NCBI GenBank assembly: GCA_903827245.1
Contig: CAIKHO010000084.1
Location: forward strand, 1-38,422
From: an uncultured Opitutia bacterium
Lineage (GTDB): Bacteria; Verrucomicrobiota; Verrucomicrobiia; Opitutales; Opitutaceae
Reading direction: 5' to 3'
Length of the DNA stretch: 38,422 nucleotides
How positions within the stretch are numbered: the stretch's first letter is position 1; every line of letters begins with the position of its first letter. The position numbers and the translations under genes were made by a program. Under the pieces are notes generated by a model that was given only the letters and a program-made list of their open reading frames with translations, was not told where the DNA came from and did not search any database. Below are positions 1-38,422 of the stretch, one piece after another.

Positions 1-155
1 GCCGTGATCGCGATGTTGATGAACATCATCGCCAGTGCGGGCAAAAAAAGGAGATGGATGAACGCAATCCCGAGGATGCAGGCCGCACCCAGGAAGCTGC
101 AAAGGTAGAGCAGGGGAGCGAAACGGGGATTGGCGGGAAACGGGTTGAGGAGCAT
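1..155 (-). CDS. N-terminal part of an unidentified membrane protein (runs off the left edge)
   Basis: Reading leftward from an ATG at 155-153, an open frame continues to the window edge without a stop (51 complete codons). It begins MLLNPFPANPRFAPLLYL and then becomes strongly hydrophobic (CSFLGAACILGIAFIHLLF, then LPALAMMFINIAIT), so at least one and probably two membrane helices are present. An AGGAG lies about ten bases upstream of the ATG. The fragment is too short to name a family. It is divergent from the glycosidase at 437, with a 281-base gap between them. Confidence 0.5.
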   Translation of the reverse strand, partial: MLLNPFPANPRFAPLLYLCSFLGAACILGIAFIHLLFLPALAMMFINIAIT

Positions 156-282
156 GGACCCCAGGCTCCTAGTTGGTTGGCAGTGTGATAAGGTGCGGGT
201 GTTCGACCGTCATGTCGCCTGGTCCAAGTCGGTTCGGCCTTGGAGAAGTGGCGGACGGATGAGTCGGGCGGTGCGTTTTGAT

Positions 283-329
283 GTAGCCGGGGTCGGCGAC
301 CCCGGCCCGGCCTCTGCGAGGCCGGCTGC
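283..329. repeat. Y-shaped palindromic repeat with GTAG foot, copy 1
   Basis: The element opens with GTAGCCGG (283-290) and closes with CCGGCTGC (322-329), which pair except for one position. Between them lie two complete hairpins: CCGGGGTC-GGC-GACCCCGG (287-305) and CCGGCCTC-TGC-GAGGCCGG (308-326). The single strand can therefore fold into alternative hairpins or a three-way junction. A diverged second copy lies at 11298-11344, and similarity extends into both flanks. The rest of the 156-436 gap shows no gene; it must carry the promoters of the two divergent neighbours. Confidence 0.75.
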
Positions 330-436
330 AGTTTCGCCACGAAAATGAGCGTAAAGATGGCAAAACGTATCGTTGCCCATGGGGGCGTTTTGCATTCGTC
401 CAGCCGACGGAGTTTAAAAATGGAAGTGCAAGGCGC

Positions 437-2758
437 GTGATTTCCCGTTTGGTTTCACCCCCCGTGAAAACCCCCGCGAAATTCCTTCTTCCGTTCCTGT
501 GCCTCGCCAGTCTGTCCGCACAGGATCGTCCCTGGCAAAAGCTCAGCAATCCGACGGCGGCCGAACTGGCCAAAAACTTTGCCGTCCCGCCGTCCGCCTA
601 CAGCTCCCAGGTCACCTGGGGCTGGAACGGCGTGATGACCCGCGAGGTCATCGCCCGTGACCTCGACAAGCTGCTGTCGATGAACATCCACGCCGCCTGG
701 GTCGAGCCCGGGCGCAATCCCGAGGCGGCCTACCTTTCCCCGGCGTATTTCGAAAACGTCAAGATCGCCGTCGAGGAGGCGAAGAAGCGCGACATGCACC
801 TCTGGTTCGACGACGACGGCGGTTATCCGTCGGGCTTCGCCGGCGGCAAGTTCACGGTGGAACGGCCCGACCTCGACATGAAGGCCCTGGCCGCGACCGA
901 GCAGGTGCCGGTCGCGCCCGGCGAGGCGTTCTCGCGTCCGGTGGATGACAAGGCGATCTGCGCCCTGAGCTTGAACCTCGACACCGGCGCCGCACAGGTG
1001 ATCGAGCCCAAGTCCGGCCGCATCGAGTGGACCGCACCCGCCACCGGCCACTGGGCCGTCGCGCTGCCGCACTGGGCGTTTCGCTCGGGAGTAACTAAGT
1101 CCGCGAACAACAAGTCCGGCGCCAAGGATTCGGAACACTCGCTGATGGACTTCCTCGCGCCCGAGGCGAACCGACTCTTCATTAACTGGACCTTCGAGGC
1201 CTACAAGCAGGCGGTGGGCAATGAGTTCGGCAAGACCCTCCTCGGCTTCCGCGGCGACGAGGCCTCGTTTGGTTTCAATCCCTGGACGCCGGATTTCCCC
1301 GCCGAGTTCCAGAAGCGCAAGGGCTACGACGTCCGCCCCTACCTGCCGGCCGTTGCGGCAATCCAGCTCGGTCGCGGCGGTGCCCGCGGCAACACACCGC
1401 CCGTCGCGGGTAACCTCGATGAGGCGCATCGCGTGTTCGCGGACTATTGCGATGTGTGGTCGGACCTGTTCGGGCAGAACTTCTTCTCCGCCGGTGCGCA
1501 GTGGTGCGCGGCCAATGGCGTGGAGATGCAGGACCACATCGAGCACGAGGAAATCCTGACGCAGCTGGCCATTTCCAATGGTGATTTCTTCAAGTGCATG
1601 CGCGACATCCAGGTGCCGGGCATCGACGTCATCTGGCACCAGGTTTGGCACGATGTCGTGGCCGATTTCCCGAAGCTCGCCTCGTCCGCCACGCATCTGA
1701 ACGGCCATCCGCTGTCCATGACCGAGTCGTTCGCAGCCATGAGTGGCAACTATCCCGCGCCGAACCTCGAGGAGGCCGGCTGGATCATCAACCACCAGAT
1801 CGCGCTCGGCATCACGCATTTCGAGTTCATGTCCATGGGCGCCTCGACCCCGCGGGGCGCGGGCGGCCCCGCCGGCGCGCGCCGGGGCGGACCTCCCGCG
1901 CCGGATCCCACGCAACCCGCCGCGCCGCTCGCGCGGGGCGTCGCCACGCCCGGCTACCGTTACATCAACGATCCCAAGTTTCCGGCCGTCGCCCAGTATG
2001 TGAACCGCACCACCTACGTGCTCGCGCAGGGCCGGCCGGCCGCGGAGATCGGCGTGTACATTCCGTCCTCGAGCTTCTGGTTCGGGGGCAACGCGGCCAA
2101 CCGCAGTTTCCTCGCCGCCGTCCACTCGCTGCTGGAACACCAGCGGGATGTGGATTTCGTGGATGAATACGCGCTGACCACCTCGCTCAAATTGCAGGGT
2201 GGCGCGCTGGTCAACCTCAGCGGGCAGGGCTACCGCGCGATCGTCATCCCGCCGGTCGAGGCCATTTCCCAGGCCGCGCTCGACACCCTCAAGGCCTTCG
2301 CGAAGGCTGGGGGCCGGGTCATCTTCCTCGGCGACGCACCGCGGCTGGTCATGGGACGGAATTTCCTCACGGCCAAGGGCCCCGCCGACATCGGCTGGGC
2401 CGTCGCGGAACCGTCCGGCGAGATCACCGCGAAGGTGCTCGCCGCGCTGCCCGCGCCCGAGGTCGCGATCGACCAGGCGACTCCGTGGCTCAAGTACACC
2501 CACCGCCGCCTGAAGGACGGCGACGTCTATTTCCTCTTCAACGAAGGCGAGACCCCGCTGAGCCTGAAGGCAACCCTTGCCACTGCCGGAACCGCGAAGC
2601 AGGCGCAAAGCTGGGACGGCAACACGGGAAAGATCGAGTCACTGCCGGGCGCCACGTTCGCGAACGGCAAGGCGATACTGCCGGTGGACCTGGAACCCTG
2701 GGGCACCCGGCTCATCGTCATCAGCTCCGGCCCGTCGAACTTGGCGGCCAACAATTGA
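437..2758 (+). CDS. Secreted GH106-like glycoside hydrolase (alpha-L-rhamnosidase family)
   Basis: A 773-residue exported protein. Signal peptide: basic start, then KFLLPFLCLASLSA, with cleavage likely before QDRPW. The segment NGVMTREVIARDLDKLL, the acidic loop WFDDDGGYPSGFAGG (about residues 123-137) and DEASFGFNPWTPDFPAEF resemble the GH106/alpha-L-rhamnosidase-like (beta/alpha)8 domain. MTESF places a conserved acidic residue at Glu430, a plausible catalytic residue by family analogy. A Gly/Ala/Pro/Arg-rich stretch (about 473-500) looks like a linker or loop insertion. The chain is shorter than classic GH106 enzymes. The start used is GTG at 437; GTG at 464 (VKTPAKF) is an alternative that gives a more typical signal peptide. 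Rhamnose-containing polysaccharide is the likely substrate, but this is inferred from family only. Confidence 0.75.
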   Translation: MISRLVSPPVKTPAKFLLPFLCLASLSAQDRPWQKLSNPTAAELAKNFAVPPSAYSSQVTWGWNGVMTREVIARDLDKLLSMNIHAAWVEPGRNPEAAYLSPAYFENVKIAVEEAKKRDMHLWFDDDGGYPSGFAGGKFTVERPDLDMKALAATEQVPVAPGEAFSRPVDDKAICALSLNLDTGAAQVIEPKSGRIEWTAPATGHWAVALPHWAFRSGVTKSANNKSGAKDSEHSLMDFLAPEANRLFINWTFEAYKQAVGNEFGKTLLGFRGDEASFGFNPWTPDFPAEFQKRKGYDVRPYLPAVAAIQLGRGGARGNTPPVAGNLDEAHRVFADYCDVWSDLFGQNFFSAGAQWCAANGVEMQDHIEHEEILTQLAISNGDFFKCMRDIQVPGIDVIWHQVWHDVVADFPKLASSATHLNGHPLSMTESFAAMSGNYPAPNLEEAGWIINHQIALGITHFEFMSMGASTPRGAGGPAGARRGGPPAPDPTQPAAPLARGVATPGYRYINDPKFPAVAQYVNRTTYVLAQGRPAAEIGVYIPSSSFWFGGNAANRSFLAAVHSLLEHQRDVDFVDEYALTTSLKLQGGALVNLSGQGYRAIVIPPVEAISQAALDTLKAFAKAGGRVIFLGDAPRLVMGRNFLTAKGPADIGWAVAEPSGEITAKVLAALPAPEVAIDQATPWLKYTHRRLKDGDVYFLFNEGETPLSLKATLATAGTAKQAQSWDGNTGKIESLPGATFANGKAILPVDLEPWGTRLIVISSGPSNLAANN

Positions 2759-2854
2759 CCCGTTCCCGGCAGCCGACGCCGGCAAGGGCAGGCTGTAGGG
2801 TCGGGCCTTGATGCGATCGCCCGGCTCCGCTGCAGCAATGGCGGCAAGATAGGC

Positions 2855-2925
2855 TGAGCCAAAAGCTCATGCAGTTGAACGTAGGGGCGTCCGCAAGGGA
2901 CGCCCCAACCTCAGCTTTTGGCTCA
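2855..2925. repeat. Nested inverted repeat between convergent genes (possible bidirectional terminator)
   Basis: Perfect 13-bp outer arms, TGAGCCAAAAGCT (2855-2867) and AGCTTTTGGCTCA (2913-2925), enclose an inner hairpin with a perfect 9-bp stem, GGGGCGTCC (2884-2892) and GGACGCCCC (2898-2906). The inner hairpin is preceded by GTAG (2881-2884), the foot seen on other palindromes here. The right outer arm contains the TGA stop (2923-2925) of the peptidase pseudogene. It lies between convergent genes, so a termination role is plausible, but neither side has a long T-run. A looser GTAGGGTCGGG palindrome sits just upstream, near 2797-2825. Confidence 0.7.
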
Positions 2926-4959
2926 GTGGGAGGTGGCCGCGAGATTCTTGTCGAGAAAGTTAGCCACCGCCTCGTAACGGGCGGCCTCCTCGCGCCAGTA
3001 GACGCGATGGCCCGCCTTCATTTGCTCGGCGGATTCACCGACCGACATTTCAAAGAGCAGGCCGCGATCCTTGAGGATGGACGAGAGCTTGCCGACGTGG
3101 CTGCCACCCTGGCCGGACGCGTAAAAATGGAACGAAGGGATCGAGAATTTTCGGGCGGCGGCCAGAGGATCGACCGACTGGACGTAGGAGAAGGCGGCCT
3201 GCCTGCTGCCCGCGGCGGCGACCAGATCTTCCTCGCTGCGGTGGGAGCACGACAGCTGGGTCATAAAAACACCGCCGAGATCGAGTGGCGTGCTGAAGTT
3301 GACCAAGGCCTGGCAGGATCCCGGCTAGGCGGCGAGTTGGAAGGCGATCAGGCCGCCCCACGACTCGCCGAACAGGGCGGTGCGCTTGACGTCGACCCAG
3401 CCTTGCGTGTCCAGCCAGTGGAGCCCTTCCGCGAGATCCCGCACCATTCCAGTCGCGATCTGGAAATCCCCGGCGAAGGCAAAGTCGCGTCCGAGCTTTT
3501 CGGTACCTCGCTGGTTGATCCGGACCGTCGCATAGCCGCGGCTCGCGAAGTACTGGTCGACCCGGCTGAAAACGTTGCCGGCGATCGGCCCGTTGATGTT
3601 CGGACCCACGATCAAGACCACGGGCGGTTTTTCGACACCCGCCGGCAAGGTCACGCTCCCGGTAATCTTCAATCCATCGCTGGTGGTGAAGCCGAAGGGC
3701 CGGGTTGGGGCGCATTTGAGCGGATTGACGGCGGGATAGCTGATGCCGAGCGCCGAGATCTTTTTCGTCGTGAAATTCACCAGGCAAAATACCCCGGGAT
3801 TGCGGCTGTTGTGGGCATAGACCAGCGCGAGTGAATTGTCGCGCGAGAAGCTCTCAAAATTGATGTCCGTGTCGGGCAGGGCCTTGGACAGCCATTGATA
3901 GGCGGCCTCCGCGTCGGCGTTCAAGAAACGCATGTGCCGCGGGTTGCCGTTGTAAACAATGGCGGCGATTTCCTTGGCTCGGCCCCAATATTGGTACTGG
4001 TCGGGATCGATCGCGCCCGGGGGCTCGATCTCCTCGGTGGCCCCGGTGGCGGGATCAAAATAGCAAAGCCGGGCGGTCGAGCTACCGCGAAAGTCCTGGA
4101 TGATCAGCCGCTGCTGGTCGGGGGCGAGCCGGAACGGCAGGTAGTCGGTCAGCTTCTTCTTGGGAAAATCGATCCGCTGCCACTTGTCCGCGGCCTGCTT
4201 GCGCCAGAGCAGGAACGGCTGGTCGACCAGCTGGCCCCATCCGGCAAGGGCTTCGCCCTTCCGGTTGGTGAGCCAATAGAAGATGCCACCGGGATCCTCG
4301 ACGACCTTCTTCACGTCGCCGGTGCGCAGGTTGACCCGGATAATGTCGTTGGTGTTGCCATTGTAATAGATGGCGCGAAAGAGCATCGCTTCGGGTTCGT
4401 CGGGCAGCTCGTTTTCGAGCTGAAGCTCCTGGTAGGCGGTGAGTTCAACGAGGTCGTTCACCTTGCCGGCACGGAGATCCAGGGTCTGGAACCGCCTCAC
4501 CCCGGCGTCGTCCTCGATCAGGACGAGCAGCAGATCGTCGCTCTTCCACCAGAACGAGAGCACGCTGATGTCCCCGGTGCGGACGAGCGTCTTGCTGCGC
4601 TTGGACGGCAGCTCGGTCATGATGAGCGCGTAGTGCCGGTCGTCGAACAGGGTCAGCGCGCACATCTTCGAGCCGTCGGGCGAAAGCTGGGCGGAGGCAA
4701 AGGTGATCGGAGCGAAAAATTTCTCGGCGGCGGAAAGGCCGGGAGCCGCTGCCGCGGGCGCGTCGCCGGCCCTAACGCCAAGGGGCAGCAGACAGGCCGC
4801 GAGCAGGGCTAGAAGCGGTCCGCATGGGTTGCAGCGTGAAGGTCGATGCCGCGGGCTTGGATCCCCGGCGGACCAGGGGCGATCGGGGGCGGCTGGCCGG
4901 GATTTGACCGGCAGTTTCGAAGCGAGATGATAGCGGAGGGGCGAGGGGTGATAACGCAT
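2923..4959 (-). pseudogene. S9-family (prolyl oligopeptidase-like) peptidase, interrupted by an in-frame stop
   Basis: A secreted S9-type serine peptidase: leader PLLALLAACLLPLGVRAG, an N-terminal propeller-like region (SPDGSKMCALTLFDD onward), and an alpha/beta hydrolase domain with the nucleophile elbow GESWGG. After ...AFQLAA a TAG codon (3325-3327) interrupts the frame. The same frame then continues PGSCQALVNFSTPLD for about 134 more residues to TGA at 2923. The lesion lies between the catalytic Ser and the C-terminal part. A His remains (AGHRVYW), but the usual Asp position (segment ASGQGGSHV) has no acidic residue, suggesting further decay. The ATG at 4959 (MRYHPSPLRYH) is the first in-frame ATG before the leader; a TTG at 5016 is possible. 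It converges on the glycosidase gene. A sequencing error is not excluded. Confidence 0.75.
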
Positions 4960-5157
4960 GCTGGAAACGAACGGGTTGAGGCTGGAACTGCCGGCGTGGA
5001 AAAACCGGCGCGCCAAAAAAAGCAGTCACGCTATATCATTCAAGCCTTTGTATAGATTGGGCCCCGGGGGAAATTCCTCATGCATTTGACTCGCCGCGGC
5101 CGGGTTTCGCCGCAGCTTCCACCTCGGACCTGCTTCCCGAGCCGATGACTACCTAGA

Positions 5158-6759
5158 TTGAATGCCCTTGGCCTCACCTTCTTTGTCGGACTGTTGCTGA
5201 TACTGCCGGCGGTGCTGGCGGCAAAAAGAATTCCGGCAGCGTTTCCCGGGAGCCCGCCGCCGCTGCGATGGCTGCTTGCCGCGGTGCCGCTGTGCGCGGC
5301 GATCCTGACGCTGCTGACGTGGGTGTCGGTTCTACGCAGCCCGTGGGACGACTGGAACGGGGCCCGGACGGCCCCCGCCGTCGCATGGGCCAGGGGAATG
5401 CCCCTGTATTATCCTCACGGGGTCGGTCCGGCGACGGACTTTATCCACGGCCCGATGGCCGCGGTGATGCGCCTGCCAGCGGCCTGGGCTTCGACGCCGA
5501 CGGGAGCGATCATTATCGCGGACGCGATCAACGCGGCGCTGTTTTACCTGCCGGTGGTGCTTTTCGTGCTCCAGCTTGGGGCCTCTGGTTTTCTGAAGGG
5601 CGTTGCGTTGGTCATCTTCTGGGCCTTTTCGTTCGGCACCGGGAGTCTGATTTATTCGGCGTATCAGGTCCACGCCGACGCACCTGCGGTCGGGTTGGCG
5701 TTGCTGGGCTGCGTATTCGCGTCGCGACTGGCCGGCGCGCGCCCGGGCTGGTGGCCCGTTGTGCTGGCGGCTCTCTGCGCGGTGCTTTCCACGGCTTCGA
5801 AACAGAACCTGGCGCCCATCCTGGCGGTCCTTCCGGTGTACGTTTTCTTCCGCAATGGCTGGCGGCAGGCGGCGACCTTGGCGGCGCTGGAACTGCTGCT
5901 CGGGGTGCTGGTGGCGGGCGTTTGCGTCCGCGCCTTCGGGTCCGATGCGATAGTCTTCCAGATGTTCACCCTCCCGAGCCGGCATCCCTGGCATTTCCAG
6001 GAATACGGGCGGCTGCAGGCCCTGCTGGTGATTTCAGGCTATCTCATCGAGGACGCAGTGCTGCCGGCCGGCGTCCTGGTTTTTTTTGCGTTGGTGTCGT
6101 CGATCCGGCCGAAGGTCCGCGGTTCTGGTCCGGCGCCGCGGCTGGTCGACCAAGCGTGGTTTCTGCCGCTGCTGACGGCGGTGCTGCTGGTGCCCAGCGC
6201 CCTGATCGGCCGCGCGAAGGAGGGTGGCGCGGCCAACGCGCTGACACCGGCGACGTATTTCCTCGTGGTGGCGCTCGTGGCTTGGATCGCGGATTTCCGC
6301 CTACGGGATGGAGAAGCATGGACGGACTGGTCCTCTCGCCTGGTGCTCGGCAGCACGAGTCTCATGTGTGTGATGCTCACGCTGGTCTGCCTCAACCCAT
6401 GGCCCAAGCTGATCGACAACTACCATGAAATCGCCGACCTCGGGCACAATCCGCAGCAAGTGGCCTACGAGTTCAGCCTGAAGCATTCCAACGCGGCCTA
6501 TTTCCCGTGGAATCCGCTCTCCACCCTGATGGCGGACGGGAAATATTATCACTTCGAGTACGGCATTGGTGATTACTACCTGGCTGGAGATATTCCGCCG
6601 CCGGAGCAAATCCGTGCGCAGCTGCCCTCGGCCATGGCGTACTTAATCTATCCGCCGAAGCGGCAGTCCGAAGCGATGCGCGGGCTGCTGGGCGCGTTCA
6701 GTGCGCGGCGCGAATCGCCCGAACTGCCTCCCGGCTGGATTGTTTATACGCGGCCGTAG
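5158..6759 (+). CDS. Polytopic membrane protein, possibly a GT-C-type (PMT/ArnT-like) glycosyltransferase
   Basis: 533 residues with roughly ten to twelve hydrophobic segments, beginning NALGLTFFVGLLLILPAVLAA. An acidic and aromatic first loop (SPWDDWNGARTAPAVAWA) and a soluble C-terminal tail of about 120 residues (from LIDNYHEIADLGHN) recall GT-C lipid-linked sugar transferases, in which acidic residues in the first periplasmic loop are functional. No decisive motif is visible, so the assignment is tentative. The start used is TTG at 5158; no in-frame ATG is nearby and no strong ribosome site is visible. It is divergent from the peptidase pseudogene and convergent with the DUF4337 gene, so it is probably transcribed alone. 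Confidence 0.7.
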   Translation: MNALGLTFFVGLLLILPAVLAAKRIPAAFPGSPPPLRWLLAAVPLCAAILTLLTWVSVLRSPWDDWNGARTAPAVAWARGMPLYYPHGVGPATDFIHGPMAAVMRLPAAWASTPTGAIIIADAINAALFYLPVVLFVLQLGASGFLKGVALVIFWAFSFGTGSLIYSAYQVHADAPAVGLALLGCVFASRLAGARPGWWPVVLAALCAVLSTASKQNLAPILAVLPVYVFFRNGWRQAATLAALELLLGVLVAGVCVRAFGSDAIVFQMFTLPSRHPWHFQEYGRLQALLVISGYLIEDAVLPAGVLVFFALVSSIRPKVRGSGPAPRLVDQAWFLPLLTAVLLVPSALIGRAKEGGAANALTPATYFLVVALVAWIADFRLRDGEAWTDWSSRLVLGSTSLMCVMLTLVCLNPWPKLIDNYHEIADLGHNPQQVAYEFSLKHSNAAYFPWNPLSTLMADGKYYHFEYGIGDYYLAGDIPPPEQIRAQLPSAMAYLIYPPKRQSEAMRGLLGAFSARRESPELPPGWIVYTRP

Positions 6760-6795
6760 CCGGCACGATGGGCGGGGCGATTGAAACCACCGCGC

Positions 6796-7401
6796 CTACA
6801 TCATGAAGACCTTGAACATCTGCATGGCGGCCAGCACCCCGACGAGCATCGAGGCGAACCAGAGCCAGCGCTTCTTGACTACGAGGCACACGCCGCCGAG
6901 GGCGATGGCGATCTGAAAGAGGGTGGTGGACATGCCCATTTCGCGGCCGCGGTCGGCCGCCGTGGCCGCCAGTGCCCGGGCGGTGTCGCGCTTGGCTTCG
7001 AGGTCCTTCGCGATCTTGGTGATGTCCTTCTTCTCGTTTTCGTAGCGATCGATCTTGGCGGTGAGTGCCGCGAGGGTCTTGGCGTCAAGCGATGAGCCCC
7101 CGGTCGTGGAGCGGTCGTGCTCCATCTCGACGATGCTCTGCTTGATGCCCTTGGCCTGGTAGTAGGCCCACTGGTCGGAGGCCTCGGCCTGGTTGAACGT
7201 TGCCTCGTTCAATTGCTTCATCGTGGTCGAGGAATAGCCGGCGCCGCGCTGGGTGGCGATGGCGGCGAGGACCGCGAGGCAGATCATCGAGAGCGAGACG
7301 TATTTCGTCCACGCGCCGCGGGCCTCCTTTTCCTTTTGGGCCTGCTGGTCGGCTTTTAACGTGGCTACGAGGGATTTGAGTTCGTTGAGATCAGTGCTCA
7401 T
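6796..7401 (-). CDS. DUF4337 family membrane protein
   Basis: 201 residues. A charged N-terminal helix (SLVATLKADQQAQKEKEAR) precedes a membrane span (YVSLSMICLAVLAAIAT). Then comes the family-typical segment ATFNQAEASDQWAYYQAKG, a long helical, probably coiled-coil middle (LDAKTLAALTAKIDRYENEK, DITKIAKDLEAKRDTARAL) and two closely spaced C-terminal membrane helices (FQIAIALGGVCLVV, WLWFASMLVGVLAAMQMF). This order is that of DUF4337 proteins, whose function is unknown. It is a single gene facing the preceding membrane protein; the REPIN at 7467 lies upstream of its start. Confidence 0.85.
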   Translation of the reverse strand: MSTDLNELKSLVATLKADQQAQKEKEARGAWTKYVSLSMICLAVLAAIATQRGAGYSSTTMKQLNEATFNQAEASDQWAYYQAKGIKQSIVEMEHDRSTTGGSSLDAKTLAALTAKIDRYENEKKDITKIAKDLEAKRDTARALAATAADRGREMGMSTTLFQIAIALGGVCLVVKKRWLWFASMLVGVLAAMQMFKVFMM

Positions 7402-7466
7402 GGATGGAGGGAATCAGCGTCAATGCTCTAGGAATAATGCGGCGGTTGTCACGCTTGGAGAAGATC

Positions 7467-7532
7467 GGCGGCTGTAGAAGCGGCTTTATGCCGCGATCCG
7501 GGATCATCGCGGCGTAATGCCGCTTCTGCAGC
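7467..7532. repeat. REPIN-like palindrome, family A (GTAGAAGCGGC)
   Basis: Two 29-nt arms (7467-7495 and 7504-7532) match as reverse complements at 26 of 29 positions around an 8-nt spacer. Each arm itself folds: GCGGC-TTTAT-GCCGC on the left and GCGGC-GTAAT-GCCGC on the right. The left arm carries GTAG at 7472-7475 and the right arm, read from its own side, carries GCAG. Two inverted REP hairpins make the classic REPIN layout. It lies between the divergent DUF4337 and phosphoesterase genes. Confidence 0.8.
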
Positions 7533-7630
7533 CGTTGCGCGATTGTCACGCGCGTGAGCTCGGACCGGTGGTGATTTCACTCGTCACCGGCGCGCCGGAG
7601 CGGTGATTTAGCCCGAAGCCACCCCACCAC

Positions 7631-8836
7631 ATGATTATCTCCATCGCCCGCCGCTGCCATGGGTCATCCCGGCCAATCCGCCTGGCCGCCCTCCTGCTCG
7701 GCTGTGCGCTGGCCGGCGTCGGGCGCGCGGCGGAGACGGTCTCCTCGGCGGTCACGTTTGTCTTCACGTCGGACGTCCACTACGGCCTGACGCGCGGCAG
7801 TTTCCGCGGAGTGGGCAACGTCGAGTCCCAAGTCGTCAACGCGGCGATGGTGAAAAAGATCAACGGGTTGCCCGCCACCCGGCTGCCCGACGACGGCGGC
7901 CTCCATGCCGGCCGCCCGGTGGGGCCGGTGGATTTCACCATCATCACGGGCGACTTTAGCAACCGGGAGGAACTCTACCCGGTCCACATCCAGAGCGCCT
8001 CGGTGTCCTGGGGGCAGTTTGAGCAGGGCTTCATCCATGCACTCACGCTCCGGGGTCCGGACGGGCAACCCGCGCCGCTCCTGCTGGTGCCGGGCAACCA
8101 TGATGCGACCAACGCGATCGGTTCGTGGAGCAAGATGGTGCCGGACACCGATGCGACGCCGATGGCGGGGATTTACAACCGAATGATGCATCCGGCGACA
8201 CCGCTAACCAAGGACACGTACTCCTACGCGACGGACAAGATCCAGTTCGCCCGCGATTTCGGCGGGGCGCACTGCATTTTCCTGACGATCTGGCCGGACA
8301 GCGTGGCCCGCGCATGGATCGAGGCCGACCTCAAGACCGTGCCCGCCACCACGCCGGTATTTCTCTTCTGTCACGACATGCCGGACATCGATGCCCGCCA
8401 TCTGACGAACCCGAACGGCAAGCACGACATCAACGACAAGGACAAATTCGAAAACCTCGTGGCCGACGTCTGCGCGGACGGGCCCATGTCCGACGGCCCC
8501 ACGCTGATCGAGCAGCGCGGGCTGGCCGCCCTGCTCAAGGCGCACCGGAACATCGTCGGGTATTTCCACGGGCACAGCAATTGGAACGAGTTCTACACCT
8601 GGAAGGGCCCCGACGGGGATCTCGCGCTCAACACGTTTCGCGCGGACTCCCCGATGAAGGGCAAATTCTCGGGGAAGGACGAATCCAAGCTCTCGTTCCA
8701 GGTCGTCGTCTTTGACACCGCGGCGCACACACTCACGGCGCGCGAATGCCTCTGGAACTCCAAGGGTGCGGCCGACACCGACGCCACGCCGGTGGCGTGG
8801 GGCAGCTCGGAGACGGTGAGCATCGCGGTGCGATAA
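7631..8836 (+). CDS. Secreted calcineurin-like metallophosphoesterase
   Basis: 401 residues with a signal peptide (RLAALLLGCALAGVGRAA, cleavage near residue 34). The metal-binding motifs of the calcineurin-like family appear in order: D48-x-H50 (TSDVHYG), GD108, GNHD (Asn156, His157), FCHD (His248) and GHSN (His313, His315). These residues hold a di-metal centre that hydrolyses phosphate esters. The substrate cannot be told; the export signal indicates a periplasmic or extracellular phosphoester. ATG at 7631 is the first in-frame start before the signal peptide, with no clear Shine-Dalgarno site. It is a single gene followed by a REPIN and convergent rlmN. Confidence 0.88.
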   Translation: MIISIARRCHGSSRPIRLAALLLGCALAGVGRAAETVSSAVTFVFTSDVHYGLTRGSFRGVGNVESQVVNAAMVKKINGLPATRLPDDGGLHAGRPVGPVDFTIITGDFSNREELYPVHIQSASVSWGQFEQGFIHALTLRGPDGQPAPLLLVPGNHDATNAIGSWSKMVPDTDATPMAGIYNRMMHPATPLTKDTYSYATDKIQFARDFGGAHCIFLTIWPDSVARAWIEADLKTVPATTPVFLFCHDMPDIDARHLTNPNGKHDINDKDKFENLVADVCADGPMSDGPTLIEQRGLAALLKAHRNIVGYFHGHSNWNEFYTWKGPDGDLALNTFRADSPMKGKFSGKDESKLSFQVVVFDTAAHTLTARECLWNSKGAADTDATPVAWGSSETVSIAVR

Positions 8837-8869
8837 CCGGCTCCGCGGAGCTTCGCCCGGTAGTTTCGG

Positions 8870-8937
8870 GTAGGAGCCTGCTTGCAGGCGATTTCCCCTC
8901 GGGCCACGTCGCTCATCGCCTGCAAGGAGGCTCCTAC
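8870..8937. repeat. REPIN-like palindrome, family B (GTAGGAGCCTGC)
   Basis: Two 23-nt arms (8870-8892 and 8915-8937) are reverse complements at 22 of 23 positions around a 22-nt spacer. Both arms begin with GTAG when read inward from their own ends. Each contains a small hairpin; the left is GCCTGC-TT-GCAGGC. The pattern closely resembles the REP elements of Pseudomonas that start GTAGGAGC. It lies in the convergent gap between the phosphoesterase and rlmN, where it could also act as a 3' transcript hairpin. Confidence 0.85.
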
Positions 8938-8953
8938 AAATTCATGATCCCGC

Positions 8954-10027
8954 TCAGCTTCCCCGTGTGGCGGCCTCCCGCTCCCGCAGCTGGCCGCAGG
9001 CGGCATCGATGTCGGGTCCGCGCGAGCGGCGGAAATGGGCGACGAGCCCGTTCGTCCGGAGCTCGGCGGCAAACGCTTCCGCGGTGCCCTCTGCGGAGGG
9101 TTCGTACGCCACTCCGCGCAGGCTCAGGCCCGTGGGGTTGTAGCGGAGCAGGTTTATATGCATACGGCGCGGGCCGAGCACGGCGGCCAGAGTGCGGGCA
9201 TGGTCCAACGAGTCATTCACGCCCTTGAGGAGACAATACTGGATCGTCACCGGGCGGCCGCGACTGGCCTGGAAACGGTCCGCGGCGGCGAGGATGTCGG
9301 CGATGGCAAAACGCTTGCCCGCGGGCAGGAGGCGGGCGCGGGTGGCGTCGTCGGGCGCGTGGAGCGAGACGGCGAGGTGGACCTTGAGCCCGGTGGCGGT
9401 GAGGGCGTCGATGCCGGGCACGATGCCGACCGTGGAAATCGTGACCTGCCGCCAGCCGAGGGCGCCGAGCGGATTCGCGGCTATGCGGTGCACGGCCTCG
9501 AGCACCGCGTCGAGGTTGAGCAGCGGCTCGCCCATACCCATGAACACGACGGTCTGGAGCCGGCGCCCGGCGGCCCGGGCCTCGCGGCGCAGCGCGAGAA
9601 ATTGCTCCACCATCTCGCCGGCGGTGAGGTTGCGCTCGAACCCAGTCTTGGTCGTTGCGCAGAAATCGCAGCCCATGGCGCAACCGACCTGCGACGAAAG
9701 GCAGCCCGCTGCGCGGTCGTCGCGAAACCCGGGCATCAGCACGGTCTCGACCGTGCGCCCGTCGGCGAGCCGGAGCAGCAGCTTGGCGGTGCCGTCCTCC
9801 GCCACCTGCCGCACCGCGAGGCTGGCCGCGGCGGGAGCCAGCTCCCTACGCAGCCGTTCGGCGAGGCCATGGGGTAGTTTGAGCGAACTTTCATCGAGTC
9901 CGCCGTTTTCATAGAACGCCCGCAGCACGCGCGTCGCGTGGCTGGGCTTGAAACCCCACGCCGTGAACGTCTGCCCGAGATCGGTGGCACTGAAATCACT
10001 GAGGGCGCGGTTCACGTGGGAATCCAC
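8954..10027 (-). CDS. rlmN: Dual-specificity RNA methyltransferase RlmN
   Basis: A radical-SAM enzyme that methylates C2 of an adenine in 23S rRNA and in some tRNAs. The 357 residues hold the cluster-binding C116-x3-C120-x2-C123 in VGCAMGCDFCATTKTGF. Cys109 (AAGCLSSQ) and Cys344 (DIDAACGQL) are at the positions of the two catalytic cysteines that form the methyl-carrier and cross-link chemistry. MGMGEPLLNLDAV and the SAM-contacting VSLHAPDD segment are intact. The start used is GTG at 10027 (MDSHVNRALSDF); the frame closes at 8954, 17 bases from REPIN B. A repeat arm of TTCTTACTTCTTCC words sits just upstream of the start. Confidence 0.95.
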   Translation of the reverse strand: MDSHVNRALSDFSATDLGQTFTAWGFKPSHATRVLRAFYENGGLDESSLKLPHGLAERLRRELAPAAASLAVRQVAEDGTAKLLLRLADGRTVETVLMPGFRDDRAAGCLSSQVGCAMGCDFCATTKTGFERNLTAGEMVEQFLALRREARAAGRRLQTVVFMGMGEPLLNLDAVLEAVHRIAANPLGALGWRQVTISTVGIVPGIDALTATGLKVHLAVSLHAPDDATRARLLPAGKRFAIADILAAADRFQASRGRPVTIQYCLLKGVNDSLDHARTLAAVLGPRRMHINLLRYNPTGLSLRGVAYEPSAEGTAEAFAAELRTNGLVAHFRRSRGPDIDAACGQLREREAATRGS

Positions 10028-10042
10028 GCAGGGAATCCACCC

Positions 10043-10066
10043 GGAAGGAAGAAGTAAGAAGGAGGA
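10043..10066. repeat. Single arm of a word-like repeat (GGAAGAAGTAAGAAGG)
   Basis: A purine-only run of near-repeating words, GGAAGGAAGAAGTAAGAAGG followed by AGGA, lies 16 bases upstream of the rlmN start. On the rlmN coding strand it is a pyrimidine-rich TCCTTCTTACTTCTTCC arm, the same placement as the arms in the nuo operon gaps. No complementary partner arm is visible nearby. Confidence 0.5.
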
Positions 10067-10135
10067 GCGAAAAGTCTCGGTCTCCGGGCTGCGCCGCGAT
10101 GAGGCCCCGCATGGGATGAGCCGGGCGCGGCCGGC

Positions 10136-11146
10136 TTACTTCGTCCAGCCGTAGCCGAGCCCGAGCAGGAAGATGTCGGAATCGCGATTGTACGTGCTCG
10201 TGACGCGATCCCACTCCAGACGGGCGATCCAGCGGTCCGAGAGATGCCGGGCAATCGTCAGGCTGACCAGCGGCGCGACCGCGGCGGGATTCTTCTGCCC
10301 GATCTTCACGCCGGTAGTGGCGGAATGTTTTTCGTCGATATTGATGTACGGGCCGAGGCCGATGCCGACCGAGGTGTTTTTATCGAAGAACGTGTTCACG
10401 GGCCAGAGCTGGAAGGCGACGCCGCTCCGGCGGATCACCTTCGGGTTGCCCTCGTAAATGTAGGCGGCCGTTGCGTCCAGATGCGGGAGCAGCCCCTGGC
10501 GGTACTCCATCGCGCCGGCCCAGGCCTTCTGGCTGAAGTAGGTGTTCACGACACTCTGGCCGCCGAAAAGCGTGAGCTGCGGCTCGGTGATATACTCCGG
10601 CTCGGGGGCTCCCTGGTTGGGCTGGTTGCCGAGCGGGCGCCGGTTGGGACCGAACCAGTAGCCGACGCCGATGGTCGCGGAGTTCACTTTGATGTCGGTC
10701 GAGGGATTGATGCGGTTGGCCATGAAACGATAGAACCAGCGGTCGTTGAGATAGCCCGTCGCGGCGAAACTGTAGATGGCGGCCGTGCCATGCACATTCG
10801 CGGTGTCGCCGCCTGGCAGCGGCTGTGTGTCATAGAAATAATAGACACCCGCCCCGAGCGAAAGGGCGATACGCTCGTCCCAGAAGGGAATGTTGCCCCA
10901 CAGCTCCCAGGCATTGCCGTCGCGATGATGGCCCGTGAGGTGGCCCTCGTTGATATAGGCGATCGAGGCGGCGAAATTCTTGAAGAGGTCCTGCCGGTAG
11001 TCGACCTGCCAGGCGTTGGTGGCCTTGGCAAAGTTGGCCGAGTTCGCCACGCCGCCCAAGACGGTGAGTTCCTGCGCGCGGAGATTCAGGCCGCTGCAAA
11101 CGATCATAAGGGCGGCCAGCTTCCAGATAGATGGGGTCTTCATCAT
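10136..11146 (-). CDS. Outer-membrane beta-barrel protein with an internal duplication
   Basis: 336 residues from ATG 11146 (MMKTPSIWK). The signal peptide LAALMIVCSGLNLRA is cleaved before QELTVLGG. The mature part is two homologous halves: about residues 26-166 and 190-336 both run [EQ]LT[VL][LF]GG, a Tyr-Arg-Gln strand (DYRQDL / EYRQGL), AYI-x-EG, a Trp turn (WELWGNIPF / FQLWPVNTF) and a G-x-G strand. Each ends in glycine/aromatic strands (TIGVGYWFG / LGLGYGWTK), the last a typical barrel C-terminus apart from the final Lys. This is probably a porin-like or lipid-modifying barrel of unknown specificity. An in-frame upstream extension to 11464 reads through repeat DNA and is not used. Confidence 0.75.
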   Translation of the reverse strand: MMKTPSIWKLAALMIVCSGLNLRAQELTVLGGVANSANFAKATNAWQVDYRQDLFKNFAASIAYINEGHLTGHHRDGNAWELWGNIPFWDERIALSLGAGVYYFYDTQPLPGGDTANVHGTAAIYSFAATGYLNDRWFYRFMANRINPSTDIKVNSATIGVGYWFGPNRRPLGNQPNQGAPEPEYITEPQLTLFGGQSVVNTYFSQKAWAGAMEYRQGLLPHLDATAAYIYEGNPKVIRRSGVAFQLWPVNTFFDKNTSVGIGLGPYINIDEKHSATTGVKIGQKNPAAVAPLVSLTIARHLSDRWIARLEWDRVTSTYNRDSDIFLLGLGYGWTK

Positions 11147-11467
11147 AGGGTTTTGCGGACAGCAGGCGGACCTCATAAAATTGACGGACAGACATCCGCA
11201 GCGCTGGTTCGCCACGATGTTAGGGAAAATCCGATGCGACCACGATGGGGTGTTCATCGTACTTGCCCCGGGCCACTCGGGAATGACGACTCTGGTTGTA
11301 GCCGGGGTCGCCGACCAAGGGCCGGTCGCGGCGAGGCCGGCTACAGCTTCAAACCTGAAATGAAAATCAAGACGGCAAAGAATACCGACACCGGACCATA
11401 CCGCTTGCGGCATCCGCCAACCTGCCGCTAGCCTCACCTTTCGTTCATCCGTCCTTCGGTCCAAAGC
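11147..11467. other. Divergent intergenic region upstream of the barrel gene and engB
   Basis: About 320 bases without a supported gene. The region contains Y-shaped repeat copy 2 (11298-11344) and must hold the promoters of both divergent genes. Around the repeat, the words GGGGTGTTCAT (11248-11258) upstream and GACGGCAAAG (11370-11379) downstream correspond to similarly placed words around copy 1 (GCGGGTGTTCG near 191 and GATGGCAAAA near 355). No consensus promoter pair stands out. Confidence 0.5.
11298..11344. repeat. Y-shaped palindromic repeat with GTAG foot, copy 2
   Basis: GTAGCCGG (11298-11305) and CCGGCTAC (11337-11344) form a perfect 8-bp outer stem. Inside, GGTC-GCC-GACC keeps the first hairpin of copy 1, while the second is degenerate (GGCC...GGCC). 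It is the same element as at 283-329, also within about 125 bases of a start codon. Confidence 0.7.
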
Positions 11468-12073
11468 ATGAAAATCAAATCCGCCGTTTTCGACGTCAGC
11501 GCTCCCGACCTGAAGTCATGTCCCAAATGGGCCCTGCCGGAGTTTGCCTTCATCGGGCGGTCCAACGTGGGAAAATCGTCCCTGCTCAACATGCTGGTCG
11601 AGCGGCGGGAGCTGGCGAAGGTCTCGGTGACGCCGGGCAAGACGAAGCTGATCAATTTTTTCATCATCAACGACACCTGGAGCCTCGTGGACCTGCCCGG
11701 CTATGGCTTTGCCGCGGTGGGCCAGAAGGTGAGGGACGAGTTCAACCAGGCGGTGAGCGATTACCTGGAAAAGCGGAAAAACATCTTCTGCGTGTTCGCG
11801 CTGATCGACTCCCGGCTCCCGCCCCAGCGCATCGACCTGCAGTTCGTCCAATGGCTGGGCGGCTGCGGCGTGCCTTTCGTTCTCGTGTTCACCAAGGCGG
11901 ATAAGCAGTCGGTGGCCCGCTCGCAGGCGAACATCGATCTGTTCAAGCAGGCCATGGCCGAAGGTTTGGCGGAGCTCCCGCCCATCTTCCTCAGCTCGGC
12001 CAAGACGAAGGGCGGCCGGCAGGAAATCCTGAATTTCATCCAGCAGTCGCTGGCGGACCAGAACCGCACGTAA
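11468..12073 (+). CDS. engB: Ribosome biogenesis GTP-binding protein EngB/YsxC
   Basis: 201 residues, the normal length for this small essential TRAFAC GTPase, which acts in large ribosomal subunit assembly. The G-motifs are in order: G1 GRSNVGKSS (30-38), G2 TPGKT (55-59), G3 DLPGYG (75-80), G4 TKAD (142-145) and G5 SSAK (176-179). The tail GGRQEILNFIQQSL is typical. ATG 11468 lies immediately before the conserved beta-strand MKIKSAVFDVSA. It stands alone, convergent with the acyl carrier protein gene across REPIN C. Confidence 0.95.
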   Translation: MKIKSAVFDVSAPDLKSCPKWALPEFAFIGRSNVGKSSLLNMLVERRELAKVSVTPGKTKLINFFIINDTWSLVDLPGYGFAAVGQKVRDEFNQAVSDYLEKRKNIFCVFALIDSRLPPQRIDLQFVQWLGGCGVPFVLVFTKADKQSVARSQANIDLFKQAMAEGLAELPPIFLSSAKTKGGRQEILNFIQQSLADQNRT

Positions 12074-12087
12074 CCTGGCGGAGTGGG

Positions 12088-12164
12088 AGGTGGAACGCGT
12101 TGACCCTAACGCGTTGCGGCGAAGCCGCTCCGATCCAGCGCGTTGGGGTCAACGCACTCCACCT
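12088..12164. repeat. REPIN-like palindrome, family C (GGTGGA-CGCGTTGACCC)
   Basis: Two 26-nt arms (12088-12113 and 12139-12164) are reverse complements at 23 of 26 positions around a 25-nt spacer. Each arm contains its own hairpin: CGCGTT-GACCCT-AACGCG on the left and CGTT-GGGGTC-AACG on the right. Arms read GGTGGA from the outside rather than GTAG, so this is a separate family from A and B. It lies in the convergent engB/acyl carrier gap. Confidence 0.8.
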
Positions 12165-12178
12165 TTGACAGCCCCAAC

Positions 12179-12436
12179 TCAGGCCTTCGGCTGTTTCTCG
12201 AGCCAGCCCTGGAGGTAGGTCACGATGTCGCCCACGCGGCGCACGTGCTCGATCTCGCTGTCAGGGATCTTCAGGCCGAACGCCTCCTCGATCTCGAACA
12301 TCAGCTCGACGGCCCCGAAGGAATCCACGCCGAGGTCCTCGGCCAGCCGGGTCTCCAGGGCGATCTTGCCCGGCTCGACGTCGAGCTTCTTGGAGAGAAT
12401 CTCCTTCACCTTTTGTTCGATCTCTTGGTTGGTCAT
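12179..12436 (-). CDS. Acyl carrier protein
   Basis: 85 residues. The phosphopantetheine attachment motif is GVDSF, with Ser39 in the expected DS(L/F) context. It is flanked by the acidic helix ELMFEIEEAFGLKIPDSE and by MTNQEIEQKVKEILSKKLDV at the start. It carries acyl chains as thioesters during fatty acid or related synthesis. ATG 12436 is seven bases after the stop of the ketosynthase gene, so the two are cotranscribed and probably dedicated to each other. The order (ketosynthase first) is opposite to the common acpP-fabF order, so this may be a second, specialised carrier rather than the housekeeping AcpP. Confidence 0.9.
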   Translation of the reverse strand: MTNQEIEQKVKEILSKKLDVEPGKIALETRLAEDLGVDSFGAVELMFEIEEAFGLKIPDSEIEHVRRVGDIVTYLQGWLEKQPKA

Positions 12437-12443
12437 CGGAAAA

Positions 12444-13679
12444 TTAGTGGGGGGCGGCAAAGACCAGGGCCACGTTACAATTGCCGAATCCGAACGAATT
12501 GGACAGGATCGTTTTGATTTTCGCCGCGCGGCCGTGAAGGGCCACGTAGTCGAGGTCACACTCGGGGTCGGGGTGGGTGAGGTTGATCGTCGGCGGGATA
12601 AATTGTTCGCGCAGCGCCTGGACGCAAGCCACGGCTTCGATCGCTCCGGCGGCACCGAGGGCATGCCCGATCATCGACTTGGTCGAAGACACCGGGATGT
12701 GGTGCGCGTCGGCGCCGAAGACGAGCTTGATCGCCTTGGTTTCCGCGGCGTCGTTGGCCTTGGTCGAGGTGGCGTGGGCGTTGATGTAATCGACCCGGCT
12801 GAGGCCCGCATCCCTCAGGGCCGAGGCCATCACGCGCGCCCCGTCCGTCCCCTGTGCGTCGGGAATCACCATGTGGTGCGCCCCGGAGTTGCTCGCATAG
12901 CCCAGCACTTCCGCGAGGATCGGGGCTCCGCGCCTCAAGGCATGCTCGCGCTCCTCGAGCACCAGCACGGCGCCGCCTTCGCCCATGACGAAGCCGTCGC
13001 GCGTCGCGTCGAAGGGACGCGACGCCTCGGCCGGCTGGCCGTTGTTCTTCGAGAGAATCCGCATCGAGCAATAGGCGGCGAAATTGAACGGGGTGAGGGG
13101 GGCCTCCACGCCGCCGGTCAGGCAGAGGTCGACCTCGCCGTGCTGGATTTTGCGGAAGGCCTCGCCGATGGCGTTGGCCCCGGAGGCACAGGCGGTGGAA
13201 ATGACGAGGTTCGGTCCCTTGAACCCGTAGCGGATGCCGATCTGGCTCGCCACCGCGTTGGGGCTGATCCTTGGCACCGAGGAGGGATTGATGCGATGCA
13301 GCCCGCGGTCGAAGGCGGCCACCATCTGTTCCTCGTGAAAAAGGAGTCCGCCCAGCCCCGAGCCGATGATCACGCCGATCCGCTCGGTGTCCTCCGCCGC
13401 GACGTTGAGCCTGCTGTCGGCCAGCGCCATGTCCGCGCAGGCCAGCCCGAAATGCACGAAGCGGTCGACCCGTTTGGCCGTGTCGGCCGGCATGTAGCGG
13501 GCGGGATCGAATCCGCGGACCTGCCCCCCGATTGTCGAGGCAAACCCCGTCGTGTCGAAGGCGTCGATGGCCGAGATGCCAGAGCGGCCCTCCCGGTTGG
13601 CCCGCCAGAATTCATCCACGCCGATCCCGTTGCAGGCGATGACCCCGAGACCAGTGACTACGGTGCGACGTCCACTCAT
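12444..13679 (-). CDS. fabF: Beta-ketoacyl-ACP synthase II (FabF-type)
   Basis: 411 residues, full length for KAS II. The enzyme condenses malonyl-ACP with an acyl chain. The catalytic triad is visible: Cys164 in STACASG, His302 in NAHATSTKAND and His339 in SMIGHALGAAG, with Lys334 before the second His. The C-terminal NSFGFGNCNVALVF is also typical. It starts at ATG 13679 (MSGRRTVVTGLGVIA). It is the first gene of a two-gene operon with the acyl carrier protein. No other fatty acid genes are adjacent, so whether it serves housekeeping fatty acid synthesis or a special lipid cannot be told. Confidence 0.9.
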   Translation of the reverse strand: MSGRRTVVTGLGVIACNGIGVDEFWRANREGRSGISAIDAFDTTGFASTIGGQVRGFDPARYMPADTAKRVDRFVHFGLACADMALADSRLNVAAEDTERIGVIIGSGLGGLLFHEEQMVAAFDRGLHRINPSSVPRISPNAVASQIGIRYGFKGPNLVISTACASGANAIGEAFRKIQHGEVDLCLTGGVEAPLTPFNFAAYCSMRILSKNNGQPAEASRPFDATRDGFVMGEGGAVLVLEEREHALRRGAPILAEVLGYASNSGAHHMVIPDAQGTDGARVMASALRDAGLSRVDYINAHATSTKANDAAETKAIKLVFGADAHHIPVSSTKSMIGHALGAAGAIEAVACVQALREQFIPPTINLTHPDPECDLDYVALHGRAAKIKTILSNSFGFGNCNVALVFAAPH

Positions 13680-13743
13680 CTCGCTGATGCGGGGGCAGCC
13701 TTCTTGGAGGCCTGGGAGTGCGGCATATCCGGGTTCAATTATG

Positions 13744-13784
13744 GGTCGCGGCCCGGTGCTACAAGGCTATTTCCGGCCGCGACC
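13744..13784. repeat. 10-bp perfect inverted repeat in the fabF leader
   Basis: GGTCGCGGCC (13744-13753) and GGCCGCGACC (13775-13784) form a perfect 10-bp stem around a 21-nt loop. It lies between the candidate fabF promoter and the fabF start, so it would be in the transcript leader. It could be a leader structure or another dispersed palindrome. Confidence 0.55.
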
Positions 13785-13865
13785 GGGTCTCCGCGAATGG
13801 GCTGGCGGGGCAACAACGACTGCAACCGTTCGCCCCTTGAAGCGTCCTTGGTCCTTGGACGTACT

Positions 13866-13871
13866 ATTATA
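13866..13871 (-). promoter_or_regulatory. Candidate fabF promoter (-10 TATAAT)
   Basis: On the minus strand TATAAT matches the sigma-70 -10 consensus exactly. At the usual spacing upstream lies only a weak -35-like CTTCAG. The A+T-rich stretch stands out in a G+C-rich gap of 243 bases between the divergent fabF and DUF1592 genes. It would give a leader of about 180 nt. Confidence 0.4.
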
Positions 13872-13922
13872 TGGAAGAGCCGCCAGTGCTGAAGTAATTT
13901 TGGTCACCTCCCTTCGCGTTTC

Positions 13923-16061
13923 ATGTTTACCCCCTCCAAGATCCGCTTCGGCCGGCACCGGCTCGCGGTGGGATTGTCTCTGGTGGCGGCACCGGGACTC
14001 GCAATGGGTCTCCTTTCCTGCTGCGCCGATCGCGTGACGAACGCCGCCAAGCCACCCGCGGCTGTGGCGAGTGCTCCTGCGGTCGCAGCCACGCCGAAGG
14101 CCCCGGTGGCTCCCGCCTACACCGCCGGGCAAAAGGCGGACTTGGCGAAGGCGAACGACACCTTCGTCCGCGTCATCCAGCCTTTCGTGAAGGACAACTG
14201 CTACGATTGTCACGGCGACGGCGCGAGCAAGGGCGGCCTGGCGCTGGACGCGTATGAACGGGCGGACACCGTGCTGCAGCACCGTGCGGTTTGGGAAAAG
14301 GTCTTGTCGCGCGTGCGCACGGGCGAAATGCCGCCGCGCAACGGTCCCAAGCCGGAGACGGCTGAAGTCACCAAGGCGCTGCTGGCGATCGACGAGGTCC
14401 TCGGCACGTTCGGCGAGCGCGTCGCGGAGCCCAAGCGGATGGCGTTGCGGCGCCTCAATCGCGCCGAGTACGTCAATACCGTCCGGGACTTGCTTTACCT
14501 GCCGGACTTCAAGGGCGGCGAGGGTGTTCCCCGGGACGAAAGCGGCCACGGCTTCGACAACAACGCCGACCTGCTCACGGTCTCGCCGCTGTTGTTCGAG
14601 CAATACCTCAAGGCCGCGGACCAGGCGGTGGATCAGCTCAAAAAGAACAACCAGGCCGGCAACGCGCTGATGGTTGACGGCTACGTCAAGGAGACCTTCT
14701 ACAACAAGGCTGAGTATGCCCACCAAGTCCTGGCCGTGCTGCTGCCCCGGGCCTACCGTCGTCCGGTGTCGAAGAGCGAAATCGAGCGGGTTTACCGGTT
14801 CGTCGCCCTGTCCTTCGCGCAGAATGGCGAGCAGACAAAAAACGGCCTTTACCTCGTGATCCGGGCCGTCCTGGCCGATCCCAATTTCCTGTTTCGGTCG
14901 GAACTGGATGAGAGCAGCACGGCCGACGGATTCCCGCCCGTCCCGGCCGACTACCAGCTGGCCAGCCGTCTGTCCTACTTCCTGTGGAGCTCGATGCCCG
15001 ACGACGAGCTGTTCAAGCTCGCGGCCGCGGACCAGCTGCACGACCCGGAGGTTTTGCGGGCCCAGGTGCTCCGGATGCTGAAGGATCCCAAGGCCAGCGC
15101 GCTGTCCCGGAACTTTGCCGGCCAGTGGCTCTTGCTCCGCAATCTCGACCAGGCCGCACCCGACGCCGCGATGTTTCCCCAGTTTAACGCCGGCCTGCGC
15201 GAGGCCATGCGGCAGGAAACGGAACGGTTCTTCGGCACCGTAGTGGCCGAGGACCGCAGCATCATGGATTTCATCGACGGCAATTTCACCTTCGTGAACG
15301 GCCCGCTGGCGAAGCTCTACGGCATTCCCGGGGTCGACGGGCCGGAATTCCGGCGCGTGACGCTCACAGGCGACCAGCGCGGCGGCATCCTGACGCAGGC
15401 GAGCGTGCTGACAGTGACGTCCAATCCGACGCGCACCTCGCCGGTGCAGCGGGGCAAATGGATCCTCGACAACATCCTGAATCAGCCGCCGCTCGCGCCA
15501 CCGGACAATGTGCCCGCGCTCGATGATTCGCACCGCCAGCTGACCGGGACGATGCGCCAGAAGCTGGCGCAGCACCGGACGAACCCGACGTGCGCCGCCT
15601 GCCACCAGTTGATGGATCCGCTGGGCCTGGCGCTGGAAAACTACGATGCGATCGGCCATTGGAGGGCAAAGGAAGGCAACGAACCCATCGACGTCTCCGC
15701 CACGATGCCCGACGGCACGGCCTTTCAGGGTGCGCCCGGGCTCAAAGGAATCCTCCGGGCACGGTCCGGGGACTTCCGCCGGTGCCTCGTCGAGAAGATG
15801 CTGATCTATGCGCTGGGCCGGGGGCTGGACTACCGCGACGTTCGCATCGTGGACCGGATCAGCGACCAAGTGGCGCAAGGCCAGGATCGTTTCTCCAGTT
15901 TGATCGTCGCGATTGCCTCGAGCGACTTGTTCCTGGGTCCGGCGGGCAAGCGCGCCGGTCCATCGGTTTCGGGCAATGACTCCGCTGACCCTTCATTCCT
16001 TCATCCGACGCCTGCCGCCCATGCCCTTCGTGCGCCCGGGCCGACCGTGACAGCCAATTGA
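13923..16061 (+). CDS. DUF1592-class exported protein with haem-binding motifs (PSCyt1/DUF1587/1595/1592/1588/1585)
   Basis: 712 residues with a hydrophobic leader (GLSLVAAPGLAMGLLSCC); the Cys pair could be a lipobox. Domains follow the order common in Planctomycetes and Verrucomicrobia. A cytochrome c-like segment has C93-YD-C96-H97 and a later Met (GEMPPRNGP). Next are DUF1587 (RRLNRAEYVNTVRDLL), DUF1595 (YRRPVSKSEIERVYRF) and DUF1592 (YQLASRLSYFLWSSMPDDEL, ending before LAKLYGI). DUF1588 follows with C557-AA-C560-H561 in CAACHQLMDPLGLALENYD, then DUF1585 (GLDYRDVRIVDRI). Two CxxCH sites suggest covalent haem in the periplasm. Its biochemical role is not established; it pairs with the DUF1552 gene 15 nt downstream. 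Confidence 0.88.
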   Translation: MFTPSKIRFGRHRLAVGLSLVAAPGLAMGLLSCCADRVTNAAKPPAAVASAPAVAATPKAPVAPAYTAGQKADLAKANDTFVRVIQPFVKDNCYDCHGDGASKGGLALDAYERADTVLQHRAVWEKVLSRVRTGEMPPRNGPKPETAEVTKALLAIDEVLGTFGERVAEPKRMALRRLNRAEYVNTVRDLLYLPDFKGGEGVPRDESGHGFDNNADLLTVSPLLFEQYLKAADQAVDQLKKNNQAGNALMVDGYVKETFYNKAEYAHQVLAVLLPRAYRRPVSKSEIERVYRFVALSFAQNGEQTKNGLYLVIRAVLADPNFLFRSELDESSTADGFPPVPADYQLASRLSYFLWSSMPDDELFKLAAADQLHDPEVLRAQVLRMLKDPKASALSRNFAGQWLLLRNLDQAAPDAAMFPQFNAGLREAMRQETERFFGTVVAEDRSIMDFIDGNFTFVNGPLAKLYGIPGVDGPEFRRVTLTGDQRGGILTQASVLTVTSNPTRTSPVQRGKWILDNILNQPPLAPPDNVPALDDSHRQLTGTMRQKLAQHRTNPTCAACHQLMDPLGLALENYDAIGHWRAKEGNEPIDVSATMPDGTAFQGAPGLKGILRARSGDFRRCLVEKMLIYALGRGLDYRDVRIVDRISDQVAQGQDRFSSLIVAIASSDLFLGPAGKRAGPSVSGNDSADPSFLHPTPAAHALRAPGPTVTAN

Positions 16062-16076
16062 CCTGGAATCCCCACT

Positions 16077-17465
16077 ATGAATCTTTTACTGAGCCGCCCT
16101 GTTTCCCGCCGTGCCGTCCTGAAAGGCCTCGGCGCCACCATTGCGCTGCCGTTCCTGGAGGCGATGATCCCGCGCGCGCTGTATGGCGCTGCGCTTAGGT
16201 CCGCCGCCGCACCGGCAAAAGCCTATCCCACCCGCATGGCGGCGGTCTATTTTCCGAACGGCATCACATTGCCGGAATGGAAGCCCGCCGGAGTGGGTGT
16301 GGATTACGGGTTCTCGCGCATCCTCCAGCCGCTGGCCGACTATCGCAGCGAGATCCTGGTCGTCAGCGGGCTCGCCGACCGGCACGGGGAATCCAACGGG
16401 GACGGACCCGGCGATCACGCCCGGGCCATGGCGTCCTATTTCACGGCGGCGCAGCCGTACAAGACCGCGGGGGAAAACATCCGCGCCGGCATCTCGCTTG
16501 ACCAGGTGATGGCGCAGAAAATCGGCGACGCCACGCTCTTCCCCTCGCTGGAACTCGGCCTCGAGTACGGCCACCAGGCGGGCAACTGCGACTCGGGCTA
16601 CGCCTGCACCTACGAGAACAACCTGGCCTGGAGCTCGCCCACGACCCCGTGCCAGAAGGCGGTCAATCCCCAGGTGGTGTTCGACCGCCTGTTCGGCGGG
16701 CAGAAGGCCGGGGACGTCTCCGAGGCCGACGGCCAGGAGGCGGTCTTCCGCCAGAGCATCCTCGATTTTGTGCAGGAGGACACGGCGCGCCTGAGCCGGC
16801 ATCTGGGCAGGGAGGACCGCGACCGGATGGACCAGTACCTGACGGCGATCCGGGACGTCGAGCGGCGCCTGCAACGGCCGCCACCGGAATTATCGCCCGA
16901 GATGGCCGCGCGGCTGCACCGGCCGGCGGGCGTGCCCGAACTCTGGAGCGATCACTTCCGCCTGATGGCGGACCTGCAGGTTCTGGCCTTCCAGGGCGAC
17001 CTGACCCGCGTCAGTACGCTGATCACCGGCGTCGAAGGCAGCCGGCGTGTGTTCAGCGAAATCGGCATCGCGGAGGAGCACCATGGCATTTCCCACCACA
17101 AGAACGACCCGGCGAAGATCGAGCAGATCACGCAGATCAACGTGCTGCAGATGCAGAACCTCGCGTATTTCATCGGCAAGCTGCAGGGGATTCCCGAAGG
17201 CGACGGCACGCTGCTGGACCACATGATGCTGCTCGCCAGCGGCGGCCTGAGCGACGGCAACACCCACCGCCACTACGACCTGCCCACGCTGCTGATCGGC
17301 CGGGCCAACGGCCAGTTCCGCCCCGGCCGGCACGTCGCCTACGACCCGGAGCAGAAGACCCCGATCGCGAACCTGTACCTGAACATGCTCAACGCGATGG
17401 GCATCGAGGCCAATGCGTTCGGTGACAGCACGAAGAGACTGTCCGAGGTGTCGCAGCCGGTGTGA
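16077..17465 (+). CDS. DUF1552 protein, Tat-exported
   Basis: 462 residues. The N-terminus PVSRRAVLKGLGATIALPF has the twin-arginine motif SRRAVLKG followed by a hydrophobic stretch, so export is in folded form. The rest (AVYFPNGITLPEWKP, VVSGLADRHGESNGDGPGDH, the metal-like HHGISHHKN and LLASGGLSDGNTHRHYDLP) matches the DUF1552 family, which is related in plan to the DUF1501/alkaline-phosphatase-like proteins. It starts 15 nt after the DUF1592 gene, and the two families are regularly paired in operons. The pair is thought to act together in the periplasm, but the substrate is unknown. Confidence 0.88.
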   Translation: MNLLLSRPVSRRAVLKGLGATIALPFLEAMIPRALYGAALRSAAAPAKAYPTRMAAVYFPNGITLPEWKPAGVGVDYGFSRILQPLADYRSEILVVSGLADRHGESNGDGPGDHARAMASYFTAAQPYKTAGENIRAGISLDQVMAQKIGDATLFPSLELGLEYGHQAGNCDSGYACTYENNLAWSSPTTPCQKAVNPQVVFDRLFGGQKAGDVSEADGQEAVFRQSILDFVQEDTARLSRHLGREDRDRMDQYLTAIRDVERRLQRPPPELSPEMAARLHRPAGVPELWSDHFRLMADLQVLAFQGDLTRVSTLITGVEGSRRVFSEIGIAEEHHGISHHKNDPAKIEQITQINVLQMQNLAYFIGKLQGIPEGDGTLLDHMMLLASGGLSDGNTHRHYDLPTLLIGRANGQFRPGRHVAYDPEQKTPIANLYLNMLNAMGIEANAFGDSTKRLSEVSQPV

Positions 17466-17517
17466 GCGGACGTGGCCCGTGCCGGTAAAGCCAGCCGGTT
17501 CGGGCAAGGGCAGGCGT

Positions 17518-17546
17518 ATTTCACGAACGATGCCGTTGGGCGAAAG
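17518..17546 (-). repeat. Fragment matching the 3' end of the GIY-YIG gene
   Basis: These 29 bases match 19556-19584, the last codons and stop of the GIY-YIG gene, at 25 of 29 positions, including a 16-base identical core (GATGCCGTTGGGCGAA). Weaker similarity continues for about 20 more bases beyond the stop codon. It may be a remnant of a lost gene copy or a dispersed repeat that follows such genes. Confidence 0.5.
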
Positions 17547-17823
17547 TTCGCCCTGAACCGTGTCCAGTGCGGGCCGAAACCATAGTTGGCTGGCGGGATA
17601 ATTCTGTCTGGGCAAACCAGTCCCGTCAGGGCGCACCTTGGTCGGTATCGACCGTGGCAGGCGTCCCGTTGACGCCTGGATTTCTCATTGCCTCTCCGGC
17701 GTTTTCAACAATGAGCGCCTGCCCACTCCCTTTCTTTCAGCCTATTCAAACAATCTGTCCTATGGTCGTGCCCTGACGTCTTTGTAGACCTGCGCCCAGC
17801 GCCTTCATCGGCTCGACGAAGGC

Positions 17824-17841
17824 GGGCGGAGATTTCCGCCC
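17824..17841 (-). terminator. Candidate terminator hairpin after yihY
   Basis: GGGCGGA-GATT-TCCGCCC is a perfect 7-bp stem located 38 bases beyond the YihY-family stop codon on its transcript side. No U-run follows, so intrinsic termination would be weak or factor-assisted. Confidence 0.35.
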
Positions 17842-17878
17842 ATCCCTGATCGGCGGCGCGCGGCGCGGGGGCATGAGG

Positions 17879-18790
17879 TCAGCTCCGGCGGGCCGCGTTG
17901 CGGATCATTTCCTCGCGGACCACGATGGCGGTTTCCTTGGGCTCCACCGCGGCGTGATGGGCCACCTGCCGGTAAGCGCGGATGAATTCGGCGCCAAAGA
18001 AAAAGATCGCGCACGAATAGTAGACCCAGATCAGCAGCGCCACCAGGGAGCCCGCCGCGCCGTAGATCGACGCGATCGTCGAGTGCCCGAGATACAGCGC
18101 GATGAGGTAGCGCCCGATCGTGAACAGCACCGCAGTCAGCGCCGCGCCCAGCCATGTTTCCTTCCAGCCGACCCGCACGTCCGGCAGGACCTTGAACATC
18201 AGGGCAAACAACCCCGTAATCACCACGAGCCCGACCACCAGGTCGGCGGCCTTCAAGAGCCCGGGAGACGCCAGCCCTGTCCCGCTGAAATAGCCCAGCG
18301 CGCCAGTCAGAAAGGTCGTCAGCGCCAGCGACACGAGCAGCACAAACCCGATCGTCAGCACCAGGGCGAAAGAGACCAGCCGGTGCAGGATCAGCACCGC
18401 CCAGCCGCTCTTGCTCGGACGGGTGCGGACGCCCCAGATGGCGTTGAGCGAATCCTGCAGCTGCGCGAACACCGTCGTGGCGCCAACCAGCACCAGCACC
18501 ACGCCCGTCGCCGTGGCGAGCCAGCTGTCATTTTGCGCCTGCGCCGCCTTGCCCGCCGTGCTCACCAATTCCGCGCCCGCCGGGCCAATCAGGGCGGCCA
18601 CCTGGATTTGGAGCTGGTGGCCGGCTTCCTCCTTGCCGACGAAAACCCCCGCCACGGTCGCGGCGATGATTGTGATCGGGGCGAGGGAAAAGAGCGTGCA
18701 GAAGCTGACGGCCGCGGAGTGCTTGAAGACGTTGTCAGCGTTCCATGCTCGGCCCGCCTTGAGGAAAATTGTCGGCCAACGGGCACGCAT
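17879..18790 (-). CDS. YihY/BrkB family inner-membrane protein
   Basis: 303 residues with six predicted membrane segments in the BrkB/YihY pattern: SAAVSFCTLFSLAPITIIAA, then LATATGVVLVLVGATTVFAQ, RLVSFALVLTIGFVLLVSLA, VVGLVVITGLFALMF, LGAALTAVLFTIGRYLIALY and SLVALLIWVYYSCAIFFFGA. The family hallmarks FAQLQDSLNAIWGV and YYSCAIFFFGAEF are present. The family was once called ribonuclease BN in error; a transport or envelope role is now assumed. ATG 18790 begins MRARWPTIFLKAGRAW. It is a single gene converging on the DUF1552 gene. Confidence 0.88.
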   Translation of the reverse strand: MRARWPTIFLKAGRAWNADNVFKHSAAVSFCTLFSLAPITIIAATVAGVFVGKEEAGHQLQIQVAALIGPAGAELVSTAGKAAQAQNDSWLATATGVVLVLVGATTVFAQLQDSLNAIWGVRTRPSKSGWAVLILHRLVSFALVLTIGFVLLVSLALTTFLTGALGYFSGTGLASPGLLKAADLVVGLVVITGLFALMFKVLPDVRVGWKETWLGAALTAVLFTIGRYLIALYLGHSTIASIYGAAGSLVALLIWVYYSCAIFFFGAEFIRAYRQVAHHAAVEPKETAIVVREEMIRNAARRS

Positions 18791-18922
18791 GGGTCTCCCG
18801 CACTGACCTCCGGCGTCCCGAACGGTTCACATTCCGGGCGGGCCCACAAAAGACGTCAGGGTCCGCTCGACGGGGTCGGGCTGACCCGTGGCTCACGCTT
18901 TTCCCGACCTTGGCAGGCCCTT

Positions 18923-19219
18923 TCAATTGGAAACACGGTGTCGCCAATAATCGGGATGGCGACTGTGGGGCTTGAACGCGAGAATGCGGATATGGTCGGG
19001 GAACAGGCGATAGTAGATCGCATACGCGAAGCGGGGCATCAGGTACCGCCGCACATCGCCCTCGATCACGCGCCACCGTTCGGATGCCGCCGCGATCACT
19101 TAAACCGCTTCGTCCACCGCATCGAAAAACTGCACTCCCAGCGTGGGAACTTTCCGCTCATAGATCTGGCCGGCTTCGGTCAATTCCGCCATGGCATCTG
19201 GATACTGGATTATACGCAT
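18923..19219 (-). pseudogene. RelE/ParE-family toxin, broken by an in-frame stop
   Basis: Read from ATG 19219 the frame gives MRIIQYPDAMAELTEAGQIY, then ERKVPTLGVQFFDAVDEAV, then TAA at 19102-19100. It resumes in the same frame as VIAAASERWRVIEGDVRRYL, MPRFAYAIYYRLFPDHIRIL, AFKPHSRHPDYWRHR, stopping at 18923. This is the whole ParE/RelE fold: amphipathic hairpin, R-rich strand, AIYYR strand and the terminal RHPDYW. One nonsense codon at position 40 removes the active part. The start overlaps the end of the antitoxin's original frame by ten bases, as in intact modules. Confidence 0.75.
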
Positions 19220-19439
19220 CCAATCGCACGGCGGGCGGCCTTCATTGCCTCGGCATGGCTGAGACCTGCAACCGTGCCGTCTGAAAGCTGCCGGTCGCGA
19301 CGCACTGCTTCACGCCCCGCGGCTGGTTCATCGGAATCAGGCAGCCCGGCGTCAGTCTCTGCCAGAGAGCCTGCACCAACGACACTTTCTCGGCGAGAGG
19401 AAGCGCCATCGCCTCGGCCGTGAGCTGCTTCGTGGACAT
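19210..19439 (-). pseudogene. Addiction-module antitoxin (TIGR02574-like), frameshifted
   Basis: From ATG 19439 the protein begins MSTKQLTAEAMALPLAEKVS, a typical addiction-module antitoxin N-terminus, followed by LVQALWQRL. Around 19310 the frame slips: the frame in use ends early (at 19245), while the neighbouring frame continues RRDRQLSDGTVAGLSHAEAM and KAARRAIG to TAA at 19212-19210, just past the toxin start. A short deletion near the CAGTGCGTCGC stretch explains this. Together with the stop in the toxin, both partners of the module are disabled by separate lesions. Confidence 0.7.
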
Positions 19440-19461
19440 GGTGGTTAAATGATCGCCGCCA

Positions 19462-19479
19462 GTCACCCTGTCAGGTGAC
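19462..19479. promoter_or_regulatory. Palindrome upstream of the antitoxin (possible operator)
   Basis: GTCACC-CTGTCA-GGTGAC forms a 6-bp stem, with a second overlapping pair CTGTC/GACAG. It lies 22 bases upstream of the antitoxin start, where autoregulatory operators of such modules are usually found. Confidence 0.35.
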
Positions 19480-19558
19480 CGGGACAGAGGTAGTGGGGTG
19501 ATTTGAAAATTGCAGGGCCGCTCGCGTTTATATGGTTCAACCAAGGGGACGGGCCATT

Positions 19559-19801
19559 TCACAATAGATGCCGTTGGGCGAAGGTTTTGCCGGAGCCGCT
19601 CTTCAAGTACTTCTCGAAGTCGACGGCTTTGCGTTCGTCGGCAAACCCAAGGTAGCAGACCAGATTCCAAGGTTTGTGACGCTGGGTGTGCACGGATCGG
19701 CCGGCGTTGTGATCGGCGAGGCGCCTTCTCAAATCGGCGGTCTGACCGACATACCGTTGATTCCGGGCATAGGCGCTCTCGATGATGTAAACGTAATGCA
19801 T
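19559..19801 (-). CDS. Solo GIY-YIG nuclease domain protein
   Basis: 80 residues from ATG 19801. The domain is complete: YVYI (GIY position, residues 3-6), RYVGQT (YIG position), the catalytic-type Arg in LRRRLADHN and the metal-binding Glu in DFEKYLKSGSG, ending KTFAQRHLL. This is the small UvrC/URI-type catalytic domain without a DNA-binding partner. Such solo genes occur in many copies in some environmental bacteria; their function is unknown. It sits between a decayed toxin-antitoxin pair and the left end of an integrated element, next to a GGAGGAC hairpin. Confidence 0.85.
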   Translation of the reverse strand: MHYVYIIESAYARNQRYVGQTADLRRRLADHNAGRSVHTQRHKPWNLVCYLGFADERKAVDFEKYLKSGSGKTFAQRHLL

Positions 19802-19889
19802 CGGTGGAGGGGTGGCGTTTACTCAATGAAACGCTCATTTGACCTGCATTCTTTCAAGTTTCGGGGCCAAAATGTAGGCCGAGTGGAAT

Positions 19890-19917
19890 GTCCTCCTTCG
19901 CCAAGGCTCCGGAGGAC
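19890..19917. repeat. Hairpin GTCCTCC...GGAGGAC upstream of the GIY-YIG gene
   Basis: GTCCTCC (19890-19896) pairs perfectly with GGAGGAC (19911-19917) around TTCGCCAAGGCTCC. Related words recur close by: CAACCTTCGCGG at 19918-19929, and CTTGGCGAAGG (19991-20001), the reverse complement of CCTTCGCCAAG at 19896-19906. From general experience, this CTTCGCC/GGCGAAG word class often lies beside solo GIY-YIG genes in other bacteria. The rest of 19802-20002 has no gene. Confidence 0.5.
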
Positions 19918-20002
19918 AACCTTCGCGGGGAGACGGTTTTGAGCGGACCGCGACGCAGGTGCGGCTACAGGCTGGCCTGCCAACCGTAGGCTTGGCGAAG
20001 GT

Positions 20003-20026
20003 TGGCGGAGAGGGAGGGATTCGAAC
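20003..20026. other. attL: duplicated tRNA-Ser 3' end
   Basis: These 24 bases, starting TGGCGGAGAGGGAGG, are identical to 22476-22499. They cover the CCA, the discriminator, the acceptor stem and most of the T arm of tRNA-Ser. Identity stops at 20027. This is the partial copy left at the far end after integration. Confidence 0.85.
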
Positions 20027-20145
20027 GCCTCCTTCCGCTCGAAGCTAAGTCGCCTGATTAGCGCGGACTTAGTTGAGGGTTAACGTTTTCTAACACGCAG
20101 ATAAGAGCAGGTAGAACGAACGAGGTGAAGCTAATAACAGGATTT

Positions 20146-20167
20146 TTGGCAACCTTCTGGCAACCTA
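20146..20167. promoter_or_regulatory. Two direct GGCAACCT sites near the left end (candidate integrase arm sites)
   Basis: TTGGCAACCT (20146-20155) and CTGGCAACCTA (20157-20167) are direct copies eleven bases apart. The same core occurs twice near the right end (22416-22443). Short repeated sites inside both ends of an element are what tyrosine integrases use for arm binding. The area 20027-20223 is visibly richer in A+T than its surroundings and has no gene; CTAAGTC/GACTTAG (near 20044-20072) is a further small palindrome. Confidence 0.5.
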
Positions 20168-20223
20168 AACGGATCACACCGCGCTTTCGTTGGCACAATG
20201 ACCAGCATTGCCCAGGGTGCCGC

Positions 20224-20716
20224 GTGAAACCTAACAACCAAAAAAAAGAAGTATCGGAAATGTGAACACTGCGGCCGGCGTTTTTGCGCCGACCCACGGG
20301 TGCGCCAGCGCCAGCGCTATTGCTCACGGCCCACCTGCATCAAGGCCAGCCGAGTGGCGGCCCAGAAGAAATGGCTCCGCAAGGCCGCGAACCGGGATCA
20401 TTTCAAGGGTAGTGTGAACCATCTCCGGGTGCAGGATTGGCGGACCACAAACCCCGGTTACTGGCGGAAGAAGACCCGCCTTGGCCGGTATATTCTGCGA
20501 GGCAAACTCGCCGAGATGGTGCGGGAATTTGCGTTACAAGATATGATTGACGCGCAATTTCTCCTCCTAGCGGGCCTCGTATCTCATCTCACCGGCGTTG
20601 CGTTACAAGATGAGATAGCCTCGGAGATTCGCCGACTTATCCTTCTCGGGCATGGTATCCTTAACGAGACTGCCCAAGCGCCTGCTGCGTCCCGCGAAAG
20701 CGGGCAAAGACCGTAA
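20224..20716 (+). pseudogene. Zinc-ribbon protein of a serine-recombinase unit, frame broken at an A8 tract
   Basis: From GTG 20224 the frame reads MKPNNQKK, then enters a run of eight A (20240-20247). The next frame continues KYRKCEHCGRRF, CADPRVRQRQRYCSRPTC, with Cys pairs CEHC and YCSRPTC that look like a zinc ribbon, then RVAAQKKWLRKAANRDHFKG and NPGYWRK. It ends with a helical tail (EIRRLILLGHGIL). With seven A the whole reads in one frame, so one base has been gained or the tract slips during expression. The in-frame GTG at 20300 would delete the first Cys pair. The stop is nine bases before the recombinase start. From general knowledge, similar CEHCG proteins precede such recombinases in other bacteria; their function is unknown. 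Confidence 0.65.
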
Positions 20717-20725
20717 GCACGGCGA

Positions 20726-21961
20726 GTGACCGGGTGTTCTCAAATGGACGCCCAGACCCAGTTACCGCTACCGCCCGCGACCGGGCACAACCTAATCCCG
20801 GTCGCGGCTTACGTGCGAATGTCCACGGAGCACCAGCAGTATTCCACGGAGAACCAACTCGACCGTGTGAAGGAATACGCCGCCCGGCGCGGGATGGAGA
20901 TTGTCCGGGTGTTCGCCGACGAGGGCAAAAGCGGTCTCAGCATGAAAGGCCGCGATAGCCTGCGCCGGATGATTGCAGAGGTGGAGGCTGGCAAAACCGA
21001 ATTTAAGGCCATCCTGGCCTACGATGTCAGCCGATGGGGTCGGTTTCAGGATGCCGACGAGAGCGGTTATTATGAATACATCTGTAAGCGCGCCGGCATC
21101 GCCGTCCACTATTGCGCGGAGCAGTTTGAAAACGATGGCAGCCCGACATCGAACATCATCAAAAGCGTCAAACGCTCGATGGCCGGCGAATACAGCCGGG
21201 AGCTTTCGACGAAGGTCTTTCAGGGAGCCTGCCGGTTGATCCAAATGGGATTCAAACAGGGCGGCTCTGCCGGGTTTGGATTGCGCCGGATGCTCATCGA
21301 CCAGGCCGGCCAGCCGAAGGGCGCGCTTAAGTTTGGCGAGCAGAAGAGCCTTCAGACCGACCGCGTGGTGCTGGTGCCGGGTCCAGAGGAGGAGCAGGAA
21401 ATCGTCCGCGGGATCTACCGGGCGTTTCTCGACGGGAAAACCGAACGCGAAATTGCGGATGCTCTGAATGAGAAGAAAATCCTCACCGACCTCGGCCGGG
21501 CATGGACCCGAGGCACCATCCATCAAATCCTCACCAACGAGAAATACATCGGCAACAGCGTCTATCACCGCACTTCATTCAAATTGAAGCGTAAGCACAT
21601 CCTGAATCCTCCTGAAATGTGGATTCGGTCGGACAAAGCGTTCCCGGCGGTAGTCGATCCGGCGCTATTCGCGCAGGCGCAGGTAGCCATCCTGGCACGA
21701 GCCAAACGCTATTCCGACGAGGAGATGCTGACCGCATTGAAGGACCTATGGACACGCCACGGGCGGGTTTCAGGACTGCTGATCGATGAGCAGGACAGTA
21801 TGCCCTCCAGTGCTGCTTTCCGGCACCGCTTCGGCAGTCTGGTCCGGGCCTATCAGTTGGTCGGCTACACGCCCCGGACGGACTATGCTTTTCTGGAGAT
21901 CACCCGTTGGCCCGCTGGAAATACGTCGTCAGCTTTGCCGCCGTCAGTTCGGCGACCGTGA
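20726..21961 (+). CDS. Large serine recombinase, C-terminus replaced at a junction
   Basis: 411 residues from GTG 20726 (ATG at 20744 is an alternative). The resolvase domain has the nucleophile Ser33 in AAYVRMSTEHQQYSTENQ, the Arg-containing YDVSRWGRFQD (99-109) and the helix after SMAGEYSRELSTKV. A recombinase domain follows with EREIADALNEKKILTDLG and WTRGTIHQILTNEKYIGNSV. Near the end, RHRFGSLVRAYQLVGYTPRT, DYAFLEI agrees with relatives to residue 392 (codon at 21899). The last 19 residues (TRWPAGNTSSALPPSVRRP) are read antisense through the integrase gene. In relatives the chain continues after this point, so it is truncated; activity is uncertain. Confidence 0.85.
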   Translation: MTGCSQMDAQTQLPLPPATGHNLIPVAAYVRMSTEHQQYSTENQLDRVKEYAARRGMEIVRVFADEGKSGLSMKGRDSLRRMIAEVEAGKTEFKAILAYDVSRWGRFQDADESGYYEYICKRAGIAVHYCAEQFENDGSPTSNIIKSVKRSMAGEYSRELSTKVFQGACRLIQMGFKQGGSAGFGLRRMLIDQAGQPKGALKFGEQKSLQTDRVVLVPGPEEEQEIVRGIYRAFLDGKTEREIADALNEKKILTDLGRAWTRGTIHQILTNEKYIGNSVYHRTSFKLKRKHILNPPEMWIRSDKAFPAVVDPALFAQAQVAILARAKRYSDEEMLTALKDLWTRHGRVSGLLIDEQDSMPSSAAFRHRFGSLVRAYQLVGYTPRTDYAFLEITRWPAGNTSSALPPSVRRP

Positions 21962-22412
21962 CACCGGGGAAGTGTATTTTCAGCGCCTTCATGTGCCGGT
22001 TGATCGTCGTGAGCTGGGACGCCGAAATGAGCTTCTGCTCATGCTCCCGCGTTTTTATCACGAGATAGGCGGCGACCGCCTCATCCAGTGCCTTCTGATT
22101 TTCAGGCGTGCGGTGGTTGGTCAGCGCGTAATCGACGCAGAAGGACAGCGTGCGACTACCGCCAGCCAGCCGCCGGAAAACGGCTTCGGCCTCGCGGACT
22201 TGATCCTCAGCGAGGCAGGTGGTGACGGCGCTTAGGCTCGACGCCAGTTGCAGCGCCTTGAGTTCAAGGACGCTCTTTTCGGCGGCAGCCTCCTCCTGAC
22301 TCTTGAAGTTGCGGCGGATGCGGACGCCGTTGAGCTGGCCATCGACGCGGAACGAGAACACGCCGTTCCGGTTCTTAAACCGGCTGACAGCGAACATAGG
22401 TTGGACATTCAT
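21900..22412 (-). pseudogene. Tyrosine integrase, N-terminal half only
   Basis: From ATG 22412 the protein has the phage-integrase arm-binding region (VSRFKNRNGVFSFRVDGQLN, GVRIRRNFKSQEEAAAEK). A SAM-like core-binding domain follows (LDEAVAAYLVIKTREHEQKL, SASQLTTINRHMKALKIHFP, GVTVAELTAAKLTTYF). It ends at TGA 21902-21900 after 170 residues. The catalytic Arg...HxxR...Tyr domain is missing. The stop coincides with the point where the opposite-strand recombinase leaves its family sequence, so one junction truncated both. The gene starts 63 bases from the tRNA and reads into the element, the standard integrase position. Confidence 0.8.
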
Positions 22413-22415
22413 GCT

Positions 22416-22443
22416 TAGGTTGCCACGTCAACTTGGCAACCTA
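22416..22443. promoter_or_regulatory. Inverted GGCAACCT sites at the right end (arm sites / integrase operator)
   Basis: AGGTTGCCA (22417-22425) and TGGCAACCT (22434-22442) form a perfect 9-bp inverted pair. The core equals the two direct sites at 20146-20167. The pair lies immediately upstream of the integrase start, so it may serve as both arm binding site and autoregulatory operator. Confidence 0.5.
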
Positions 22444-22475
22444 GCTTCGGGATTCTCCTCCTCAGAGGGGGAAAA

Positions 22476-22565
22476 TGGCGGAGAGGGAGGGATTCGAACC
22501 CCCGGTTCCCTTGCGAGAACACGTGCTTTCCAAGCACGCGCATTCGACCACTCTGCCACCTCTCC
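22476..22565 (-). tRNA. tRNA-Ser (GGA anticodon), CCA encoded
   Basis: On the minus strand the 90-nt sequence begins with acceptor GGAGAGG (22565-22559) and ends CCTCTCC-G-CCA. The anticodon stem-loop is CGTGC-TTGGAAA-GCACG, giving anticodon GGA. The long variable arm (TGTTCTCGCAAGGGAACC) is typical of a class II serine tRNA, and the T loop is TTCGAAT. Its 3' end forms the right attachment site of the integrated element, and the complete gene is kept. A -35-like TTGACC on its strand (22647-22642) has no convincing -10 partner. Confidence 0.95.
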
Positions 22566-22783
22566 GGTGTCCGGCCCGCCGGGCTTTCACGGCATTTCCT
22601 TCGGGCGAAGGGGCAAGACAAAGGGTGAAGCCCCGGCATGGGTCAACGGAAAATCTACTCCACGGCATCACGGGTGCTGTAGAACGATCATGCGCGGCAA
22701 AGATTCCAGAAAAGCATCTTGCGCGACCTTCCGCGGGTGGTACGGTCCGACGGTTTACGACTTCACTTCCACGCCTTCCGAAC

Positions 22784-23293
22784 ATGGTAACTGCGAACAC
22801 CGAACTGGCTTATAACAGCAAGATTGAGGGCGAAGTCATCGTCTCGCGGGCCGATGCGGTCATTAACTGGCTCCGTACCAGCTCCATCTGGCCGATGCCC
22901 ATGGGGTTGGCCTGCTGCGCGATCGAGCTTATGGGCGTGGCGGCCAGCCGGTTCGACATCGCCCGCTTCGGGGCCGAGGTCATGCGTTTTTCCCCGCGTC
23001 AGTCCGATTGCATGATCGTCGCGGGCACCGTCACCTACAAGATGGCCACGGCCGTCCGCCGCATCTACGACCAGATGGCCGAACCGAAATGGGTCATCGC
23101 CATGGGCGCCTGCGCCAGCTCCGGCGGCATGTACCGCAGCTACGCCGTGCTACAGGGCGTGGACCGCATCATTCCGGTCGACGTCTATGTCAGCGGCTGC
23201 CCCCCGCGGCCCGAAGCGTTGCTCGATGCCCTGATCAAGCTGCAGACCAAGATCAAACGGGAACCGTCGGCCAAAAACCTTCTCTCGGCCTGA
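22784..23293 (+). CDS. nuoB: NADH-quinone oxidoreductase subunit B
   Basis: 169 residues. It carries cluster N2, the last iron-sulfur centre before quinone, in the peripheral arm of complex I. The ligands are visible: Cys44-Cys45 ([11 protein letters not shown]), Cys110 ([10 protein letters not shown]) and Cys139 ([15 protein letters not shown]). ATG 22784 ([16 protein letters not shown]) fits the family start; the open frame runs further upstream only through the antisense of the tRNA. It is the first gene of the nuo operon here: nuoA, which usually precedes it, is absent, and the 218-base gap to the tRNA must hold the promoter. The stop TGA begins a 15-bp palindrome (TGACGCC-A-GGCGTCA, 23291-23305). 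Confidence 0.96.
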
Positions 23294-23327
23294 CGCCAGG
23301 CGTCACGTCACCCTGCCAAACGCCGCG

Positions 23328-23951
23328 ATGTCCGCCCCCGCCGACGCCACGACCGCCCTGAAGGCCCGCTTCCCGCAGGTGACCGACCGCGCCAGCCTCG
23401 ATCACCCGGCGGTCAACGTGCCGGCGGCGGATCTTCCCGTGGTGCTGCAATACCTGCGGGACGAGGTCGCCTTCGACCTGCTGGCCGACGTGACGGCGAT
23501 CGACTGGGCCGAGGGGGTCTCGCCCCGTTTCACGGCCGTTTACCACCTGTTTTCGACGGTGAGCCATGCCTATCTGCGCGTGGCCGCCAATTGCGTGAGC
23601 GACGAGGCGCCCGAGGTGCCCAGCGTGACCGCACTCTGGCCGGGCGCCAACTGGCACGAGCGCGAGGTTTACGACATGTTCGGGATCAAGTTCGCCGGGC
23701 ATCCCGACCTGCGCCGCATCCTCATGTGGGACGGCTATCCGCATTTCCCGCTGCGCAAGGAATTCCCGCTCGCGGGCATCGAGACGCCGCTGCCCGACCC
23801 CGACATCGTGGCCGAGACCGGGGCCAAGGCGATCGCCGCCCCGATGATGGGCGGGCCCTTCGTGGCCGCGCCGGGCGAGATCAACCTCACCGAGGCCGAG
23901 CCGCGGGCGAAGGACGAGAGCTGGAGCGAGCGGAAGGAGAAACCGGAGTGA
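23328..23951 (+). CDS. nuoC: NADH-quinone oxidoreductase subunit C
   Basis: 207 residues, the 30-kDa subunit that packs against NuoD at the quinone site. The family signature is present: HEREVYDMFGIKFAGHPDLR, then RILMWDGYPHFPLRKEFPL. The charged C-terminal tail (TEAEPRAKDESWSERKEKPE) is longer than minimal homologues. It is a separate gene, not fused to nuoD. The gap to nuoB is 34 bases; after it comes the first word-like inverted repeat. Confidence 0.95.
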   Translation: MSAPADATTALKARFPQVTDRASLDHPAVNVPAADLPVVLQYLRDEVAFDLLADVTAIDWAEGVSPRFTAVYHLFSTVSHAYLRVAANCVSDEAPEVPSVTALWPGANWHEREVYDMFGIKFAGHPDLRRILMWDGYPHFPLRKEFPLAGIETPLPDPDIVAETGAKAIAAPMMGGPFVAAPGEINLTEAEPRAKDESWSERKEKPE

Positions 23952-23956
23952 TTTTC

Positions 23957-24022
23957 ACAGGAGGAAACAGGGAAAACAGAGCTTTATGAACGACATTCTC
24001 GGTTACCTCCGTTCCCTCCTGT
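23957..24022. repeat. Word-like inverted repeat in the nuoC-nuoD gap (CAGGAGGAAACAGGG class)
   Basis: The purine-rich arm 23957-23981 (words ACAGGAGGAAACAGGG, AAAACAGAG) and the pyrimidine-rich arm 23998-24022 (CTCGGTTACCTCCG, TTCCCTCCTGT) are complementary at 19 of 25 positions. The right arm is followed directly by TAAAAAACT (24022-24030) and, eight bases later, by the nuoD ATG. No Shine-Dalgarno site is seen. Confidence 0.75.
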
Positions 24023-24038
24023 AAAAAACTGATTTTCG

Positions 24039-25277
24039 ATGGCCACTGATTTCGCATTTCCTGACACCGGCGCCAAGAGCGCGGCCGCCGTTGCCGCCCA
24101 AGAGTTCCAGACCGAGAAGATGTCCCTCTCGATGGGACCGTCGCACCCATCGACGCACGGGGTGCTGCGCATCCAGCTGGAACTCGACGGCGAGATCGTG
24201 ACGAAGGCGGACCCGGTCGTCGGCTACCTGCACCGTGGGGACGAGAAGATCGCGGAGAACATGACCTACAACCAGTTCGTGCCCTACACGGACCGGCTGG
24301 ATTACCTGGCGCCGCTCGCGAATAACATGGCCTACGCCATCGCGGTCGAGCGGCTGGCGAAGCTCGAAGTGCCGGCGCGCTGCCAGGCGATCCGCGTGAT
24401 CACGGCGGAGATGGCGCGCATCTCCGCCCACCTGCTCGGCCTCGGCGCCTACGGCATCGATGTCGGGGCGTGGACGGTGTTCCTGTACGCGTTCACCGAG
24501 CGCGAAAAGCTCTACAAGCTCTTCGAGGAGCTCACCGGCGCCCGTTTCACGACGAGCTACACCCGCATCGGTGGCGTGGCGCGCGACGTGCCCGAGGGCT
24601 GGACGGACCGGGCGGACGCGTTTTGCGACCAGTTCCTGCCGATCCTCGAGCAGATCCTCAATCTCCTCACGCGAAACAAGATCTTCATGGACCGCACGGT
24701 CGACGTGGGCGTGATCTCGCGCGAGGACGCCATCGCCTACGGCCTGACCGGCCCGAACCTGCGCGGCTCGGGCGTCCCGCTCGACCTGCGCAAGGACAAG
24801 CCCTACAGCGGCTACGAGCAGTACGAGTTCGACGTGCCGGTCGGAGCCAAGGGCGACTGCTACGACCGCTACCTCGTGCGCGGCGAGGAAATGCGCCAGT
24901 CGGTCCGCATCATCAAGCAGGCCATCGCGAAATTCCCGGGCGGGCCGTGGTATGCGACGGACGCGAAAAAGATCTTCGCCCCGCCTAAGGACAAGATCCT
25001 GACCTCGATGGAGGAGCTGATCCAGAACTTCATGCTCGTGACGGAGGGGCCGCAAATGCCGGCCGGCGAAGTGTACTTCGAGGCGGAAAACCCGAAGGGC
25101 GCGCTCGGCTTCTATGTCGTCAGCAAGGGTGGCGGTGTGCCTTGGCGCCTGAAGATCCGCGCTCCCTCGTTTTGCAATCTCTCGATCCTCCCGAAAGTCT
25201 GCGTCGGCGCCATGGTGTCCGACGTTGTCTCTATCCTCGGCTCGCTCGACTTCGTCATGGGCGAATGCGACCGGTGA
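24039..25277 (+). CDS. nuoD: NADH-quinone oxidoreductase subunit D
   Basis: 412 residues, the 49-kDa subunit forming the quinone-binding pocket. Hallmarks: LSMGPSHPSTHGVLRIQLEL with the quinone-site His, VGYLHRGDEKIAEN, YTDRLDYLAPLANNMAYAIA, RITAEMARISAHLLGLG-like helix (VITAEMARISAHLLGLGAYG) and the C-terminal DVVSILGSLDFVMGECDR. The N-terminal extension of about 25 residues (MATDFAFPDTGAKSAAAVAA) is not conserved. Start ATG 24039 is eight bases behind a TAAAAAACT box. Confidence 0.96.
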   Translation: MATDFAFPDTGAKSAAAVAAQEFQTEKMSLSMGPSHPSTHGVLRIQLELDGEIVTKADPVVGYLHRGDEKIAENMTYNQFVPYTDRLDYLAPLANNMAYAIAVERLAKLEVPARCQAIRVITAEMARISAHLLGLGAYGIDVGAWTVFLYAFTEREKLYKLFEELTGARFTTSYTRIGGVARDVPEGWTDRADAFCDQFLPILEQILNLLTRNKIFMDRTVDVGVISREDAIAYGLTGPNLRGSGVPLDLRKDKPYSGYEQYEFDVPVGAKGDCYDRYLVRGEEMRQSVRIIKQAIAKFPGGPWYATDAKKIFAPPKDKILTSMEELIQNFMLVTEGPQMPAGEVYFEAENPKGALGFYVVSKGGGVPWRLKIRAPSFCNLSILPKVCVGAMVSDVVSILGSLDFVMGECDR

Positions 25278-25286
25278 CAAATTTTT

Positions 25287-25372
25287 GCCACAGGGACACG
25301 AGGAGTACAGAGAATGAAATTTAAAATCGAACCAATGCCGGCTTCCCTCCGTGGCCTCTGTGCCTTCGTGGC
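25287..25372. repeat. Word-like inverted repeat in the nuoD-nuoE gap (CCACAGGGACACGAGG class)
   Basis: Left arm 25287-25313 (GCCACAGGGACACGAGGAG then TACAGAGA) and right arm 25346-25372 (CCTCCGTGGCCTCTGTG then CCTTCGTGGC) match as reverse complements at 15 of 27 positions, best at the outer ends. The right arm ends six bases before the nuoE ATG. Confidence 0.65.
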
Positions 25373-25378
25373 CCAAAC

Positions 25379-25867
25379 ATGAATCTCAAGTCCGCCACAC
25401 TCCAAGCCATCGACGAGGTGATCACGCATTACCCGTCGAAGCGCAGCGCCACGCTGCCGCTGCTGCACCTGATCCAGGAGGATGTCGGCTACATTCCCGA
25501 GGACGCGATCCCGTGGATCGCCGCGAAACTCGAGATCCAGCCGATCAACGTATACGAGGTGGTCACGTTCTACCCGATGTTCCGGCGCAAGCCGATCGGC
25601 CGGCGCCACATCAAGGTCTGCCGCACGCTCTCCTGCGCGCTGCTCGGCGGCTACAAGACCTGCGCCGCCTTCGAGCAGGAGTTCAACACCCATCGCGGCG
25701 AGGTCTCGCCCGATGGCGAGGTGACGATCGACTTCGTCGAGTGCCTCGCCAGCTGCGGCACCGCCCCGGTCGTGCTGATCGACGACGACCTCCACGAGAA
25801 GGTCGACGGGGCCAAGGCGAAGCAACTGAGCGACCAGATCAAGCAGGAAGCCGCTACCCGCCGCTGA
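25379..25867 (+). CDS. nuoE: NADH-quinone oxidoreductase subunit E
   Basis: 162 residues, the 24-kDa thioredoxin-like subunit of the NADH dehydrogenase module with cluster N1a. The four ligands are Cys81 and Cys86 (CRTLSC) and Cys122 and Cys126 (VECLASCGTAP), spaced C-x4-C-x35-C-x3-C as expected. The N-terminal helical region (HLIQEDVGYIPEDAIPWIAA) and VYEVVTFYPMF are typical. The gap to nuoF is 41 bases and made of CGTAAAT repeats. Confidence 0.95.
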   Translation: MNLKSATLQAIDEVITHYPSKRSATLPLLHLIQEDVGYIPEDAIPWIAAKLEIQPINVYEVVTFYPMFRRKPIGRRHIKVCRTLSCALLGGYKTCAAFEQEFNTHRGEVSPDGEVTIDFVECLASCGTAPVVLIDDDLHEKVDGAKAKQLSDQIKQEAATRR

Positions 25868-25873
25868 CCCATT

Positions 25874-25901
25874 CGTAAATCGTAAATTCGACCTCGTAAA
25901 T
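25874..25901. repeat. CGTAAAT direct repeats in the nuoE-nuoF gap
   Basis: CGTAAAT occurs at 25874-25880, 25881-25887 and 25895-25901, filling the only A+T-rich stretch of the gap and ending seven bases before the nuoF ATG. It is a further word class, present only as direct repeats. Confidence 0.65.
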
Positions 25902-25908
25902 TTCCTCC

Positions 25909-27270
25909 ATGCCCGCCCCCGCCCAACGCCGCCTGATCTTCGCTCATATCGATGAGCCCGGCTACACCAACGACCTCGCCTGCTACCTCAGGCACGGCGG
26001 GTACGAGGTGCTGAAGAAGGCGGTCACGCGCAAGCCGGAGGAACTCATCGACGAGGTGAAGAAATCCGGCCTCCGTGGCCGCGGCGGAGCGGGCTTTCCC
26101 TGCGGTGTGAAGTGGGGGCTGGTCGACCGCAAGAGCGGCAAGCCGATCTACCTCATCGTCAACGCCGACGAGTCCGAGCCCGGCACGTTCAAGGACCGCT
26201 ACATCATGCACCAGGACCCTCACCAGTTGATCGAGGGCACCATGATCTCGTGCTTCGCGAACAACGTGAAGCAGGCCTACATCTACATCCGCGGCGAGAT
26301 GCCGCACGGCGCGCGGATTCTGGAAAAGGCGATTGCCGAGGCGCGCGCGGCGAATTTTGTCGGGCCGAACATCCTTGGCACGAGCTACAGCTGCGAGATC
26401 TTCGTCCACCGCGGCGCCGGCGCCTACATCTGCGGCGAGGAGACCGGCCTGATCGAGTCGCTCGAGGGCAAGCGCGCCAACCCGCGCATCAAGCCCCCGT
26501 ATTTCCCCGCCGTCCTTGGGCTCTACCAGTGCCCGACGATCGTGAACAACGTCGAGACGCTCTGCCACGTGAAGTACATCGCCGAGCACGGCGGCGAGGC
26601 CTACACGAAGATCGGCACGCCCGGGAACACCGGCACCCGCATTTTCTGCGTCTCCGGCCACGTGCAGCGCCCCGGCTACTACGAGTTCGAGGCCGGCAGG
26701 ATCACCTTGGGTCAGCTGCTTAACGAGGTCTGCGGCGGCCCGCTGCCGGGCCGCACGTTCAAGGCCGTCATTCCTGGCGGCTCCTCGGCCAAGATCATGC
26801 GCTTCGGCGAGCGCTACAAGGGCAAGCGCAAGGTCGGCGCCGAGATGGTCGACTACGACTGGGGCGTCGAGGACGTCCCGATGGACTTCGATTCGCTCGC
26901 GATGATCGGCACCATGGGCGGCTCCGGCGGCGTGATCGTGATGGACGACTCCGTCAACATGGTCGAGGCGCTGGCCAACATCAACGCGTTCTACTCGCAC
27001 GAGAGCTGCGGCCAGTGCACACCTTGCCGCGAGGGCGCACTCTGGATGAAAAAGATCACCACGCGCATGGTGCACGGCCACGCGCGCCCCGAGGACGCCG
27101 CGCTGCTCAAGAGCGTGGCCGACCAGATTCCCGGCCGCACGATCTGCGCCTTCGGCGAGGCCTGCTCCTGGCCGACCCAGAGCTTCATCGCGAAGTTCGG
27201 CGATGAATTTAAGCAATATCCCGAGGCCAAGAAGACCGCGAAGCCCGCCGATGCGCCGGCGCTTATTTAA
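25909..27270 (+). CDS. nuoF: NADH-quinone oxidoreductase subunit F
   Basis: 453 residues, the 51-kDa subunit that binds FMN and NADH and holds cluster N3. The glycine-rich loop GLRGRGGAGFP (residues 55-64) and NADESEPGTFKDRYIM form the flavin site; AYICGEETGLIESLEGKRA is the NADH/FMN region. Cluster ligands are Cys367, Cys370 and Cys373 (ESCGQCTPCREG) and Cys413 (TICAFGE). The start at ATG 25909 follows the CGTAAAT repeats with no ribosome site. Confidence 0.96.
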   Translation: MPAPAQRRLIFAHIDEPGYTNDLACYLRHGGYEVLKKAVTRKPEELIDEVKKSGLRGRGGAGFPCGVKWGLVDRKSGKPIYLIVNADESEPGTFKDRYIMHQDPHQLIEGTMISCFANNVKQAYIYIRGEMPHGARILEKAIAEARAANFVGPNILGTSYSCEIFVHRGAGAYICGEETGLIESLEGKRANPRIKPPYFPAVLGLYQCPTIVNNVETLCHVKYIAEHGGEAYTKIGTPGNTGTRIFCVSGHVQRPGYYEFEAGRITLGQLLNEVCGGPLPGRTFKAVIPGGSSAKIMRFGERYKGKRKVGAEMVDYDWGVEDVPMDFDSLAMIGTMGGSGGVIVMDDSVNMVEALANINAFYSHESCGQCTPCREGALWMKKITTRMVHGHARPEDAALLKSVADQIPGRTICAFGEACSWPTQSFIAKFGDEFKQYPEAKKTAKPADAPALI

Positions 27271-27274
27271 TTTG

Positions 27275-27362
27275 AACAGAAACAAACGAAGAAAACGAAG
27301 CGACAACGTACGCCTCCAACCAAGCGCCATAACTTAAGTCCATCCCTTCGTTACCTTCTGTT
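27275..27362. repeat. Word-like inverted repeat in the nuoF-nuoG gap (AACAGAAACAAACGAAG class)
   Basis: The left arm 27275-27300 repeats the word AAACGAAG; the right arm 27346-27362 (CTTCGTTACCTTCTGTT) is complementary to the first 17 bases of the left arm at 14 positions. TAAAAAACT follows at 27362-27370, seven bases before the nuoG ATG. It is related in wording to the nuoC-nuoD repeat. Confidence 0.75.
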
Positions 27363-27377
27363 AAAAAACTTTCCGCA

Positions 27378-29123
27378 ATGATCGCTCCGCCCAAACCCGA
27401 ACTCGTCACCGTCAACATCGACGGCCGGGAGATCGCCGTGCCCAAGGGCACCAACGTGATCGAGGCTGCCCGCCTGGTGGGCGTCGATGTGCCGCATTAT
27501 TGCTACCACCCGAAGCTGACCGTCGTCGGCAACTGCCGGATGTGCCTGATCGAAATGGGCATGCCGGCGGTCGATCCCGCCACGAAGACGCCGATCATCG
27601 ATCCCGCGACAGGCAAGCAGAAGATCAACTGGATCCCGCGCCCTCAGATCGGCTGCGGTACCAATGCCTCGCCCGGCCTGCACATCCGCACGACCTCGCC
27701 ACTGGTGAAGGACTGCCGCGAGGGCGTGATGGAGTTCCTCCTCATCAACCACCCGCTGGACTGCCCGATCTGCGACCAGGCCGGCGAGTGCAAGCTGCAG
27801 GAGCAGGCTACCGGGTACGGTCGCGGCTATTCTCGCTTCGTCGAGCAGAAGAACGTAAAACCCAAGCGCACACTGCTCGGGCCGCGCGTCATGCTCGACG
27901 ACGAGCGCTGCGTCCTCTGCTCGCGCTGCATCCGCTTCTCCAAGGAGATTGCGCATGACGACGTGCTCGGCTTCATCGACCGTGGCAGTCATTCGACGCT
28001 GACCTGTTATCCGGGAAAGAAGCTGGAGAACAATTACTCGCTCAACACGGTCGACATCTGTCCCGTCGGTGCGCTCACCAGCACGGATTTCCGCTTCAAG
28101 ATGCGCGTGTGGTTCCTCAAGCAGACCAACAGCATCGATGCCGAGTCCTCCGTCGGCGCCAACACGGTCGTCTGGTCGCGCGAGGGCGCGATCTACCGCA
28201 TCACGCCGCGGCGCAACGACGACGTGAACGATACCTGGATGGCCGACACCGGCCGCGTGCTCTACAAGCAGGTCAGGGCCGACAACCGCCTCGCCGCCGT
28301 GAAGGTCGGCGGCAACGACAGTGGCCTCGACATCGCGGTCAACACCGCGGCCGAGCTTTTCAAGGCTGGGGGCGTCGTTGTCGTCGGTTCCGGCCGCAGC
28401 TCGGTCGAGGAGCAGTTTCTCACGAAGAAACTCGCCGCTGCGCTCAAAGCTTCGACCCATCTCGTTAGCCGGGTGGGGGAGGGCGACAAGCTCCTTGTCT
28501 CCGCCGACCGCAATCCGAATGTGCGCGGGGCGCTGGTCACCGGTTTGATCGCCGCACTGCCGGCTGCTGGAGACGTCGCCGCCCCATCTGCATCCGCCAT
28601 CCGGATCGGCGGGCTCGCGGCCCTCGCCGCGGACATCGACTCTGGCAAGGTGAAGACCGTCGTCTCGATCGGCGAGGACCTCGCCGAGGCCGGCCTGACC
28701 GCCGCGCAGCTCGCCAAGGTCGCCATCGTTTATCTCGGCACCCACGCCAACGCCACCAGCGCTGCGGCACGCGTGGTGTTCCCGACGCTGACGATCTTCG
28801 AGAAGAGCGGCACCTTCGTGAACCAGCAGTTCCGCATCCAGAAATTCCTGAAGGCGGTTCCAGGCCCAACGGGCCTGCCCGACGACCTCGTGGTTCTTGC
28901 CAAGCTCGCTTCCGCCGCAGGCTCTTCCGTGCCTTCCGAGATCAACGCCCTCTGGAAACTCATCGCGGCGGAAATCCCCGCGCTCGGCACGATGACCTTC
29001 GCGAATCTTCCCGAGACCGGCCTACTGCTTGACGCCACGCCGTGGTCCGGCCTGCCCTTCGTCGAGGGCGAGACACTGCATTACAAGCCGGCGAAGGCGG
29101 CGCAGTTGGTAGTTGGCAGTTAG
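27378..29123 (+). CDS. nuoG: NADH-quinone oxidoreductase subunit G
   Basis: 581 residues, the 75-kDa electron-wire subunit. Cluster motifs in order: [2Fe-2S] N1b (HYCYHPKLTVVGNCRMC ... IGCGT), N5 with its His ligand (NHPLDCPICDQAGECKLQ) and N4 (CVLCSRCIRFSKEI ... DICPVGAL). The additional N7 ligands of E. coli NuoG are not evident. The C-terminal molybdopterin-fold domain is shortened (about residues 260-560), so the chain is well below the 700-900 residues of many NuoG proteins. The last six residues, QLVVGS, and the stop are encoded by the repeat arm that fills the next gap. Confidence 0.94.
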   Translation: MIAPPKPELVTVNIDGREIAVPKGTNVIEAARLVGVDVPHYCYHPKLTVVGNCRMCLIEMGMPAVDPATKTPIIDPATGKQKINWIPRPQIGCGTNASPGLHIRTTSPLVKDCREGVMEFLLINHPLDCPICDQAGECKLQEQATGYGRGYSRFVEQKNVKPKRTLLGPRVMLDDERCVLCSRCIRFSKEIAHDDVLGFIDRGSHSTLTCYPGKKLENNYSLNTVDICPVGALTSTDFRFKMRVWFLKQTNSIDAESSVGANTVVWSREGAIYRITPRRNDDVNDTWMADTGRVLYKQVRADNRLAAVKVGGNDSGLDIAVNTAAELFKAGGVVVVGSGRSSVEEQFLTKKLAAALKASTHLVSRVGEGDKLLVSADRNPNVRGALVTGLIAALPAAGDVAAPSASAIRIGGLAALAADIDSGKVKTVVSIGEDLAEAGLTAAQLAKVAIVYLGTHANATSAAARVVFPTLTIFEKSGTFVNQQFRIQKFLKAVPGPTGLPDDLVVLAKLASAAGSSVPSEINALWKLIAAEIPALGTMTFANLPETGLLLDATPWSGLPFVEGETLHYKPAKAAQLVVGS

Positions 29124-29187
29124 TAATTAGTACGATCCTCGCTTCGGCCATTCCGCCACTAACTACCAACTCTCAAATCCCAACTAC
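29104..29187. repeat. Word-like inverted repeat at the nuoG-nuoH boundary (AGTTGGTAGTTGG class)
   Basis: The left arm 29104-29131 (AGTTGGTAGTTGGCAGTTAG, TAATTAGT) lies partly inside nuoG and supplies its stop codon. The right arm 29158-29187 (ACTAACTACCAACT, CTCAAATCCCAACTAC) is complementary at 22 of 28 positions and ends eight bases before the nuoH ATG. Confidence 0.75.
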
Positions 29188-29195
29188 TTTTCCGG

Positions 29196-30353
29196 ATGGA
29201 TTTCTTCTTCCAACTTCCCCTCTGGATTCAGGGCGCCGTCAAGGGCCTTGCGGTCATCGCCGTGCTCTTCCCTCTGGCGGCCGCCTGCTCGATGGCGGAG
29301 CGCAAGATTTCCGCGTGGATCCAGGGTCGGCCCGGTCCCAACCGCACCGTCGTGCCGTGGCTCGCCGGGATTCCGATCATCATCCCCTTTCTCCAGCGGC
29401 TGGGTGTATTCCAGCTCGCGGCCGACGGCGGCAAGTTCGTGTTCAAGGAGGACGTGGTCCCGGGCCACGTGAACAAGCTCTATTTCATCGCGGCGCCCAT
29501 CCTCGCGATGATCCCCGCGCTTTCGACCATCACGATCGTGCCGTTCGGCGCCTACTTTGACTCGGCCGGCCAGCTCGTCCCGCTCGTGCTTGCCAATGTC
29601 GATATCGGGCTGCTCGCCGTCCTCGCGATCTCCTCGCTCGGGGTCTACTCGGTCATCCTCGCCGGCTGGGCCTCGAACTCGAAGTATCCCTTTCTCGGCA
29701 GCATCCGCGCCTCGGCGCAGCTTATCTCCTATGAGCTTTCGATGACGCTGTCCGTGCTGCCCGTTTTCCTCTGGGTCAACGCCCCCGGCGGCCAGGGCAC
29801 GCTCAGCCTCTTCGCCGTCGTGCAGGCGCAGAGCGGCACGGGCTTTTTCAACGGCCTCTGGCTCGGGATCTGGATGCCGGTGTCGGCCTTCATCTTCCTC
29901 GTCGCCCTGTTCGCCGAGACCAACCGCCAGCCCTTCGACATGGCGGAATCCGAGGCCGATCTCGTCGGCGGTTTCCACACGGAGTACGGCGCGTTCAAGT
30001 GGTCGCTCTTCTTCGTTGCGGAGTACGCCCACATGATCGTCGGCTCGGGCGTCTTCACGCTGCTCTTCCTTGGTGGCTGGAACCCGCTGCCGTGGATCCC
30101 GCTCACCCGCGTGGTGCACGGGCTCAGTCACTGGATCAGCTTCGCCGGCCACCCGCTGTTCATGGGCGTGCTCGGCGTCCTGATCTTCCTCGGGAAGGTC
30201 GGGTTCTTCATCTTTTTCTTCATGTGGATCCGCTGGACACTCCCGCGTTTCCGCTACGACCAGATCATGAAGCTCGGCTGGCAGAAGCTCCTCCCGCTGG
30301 CCATTGGCAACCTTGTCTTCTACGCGCTGCTGATCGCGCTGATTCAAAAATAA
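29196..30353 (+). CDS. nuoH: NADH-quinone oxidoreductase subunit H
   Basis: 385 residues with eight or nine membrane helices; it forms the quinone channel at the foot of the peripheral arm. Signatures: AERKISAWIQGRPGPNRT, YSVILAGWASNSKYPFLGSI, RASAQLISYELSM, and AETNRQPFDMAESEADLVGG with the acidic residues of the quinone channel loop. The loop after GRPGPNR carries an unusual insertion (IIIPFLQRLGVFQLAADGGK and FVFKEDVVPG). Start ATG 29196 gives MDFFFQLPLWIQG. Confidence 0.95.
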   Translation: MDFFFQLPLWIQGAVKGLAVIAVLFPLAAACSMAERKISAWIQGRPGPNRTVVPWLAGIPIIIPFLQRLGVFQLAADGGKFVFKEDVVPGHVNKLYFIAAPILAMIPALSTITIVPFGAYFDSAGQLVPLVLANVDIGLLAVLAISSLGVYSVILAGWASNSKYPFLGSIRASAQLISYELSMTLSVLPVFLWVNAPGGQGTLSLFAVVQAQSGTGFFNGLWLGIWMPVSAFIFLVALFAETNRQPFDMAESEADLVGGFHTEYGAFKWSLFFVAEYAHMIVGSGVFTLLFLGGWNPLPWIPLTRVVHGLSHWISFAGHPLFMGVLGVLIFLGKVGFFIFFFMWIRWTLPRFRYDQIMKLGWQKLLPLAIGNLVFYALLIALIQK

Positions 30354-30358
30354 CTTTG

Positions 30359-30437
30359 GCCACGGATTACACTGATGAACACTGATATTGGAAACCGGCG
30401 GCCCGTATGATCCGGGCCCATCAGTGAAATCCGTGGC
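30359..30437. repeat. Word-like inverted repeat in the nuoH-nuoI gap (CACGGATTACACTGAT class)
   Basis: The left arm 30359-30386 contains ACACTGATGAACACTGAT; the right arm 30420-30437 is complementary to the first 18 bases of the left arm at 17 positions. A second small hairpin, GGCCCG with CGGGCC, lies in the loop. TAAAAAACT follows at 30438-30446, nine bases before the nuoI ATG. Confidence 0.8.
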
Positions 30438-30455
30438 TAAAAAACTTCTTTTTTC

Positions 30456-30998
30456 ATGGCTGTAATACCCGTCTCCCGCAAGCCGCTCACCTTCGCCGAG
30501 CGCACCTACATCCCCCAGATCCTCGGCGGGCTAAGGATCACGTTTGCGCGCATGATCAAGCCGGCCGAGACGATGGAGTACCCCGAGCAGCGTCCGGAGA
30601 TCCCGAAGAACTACCGCGGCGTGCCGACCCTGGTGAAGGATCCCAACGGCCGCGAGAAGTGCGTTTCCTGCCAGCTCTGCGAGTTTGTCTGTCCGCCCAA
30701 GGCCATCCGCATCACGCCGGGCGAGATTGCGCCCGATTCCCCCACGGCCCATGTCGAGAAGGCGCCGCAGGCCTTCGACATCGACATGCTCCGCTGCATC
30801 TACTGCGGCCTGTGCCAGGAGGTCTGCCCGGAGGAGGCAATCTTCCTGCAGAACCAGTACTCGATGACCGGCCTCACGCGGGCCGAGATGGTCAACCACA
30901 AGGACCGCCTCTACGAGCTCGGCGGCACGCTGCCCGACCAGCACCACAAGTGGGACAAGAAGAAGGCCGCCGAGGAGCACGGCAGCGCCGCCCATTGA
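30456..30998 (+). CDS. nuoI: NADH-quinone oxidoreductase subunit I
   Basis: 180 residues, an 8Fe ferredoxin-like subunit carrying clusters N6a and N6b. Ligands: Cys69, 72, 75, 79 (CVSCQLCEFVCP) and Cys114, 117, 120, 124 (CIYCGLCQEVCPEEAI). An amphipathic N-terminal segment (GGLRITFARMIKPAETMEYP) lies along the membrane in the family. The gap to nuoJ is 57 bases and, unlike the six before it, shows no repeat. Confidence 0.95.
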   Translation: MAVIPVSRKPLTFAERTYIPQILGGLRITFARMIKPAETMEYPEQRPEIPKNYRGVPTLVKDPNGREKCVSCQLCEFVCPPKAIRITPGEIAPDSPTAHVEKAPQAFDIDMLRCIYCGLCQEVCPEEAIFLQNQYSMTGLTRAEMVNHKDRLYELGGTLPDQHHKWDKKKAAEEHGSAAH

Positions 30999-31055
30999 TC
31001 CGCATTGCCAGCCCGCAGGCTTCCACCCACCACCTTTCCTTTCCCGTCCCGCTCC

Positions 31056-31577
31056 ATGGCTGATTCCCTCTTCTACATCTTCGCATTTTTCACGGTCGCC
31101 TGTGCCGTGGGCGTCGTGGCGAACCGGAACGCCGTCAACGGCGCCATGTGTCTCATGCTCTGCCTCATGGGCATCGCCGGCCTGTTCGTGCTGCTCGACG
31201 CCTACCTGCTCGCGGCCCTGCTCGTGCTCGTCTACGCCGGCGCGGTCGTCGCCTTGTTCCTCTTCATCGTCATGCTGCTCGACATGCAGGGTGGCGTGAA
31301 GCGGCCGTTCAAGAAGATGACCGCCGTCGCCAGTCTCGCCTCGCTCGGCCTGATGCTCGTCGGCGTCAGCATGCTCGGCAGCCGCGGACACCTCGCCACG
31401 CTCCCGTCCCCGGCCGCCGCCGCGGCTCCCGTCGGCGCCGTGTTGAAGAACTACGCCGAGCTGCTCTTCACCACCTATCTGCTGCCCGTGCAGGTGATGG
31501 GCTTCCTGCTGCTGATCGCGATGCTCGGCGTGATCGTGCTGAGCAAGAAGTTCGAGGGCATGGAGGATATCAAATGA
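31056..31577 (+). CDS. nuoJ: NADH-quinone oxidoreductase subunit J
   Basis: 173 residues with five membrane helices ([73 protein letters not shown] and [16 protein letters not shown]). The [16 protein letters not shown] helix contains the pi-bulge region of the family. ATG 31056 (MADSLFYIF) is preferred over the upstream in-frame codon at 31005, which would add 17 polar residues. Its stop overlaps the start of nuoK by four bases. Confidence 0.93.
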
Positions 31578-31879
31578 ACGCGGGCCTCAACGAATACCTC
31601 ATCCTGAGCGGCCTGCTCTTCGCGCTGGGCTTCTTCGGTGTGCTACTGCGCAAGAACACCCTCGCGATCTTCATGTGCCTGGAACTCATGCTCGTCGCCT
31701 CGACTCTCGCGGTGGTGGCGTTCTCGCGCTTCAACGGCACCCTCGATGGCGACGTCTTCGTATTTTTCATCCTCACCGTTGCCGCCGCCGAGGTCGCGGT
31801 CGGACTCGCCATCATCGTCGCGCTTTTCCGCCGCCGCCAGACGGTCCAGGTCGAGGAGCTCAACGCGCTGAAAAACTGA
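31574..31879 (+). CDS. nuoK: NADH-quinone oxidoreductase subunit K
   Basis: 101 residues, three membrane helices, the usual length. The membrane-buried Glu residues of the proton path are in [10 protein letters not shown] and [20 protein letters not shown] 31574 overlaps the nuoJ stop (ATGA), indicating translational coupling. It has one of the few convincing Shine-Dalgarno sites here, GGAGG at 31562-31566. Confidence 0.95.
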
Positions 31880-31889
31880 CGCCATCGCC

Positions 31890-33743
<1,854 letters not shown>

Positions 33744-33750
33744 TTTTGTG

Positions 33751-35280
33751 ATGAACTTTCACTTCGATCCACTGCTTCTGGCCATCGCGACACCGCTCGC
33801 CGTGGCGGTCGCCATCATGCTCGGGCTGCCGAAGCGGCACTCGATCCGGCTGGCCTACGTCGGCTTCGGCGTGCCGGCGCTCATCGCGCTGTGGTGCTGG
33901 GCGAATTTCCCGGCCGACGCCGGCGTGAAGTACGCGTTCTTCAACCGCTACTCCACCGGCCTCGACGGCCTCGGCATCACGCTCGCACTCGGCCTCAACG
34001 GCATCTCGATGCCGCTCTTTGTGCTCGCCGGCCTGGTCGGCCTCGCCGCCGGGCTGTACGCGATCCAGTCCACCGCCGAGCGGCTCAAGATCTACCTCAT
34101 GCTGCTGCTGATCATGCAGGCCGGCTTGATGGGGGTGTTCGCCAGCGTGGATGTCTTCTTCTTCTATTTCTTCCATGAGCTCGCGCTGATCCCGACGTTC
34201 ATCATGGTCGGCATCTGGGGCGGACGGGACCGCAATTACGCGGCGATGAAGATGACGATCTATCTCACCGTCGGTGCGATGCTCTCCTTGATCGGCCTCA
34301 TCGCGATCTACGTGAAGAGTGGCGCGAGCGGGCAGACCTTCGACCTCATCATGCTGCGCGAGGCTCTGGCCGCCGACCCGATCGGCGTGACCACGCAGAA
34401 GCACATCTTCGGCCTGCTGATGTTCGGGTTCGGCATCCTCGTCTCACTCTGGCCGTTCCACACCTGGGCGCCGCTCGGCTACGGTGCCGCACCGAGCTCG
34501 GCAGCTATGCTGCACGCGGGTGTGCTCAAGAAATTCGGCCTCTACGGCCTCATCCAGATCGCACTGCCCCTGCTGCCGGAAGGCGCGAAGCACTGGGCCC
34601 ACCTGCTGGCGCTCCTGGCGCTCGGCAATGTGCTTGTCGTCGGCCTCATCACCATCGCGCAGCGCGACCTCAAGCAGATGCTCGGCTACAGTTCGGTGAT
34701 GCACATGGGCTACGCCTTCCTCGGCATCGCGAGTTTTTCCGTGCTCGGCGTCGGCGGCGTGGTCCTCCTCATGGTTGCGCACGGTCTGTCCGTGGCGCTG
34801 CTCTTCCTGCTCGCGACCAGCGTGCAACAGCGCGCGCAGACGCTCGACATGACGCAGATGGGCGGCCTCGCGTCGAAGACCCCCGTGCTCGCGGCCTTCT
34901 TTGCGGCAGCCACCCTGGCCAGCATCGGGCTGCCGGGCTTTGCCAACTTCTGGGGTGAGCTCACGATCTTCGTCGCGCTCTGGCATTACTCCGCGTGGAT
35001 GACCGTCGCCGCCGTGGCGGGTGTGGTCATTTCGGCGGTCTACGGCCTGCGTTCGGTCGCCAGCGTGTTTTTCGGGCCGCCCACCGCAGCGCTTGAGGAG
35101 GTCACCGCCGCGCACCCGGTCACGGACCTTTCCTGGCGGGAAAAAATCCCCGCGCTGATCCTGCTCACCGCGCTGCTGGTCGTCGGCTTCTGGCCGAAAT
35201 CCATTTCCACGCCGCTCGATTCCACCTTGGGCGCGTCCTTCCGGATGCTGGATGCGCCCCGCCTCAGCGCCGGCCGGTAA
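33751..35280 (+). CDS. nuoM: NADH-quinone oxidoreductase subunit M
   Basis: 509 residues, antiporter-like proton pump. Key segments: GLNGISMPLFVLAGLVGLAA, FYFFHELALIPTFIMVGIWG (Glu of helix 5), SLWPFHTWAPLGYGAAPSSA, AAMLHAGVLKKFGLYGLIQI and YSSVMHMGYAFLGIASF. ATG 33751 (MNFHFDPLLLAI) follows the nuoL stop by seven bases; the frame is open further upstream, but those codons overlap nuoL. Confidence 0.95.
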   Translation: MNFHFDPLLLAIATPLAVAVAIMLGLPKRHSIRLAYVGFGVPALIALWCWANFPADAGVKYAFFNRYSTGLDGLGITLALGLNGISMPLFVLAGLVGLAAGLYAIQSTAERLKIYLMLLLIMQAGLMGVFASVDVFFFYFFHELALIPTFIMVGIWGGRDRNYAAMKMTIYLTVGAMLSLIGLIAIYVKSGASGQTFDLIMLREALAADPIGVTTQKHIFGLLMFGFGILVSLWPFHTWAPLGYGAAPSSAAMLHAGVLKKFGLYGLIQIALPLLPEGAKHWAHLLALLALGNVLVVGLITIAQRDLKQMLGYSSVMHMGYAFLGIASFSVLGVGGVVLLMVAHGLSVALLFLLATSVQQRAQTLDMTQMGGLASKTPVLAAFFAAATLASIGLPGFANFWGELTIFVALWHYSAWMTVAAVAGVVISAVYGLRSVASVFFGPPTAALEEVTAAHPVTDLSWREKIPALILLTALLVVGFWPKSISTPLDSTLGASFRMLDAPRLSAGR

Positions 35281-35295
35281 ACGCTGTTCCCTGCC

Positions 35296-36819
35296 ATGCC
35301 CATTCAACTCCTCCAGCAAGCCGCCGCCGCCAACGAATGGCTGGCCATCACGCCCGAGCTCATGCTCGCGCTGCTCGCGCTGCTGCTGCTCGTGCTTGAA
35401 CTCGTGCTGCCGCGGCAGTTGCACACGCTCATCCCGGCGACCGCCATCGTCGCCCAGATCGTCATCGCGCTCGGCCTGGCCTTCAACTTCGACTCCGCGT
35501 TCACCGGCCCGGGCACGGCCTTCAACGGCCTGCTCCGGCTCACCGCCGACGGGCAGTTCCTGCGGCTCTTCTTCCTCGTCTGCTCGATCTTCGTCTGCCT
35601 GCTCGGCACGGTTTGCCTCGCGAAGCAGCGGATGCCGCGCGTCGAGTTCTACCACCTCGTGCTCATCATCACCGCCGCGATGATGCTCCTGGCGCAGTCG
35701 AACCACTTCGTGCTGTTCTTCGTCGCGCTCGAGACCGTCACGGTCGGCTTTTATATCCTCGTGAGTTATTTCCGCGAGAGCCCGCTCTCGCTCGAGGCGG
35801 GGCTGAAGTACCTCGTGATGGGCGCGCTCAGTTCGTCGATCCTGCTGTTCGGCATCGTGCTGCTCTACGGTGCGGCCGGCAACCAGGCGCTGCCCGGCGG
35901 CTCGCCGAATTCGATGAACTTCGACCAGCTCCGGATTTTCCTGACCGACAATCCCGGCAACTTCCTGGCGAGCGCGGGCATCGTCCTCGTGCTGGCCGGT
36001 GTGGCGTTCAAGATCGGCGCGGTGCCGTTCCAGATCTGGATTCCGGATGTCTACCAGGGTGCGCCGACGCCCGTGACCGCGTTCCTCGCTGTCGCTTCGA
36101 AGGCCGCGGGGTTCGCCGTGCTGCTCATCCTCACCCAGCGGGTTTTCGCTCCCTACCAGGGGCTGGTCATCCCGGTGCTCTCCGTCATGGCGGCCGCCAC
36201 GATCCTCTTCGGCAACCTCGCCGCGCTGACGCAGCACAACGTGAAGCGTCTGATCGGCCTCTCCGGTGTATCGCACGCGGGCTACCTGATGATCGGCGTG
36301 ATCGCCGCCTACCATGAGCCGCATGCCATCGGCGCGATCTGGTTCTACCTTTCCGCCTATCTGTTGGCCTCGTTTGCGGTGTTCGGCGTCATGGCGCACG
36401 TCGCGGGGCCCAACGACGCGGACCAGGAGCTCGACCATTATGCCGACCTCGCCCGGGACCAGCCCTTCCTGGCCGCGGTGCTGGCGATCGGCCTCGGCTC
36501 CCTCGCGGGCATTCCGCCGCTCGCGGGTTTCATGGGCAAGCTCCTCATCTTTGTCTCCGCCTTCAAGGCCGGACTCTATCCGCTCCTGGCCGTCGCGATC
36601 GCCGGTGTGGTCATCTCGATCTACTACTATTTCGGCTGGATCAAGGCCGCTTTCTTCCCCGCGTGGCGCCCGACCGATGCCGGCCTGCCCCAGGCGGCGG
36701 TTCCGGCGCGGACCCCGGTCAACTTGGGCGTCAGGATCGCGTTGACCGTCCTGGCGGTGACTTCCGTGCTGCTCGGGTTCTACCAGGGCGCGTTCGGGCA
36801 GTGGATCCTGACGCGCTGA
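35296..36819 (+). CDS. nuoN: NADH-quinone oxidoreductase subunit N
   Basis: 507 residues, third antiporter-like pump and last gene of the operon. Segments: FFVALETVTVGFYILVSYFR (Glu of helix 5), EAGLKYLVMGALSSSILLFG, FKIGAVPFQIWIPDVYQGAP, TPVTAFLAVASKAAGFAVLL, RLIGLSGVSHAGYLMIGVIA and GSLAGIPPLAGFMGKLLIF. ATG 35296 lies 15 bases after nuoM. A 174-base gap filled with repeats separates it from thyX. Confidence 0.95.
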   Translation: MPIQLLQQAAAANEWLAITPELMLALLALLLLVLELVLPRQLHTLIPATAIVAQIVIALGLAFNFDSAFTGPGTAFNGLLRLTADGQFLRLFFLVCSIFVCLLGTVCLAKQRMPRVEFYHLVLIITAAMMLLAQSNHFVLFFVALETVTVGFYILVSYFRESPLSLEAGLKYLVMGALSSSILLFGIVLLYGAAGNQALPGGSPNSMNFDQLRIFLTDNPGNFLASAGIVLVLAGVAFKIGAVPFQIWIPDVYQGAPTPVTAFLAVASKAAGFAVLLILTQRVFAPYQGLVIPVLSVMAAATILFGNLAALTQHNVKRLIGLSGVSHAGYLMIGVIAAYHEPHAIGAIWFYLSAYLLASFAVFGVMAHVAGPNDADQELDHYADLARDQPFLAAVLAIGLGSLAGIPPLAGFMGKLLIFVSAFKAGLYPLLAVAIAGVVISIYYYFGWIKAAFFPAWRPTDAGLPQAAVPARTPVNLGVRIALTVLAVTSVLLGFYQGAFGQWILTR

Positions 36820-36833
36820 AGGGGGGACGGATT

Positions 36834-36917
36834 AGTCCAGAGACAAGAGTCCAGAGTTGAGAGACGGAATACGGATTGGATTGGCTCTCGACGCTTGACT
36901 CTCAGCTCTTGGCTCTG
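36834..36917. repeat. Word-like inverted repeat after nuoN (CCAGAGACAAGAGTCCAGAG class)
   Basis: The left arm 36834-36863 repeats AGAGTCCAGAG; the right arm 36885-36917 repeats CTTGACTCTCAGCTCTTGG. The two are complementary with small gaps. A separate pyrimidine-rich word, CGCCTTCGCGCCTTTGCGTG (36955-36974), follows without a visible partner and ends 19 bases before the thyX ATG. The rest of the gap has no gene and no obvious terminator. Confidence 0.65.
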
Positions 36918-36993
36918 CTTCCGCTTCCCCAAACAAATTCCGCTTCTGGCTTGGCGCCTTCGCGCCTTTGCGTGAGACCTTCTCCACTCGCGC

Positions 36994-38340
36994 ATGAGAA
37001 TCACCGGACTCGCCCTCGTCCCGCCGCCCACCGCCGCCGATCTGCCCAAGGTCACGCCCGAGCTGCTCGCATCGGTGCTGGCGCGTTACTCGCGCAGCAA
37101 TGAGGGCATTCACAAGATCCTCGAGAAGGTTGATCTCGCGAACCCGGACGCCTCCATCGACCGCATCCTGAAGTTCGTCGACTACGGCCATGCCTCGATC
37201 GGTGGCCTCACCGGCGGTCTCGCCGTTGCACTGGACGATGTCTCGATGTGGCTGGCCTATAAAATCTTCGACATCGCGACCATGGCCGATGGCCAGGAAT
37301 CGAGCACACGGTACATCACGATGGACGCCGCCAACCTGCCGGCGCCGGCTGAGCTCGGCATCCCCGATGACCTGGCCGCGCGGTGGTCGGCCGTCATGGG
37401 CCGGGCCTTCGCCGCTTACCATGCGGAGTATGCGCGACTCGACGCCCTCGCCACAGCTCAGCCCTCCTTGGTCCGTCTGCCGCCCGACGCAAAGCCCGCC
37501 GTGGTCACGCGCCTGCGCAAGAACTACGCCCTCGACCGGGCGCGGTACTTCATCCCGCTCGCGACGCGCACCAACCTCGGCCTGGTGCAGTCCTCGCGGA
37601 TGTGGGCGACAACCGTGAAGCACCTCGACTCCCTGCCGCATCCCGAGGCCCGGGCGGCCGCGAAACTCATCCGCGACGAACTCCTCAAGCAGTCGCCGCG
37701 ACTGATGCGCCACAGCTTTGCCGAGAAATCCTTCGAGGCGCAGGCCGCGCAGGAACTGGCCGCGAGCGTCTCGCTCGGCCTGGCGCGGCTCTCGACCACG
37801 CCCTTGGCCGACGACATCTGGGTGCAGGTCGACCGCTCTGCGCCGCCATGGCTGTCCGCGGCGCAGCCGGTTTCCGAGGCGCTCCGTCATCGCGCCAACC
37901 GCTACGGCCACCAAGGCCTGGCGACGCGCCGGATGCGCGTGACCTTCGCGTGGAACAACATGGCCCTGGCTGAGCTGCGCGACCTCAACCGCCATCGTAC
38001 CGGTCATCGCTACACCCCCTTGATCCAGGCGGGGTTCTATCTGCCACCGGAAATTTCTCCTGCGCCCCACGCCGCCCTGCTCGCCGAGCAGGCGGATCTC
38101 ACGCGCGAGCTCTTGCAAAGAGGGTCCCCGGCCTATGTCTATTCGCTGCTGCTGGGCGCGCAGACGCCCTTCGAGCACAGCACCCAGGCCGACAAATTCA
38201 TCTACGAGGCCGAGTTACGCACGGGCATGGGCGCGCATTTCCGTTACGCCGAGCACCTGAGCACCGCCCTGCATGCGTTTTTCGACCAAGTGCCGGAAGC
38301 CCGGGAATGGGTGGTCGAGGGCACGGCGGAACCGGAATAA
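36994..38340 (+). CDS. ThyX-like protein with two thymidylate-synthase-related halves
   Basis: 448 residues, about twice a ThyX subunit. Each half keeps part of the flavin-dependent thymidylate synthase plan. The first half has YGHASIGGLTGGLAVALDDV and QESSTRYITM (101-110) but nothing like the RHR triad before it. The second half has YGHQGLATRRMRVTFAWNNM and then RHR (333-335) followed at once by TGHRY, without the S-x-NE-x-S part. Between them the canonical RHR-x7-S signature is thus split. It could be an intramolecular pseudo-dimer that makes dTMP, or a relative with another reaction. It is probably transcribed separately from nuo. Confidence 0.7.
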   Translation: MRITGLALVPPPTAADLPKVTPELLASVLARYSRSNEGIHKILEKVDLANPDASIDRILKFVDYGHASIGGLTGGLAVALDDVSMWLAYKIFDIATMADGQESSTRYITMDAANLPAPAELGIPDDLAARWSAVMGRAFAAYHAEYARLDALATAQPSLVRLPPDAKPAVVTRLRKNYALDRARYFIPLATRTNLGLVQSSRMWATTVKHLDSLPHPEARAAAKLIRDELLKQSPRLMRHSFAEKSFEAQAAQELAASVSLGLARLSTTPLADDIWVQVDRSAPPWLSAAQPVSEALRHRANRYGHQGLATRRMRVTFAWNNMALAELRDLNRHRTGHRYTPLIQAGFYLPPEISPAPHAALLAEQADLTRELLQRGSPAYVYSLLLGAQTPFEHSTQADKFIYEAELRTGMGAHFRYAEHLSTALHAFFDQVPEAREWVVEGTAEPE

Positions 38341-38389
38341 AAGGGTTGCCGCAAGGCGTTCGCGTGCGTCGAATTAGGTTCGTCCAGCC

Positions 38390-38422
38390 ATGAAGTTGCC
38401 TCCTGCCAGTGTCGTCTTCCCA
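38390..38422 (+). CDS. Possible start of the next gene (cut by the window edge)
   Basis: ATG 38390 opens a frame MKLPPASVVFP that runs to the right edge, 49 bases after the ThyX-like stop. Eleven codons are too few to judge. An AATTAGGTTCG stretch upstream gives a weak AGG at about fourteen bases. Confidence 0.25.
   Translation, partial: MKLPPASVVFP

Follow-up and report, generated by a model that had tools for sequence, protein, structure and literature searches.

The 2,473-bp element that lies at a tRNA-Ser(GGA) gene between two 24-bp repeats (starting at 20003 and 22476) is very probably an internally deleted remnant of one tRNA-Ser integrative island. It carries a serine recombinase gene and, on the opposite strand, the beginning of a tyrosine integrase gene, both of which lose their ends at the same junction. 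The window, meaning the whole 38,422-nt stretch of DNA that was analysed, is a single contig from a draft genome of 3.55 Mb and 91 contigs. The features on which the argument rests are as follows.

20003 to 20026, plus strand: distal att repeat, a copy of the tRNA-Ser 3' end and the left end of the element (exact repeat, start of homology with locus L041, join of the empty sites)
20148 to 20167, plus strand: GGCAACCTT and GGCAACCTA in direct orientation, which may be arm-type sites for the integrase at the left end
20224 to 20716, plus strand: CEHCG zinc-finger gene, with GTG at 20224 in the -1 frame, the CxxC frame from 20228 and the stop at 20714-20716
20240 to 20247, plus strand: A8 run between the start and the CxxC motif, a putative slippage or frameshift site
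20726 to 21961, plus strand: truncated serine recombinase, 411 aa from GTG 20726 or 405 aa from ATG 20744, C-terminal domain lost
21902 to 21958, plus strand: 19 foreign recombinase residues (393-411) encoded by antisense integrase DNA
21901 to 21902, no strand: probable deletion junction, a 2-bp overlap (CA) common to both parents, from comparison with L041 and L225
21900 to 22412, minus strand: N-terminal fragment of a tyrosine integrase, 170 aa, with a TGA stop created by the junction (TGC in L225)
22416 to 22443, no strand: two copies of GGCAACCTA in inverted orientation, which may be arm-type sites for the integrase at the right end
22476 to 22565, minus strand: tRNA-Ser(GGA), the integration target, of which 22476-22499 is the tRNA-side att

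Borders and layout of the element

From left to right, the element consists of att, about 200 bp of non-coding DNA, the CEHCG zinc-finger gene, the serine recombinase on the plus strand and the tyrosine integrase fragment on the minus strand, the last beginning just inside the tRNA end. An earlier note, made from the letters alone, had described the 24-bp att repeats, and they prove exact: copies 20003-20026 and 22476-22499 are identical to each other and the right one is the 3' end of tRNA-Ser(GGA). No third copy occurs in the window at up to 3 mismatches, nor did any arise in 100 shuffles. In two empty sites, L176 (G031) and L178 (G029), the DNA found left of 20003 is joined directly to the tRNA-Ser copy, which establishes that the borders are exact and that the left flank, including a GIY-YIG gene, is host DNA.

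Border direct repeats of the tRNA 3' end and empty sites in relatives are both features of tRNA islands, and the element has them. An integrase with a catalytic domain beside the tRNA, which is present in L224, L225 and L226, is missing here, the gene being cut at residue 170, and the element is classed as a remnant rather than a working island. In the review PMC6379469, tRNA-targeted islands and grounded prophages show the same att repeats, the same target at the tRNA 3' end, an integrase by the tRNA, and the same later loss of integrase and cargo. What sets the present case apart is a tail-to-tail fusion between two unrelated recombinase genes from a single island.

Two parents and one junction

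The left parent is represented by L041, a locus from a genome labelled Pseudolabrys and possibly misbinned, which aligns with window positions 20002-21906 over 1,905 gap-free columns at 93% identity. The match begins at att, and the first 30 bases of L041, left of att, are unmatched. Up to the break, the recombinase codons of the two differ by 4 non-synonymous and 84 synonymous changes (dN/dS 0.012), and the window protein retains the Resolvase (PF00239, 3.2e-23) and Recombinase (PF07508, 4.9e-24) domains, both also found in L041. The window recombinase departs from its family at residue 392 of 411. Residues 393-411 come from antisense integrase DNA at the very place where the integrase ends, as the earlier note had read them. 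The intact recombinase unit that it proposed to look for exists in L041, which continues beyond the break with a 521-residue recombinase, two ParB/RepB proteins (PF07506, PF02195), HsdM and HsdS; an HsdR gene, its frame read by eye, lies near the contig end, and the contig stops within cargo at 10,627 bp. A 411-residue recombinase with a conserved tail does not describe the family, since among the best 80 of 231 recombinase relatives 78 reach residue 442 or beyond (L041 numbering), the other 2 being cut by a contig end. Partial recombinases occur in L034, which matches residues 4-133 only and has a stop, and in L233, where only an inner piece is found.

The right parent is represented by L224, L225 and L226 (from G194, G185 and G220), which match 21901-22566 at 94, 94 and 91% identity and have full-length integrases. 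Aligned with the 406-aa integrase of L225, residues 1-170 of the fragment are 96% identical, and reading past the stop extends the match over 1-174; the protein alignment that had been suggested as a check locates the break at residue 170. The motifs of L225 that we take to be the catalytic R, HxxR and Y start at about 249, 329 and 364. As all of these lie beyond the break, the window fragment is left without any catalytic motif, and the proposed loss of the integrase catalytic domain is borne out. dN/dS of the fragment is 0.07 against L224 and 0.13 against L225. Of the matches listed from 252 family genomes, those closest to the integrase side are in G194, G185, G208 and G220 (91-95% DNA identity across more than 500 bp); the copy in G026 is decayed (95% over 242 bp), and in L227 (from G208) the integrase is broken at residue 154. 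The host genome itself gave no other integrase of the same subfamily, its remaining matches being 24-26% identical. Viral contigs gave three integrase matches, all distant.

A natural integrase of about 170 residues is not what the relatives show. The full-length references from nine relatives measure 396-423 residues, and the shorter relatives are broken at scattered residues. Of 79 integrase places, sorted by hand, 49 are full-length (counting the 405-aa frame of L127), 6 run off a contig end and 24 are broken or interrupted, although these were hand-picked from search matches and the proportions do not represent a rate. The 24, which include the window and L167 (about 6 codons left), break at residues from about 6 to 317, with a few frameshifts or stops. 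A common break point marking an integrase hot spot was also considered, and this scatter gives it no support.

The shared break, previously placed at about 21899-21902, is indeed a single common place, and its position can be refined to the CA at 21901-21902, on opposite sides of which L041 and L225 agree with the window. Identity scored per 20 nt switches from one parent to the other within a single bin at 21900, and the join converts an integrase TGC codon into the TGA stop. Integrase residues 171-406, the recombinase tail and both ParB genes gave chance-level matches only when sought across the whole window. Among the places listed for 252 family genomes, none except the window's own spans both sides of the junction.

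Origin of the junction

Both sides can be connected through relatives in which more of the island is kept. L226 has a tRNA-Ser(GGA), a 401-aa integrase, an att with one mismatch about 3.5 kb further on and a left end 76% like that of the window; it is an intact small island with both ends, and thus supplies the intact integrase element at tRNA-Ser that had been suggested as a search target. L222 combines a 404-aa integrase of the same subfamily, an exact att, a left end 73% like the window's and a 521-residue recombinase, followed by two frames read as the ParB pair and by HsdM- and HsdS-like genes, with the integrase end and the recombinase-module end meeting at a single att. In L094 an integrase of the same subfamily adjoins the module, no att being found between them at up to 6 mismatches. 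L094 and L222 are the only ones among 84 loci with such an integrase nearby at high identity, where the 84 comprise the best 80 of 231 recombinase relatives and 4 viral loci, many of which end early, and the L094 integrase was itself among the queries.

Repeats at the two ends add to this picture. The 38-kb window contains three copies of GGCAACCTA, against 0.04 expected, with one at the left end of the element and two at its right end, and repeats of this type are read as putative integrase arm sites. The left-end pair appears as in the window in L041 and L222, with a weaker pair in L228. The arm repeats are kept in L041, L222 and L225, while in L226 and L229 the pair at the right end is well preserved and that at the left end poorly so. 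Together, L226, L222 and the repeats indicate that the two ends belong to one island family, which makes an internal deletion the simplest account.

The intact island, pieced together from L041, L222, L225 and L226, would begin with att, the left arm sites, the CEHCG gene, the serine recombinase, ParB1 and ParB2, and continue through cargo such as type I restriction genes to an inward-facing tyrosine integrase, the right arm sites and tRNA-Ser. The border repeats, together with the empty sites and the relatives that are intact, make it probable that the tyrosine integrase inserted it at the tRNA 3' end. A single end-joining event using 2 bp of shared sequence would then have deleted the DNA from recombinase codon 392 to integrase codon 170, taking with it the recombinase C-terminal domain, the integrase catalytic domain and anything between, including the ParB genes if the ancestor resembled L041 or L222. 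The remnant should be unable to excise itself. The deletion looks recent because both remaining frames are open and dN/dS is low, although the dN/dS values mostly reflect the time before the deletion. The collision of the two genes is most likely such an internal deletion, which is an ordinary kind of event.

Several observations count against a deletion within one island: no contig was found that carries this module and this integrase at opposite ends of one integrated island, the meeting of the two ends at a single att in L222 could reflect a tandem arrangement or a circle, no att was found between the L094 integrase and module, the two sides of the element have different best relatives, the left-end arm repeats are poorly kept in L226, and the host genome is a draft of 91 contigs. 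One of the two origins proposed in the earlier note was a deletion fusing two neighbouring elements; its deletion of both gene ends stands, and one island is favoured over two different elements. A version with two tandem islands of the same family at tRNA-Ser, in which the deletion began in the left island's recombinase, ended in the right island's integrase and took out the att between them, is unlikely. It draws on L222 and L229, where an integrase end meets a left end at one att, and on further island ends in the host's own genome (C6:1-348, 94%, and C2:211-379, which may or may not bound a single second island), but it requires an extra island to give an identical product, and the window has no third att.

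The other proposed origin, a serine-recombinase unit that inserted into the integrase gene with subsequent loss of both ends, is highly improbable even though the recombinase module is found in many contexts: att, the non-coding left end, the CEHCG gene and the recombinase form one continuous block in L041, no 3' part of the integrase lies left of the recombinase, and the unit would need to end exactly at the tRNA att. The continuity of the L041 block from att and the absent integrase 3' part contradict that proposal. There is little likelihood that the junction is an assembly chimera, a concern raised by the draft state of the genome and by the related island ends elsewhere in it, since the parents share only 2 bp at the join and the att copy and host flank are present as they should be on either side. 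Assemblers need overlaps far above 2 bp. Finally, a working 411-residue recombinase and a working 170-residue integrase as natural short forms are scarcely credible; the catalytic and Recombinase domains are present and the recombinase dN/dS is very low, but the relatives go well past the break (78 of the best 80 of 231) and the integrase motifs of L225 lie beyond residue 170. Deletion within a single island is thus retained as the best explanation.

The recombinase module seen in intact relatives

By record title, the best 80 of 231 recombinase relatives come from Verrucomicrobia, Planctomycetes, Acidobacteria, Alphaproteobacteria and a few others, and among these same 80 loci a ParB1 match is found in 73 and a ParB2 match in 70. 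Recombinase relatives occur in 61 plasmid records at E 1e-50, and 60 of these cover 80% or more of the query; at E 1e-20 they occur in 4 phage records, one of which reaches that coverage; viral contigs supplied four recombinase loci, including L219 and L222. The CEHCG gene had no match in viral contigs, yet L219 and L222 each contain one, which indicates that this search missed diverged copies. ParB2 had no match in the host's own genome, in a search run without a positive control. PADLOC has no model matching the recombinase, ParB1 or the CEHCG gene; ParB2 matches a methyltransferase model weakly, and HsdM and HsdS have strong matches. No paper recognisable as describing the module was found in the open-access literature, an absence that carries little weight.

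The module recombinase shares its Resolvase and Recombinase (PF07508) domains with the SPbeta YokA, Bxb1 and PhiC31 integrases. It differs from these large serine recombinases in the predicted fold of its C-terminal part, which the window copy has lost, and in being followed by two ParB/RepB genes. L041 has an HNH-repeat-like stretch, below the Pfam cut-off, and no zinc-ribbon profile is listed for the full-length protein at E 0.01. In a full-length L041 model (mean pLDDT 70.7), residues 14-321 align to the serine integrases 9y66 and 9dxh. The C-terminal domain, which in L041 matched no Pfam family, was also modelled alone from 64 sequences (pLDDT 80.7). Its best Foldseek match, and the only one of 315 with E below 0.001, is the homing endonuclease I-Ssp6803I (E 6.3e-05, TM 0.47/0.49), for which VIA gives Z 9.0 and rmsd 3.9 over 122 aligned positions. 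The next matches are Holliday junction resolvases and restriction enzymes, which we take to belong to the PD-(D/E)XK superfamily. A PD-(D/E)XK-like fold is predicted for the lost domain on this modest match. The likeness to I-Ssp6803I and other PD-(D/E)XK nucleases concerns the predicted fold, whereas sequence identity is 13-20%, a search of solved chains with a profile built on the 64 sequences gave nothing useful, and the consensus of these sequences, inspected by eye, contains no clear catalytic (D/E)-x-K, instead having P-D followed by ITIAVR and conserved arginines. The domain is not claimed to be a nuclease.

The CEHCG gene at the head of the module (dN/dS 0.21 against L041) appears to be divided between two frames. 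In the window, the TGA preceding the CxxC frame overlaps the -1-frame GTG, and no in-frame start lies ahead of CxxC. From 30 loci, 25 genes could be scored, no CxxC frame having been obtained from L049, L051, L060, L075 and L084; an in-frame start is present in 10 of them and missing from 15. Each of the 15 startless genes contains an exact A8 and, in the -1 frame, an ATG or GTG that precedes it by 6 or 7 codons, and in 5 re-examined of the 10 genes with an in-frame start there is no A run of at least 5. A pattern allowing 5-12 A found 19 distinct matches, of which 18 have A8, the remaining one being A6 in L034 with an in-frame ATG seen by eye; the distance from start to run is 15 or 16 nt in 18 of the 19. 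L051, in the wider scan, has A5 and an in-frame ATG, also by eye. Run length was tested by the scan of startless genes and by the 5-12 A pattern, while the codon and background counts used exact A8 only, and some of the 18 A8 sequences are close kin. Downstream lysine codons in those 18 genes are AAA 67 times and AAG 59 times, and exact A8 or T8 runs occur at 0.034 per kb in the loci examined.

A frameshift gene is marked by two frames that need joining at a slippery run which is conserved, as is the case here, and the sequence pattern suggests programmed frameshifting or transcriptional slippage at the A8 run. A +1 change of frame is required, and the protein would be made either from RNA carrying 7 or 10 A or through a +1 shift of the ribosome. 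No A7 or A10 was seen, which makes phase variation less likely. According to PMC3711429, the frame can change during transcription at runs of more than seven A, and the genes treated there have the same conserved A run where two frames need joining. The present case differs in being a zinc-finger gene upstream of a serine recombinase, the words "recombinase" and "zinc" being absent from the main text of that source.

Tentatively, and with a probability that we place somewhat short of even, the zinc-finger gene, the serine recombinase and the two ParB/RepB proteins may constitute an undescribed mobile or defence-linked system. Its recombinase would carry a C-terminal domain of nuclease fold in place of the zinc ribbon of known ones, its partners would be a pair of ParB-like DNA-binding proteins, and its first gene would be under programmed A8 slippage. 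In the window copy, what the deletion took from the recombinase would coincide almost exactly with the nuclease-fold domain; the ParB genes were presumably lost with it, and the slippage site stayed intact. The collision of two recombinase genes is resolved to the base level, one deletion having probably immobilised a tRNA island, and it is the module seen in the island's relatives that merits further attention. Were both the A8 slippage and the nuclease-like domain confirmed, this would be a recombinase system that is widespread, has an unusual control step and has not been assigned a function.

Recombinase C-terminal domain and start of the CEHCG gene

The C-terminal domain of the serine recombinase, which is missing from the window copy, lies at 1904-2335 of L041, a relative with the full-length protein, and is predicted from fold modelling to adopt a PD-(D/E)XK-like fold, with I-Ssp6803I as the top match. 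Upstream of the recombinase, the CEHCG zinc-finger gene lacks an in-frame start (window 20224-20263); a start is present in the -1 frame, followed by a conserved A8 run and then the CxxC motif, an arrangement of sequence which likely reflects programmed slippage or frameshifting at the A8 run.

A broken integrase and the module at other loci

At L227, a locus of a relative (G208:C7), the integrase breaks at residue 154 and runs on in frame into a long protein (690-codon frame), which looks like a relaxase-helicase. The recombinase-ParB module is also found at another tRNA-Ser(GGA) locus (L050:3874-11093) with an incomplete ParB2, where the integrase-like gene differs and is apparently also cut short.

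Island ends and repeats

Two further ends of tRNA-Ser-type islands occur in the same genome as the window, both located at contig edges.

Further island ends in the same genome
L223:1-348 (G000:C6), island left end, 94% identity, A8 site present
L167:211-379 (G000:C2), island right end at tRNA-Ser(TGA), ca. 6 integrase codons left

A sequence of ca. 140 bp (L223:3041-3190) recurs on many contigs of this genome, on both strands and at about 72-97% identity, resembling a dispersed inverted-repeat element. The 3' end of tRNA-Ser is also repeated in part at L169:8410-8433 and L162:971-994, close to the tRNA, as if these extra copies had been left over from earlier islands.
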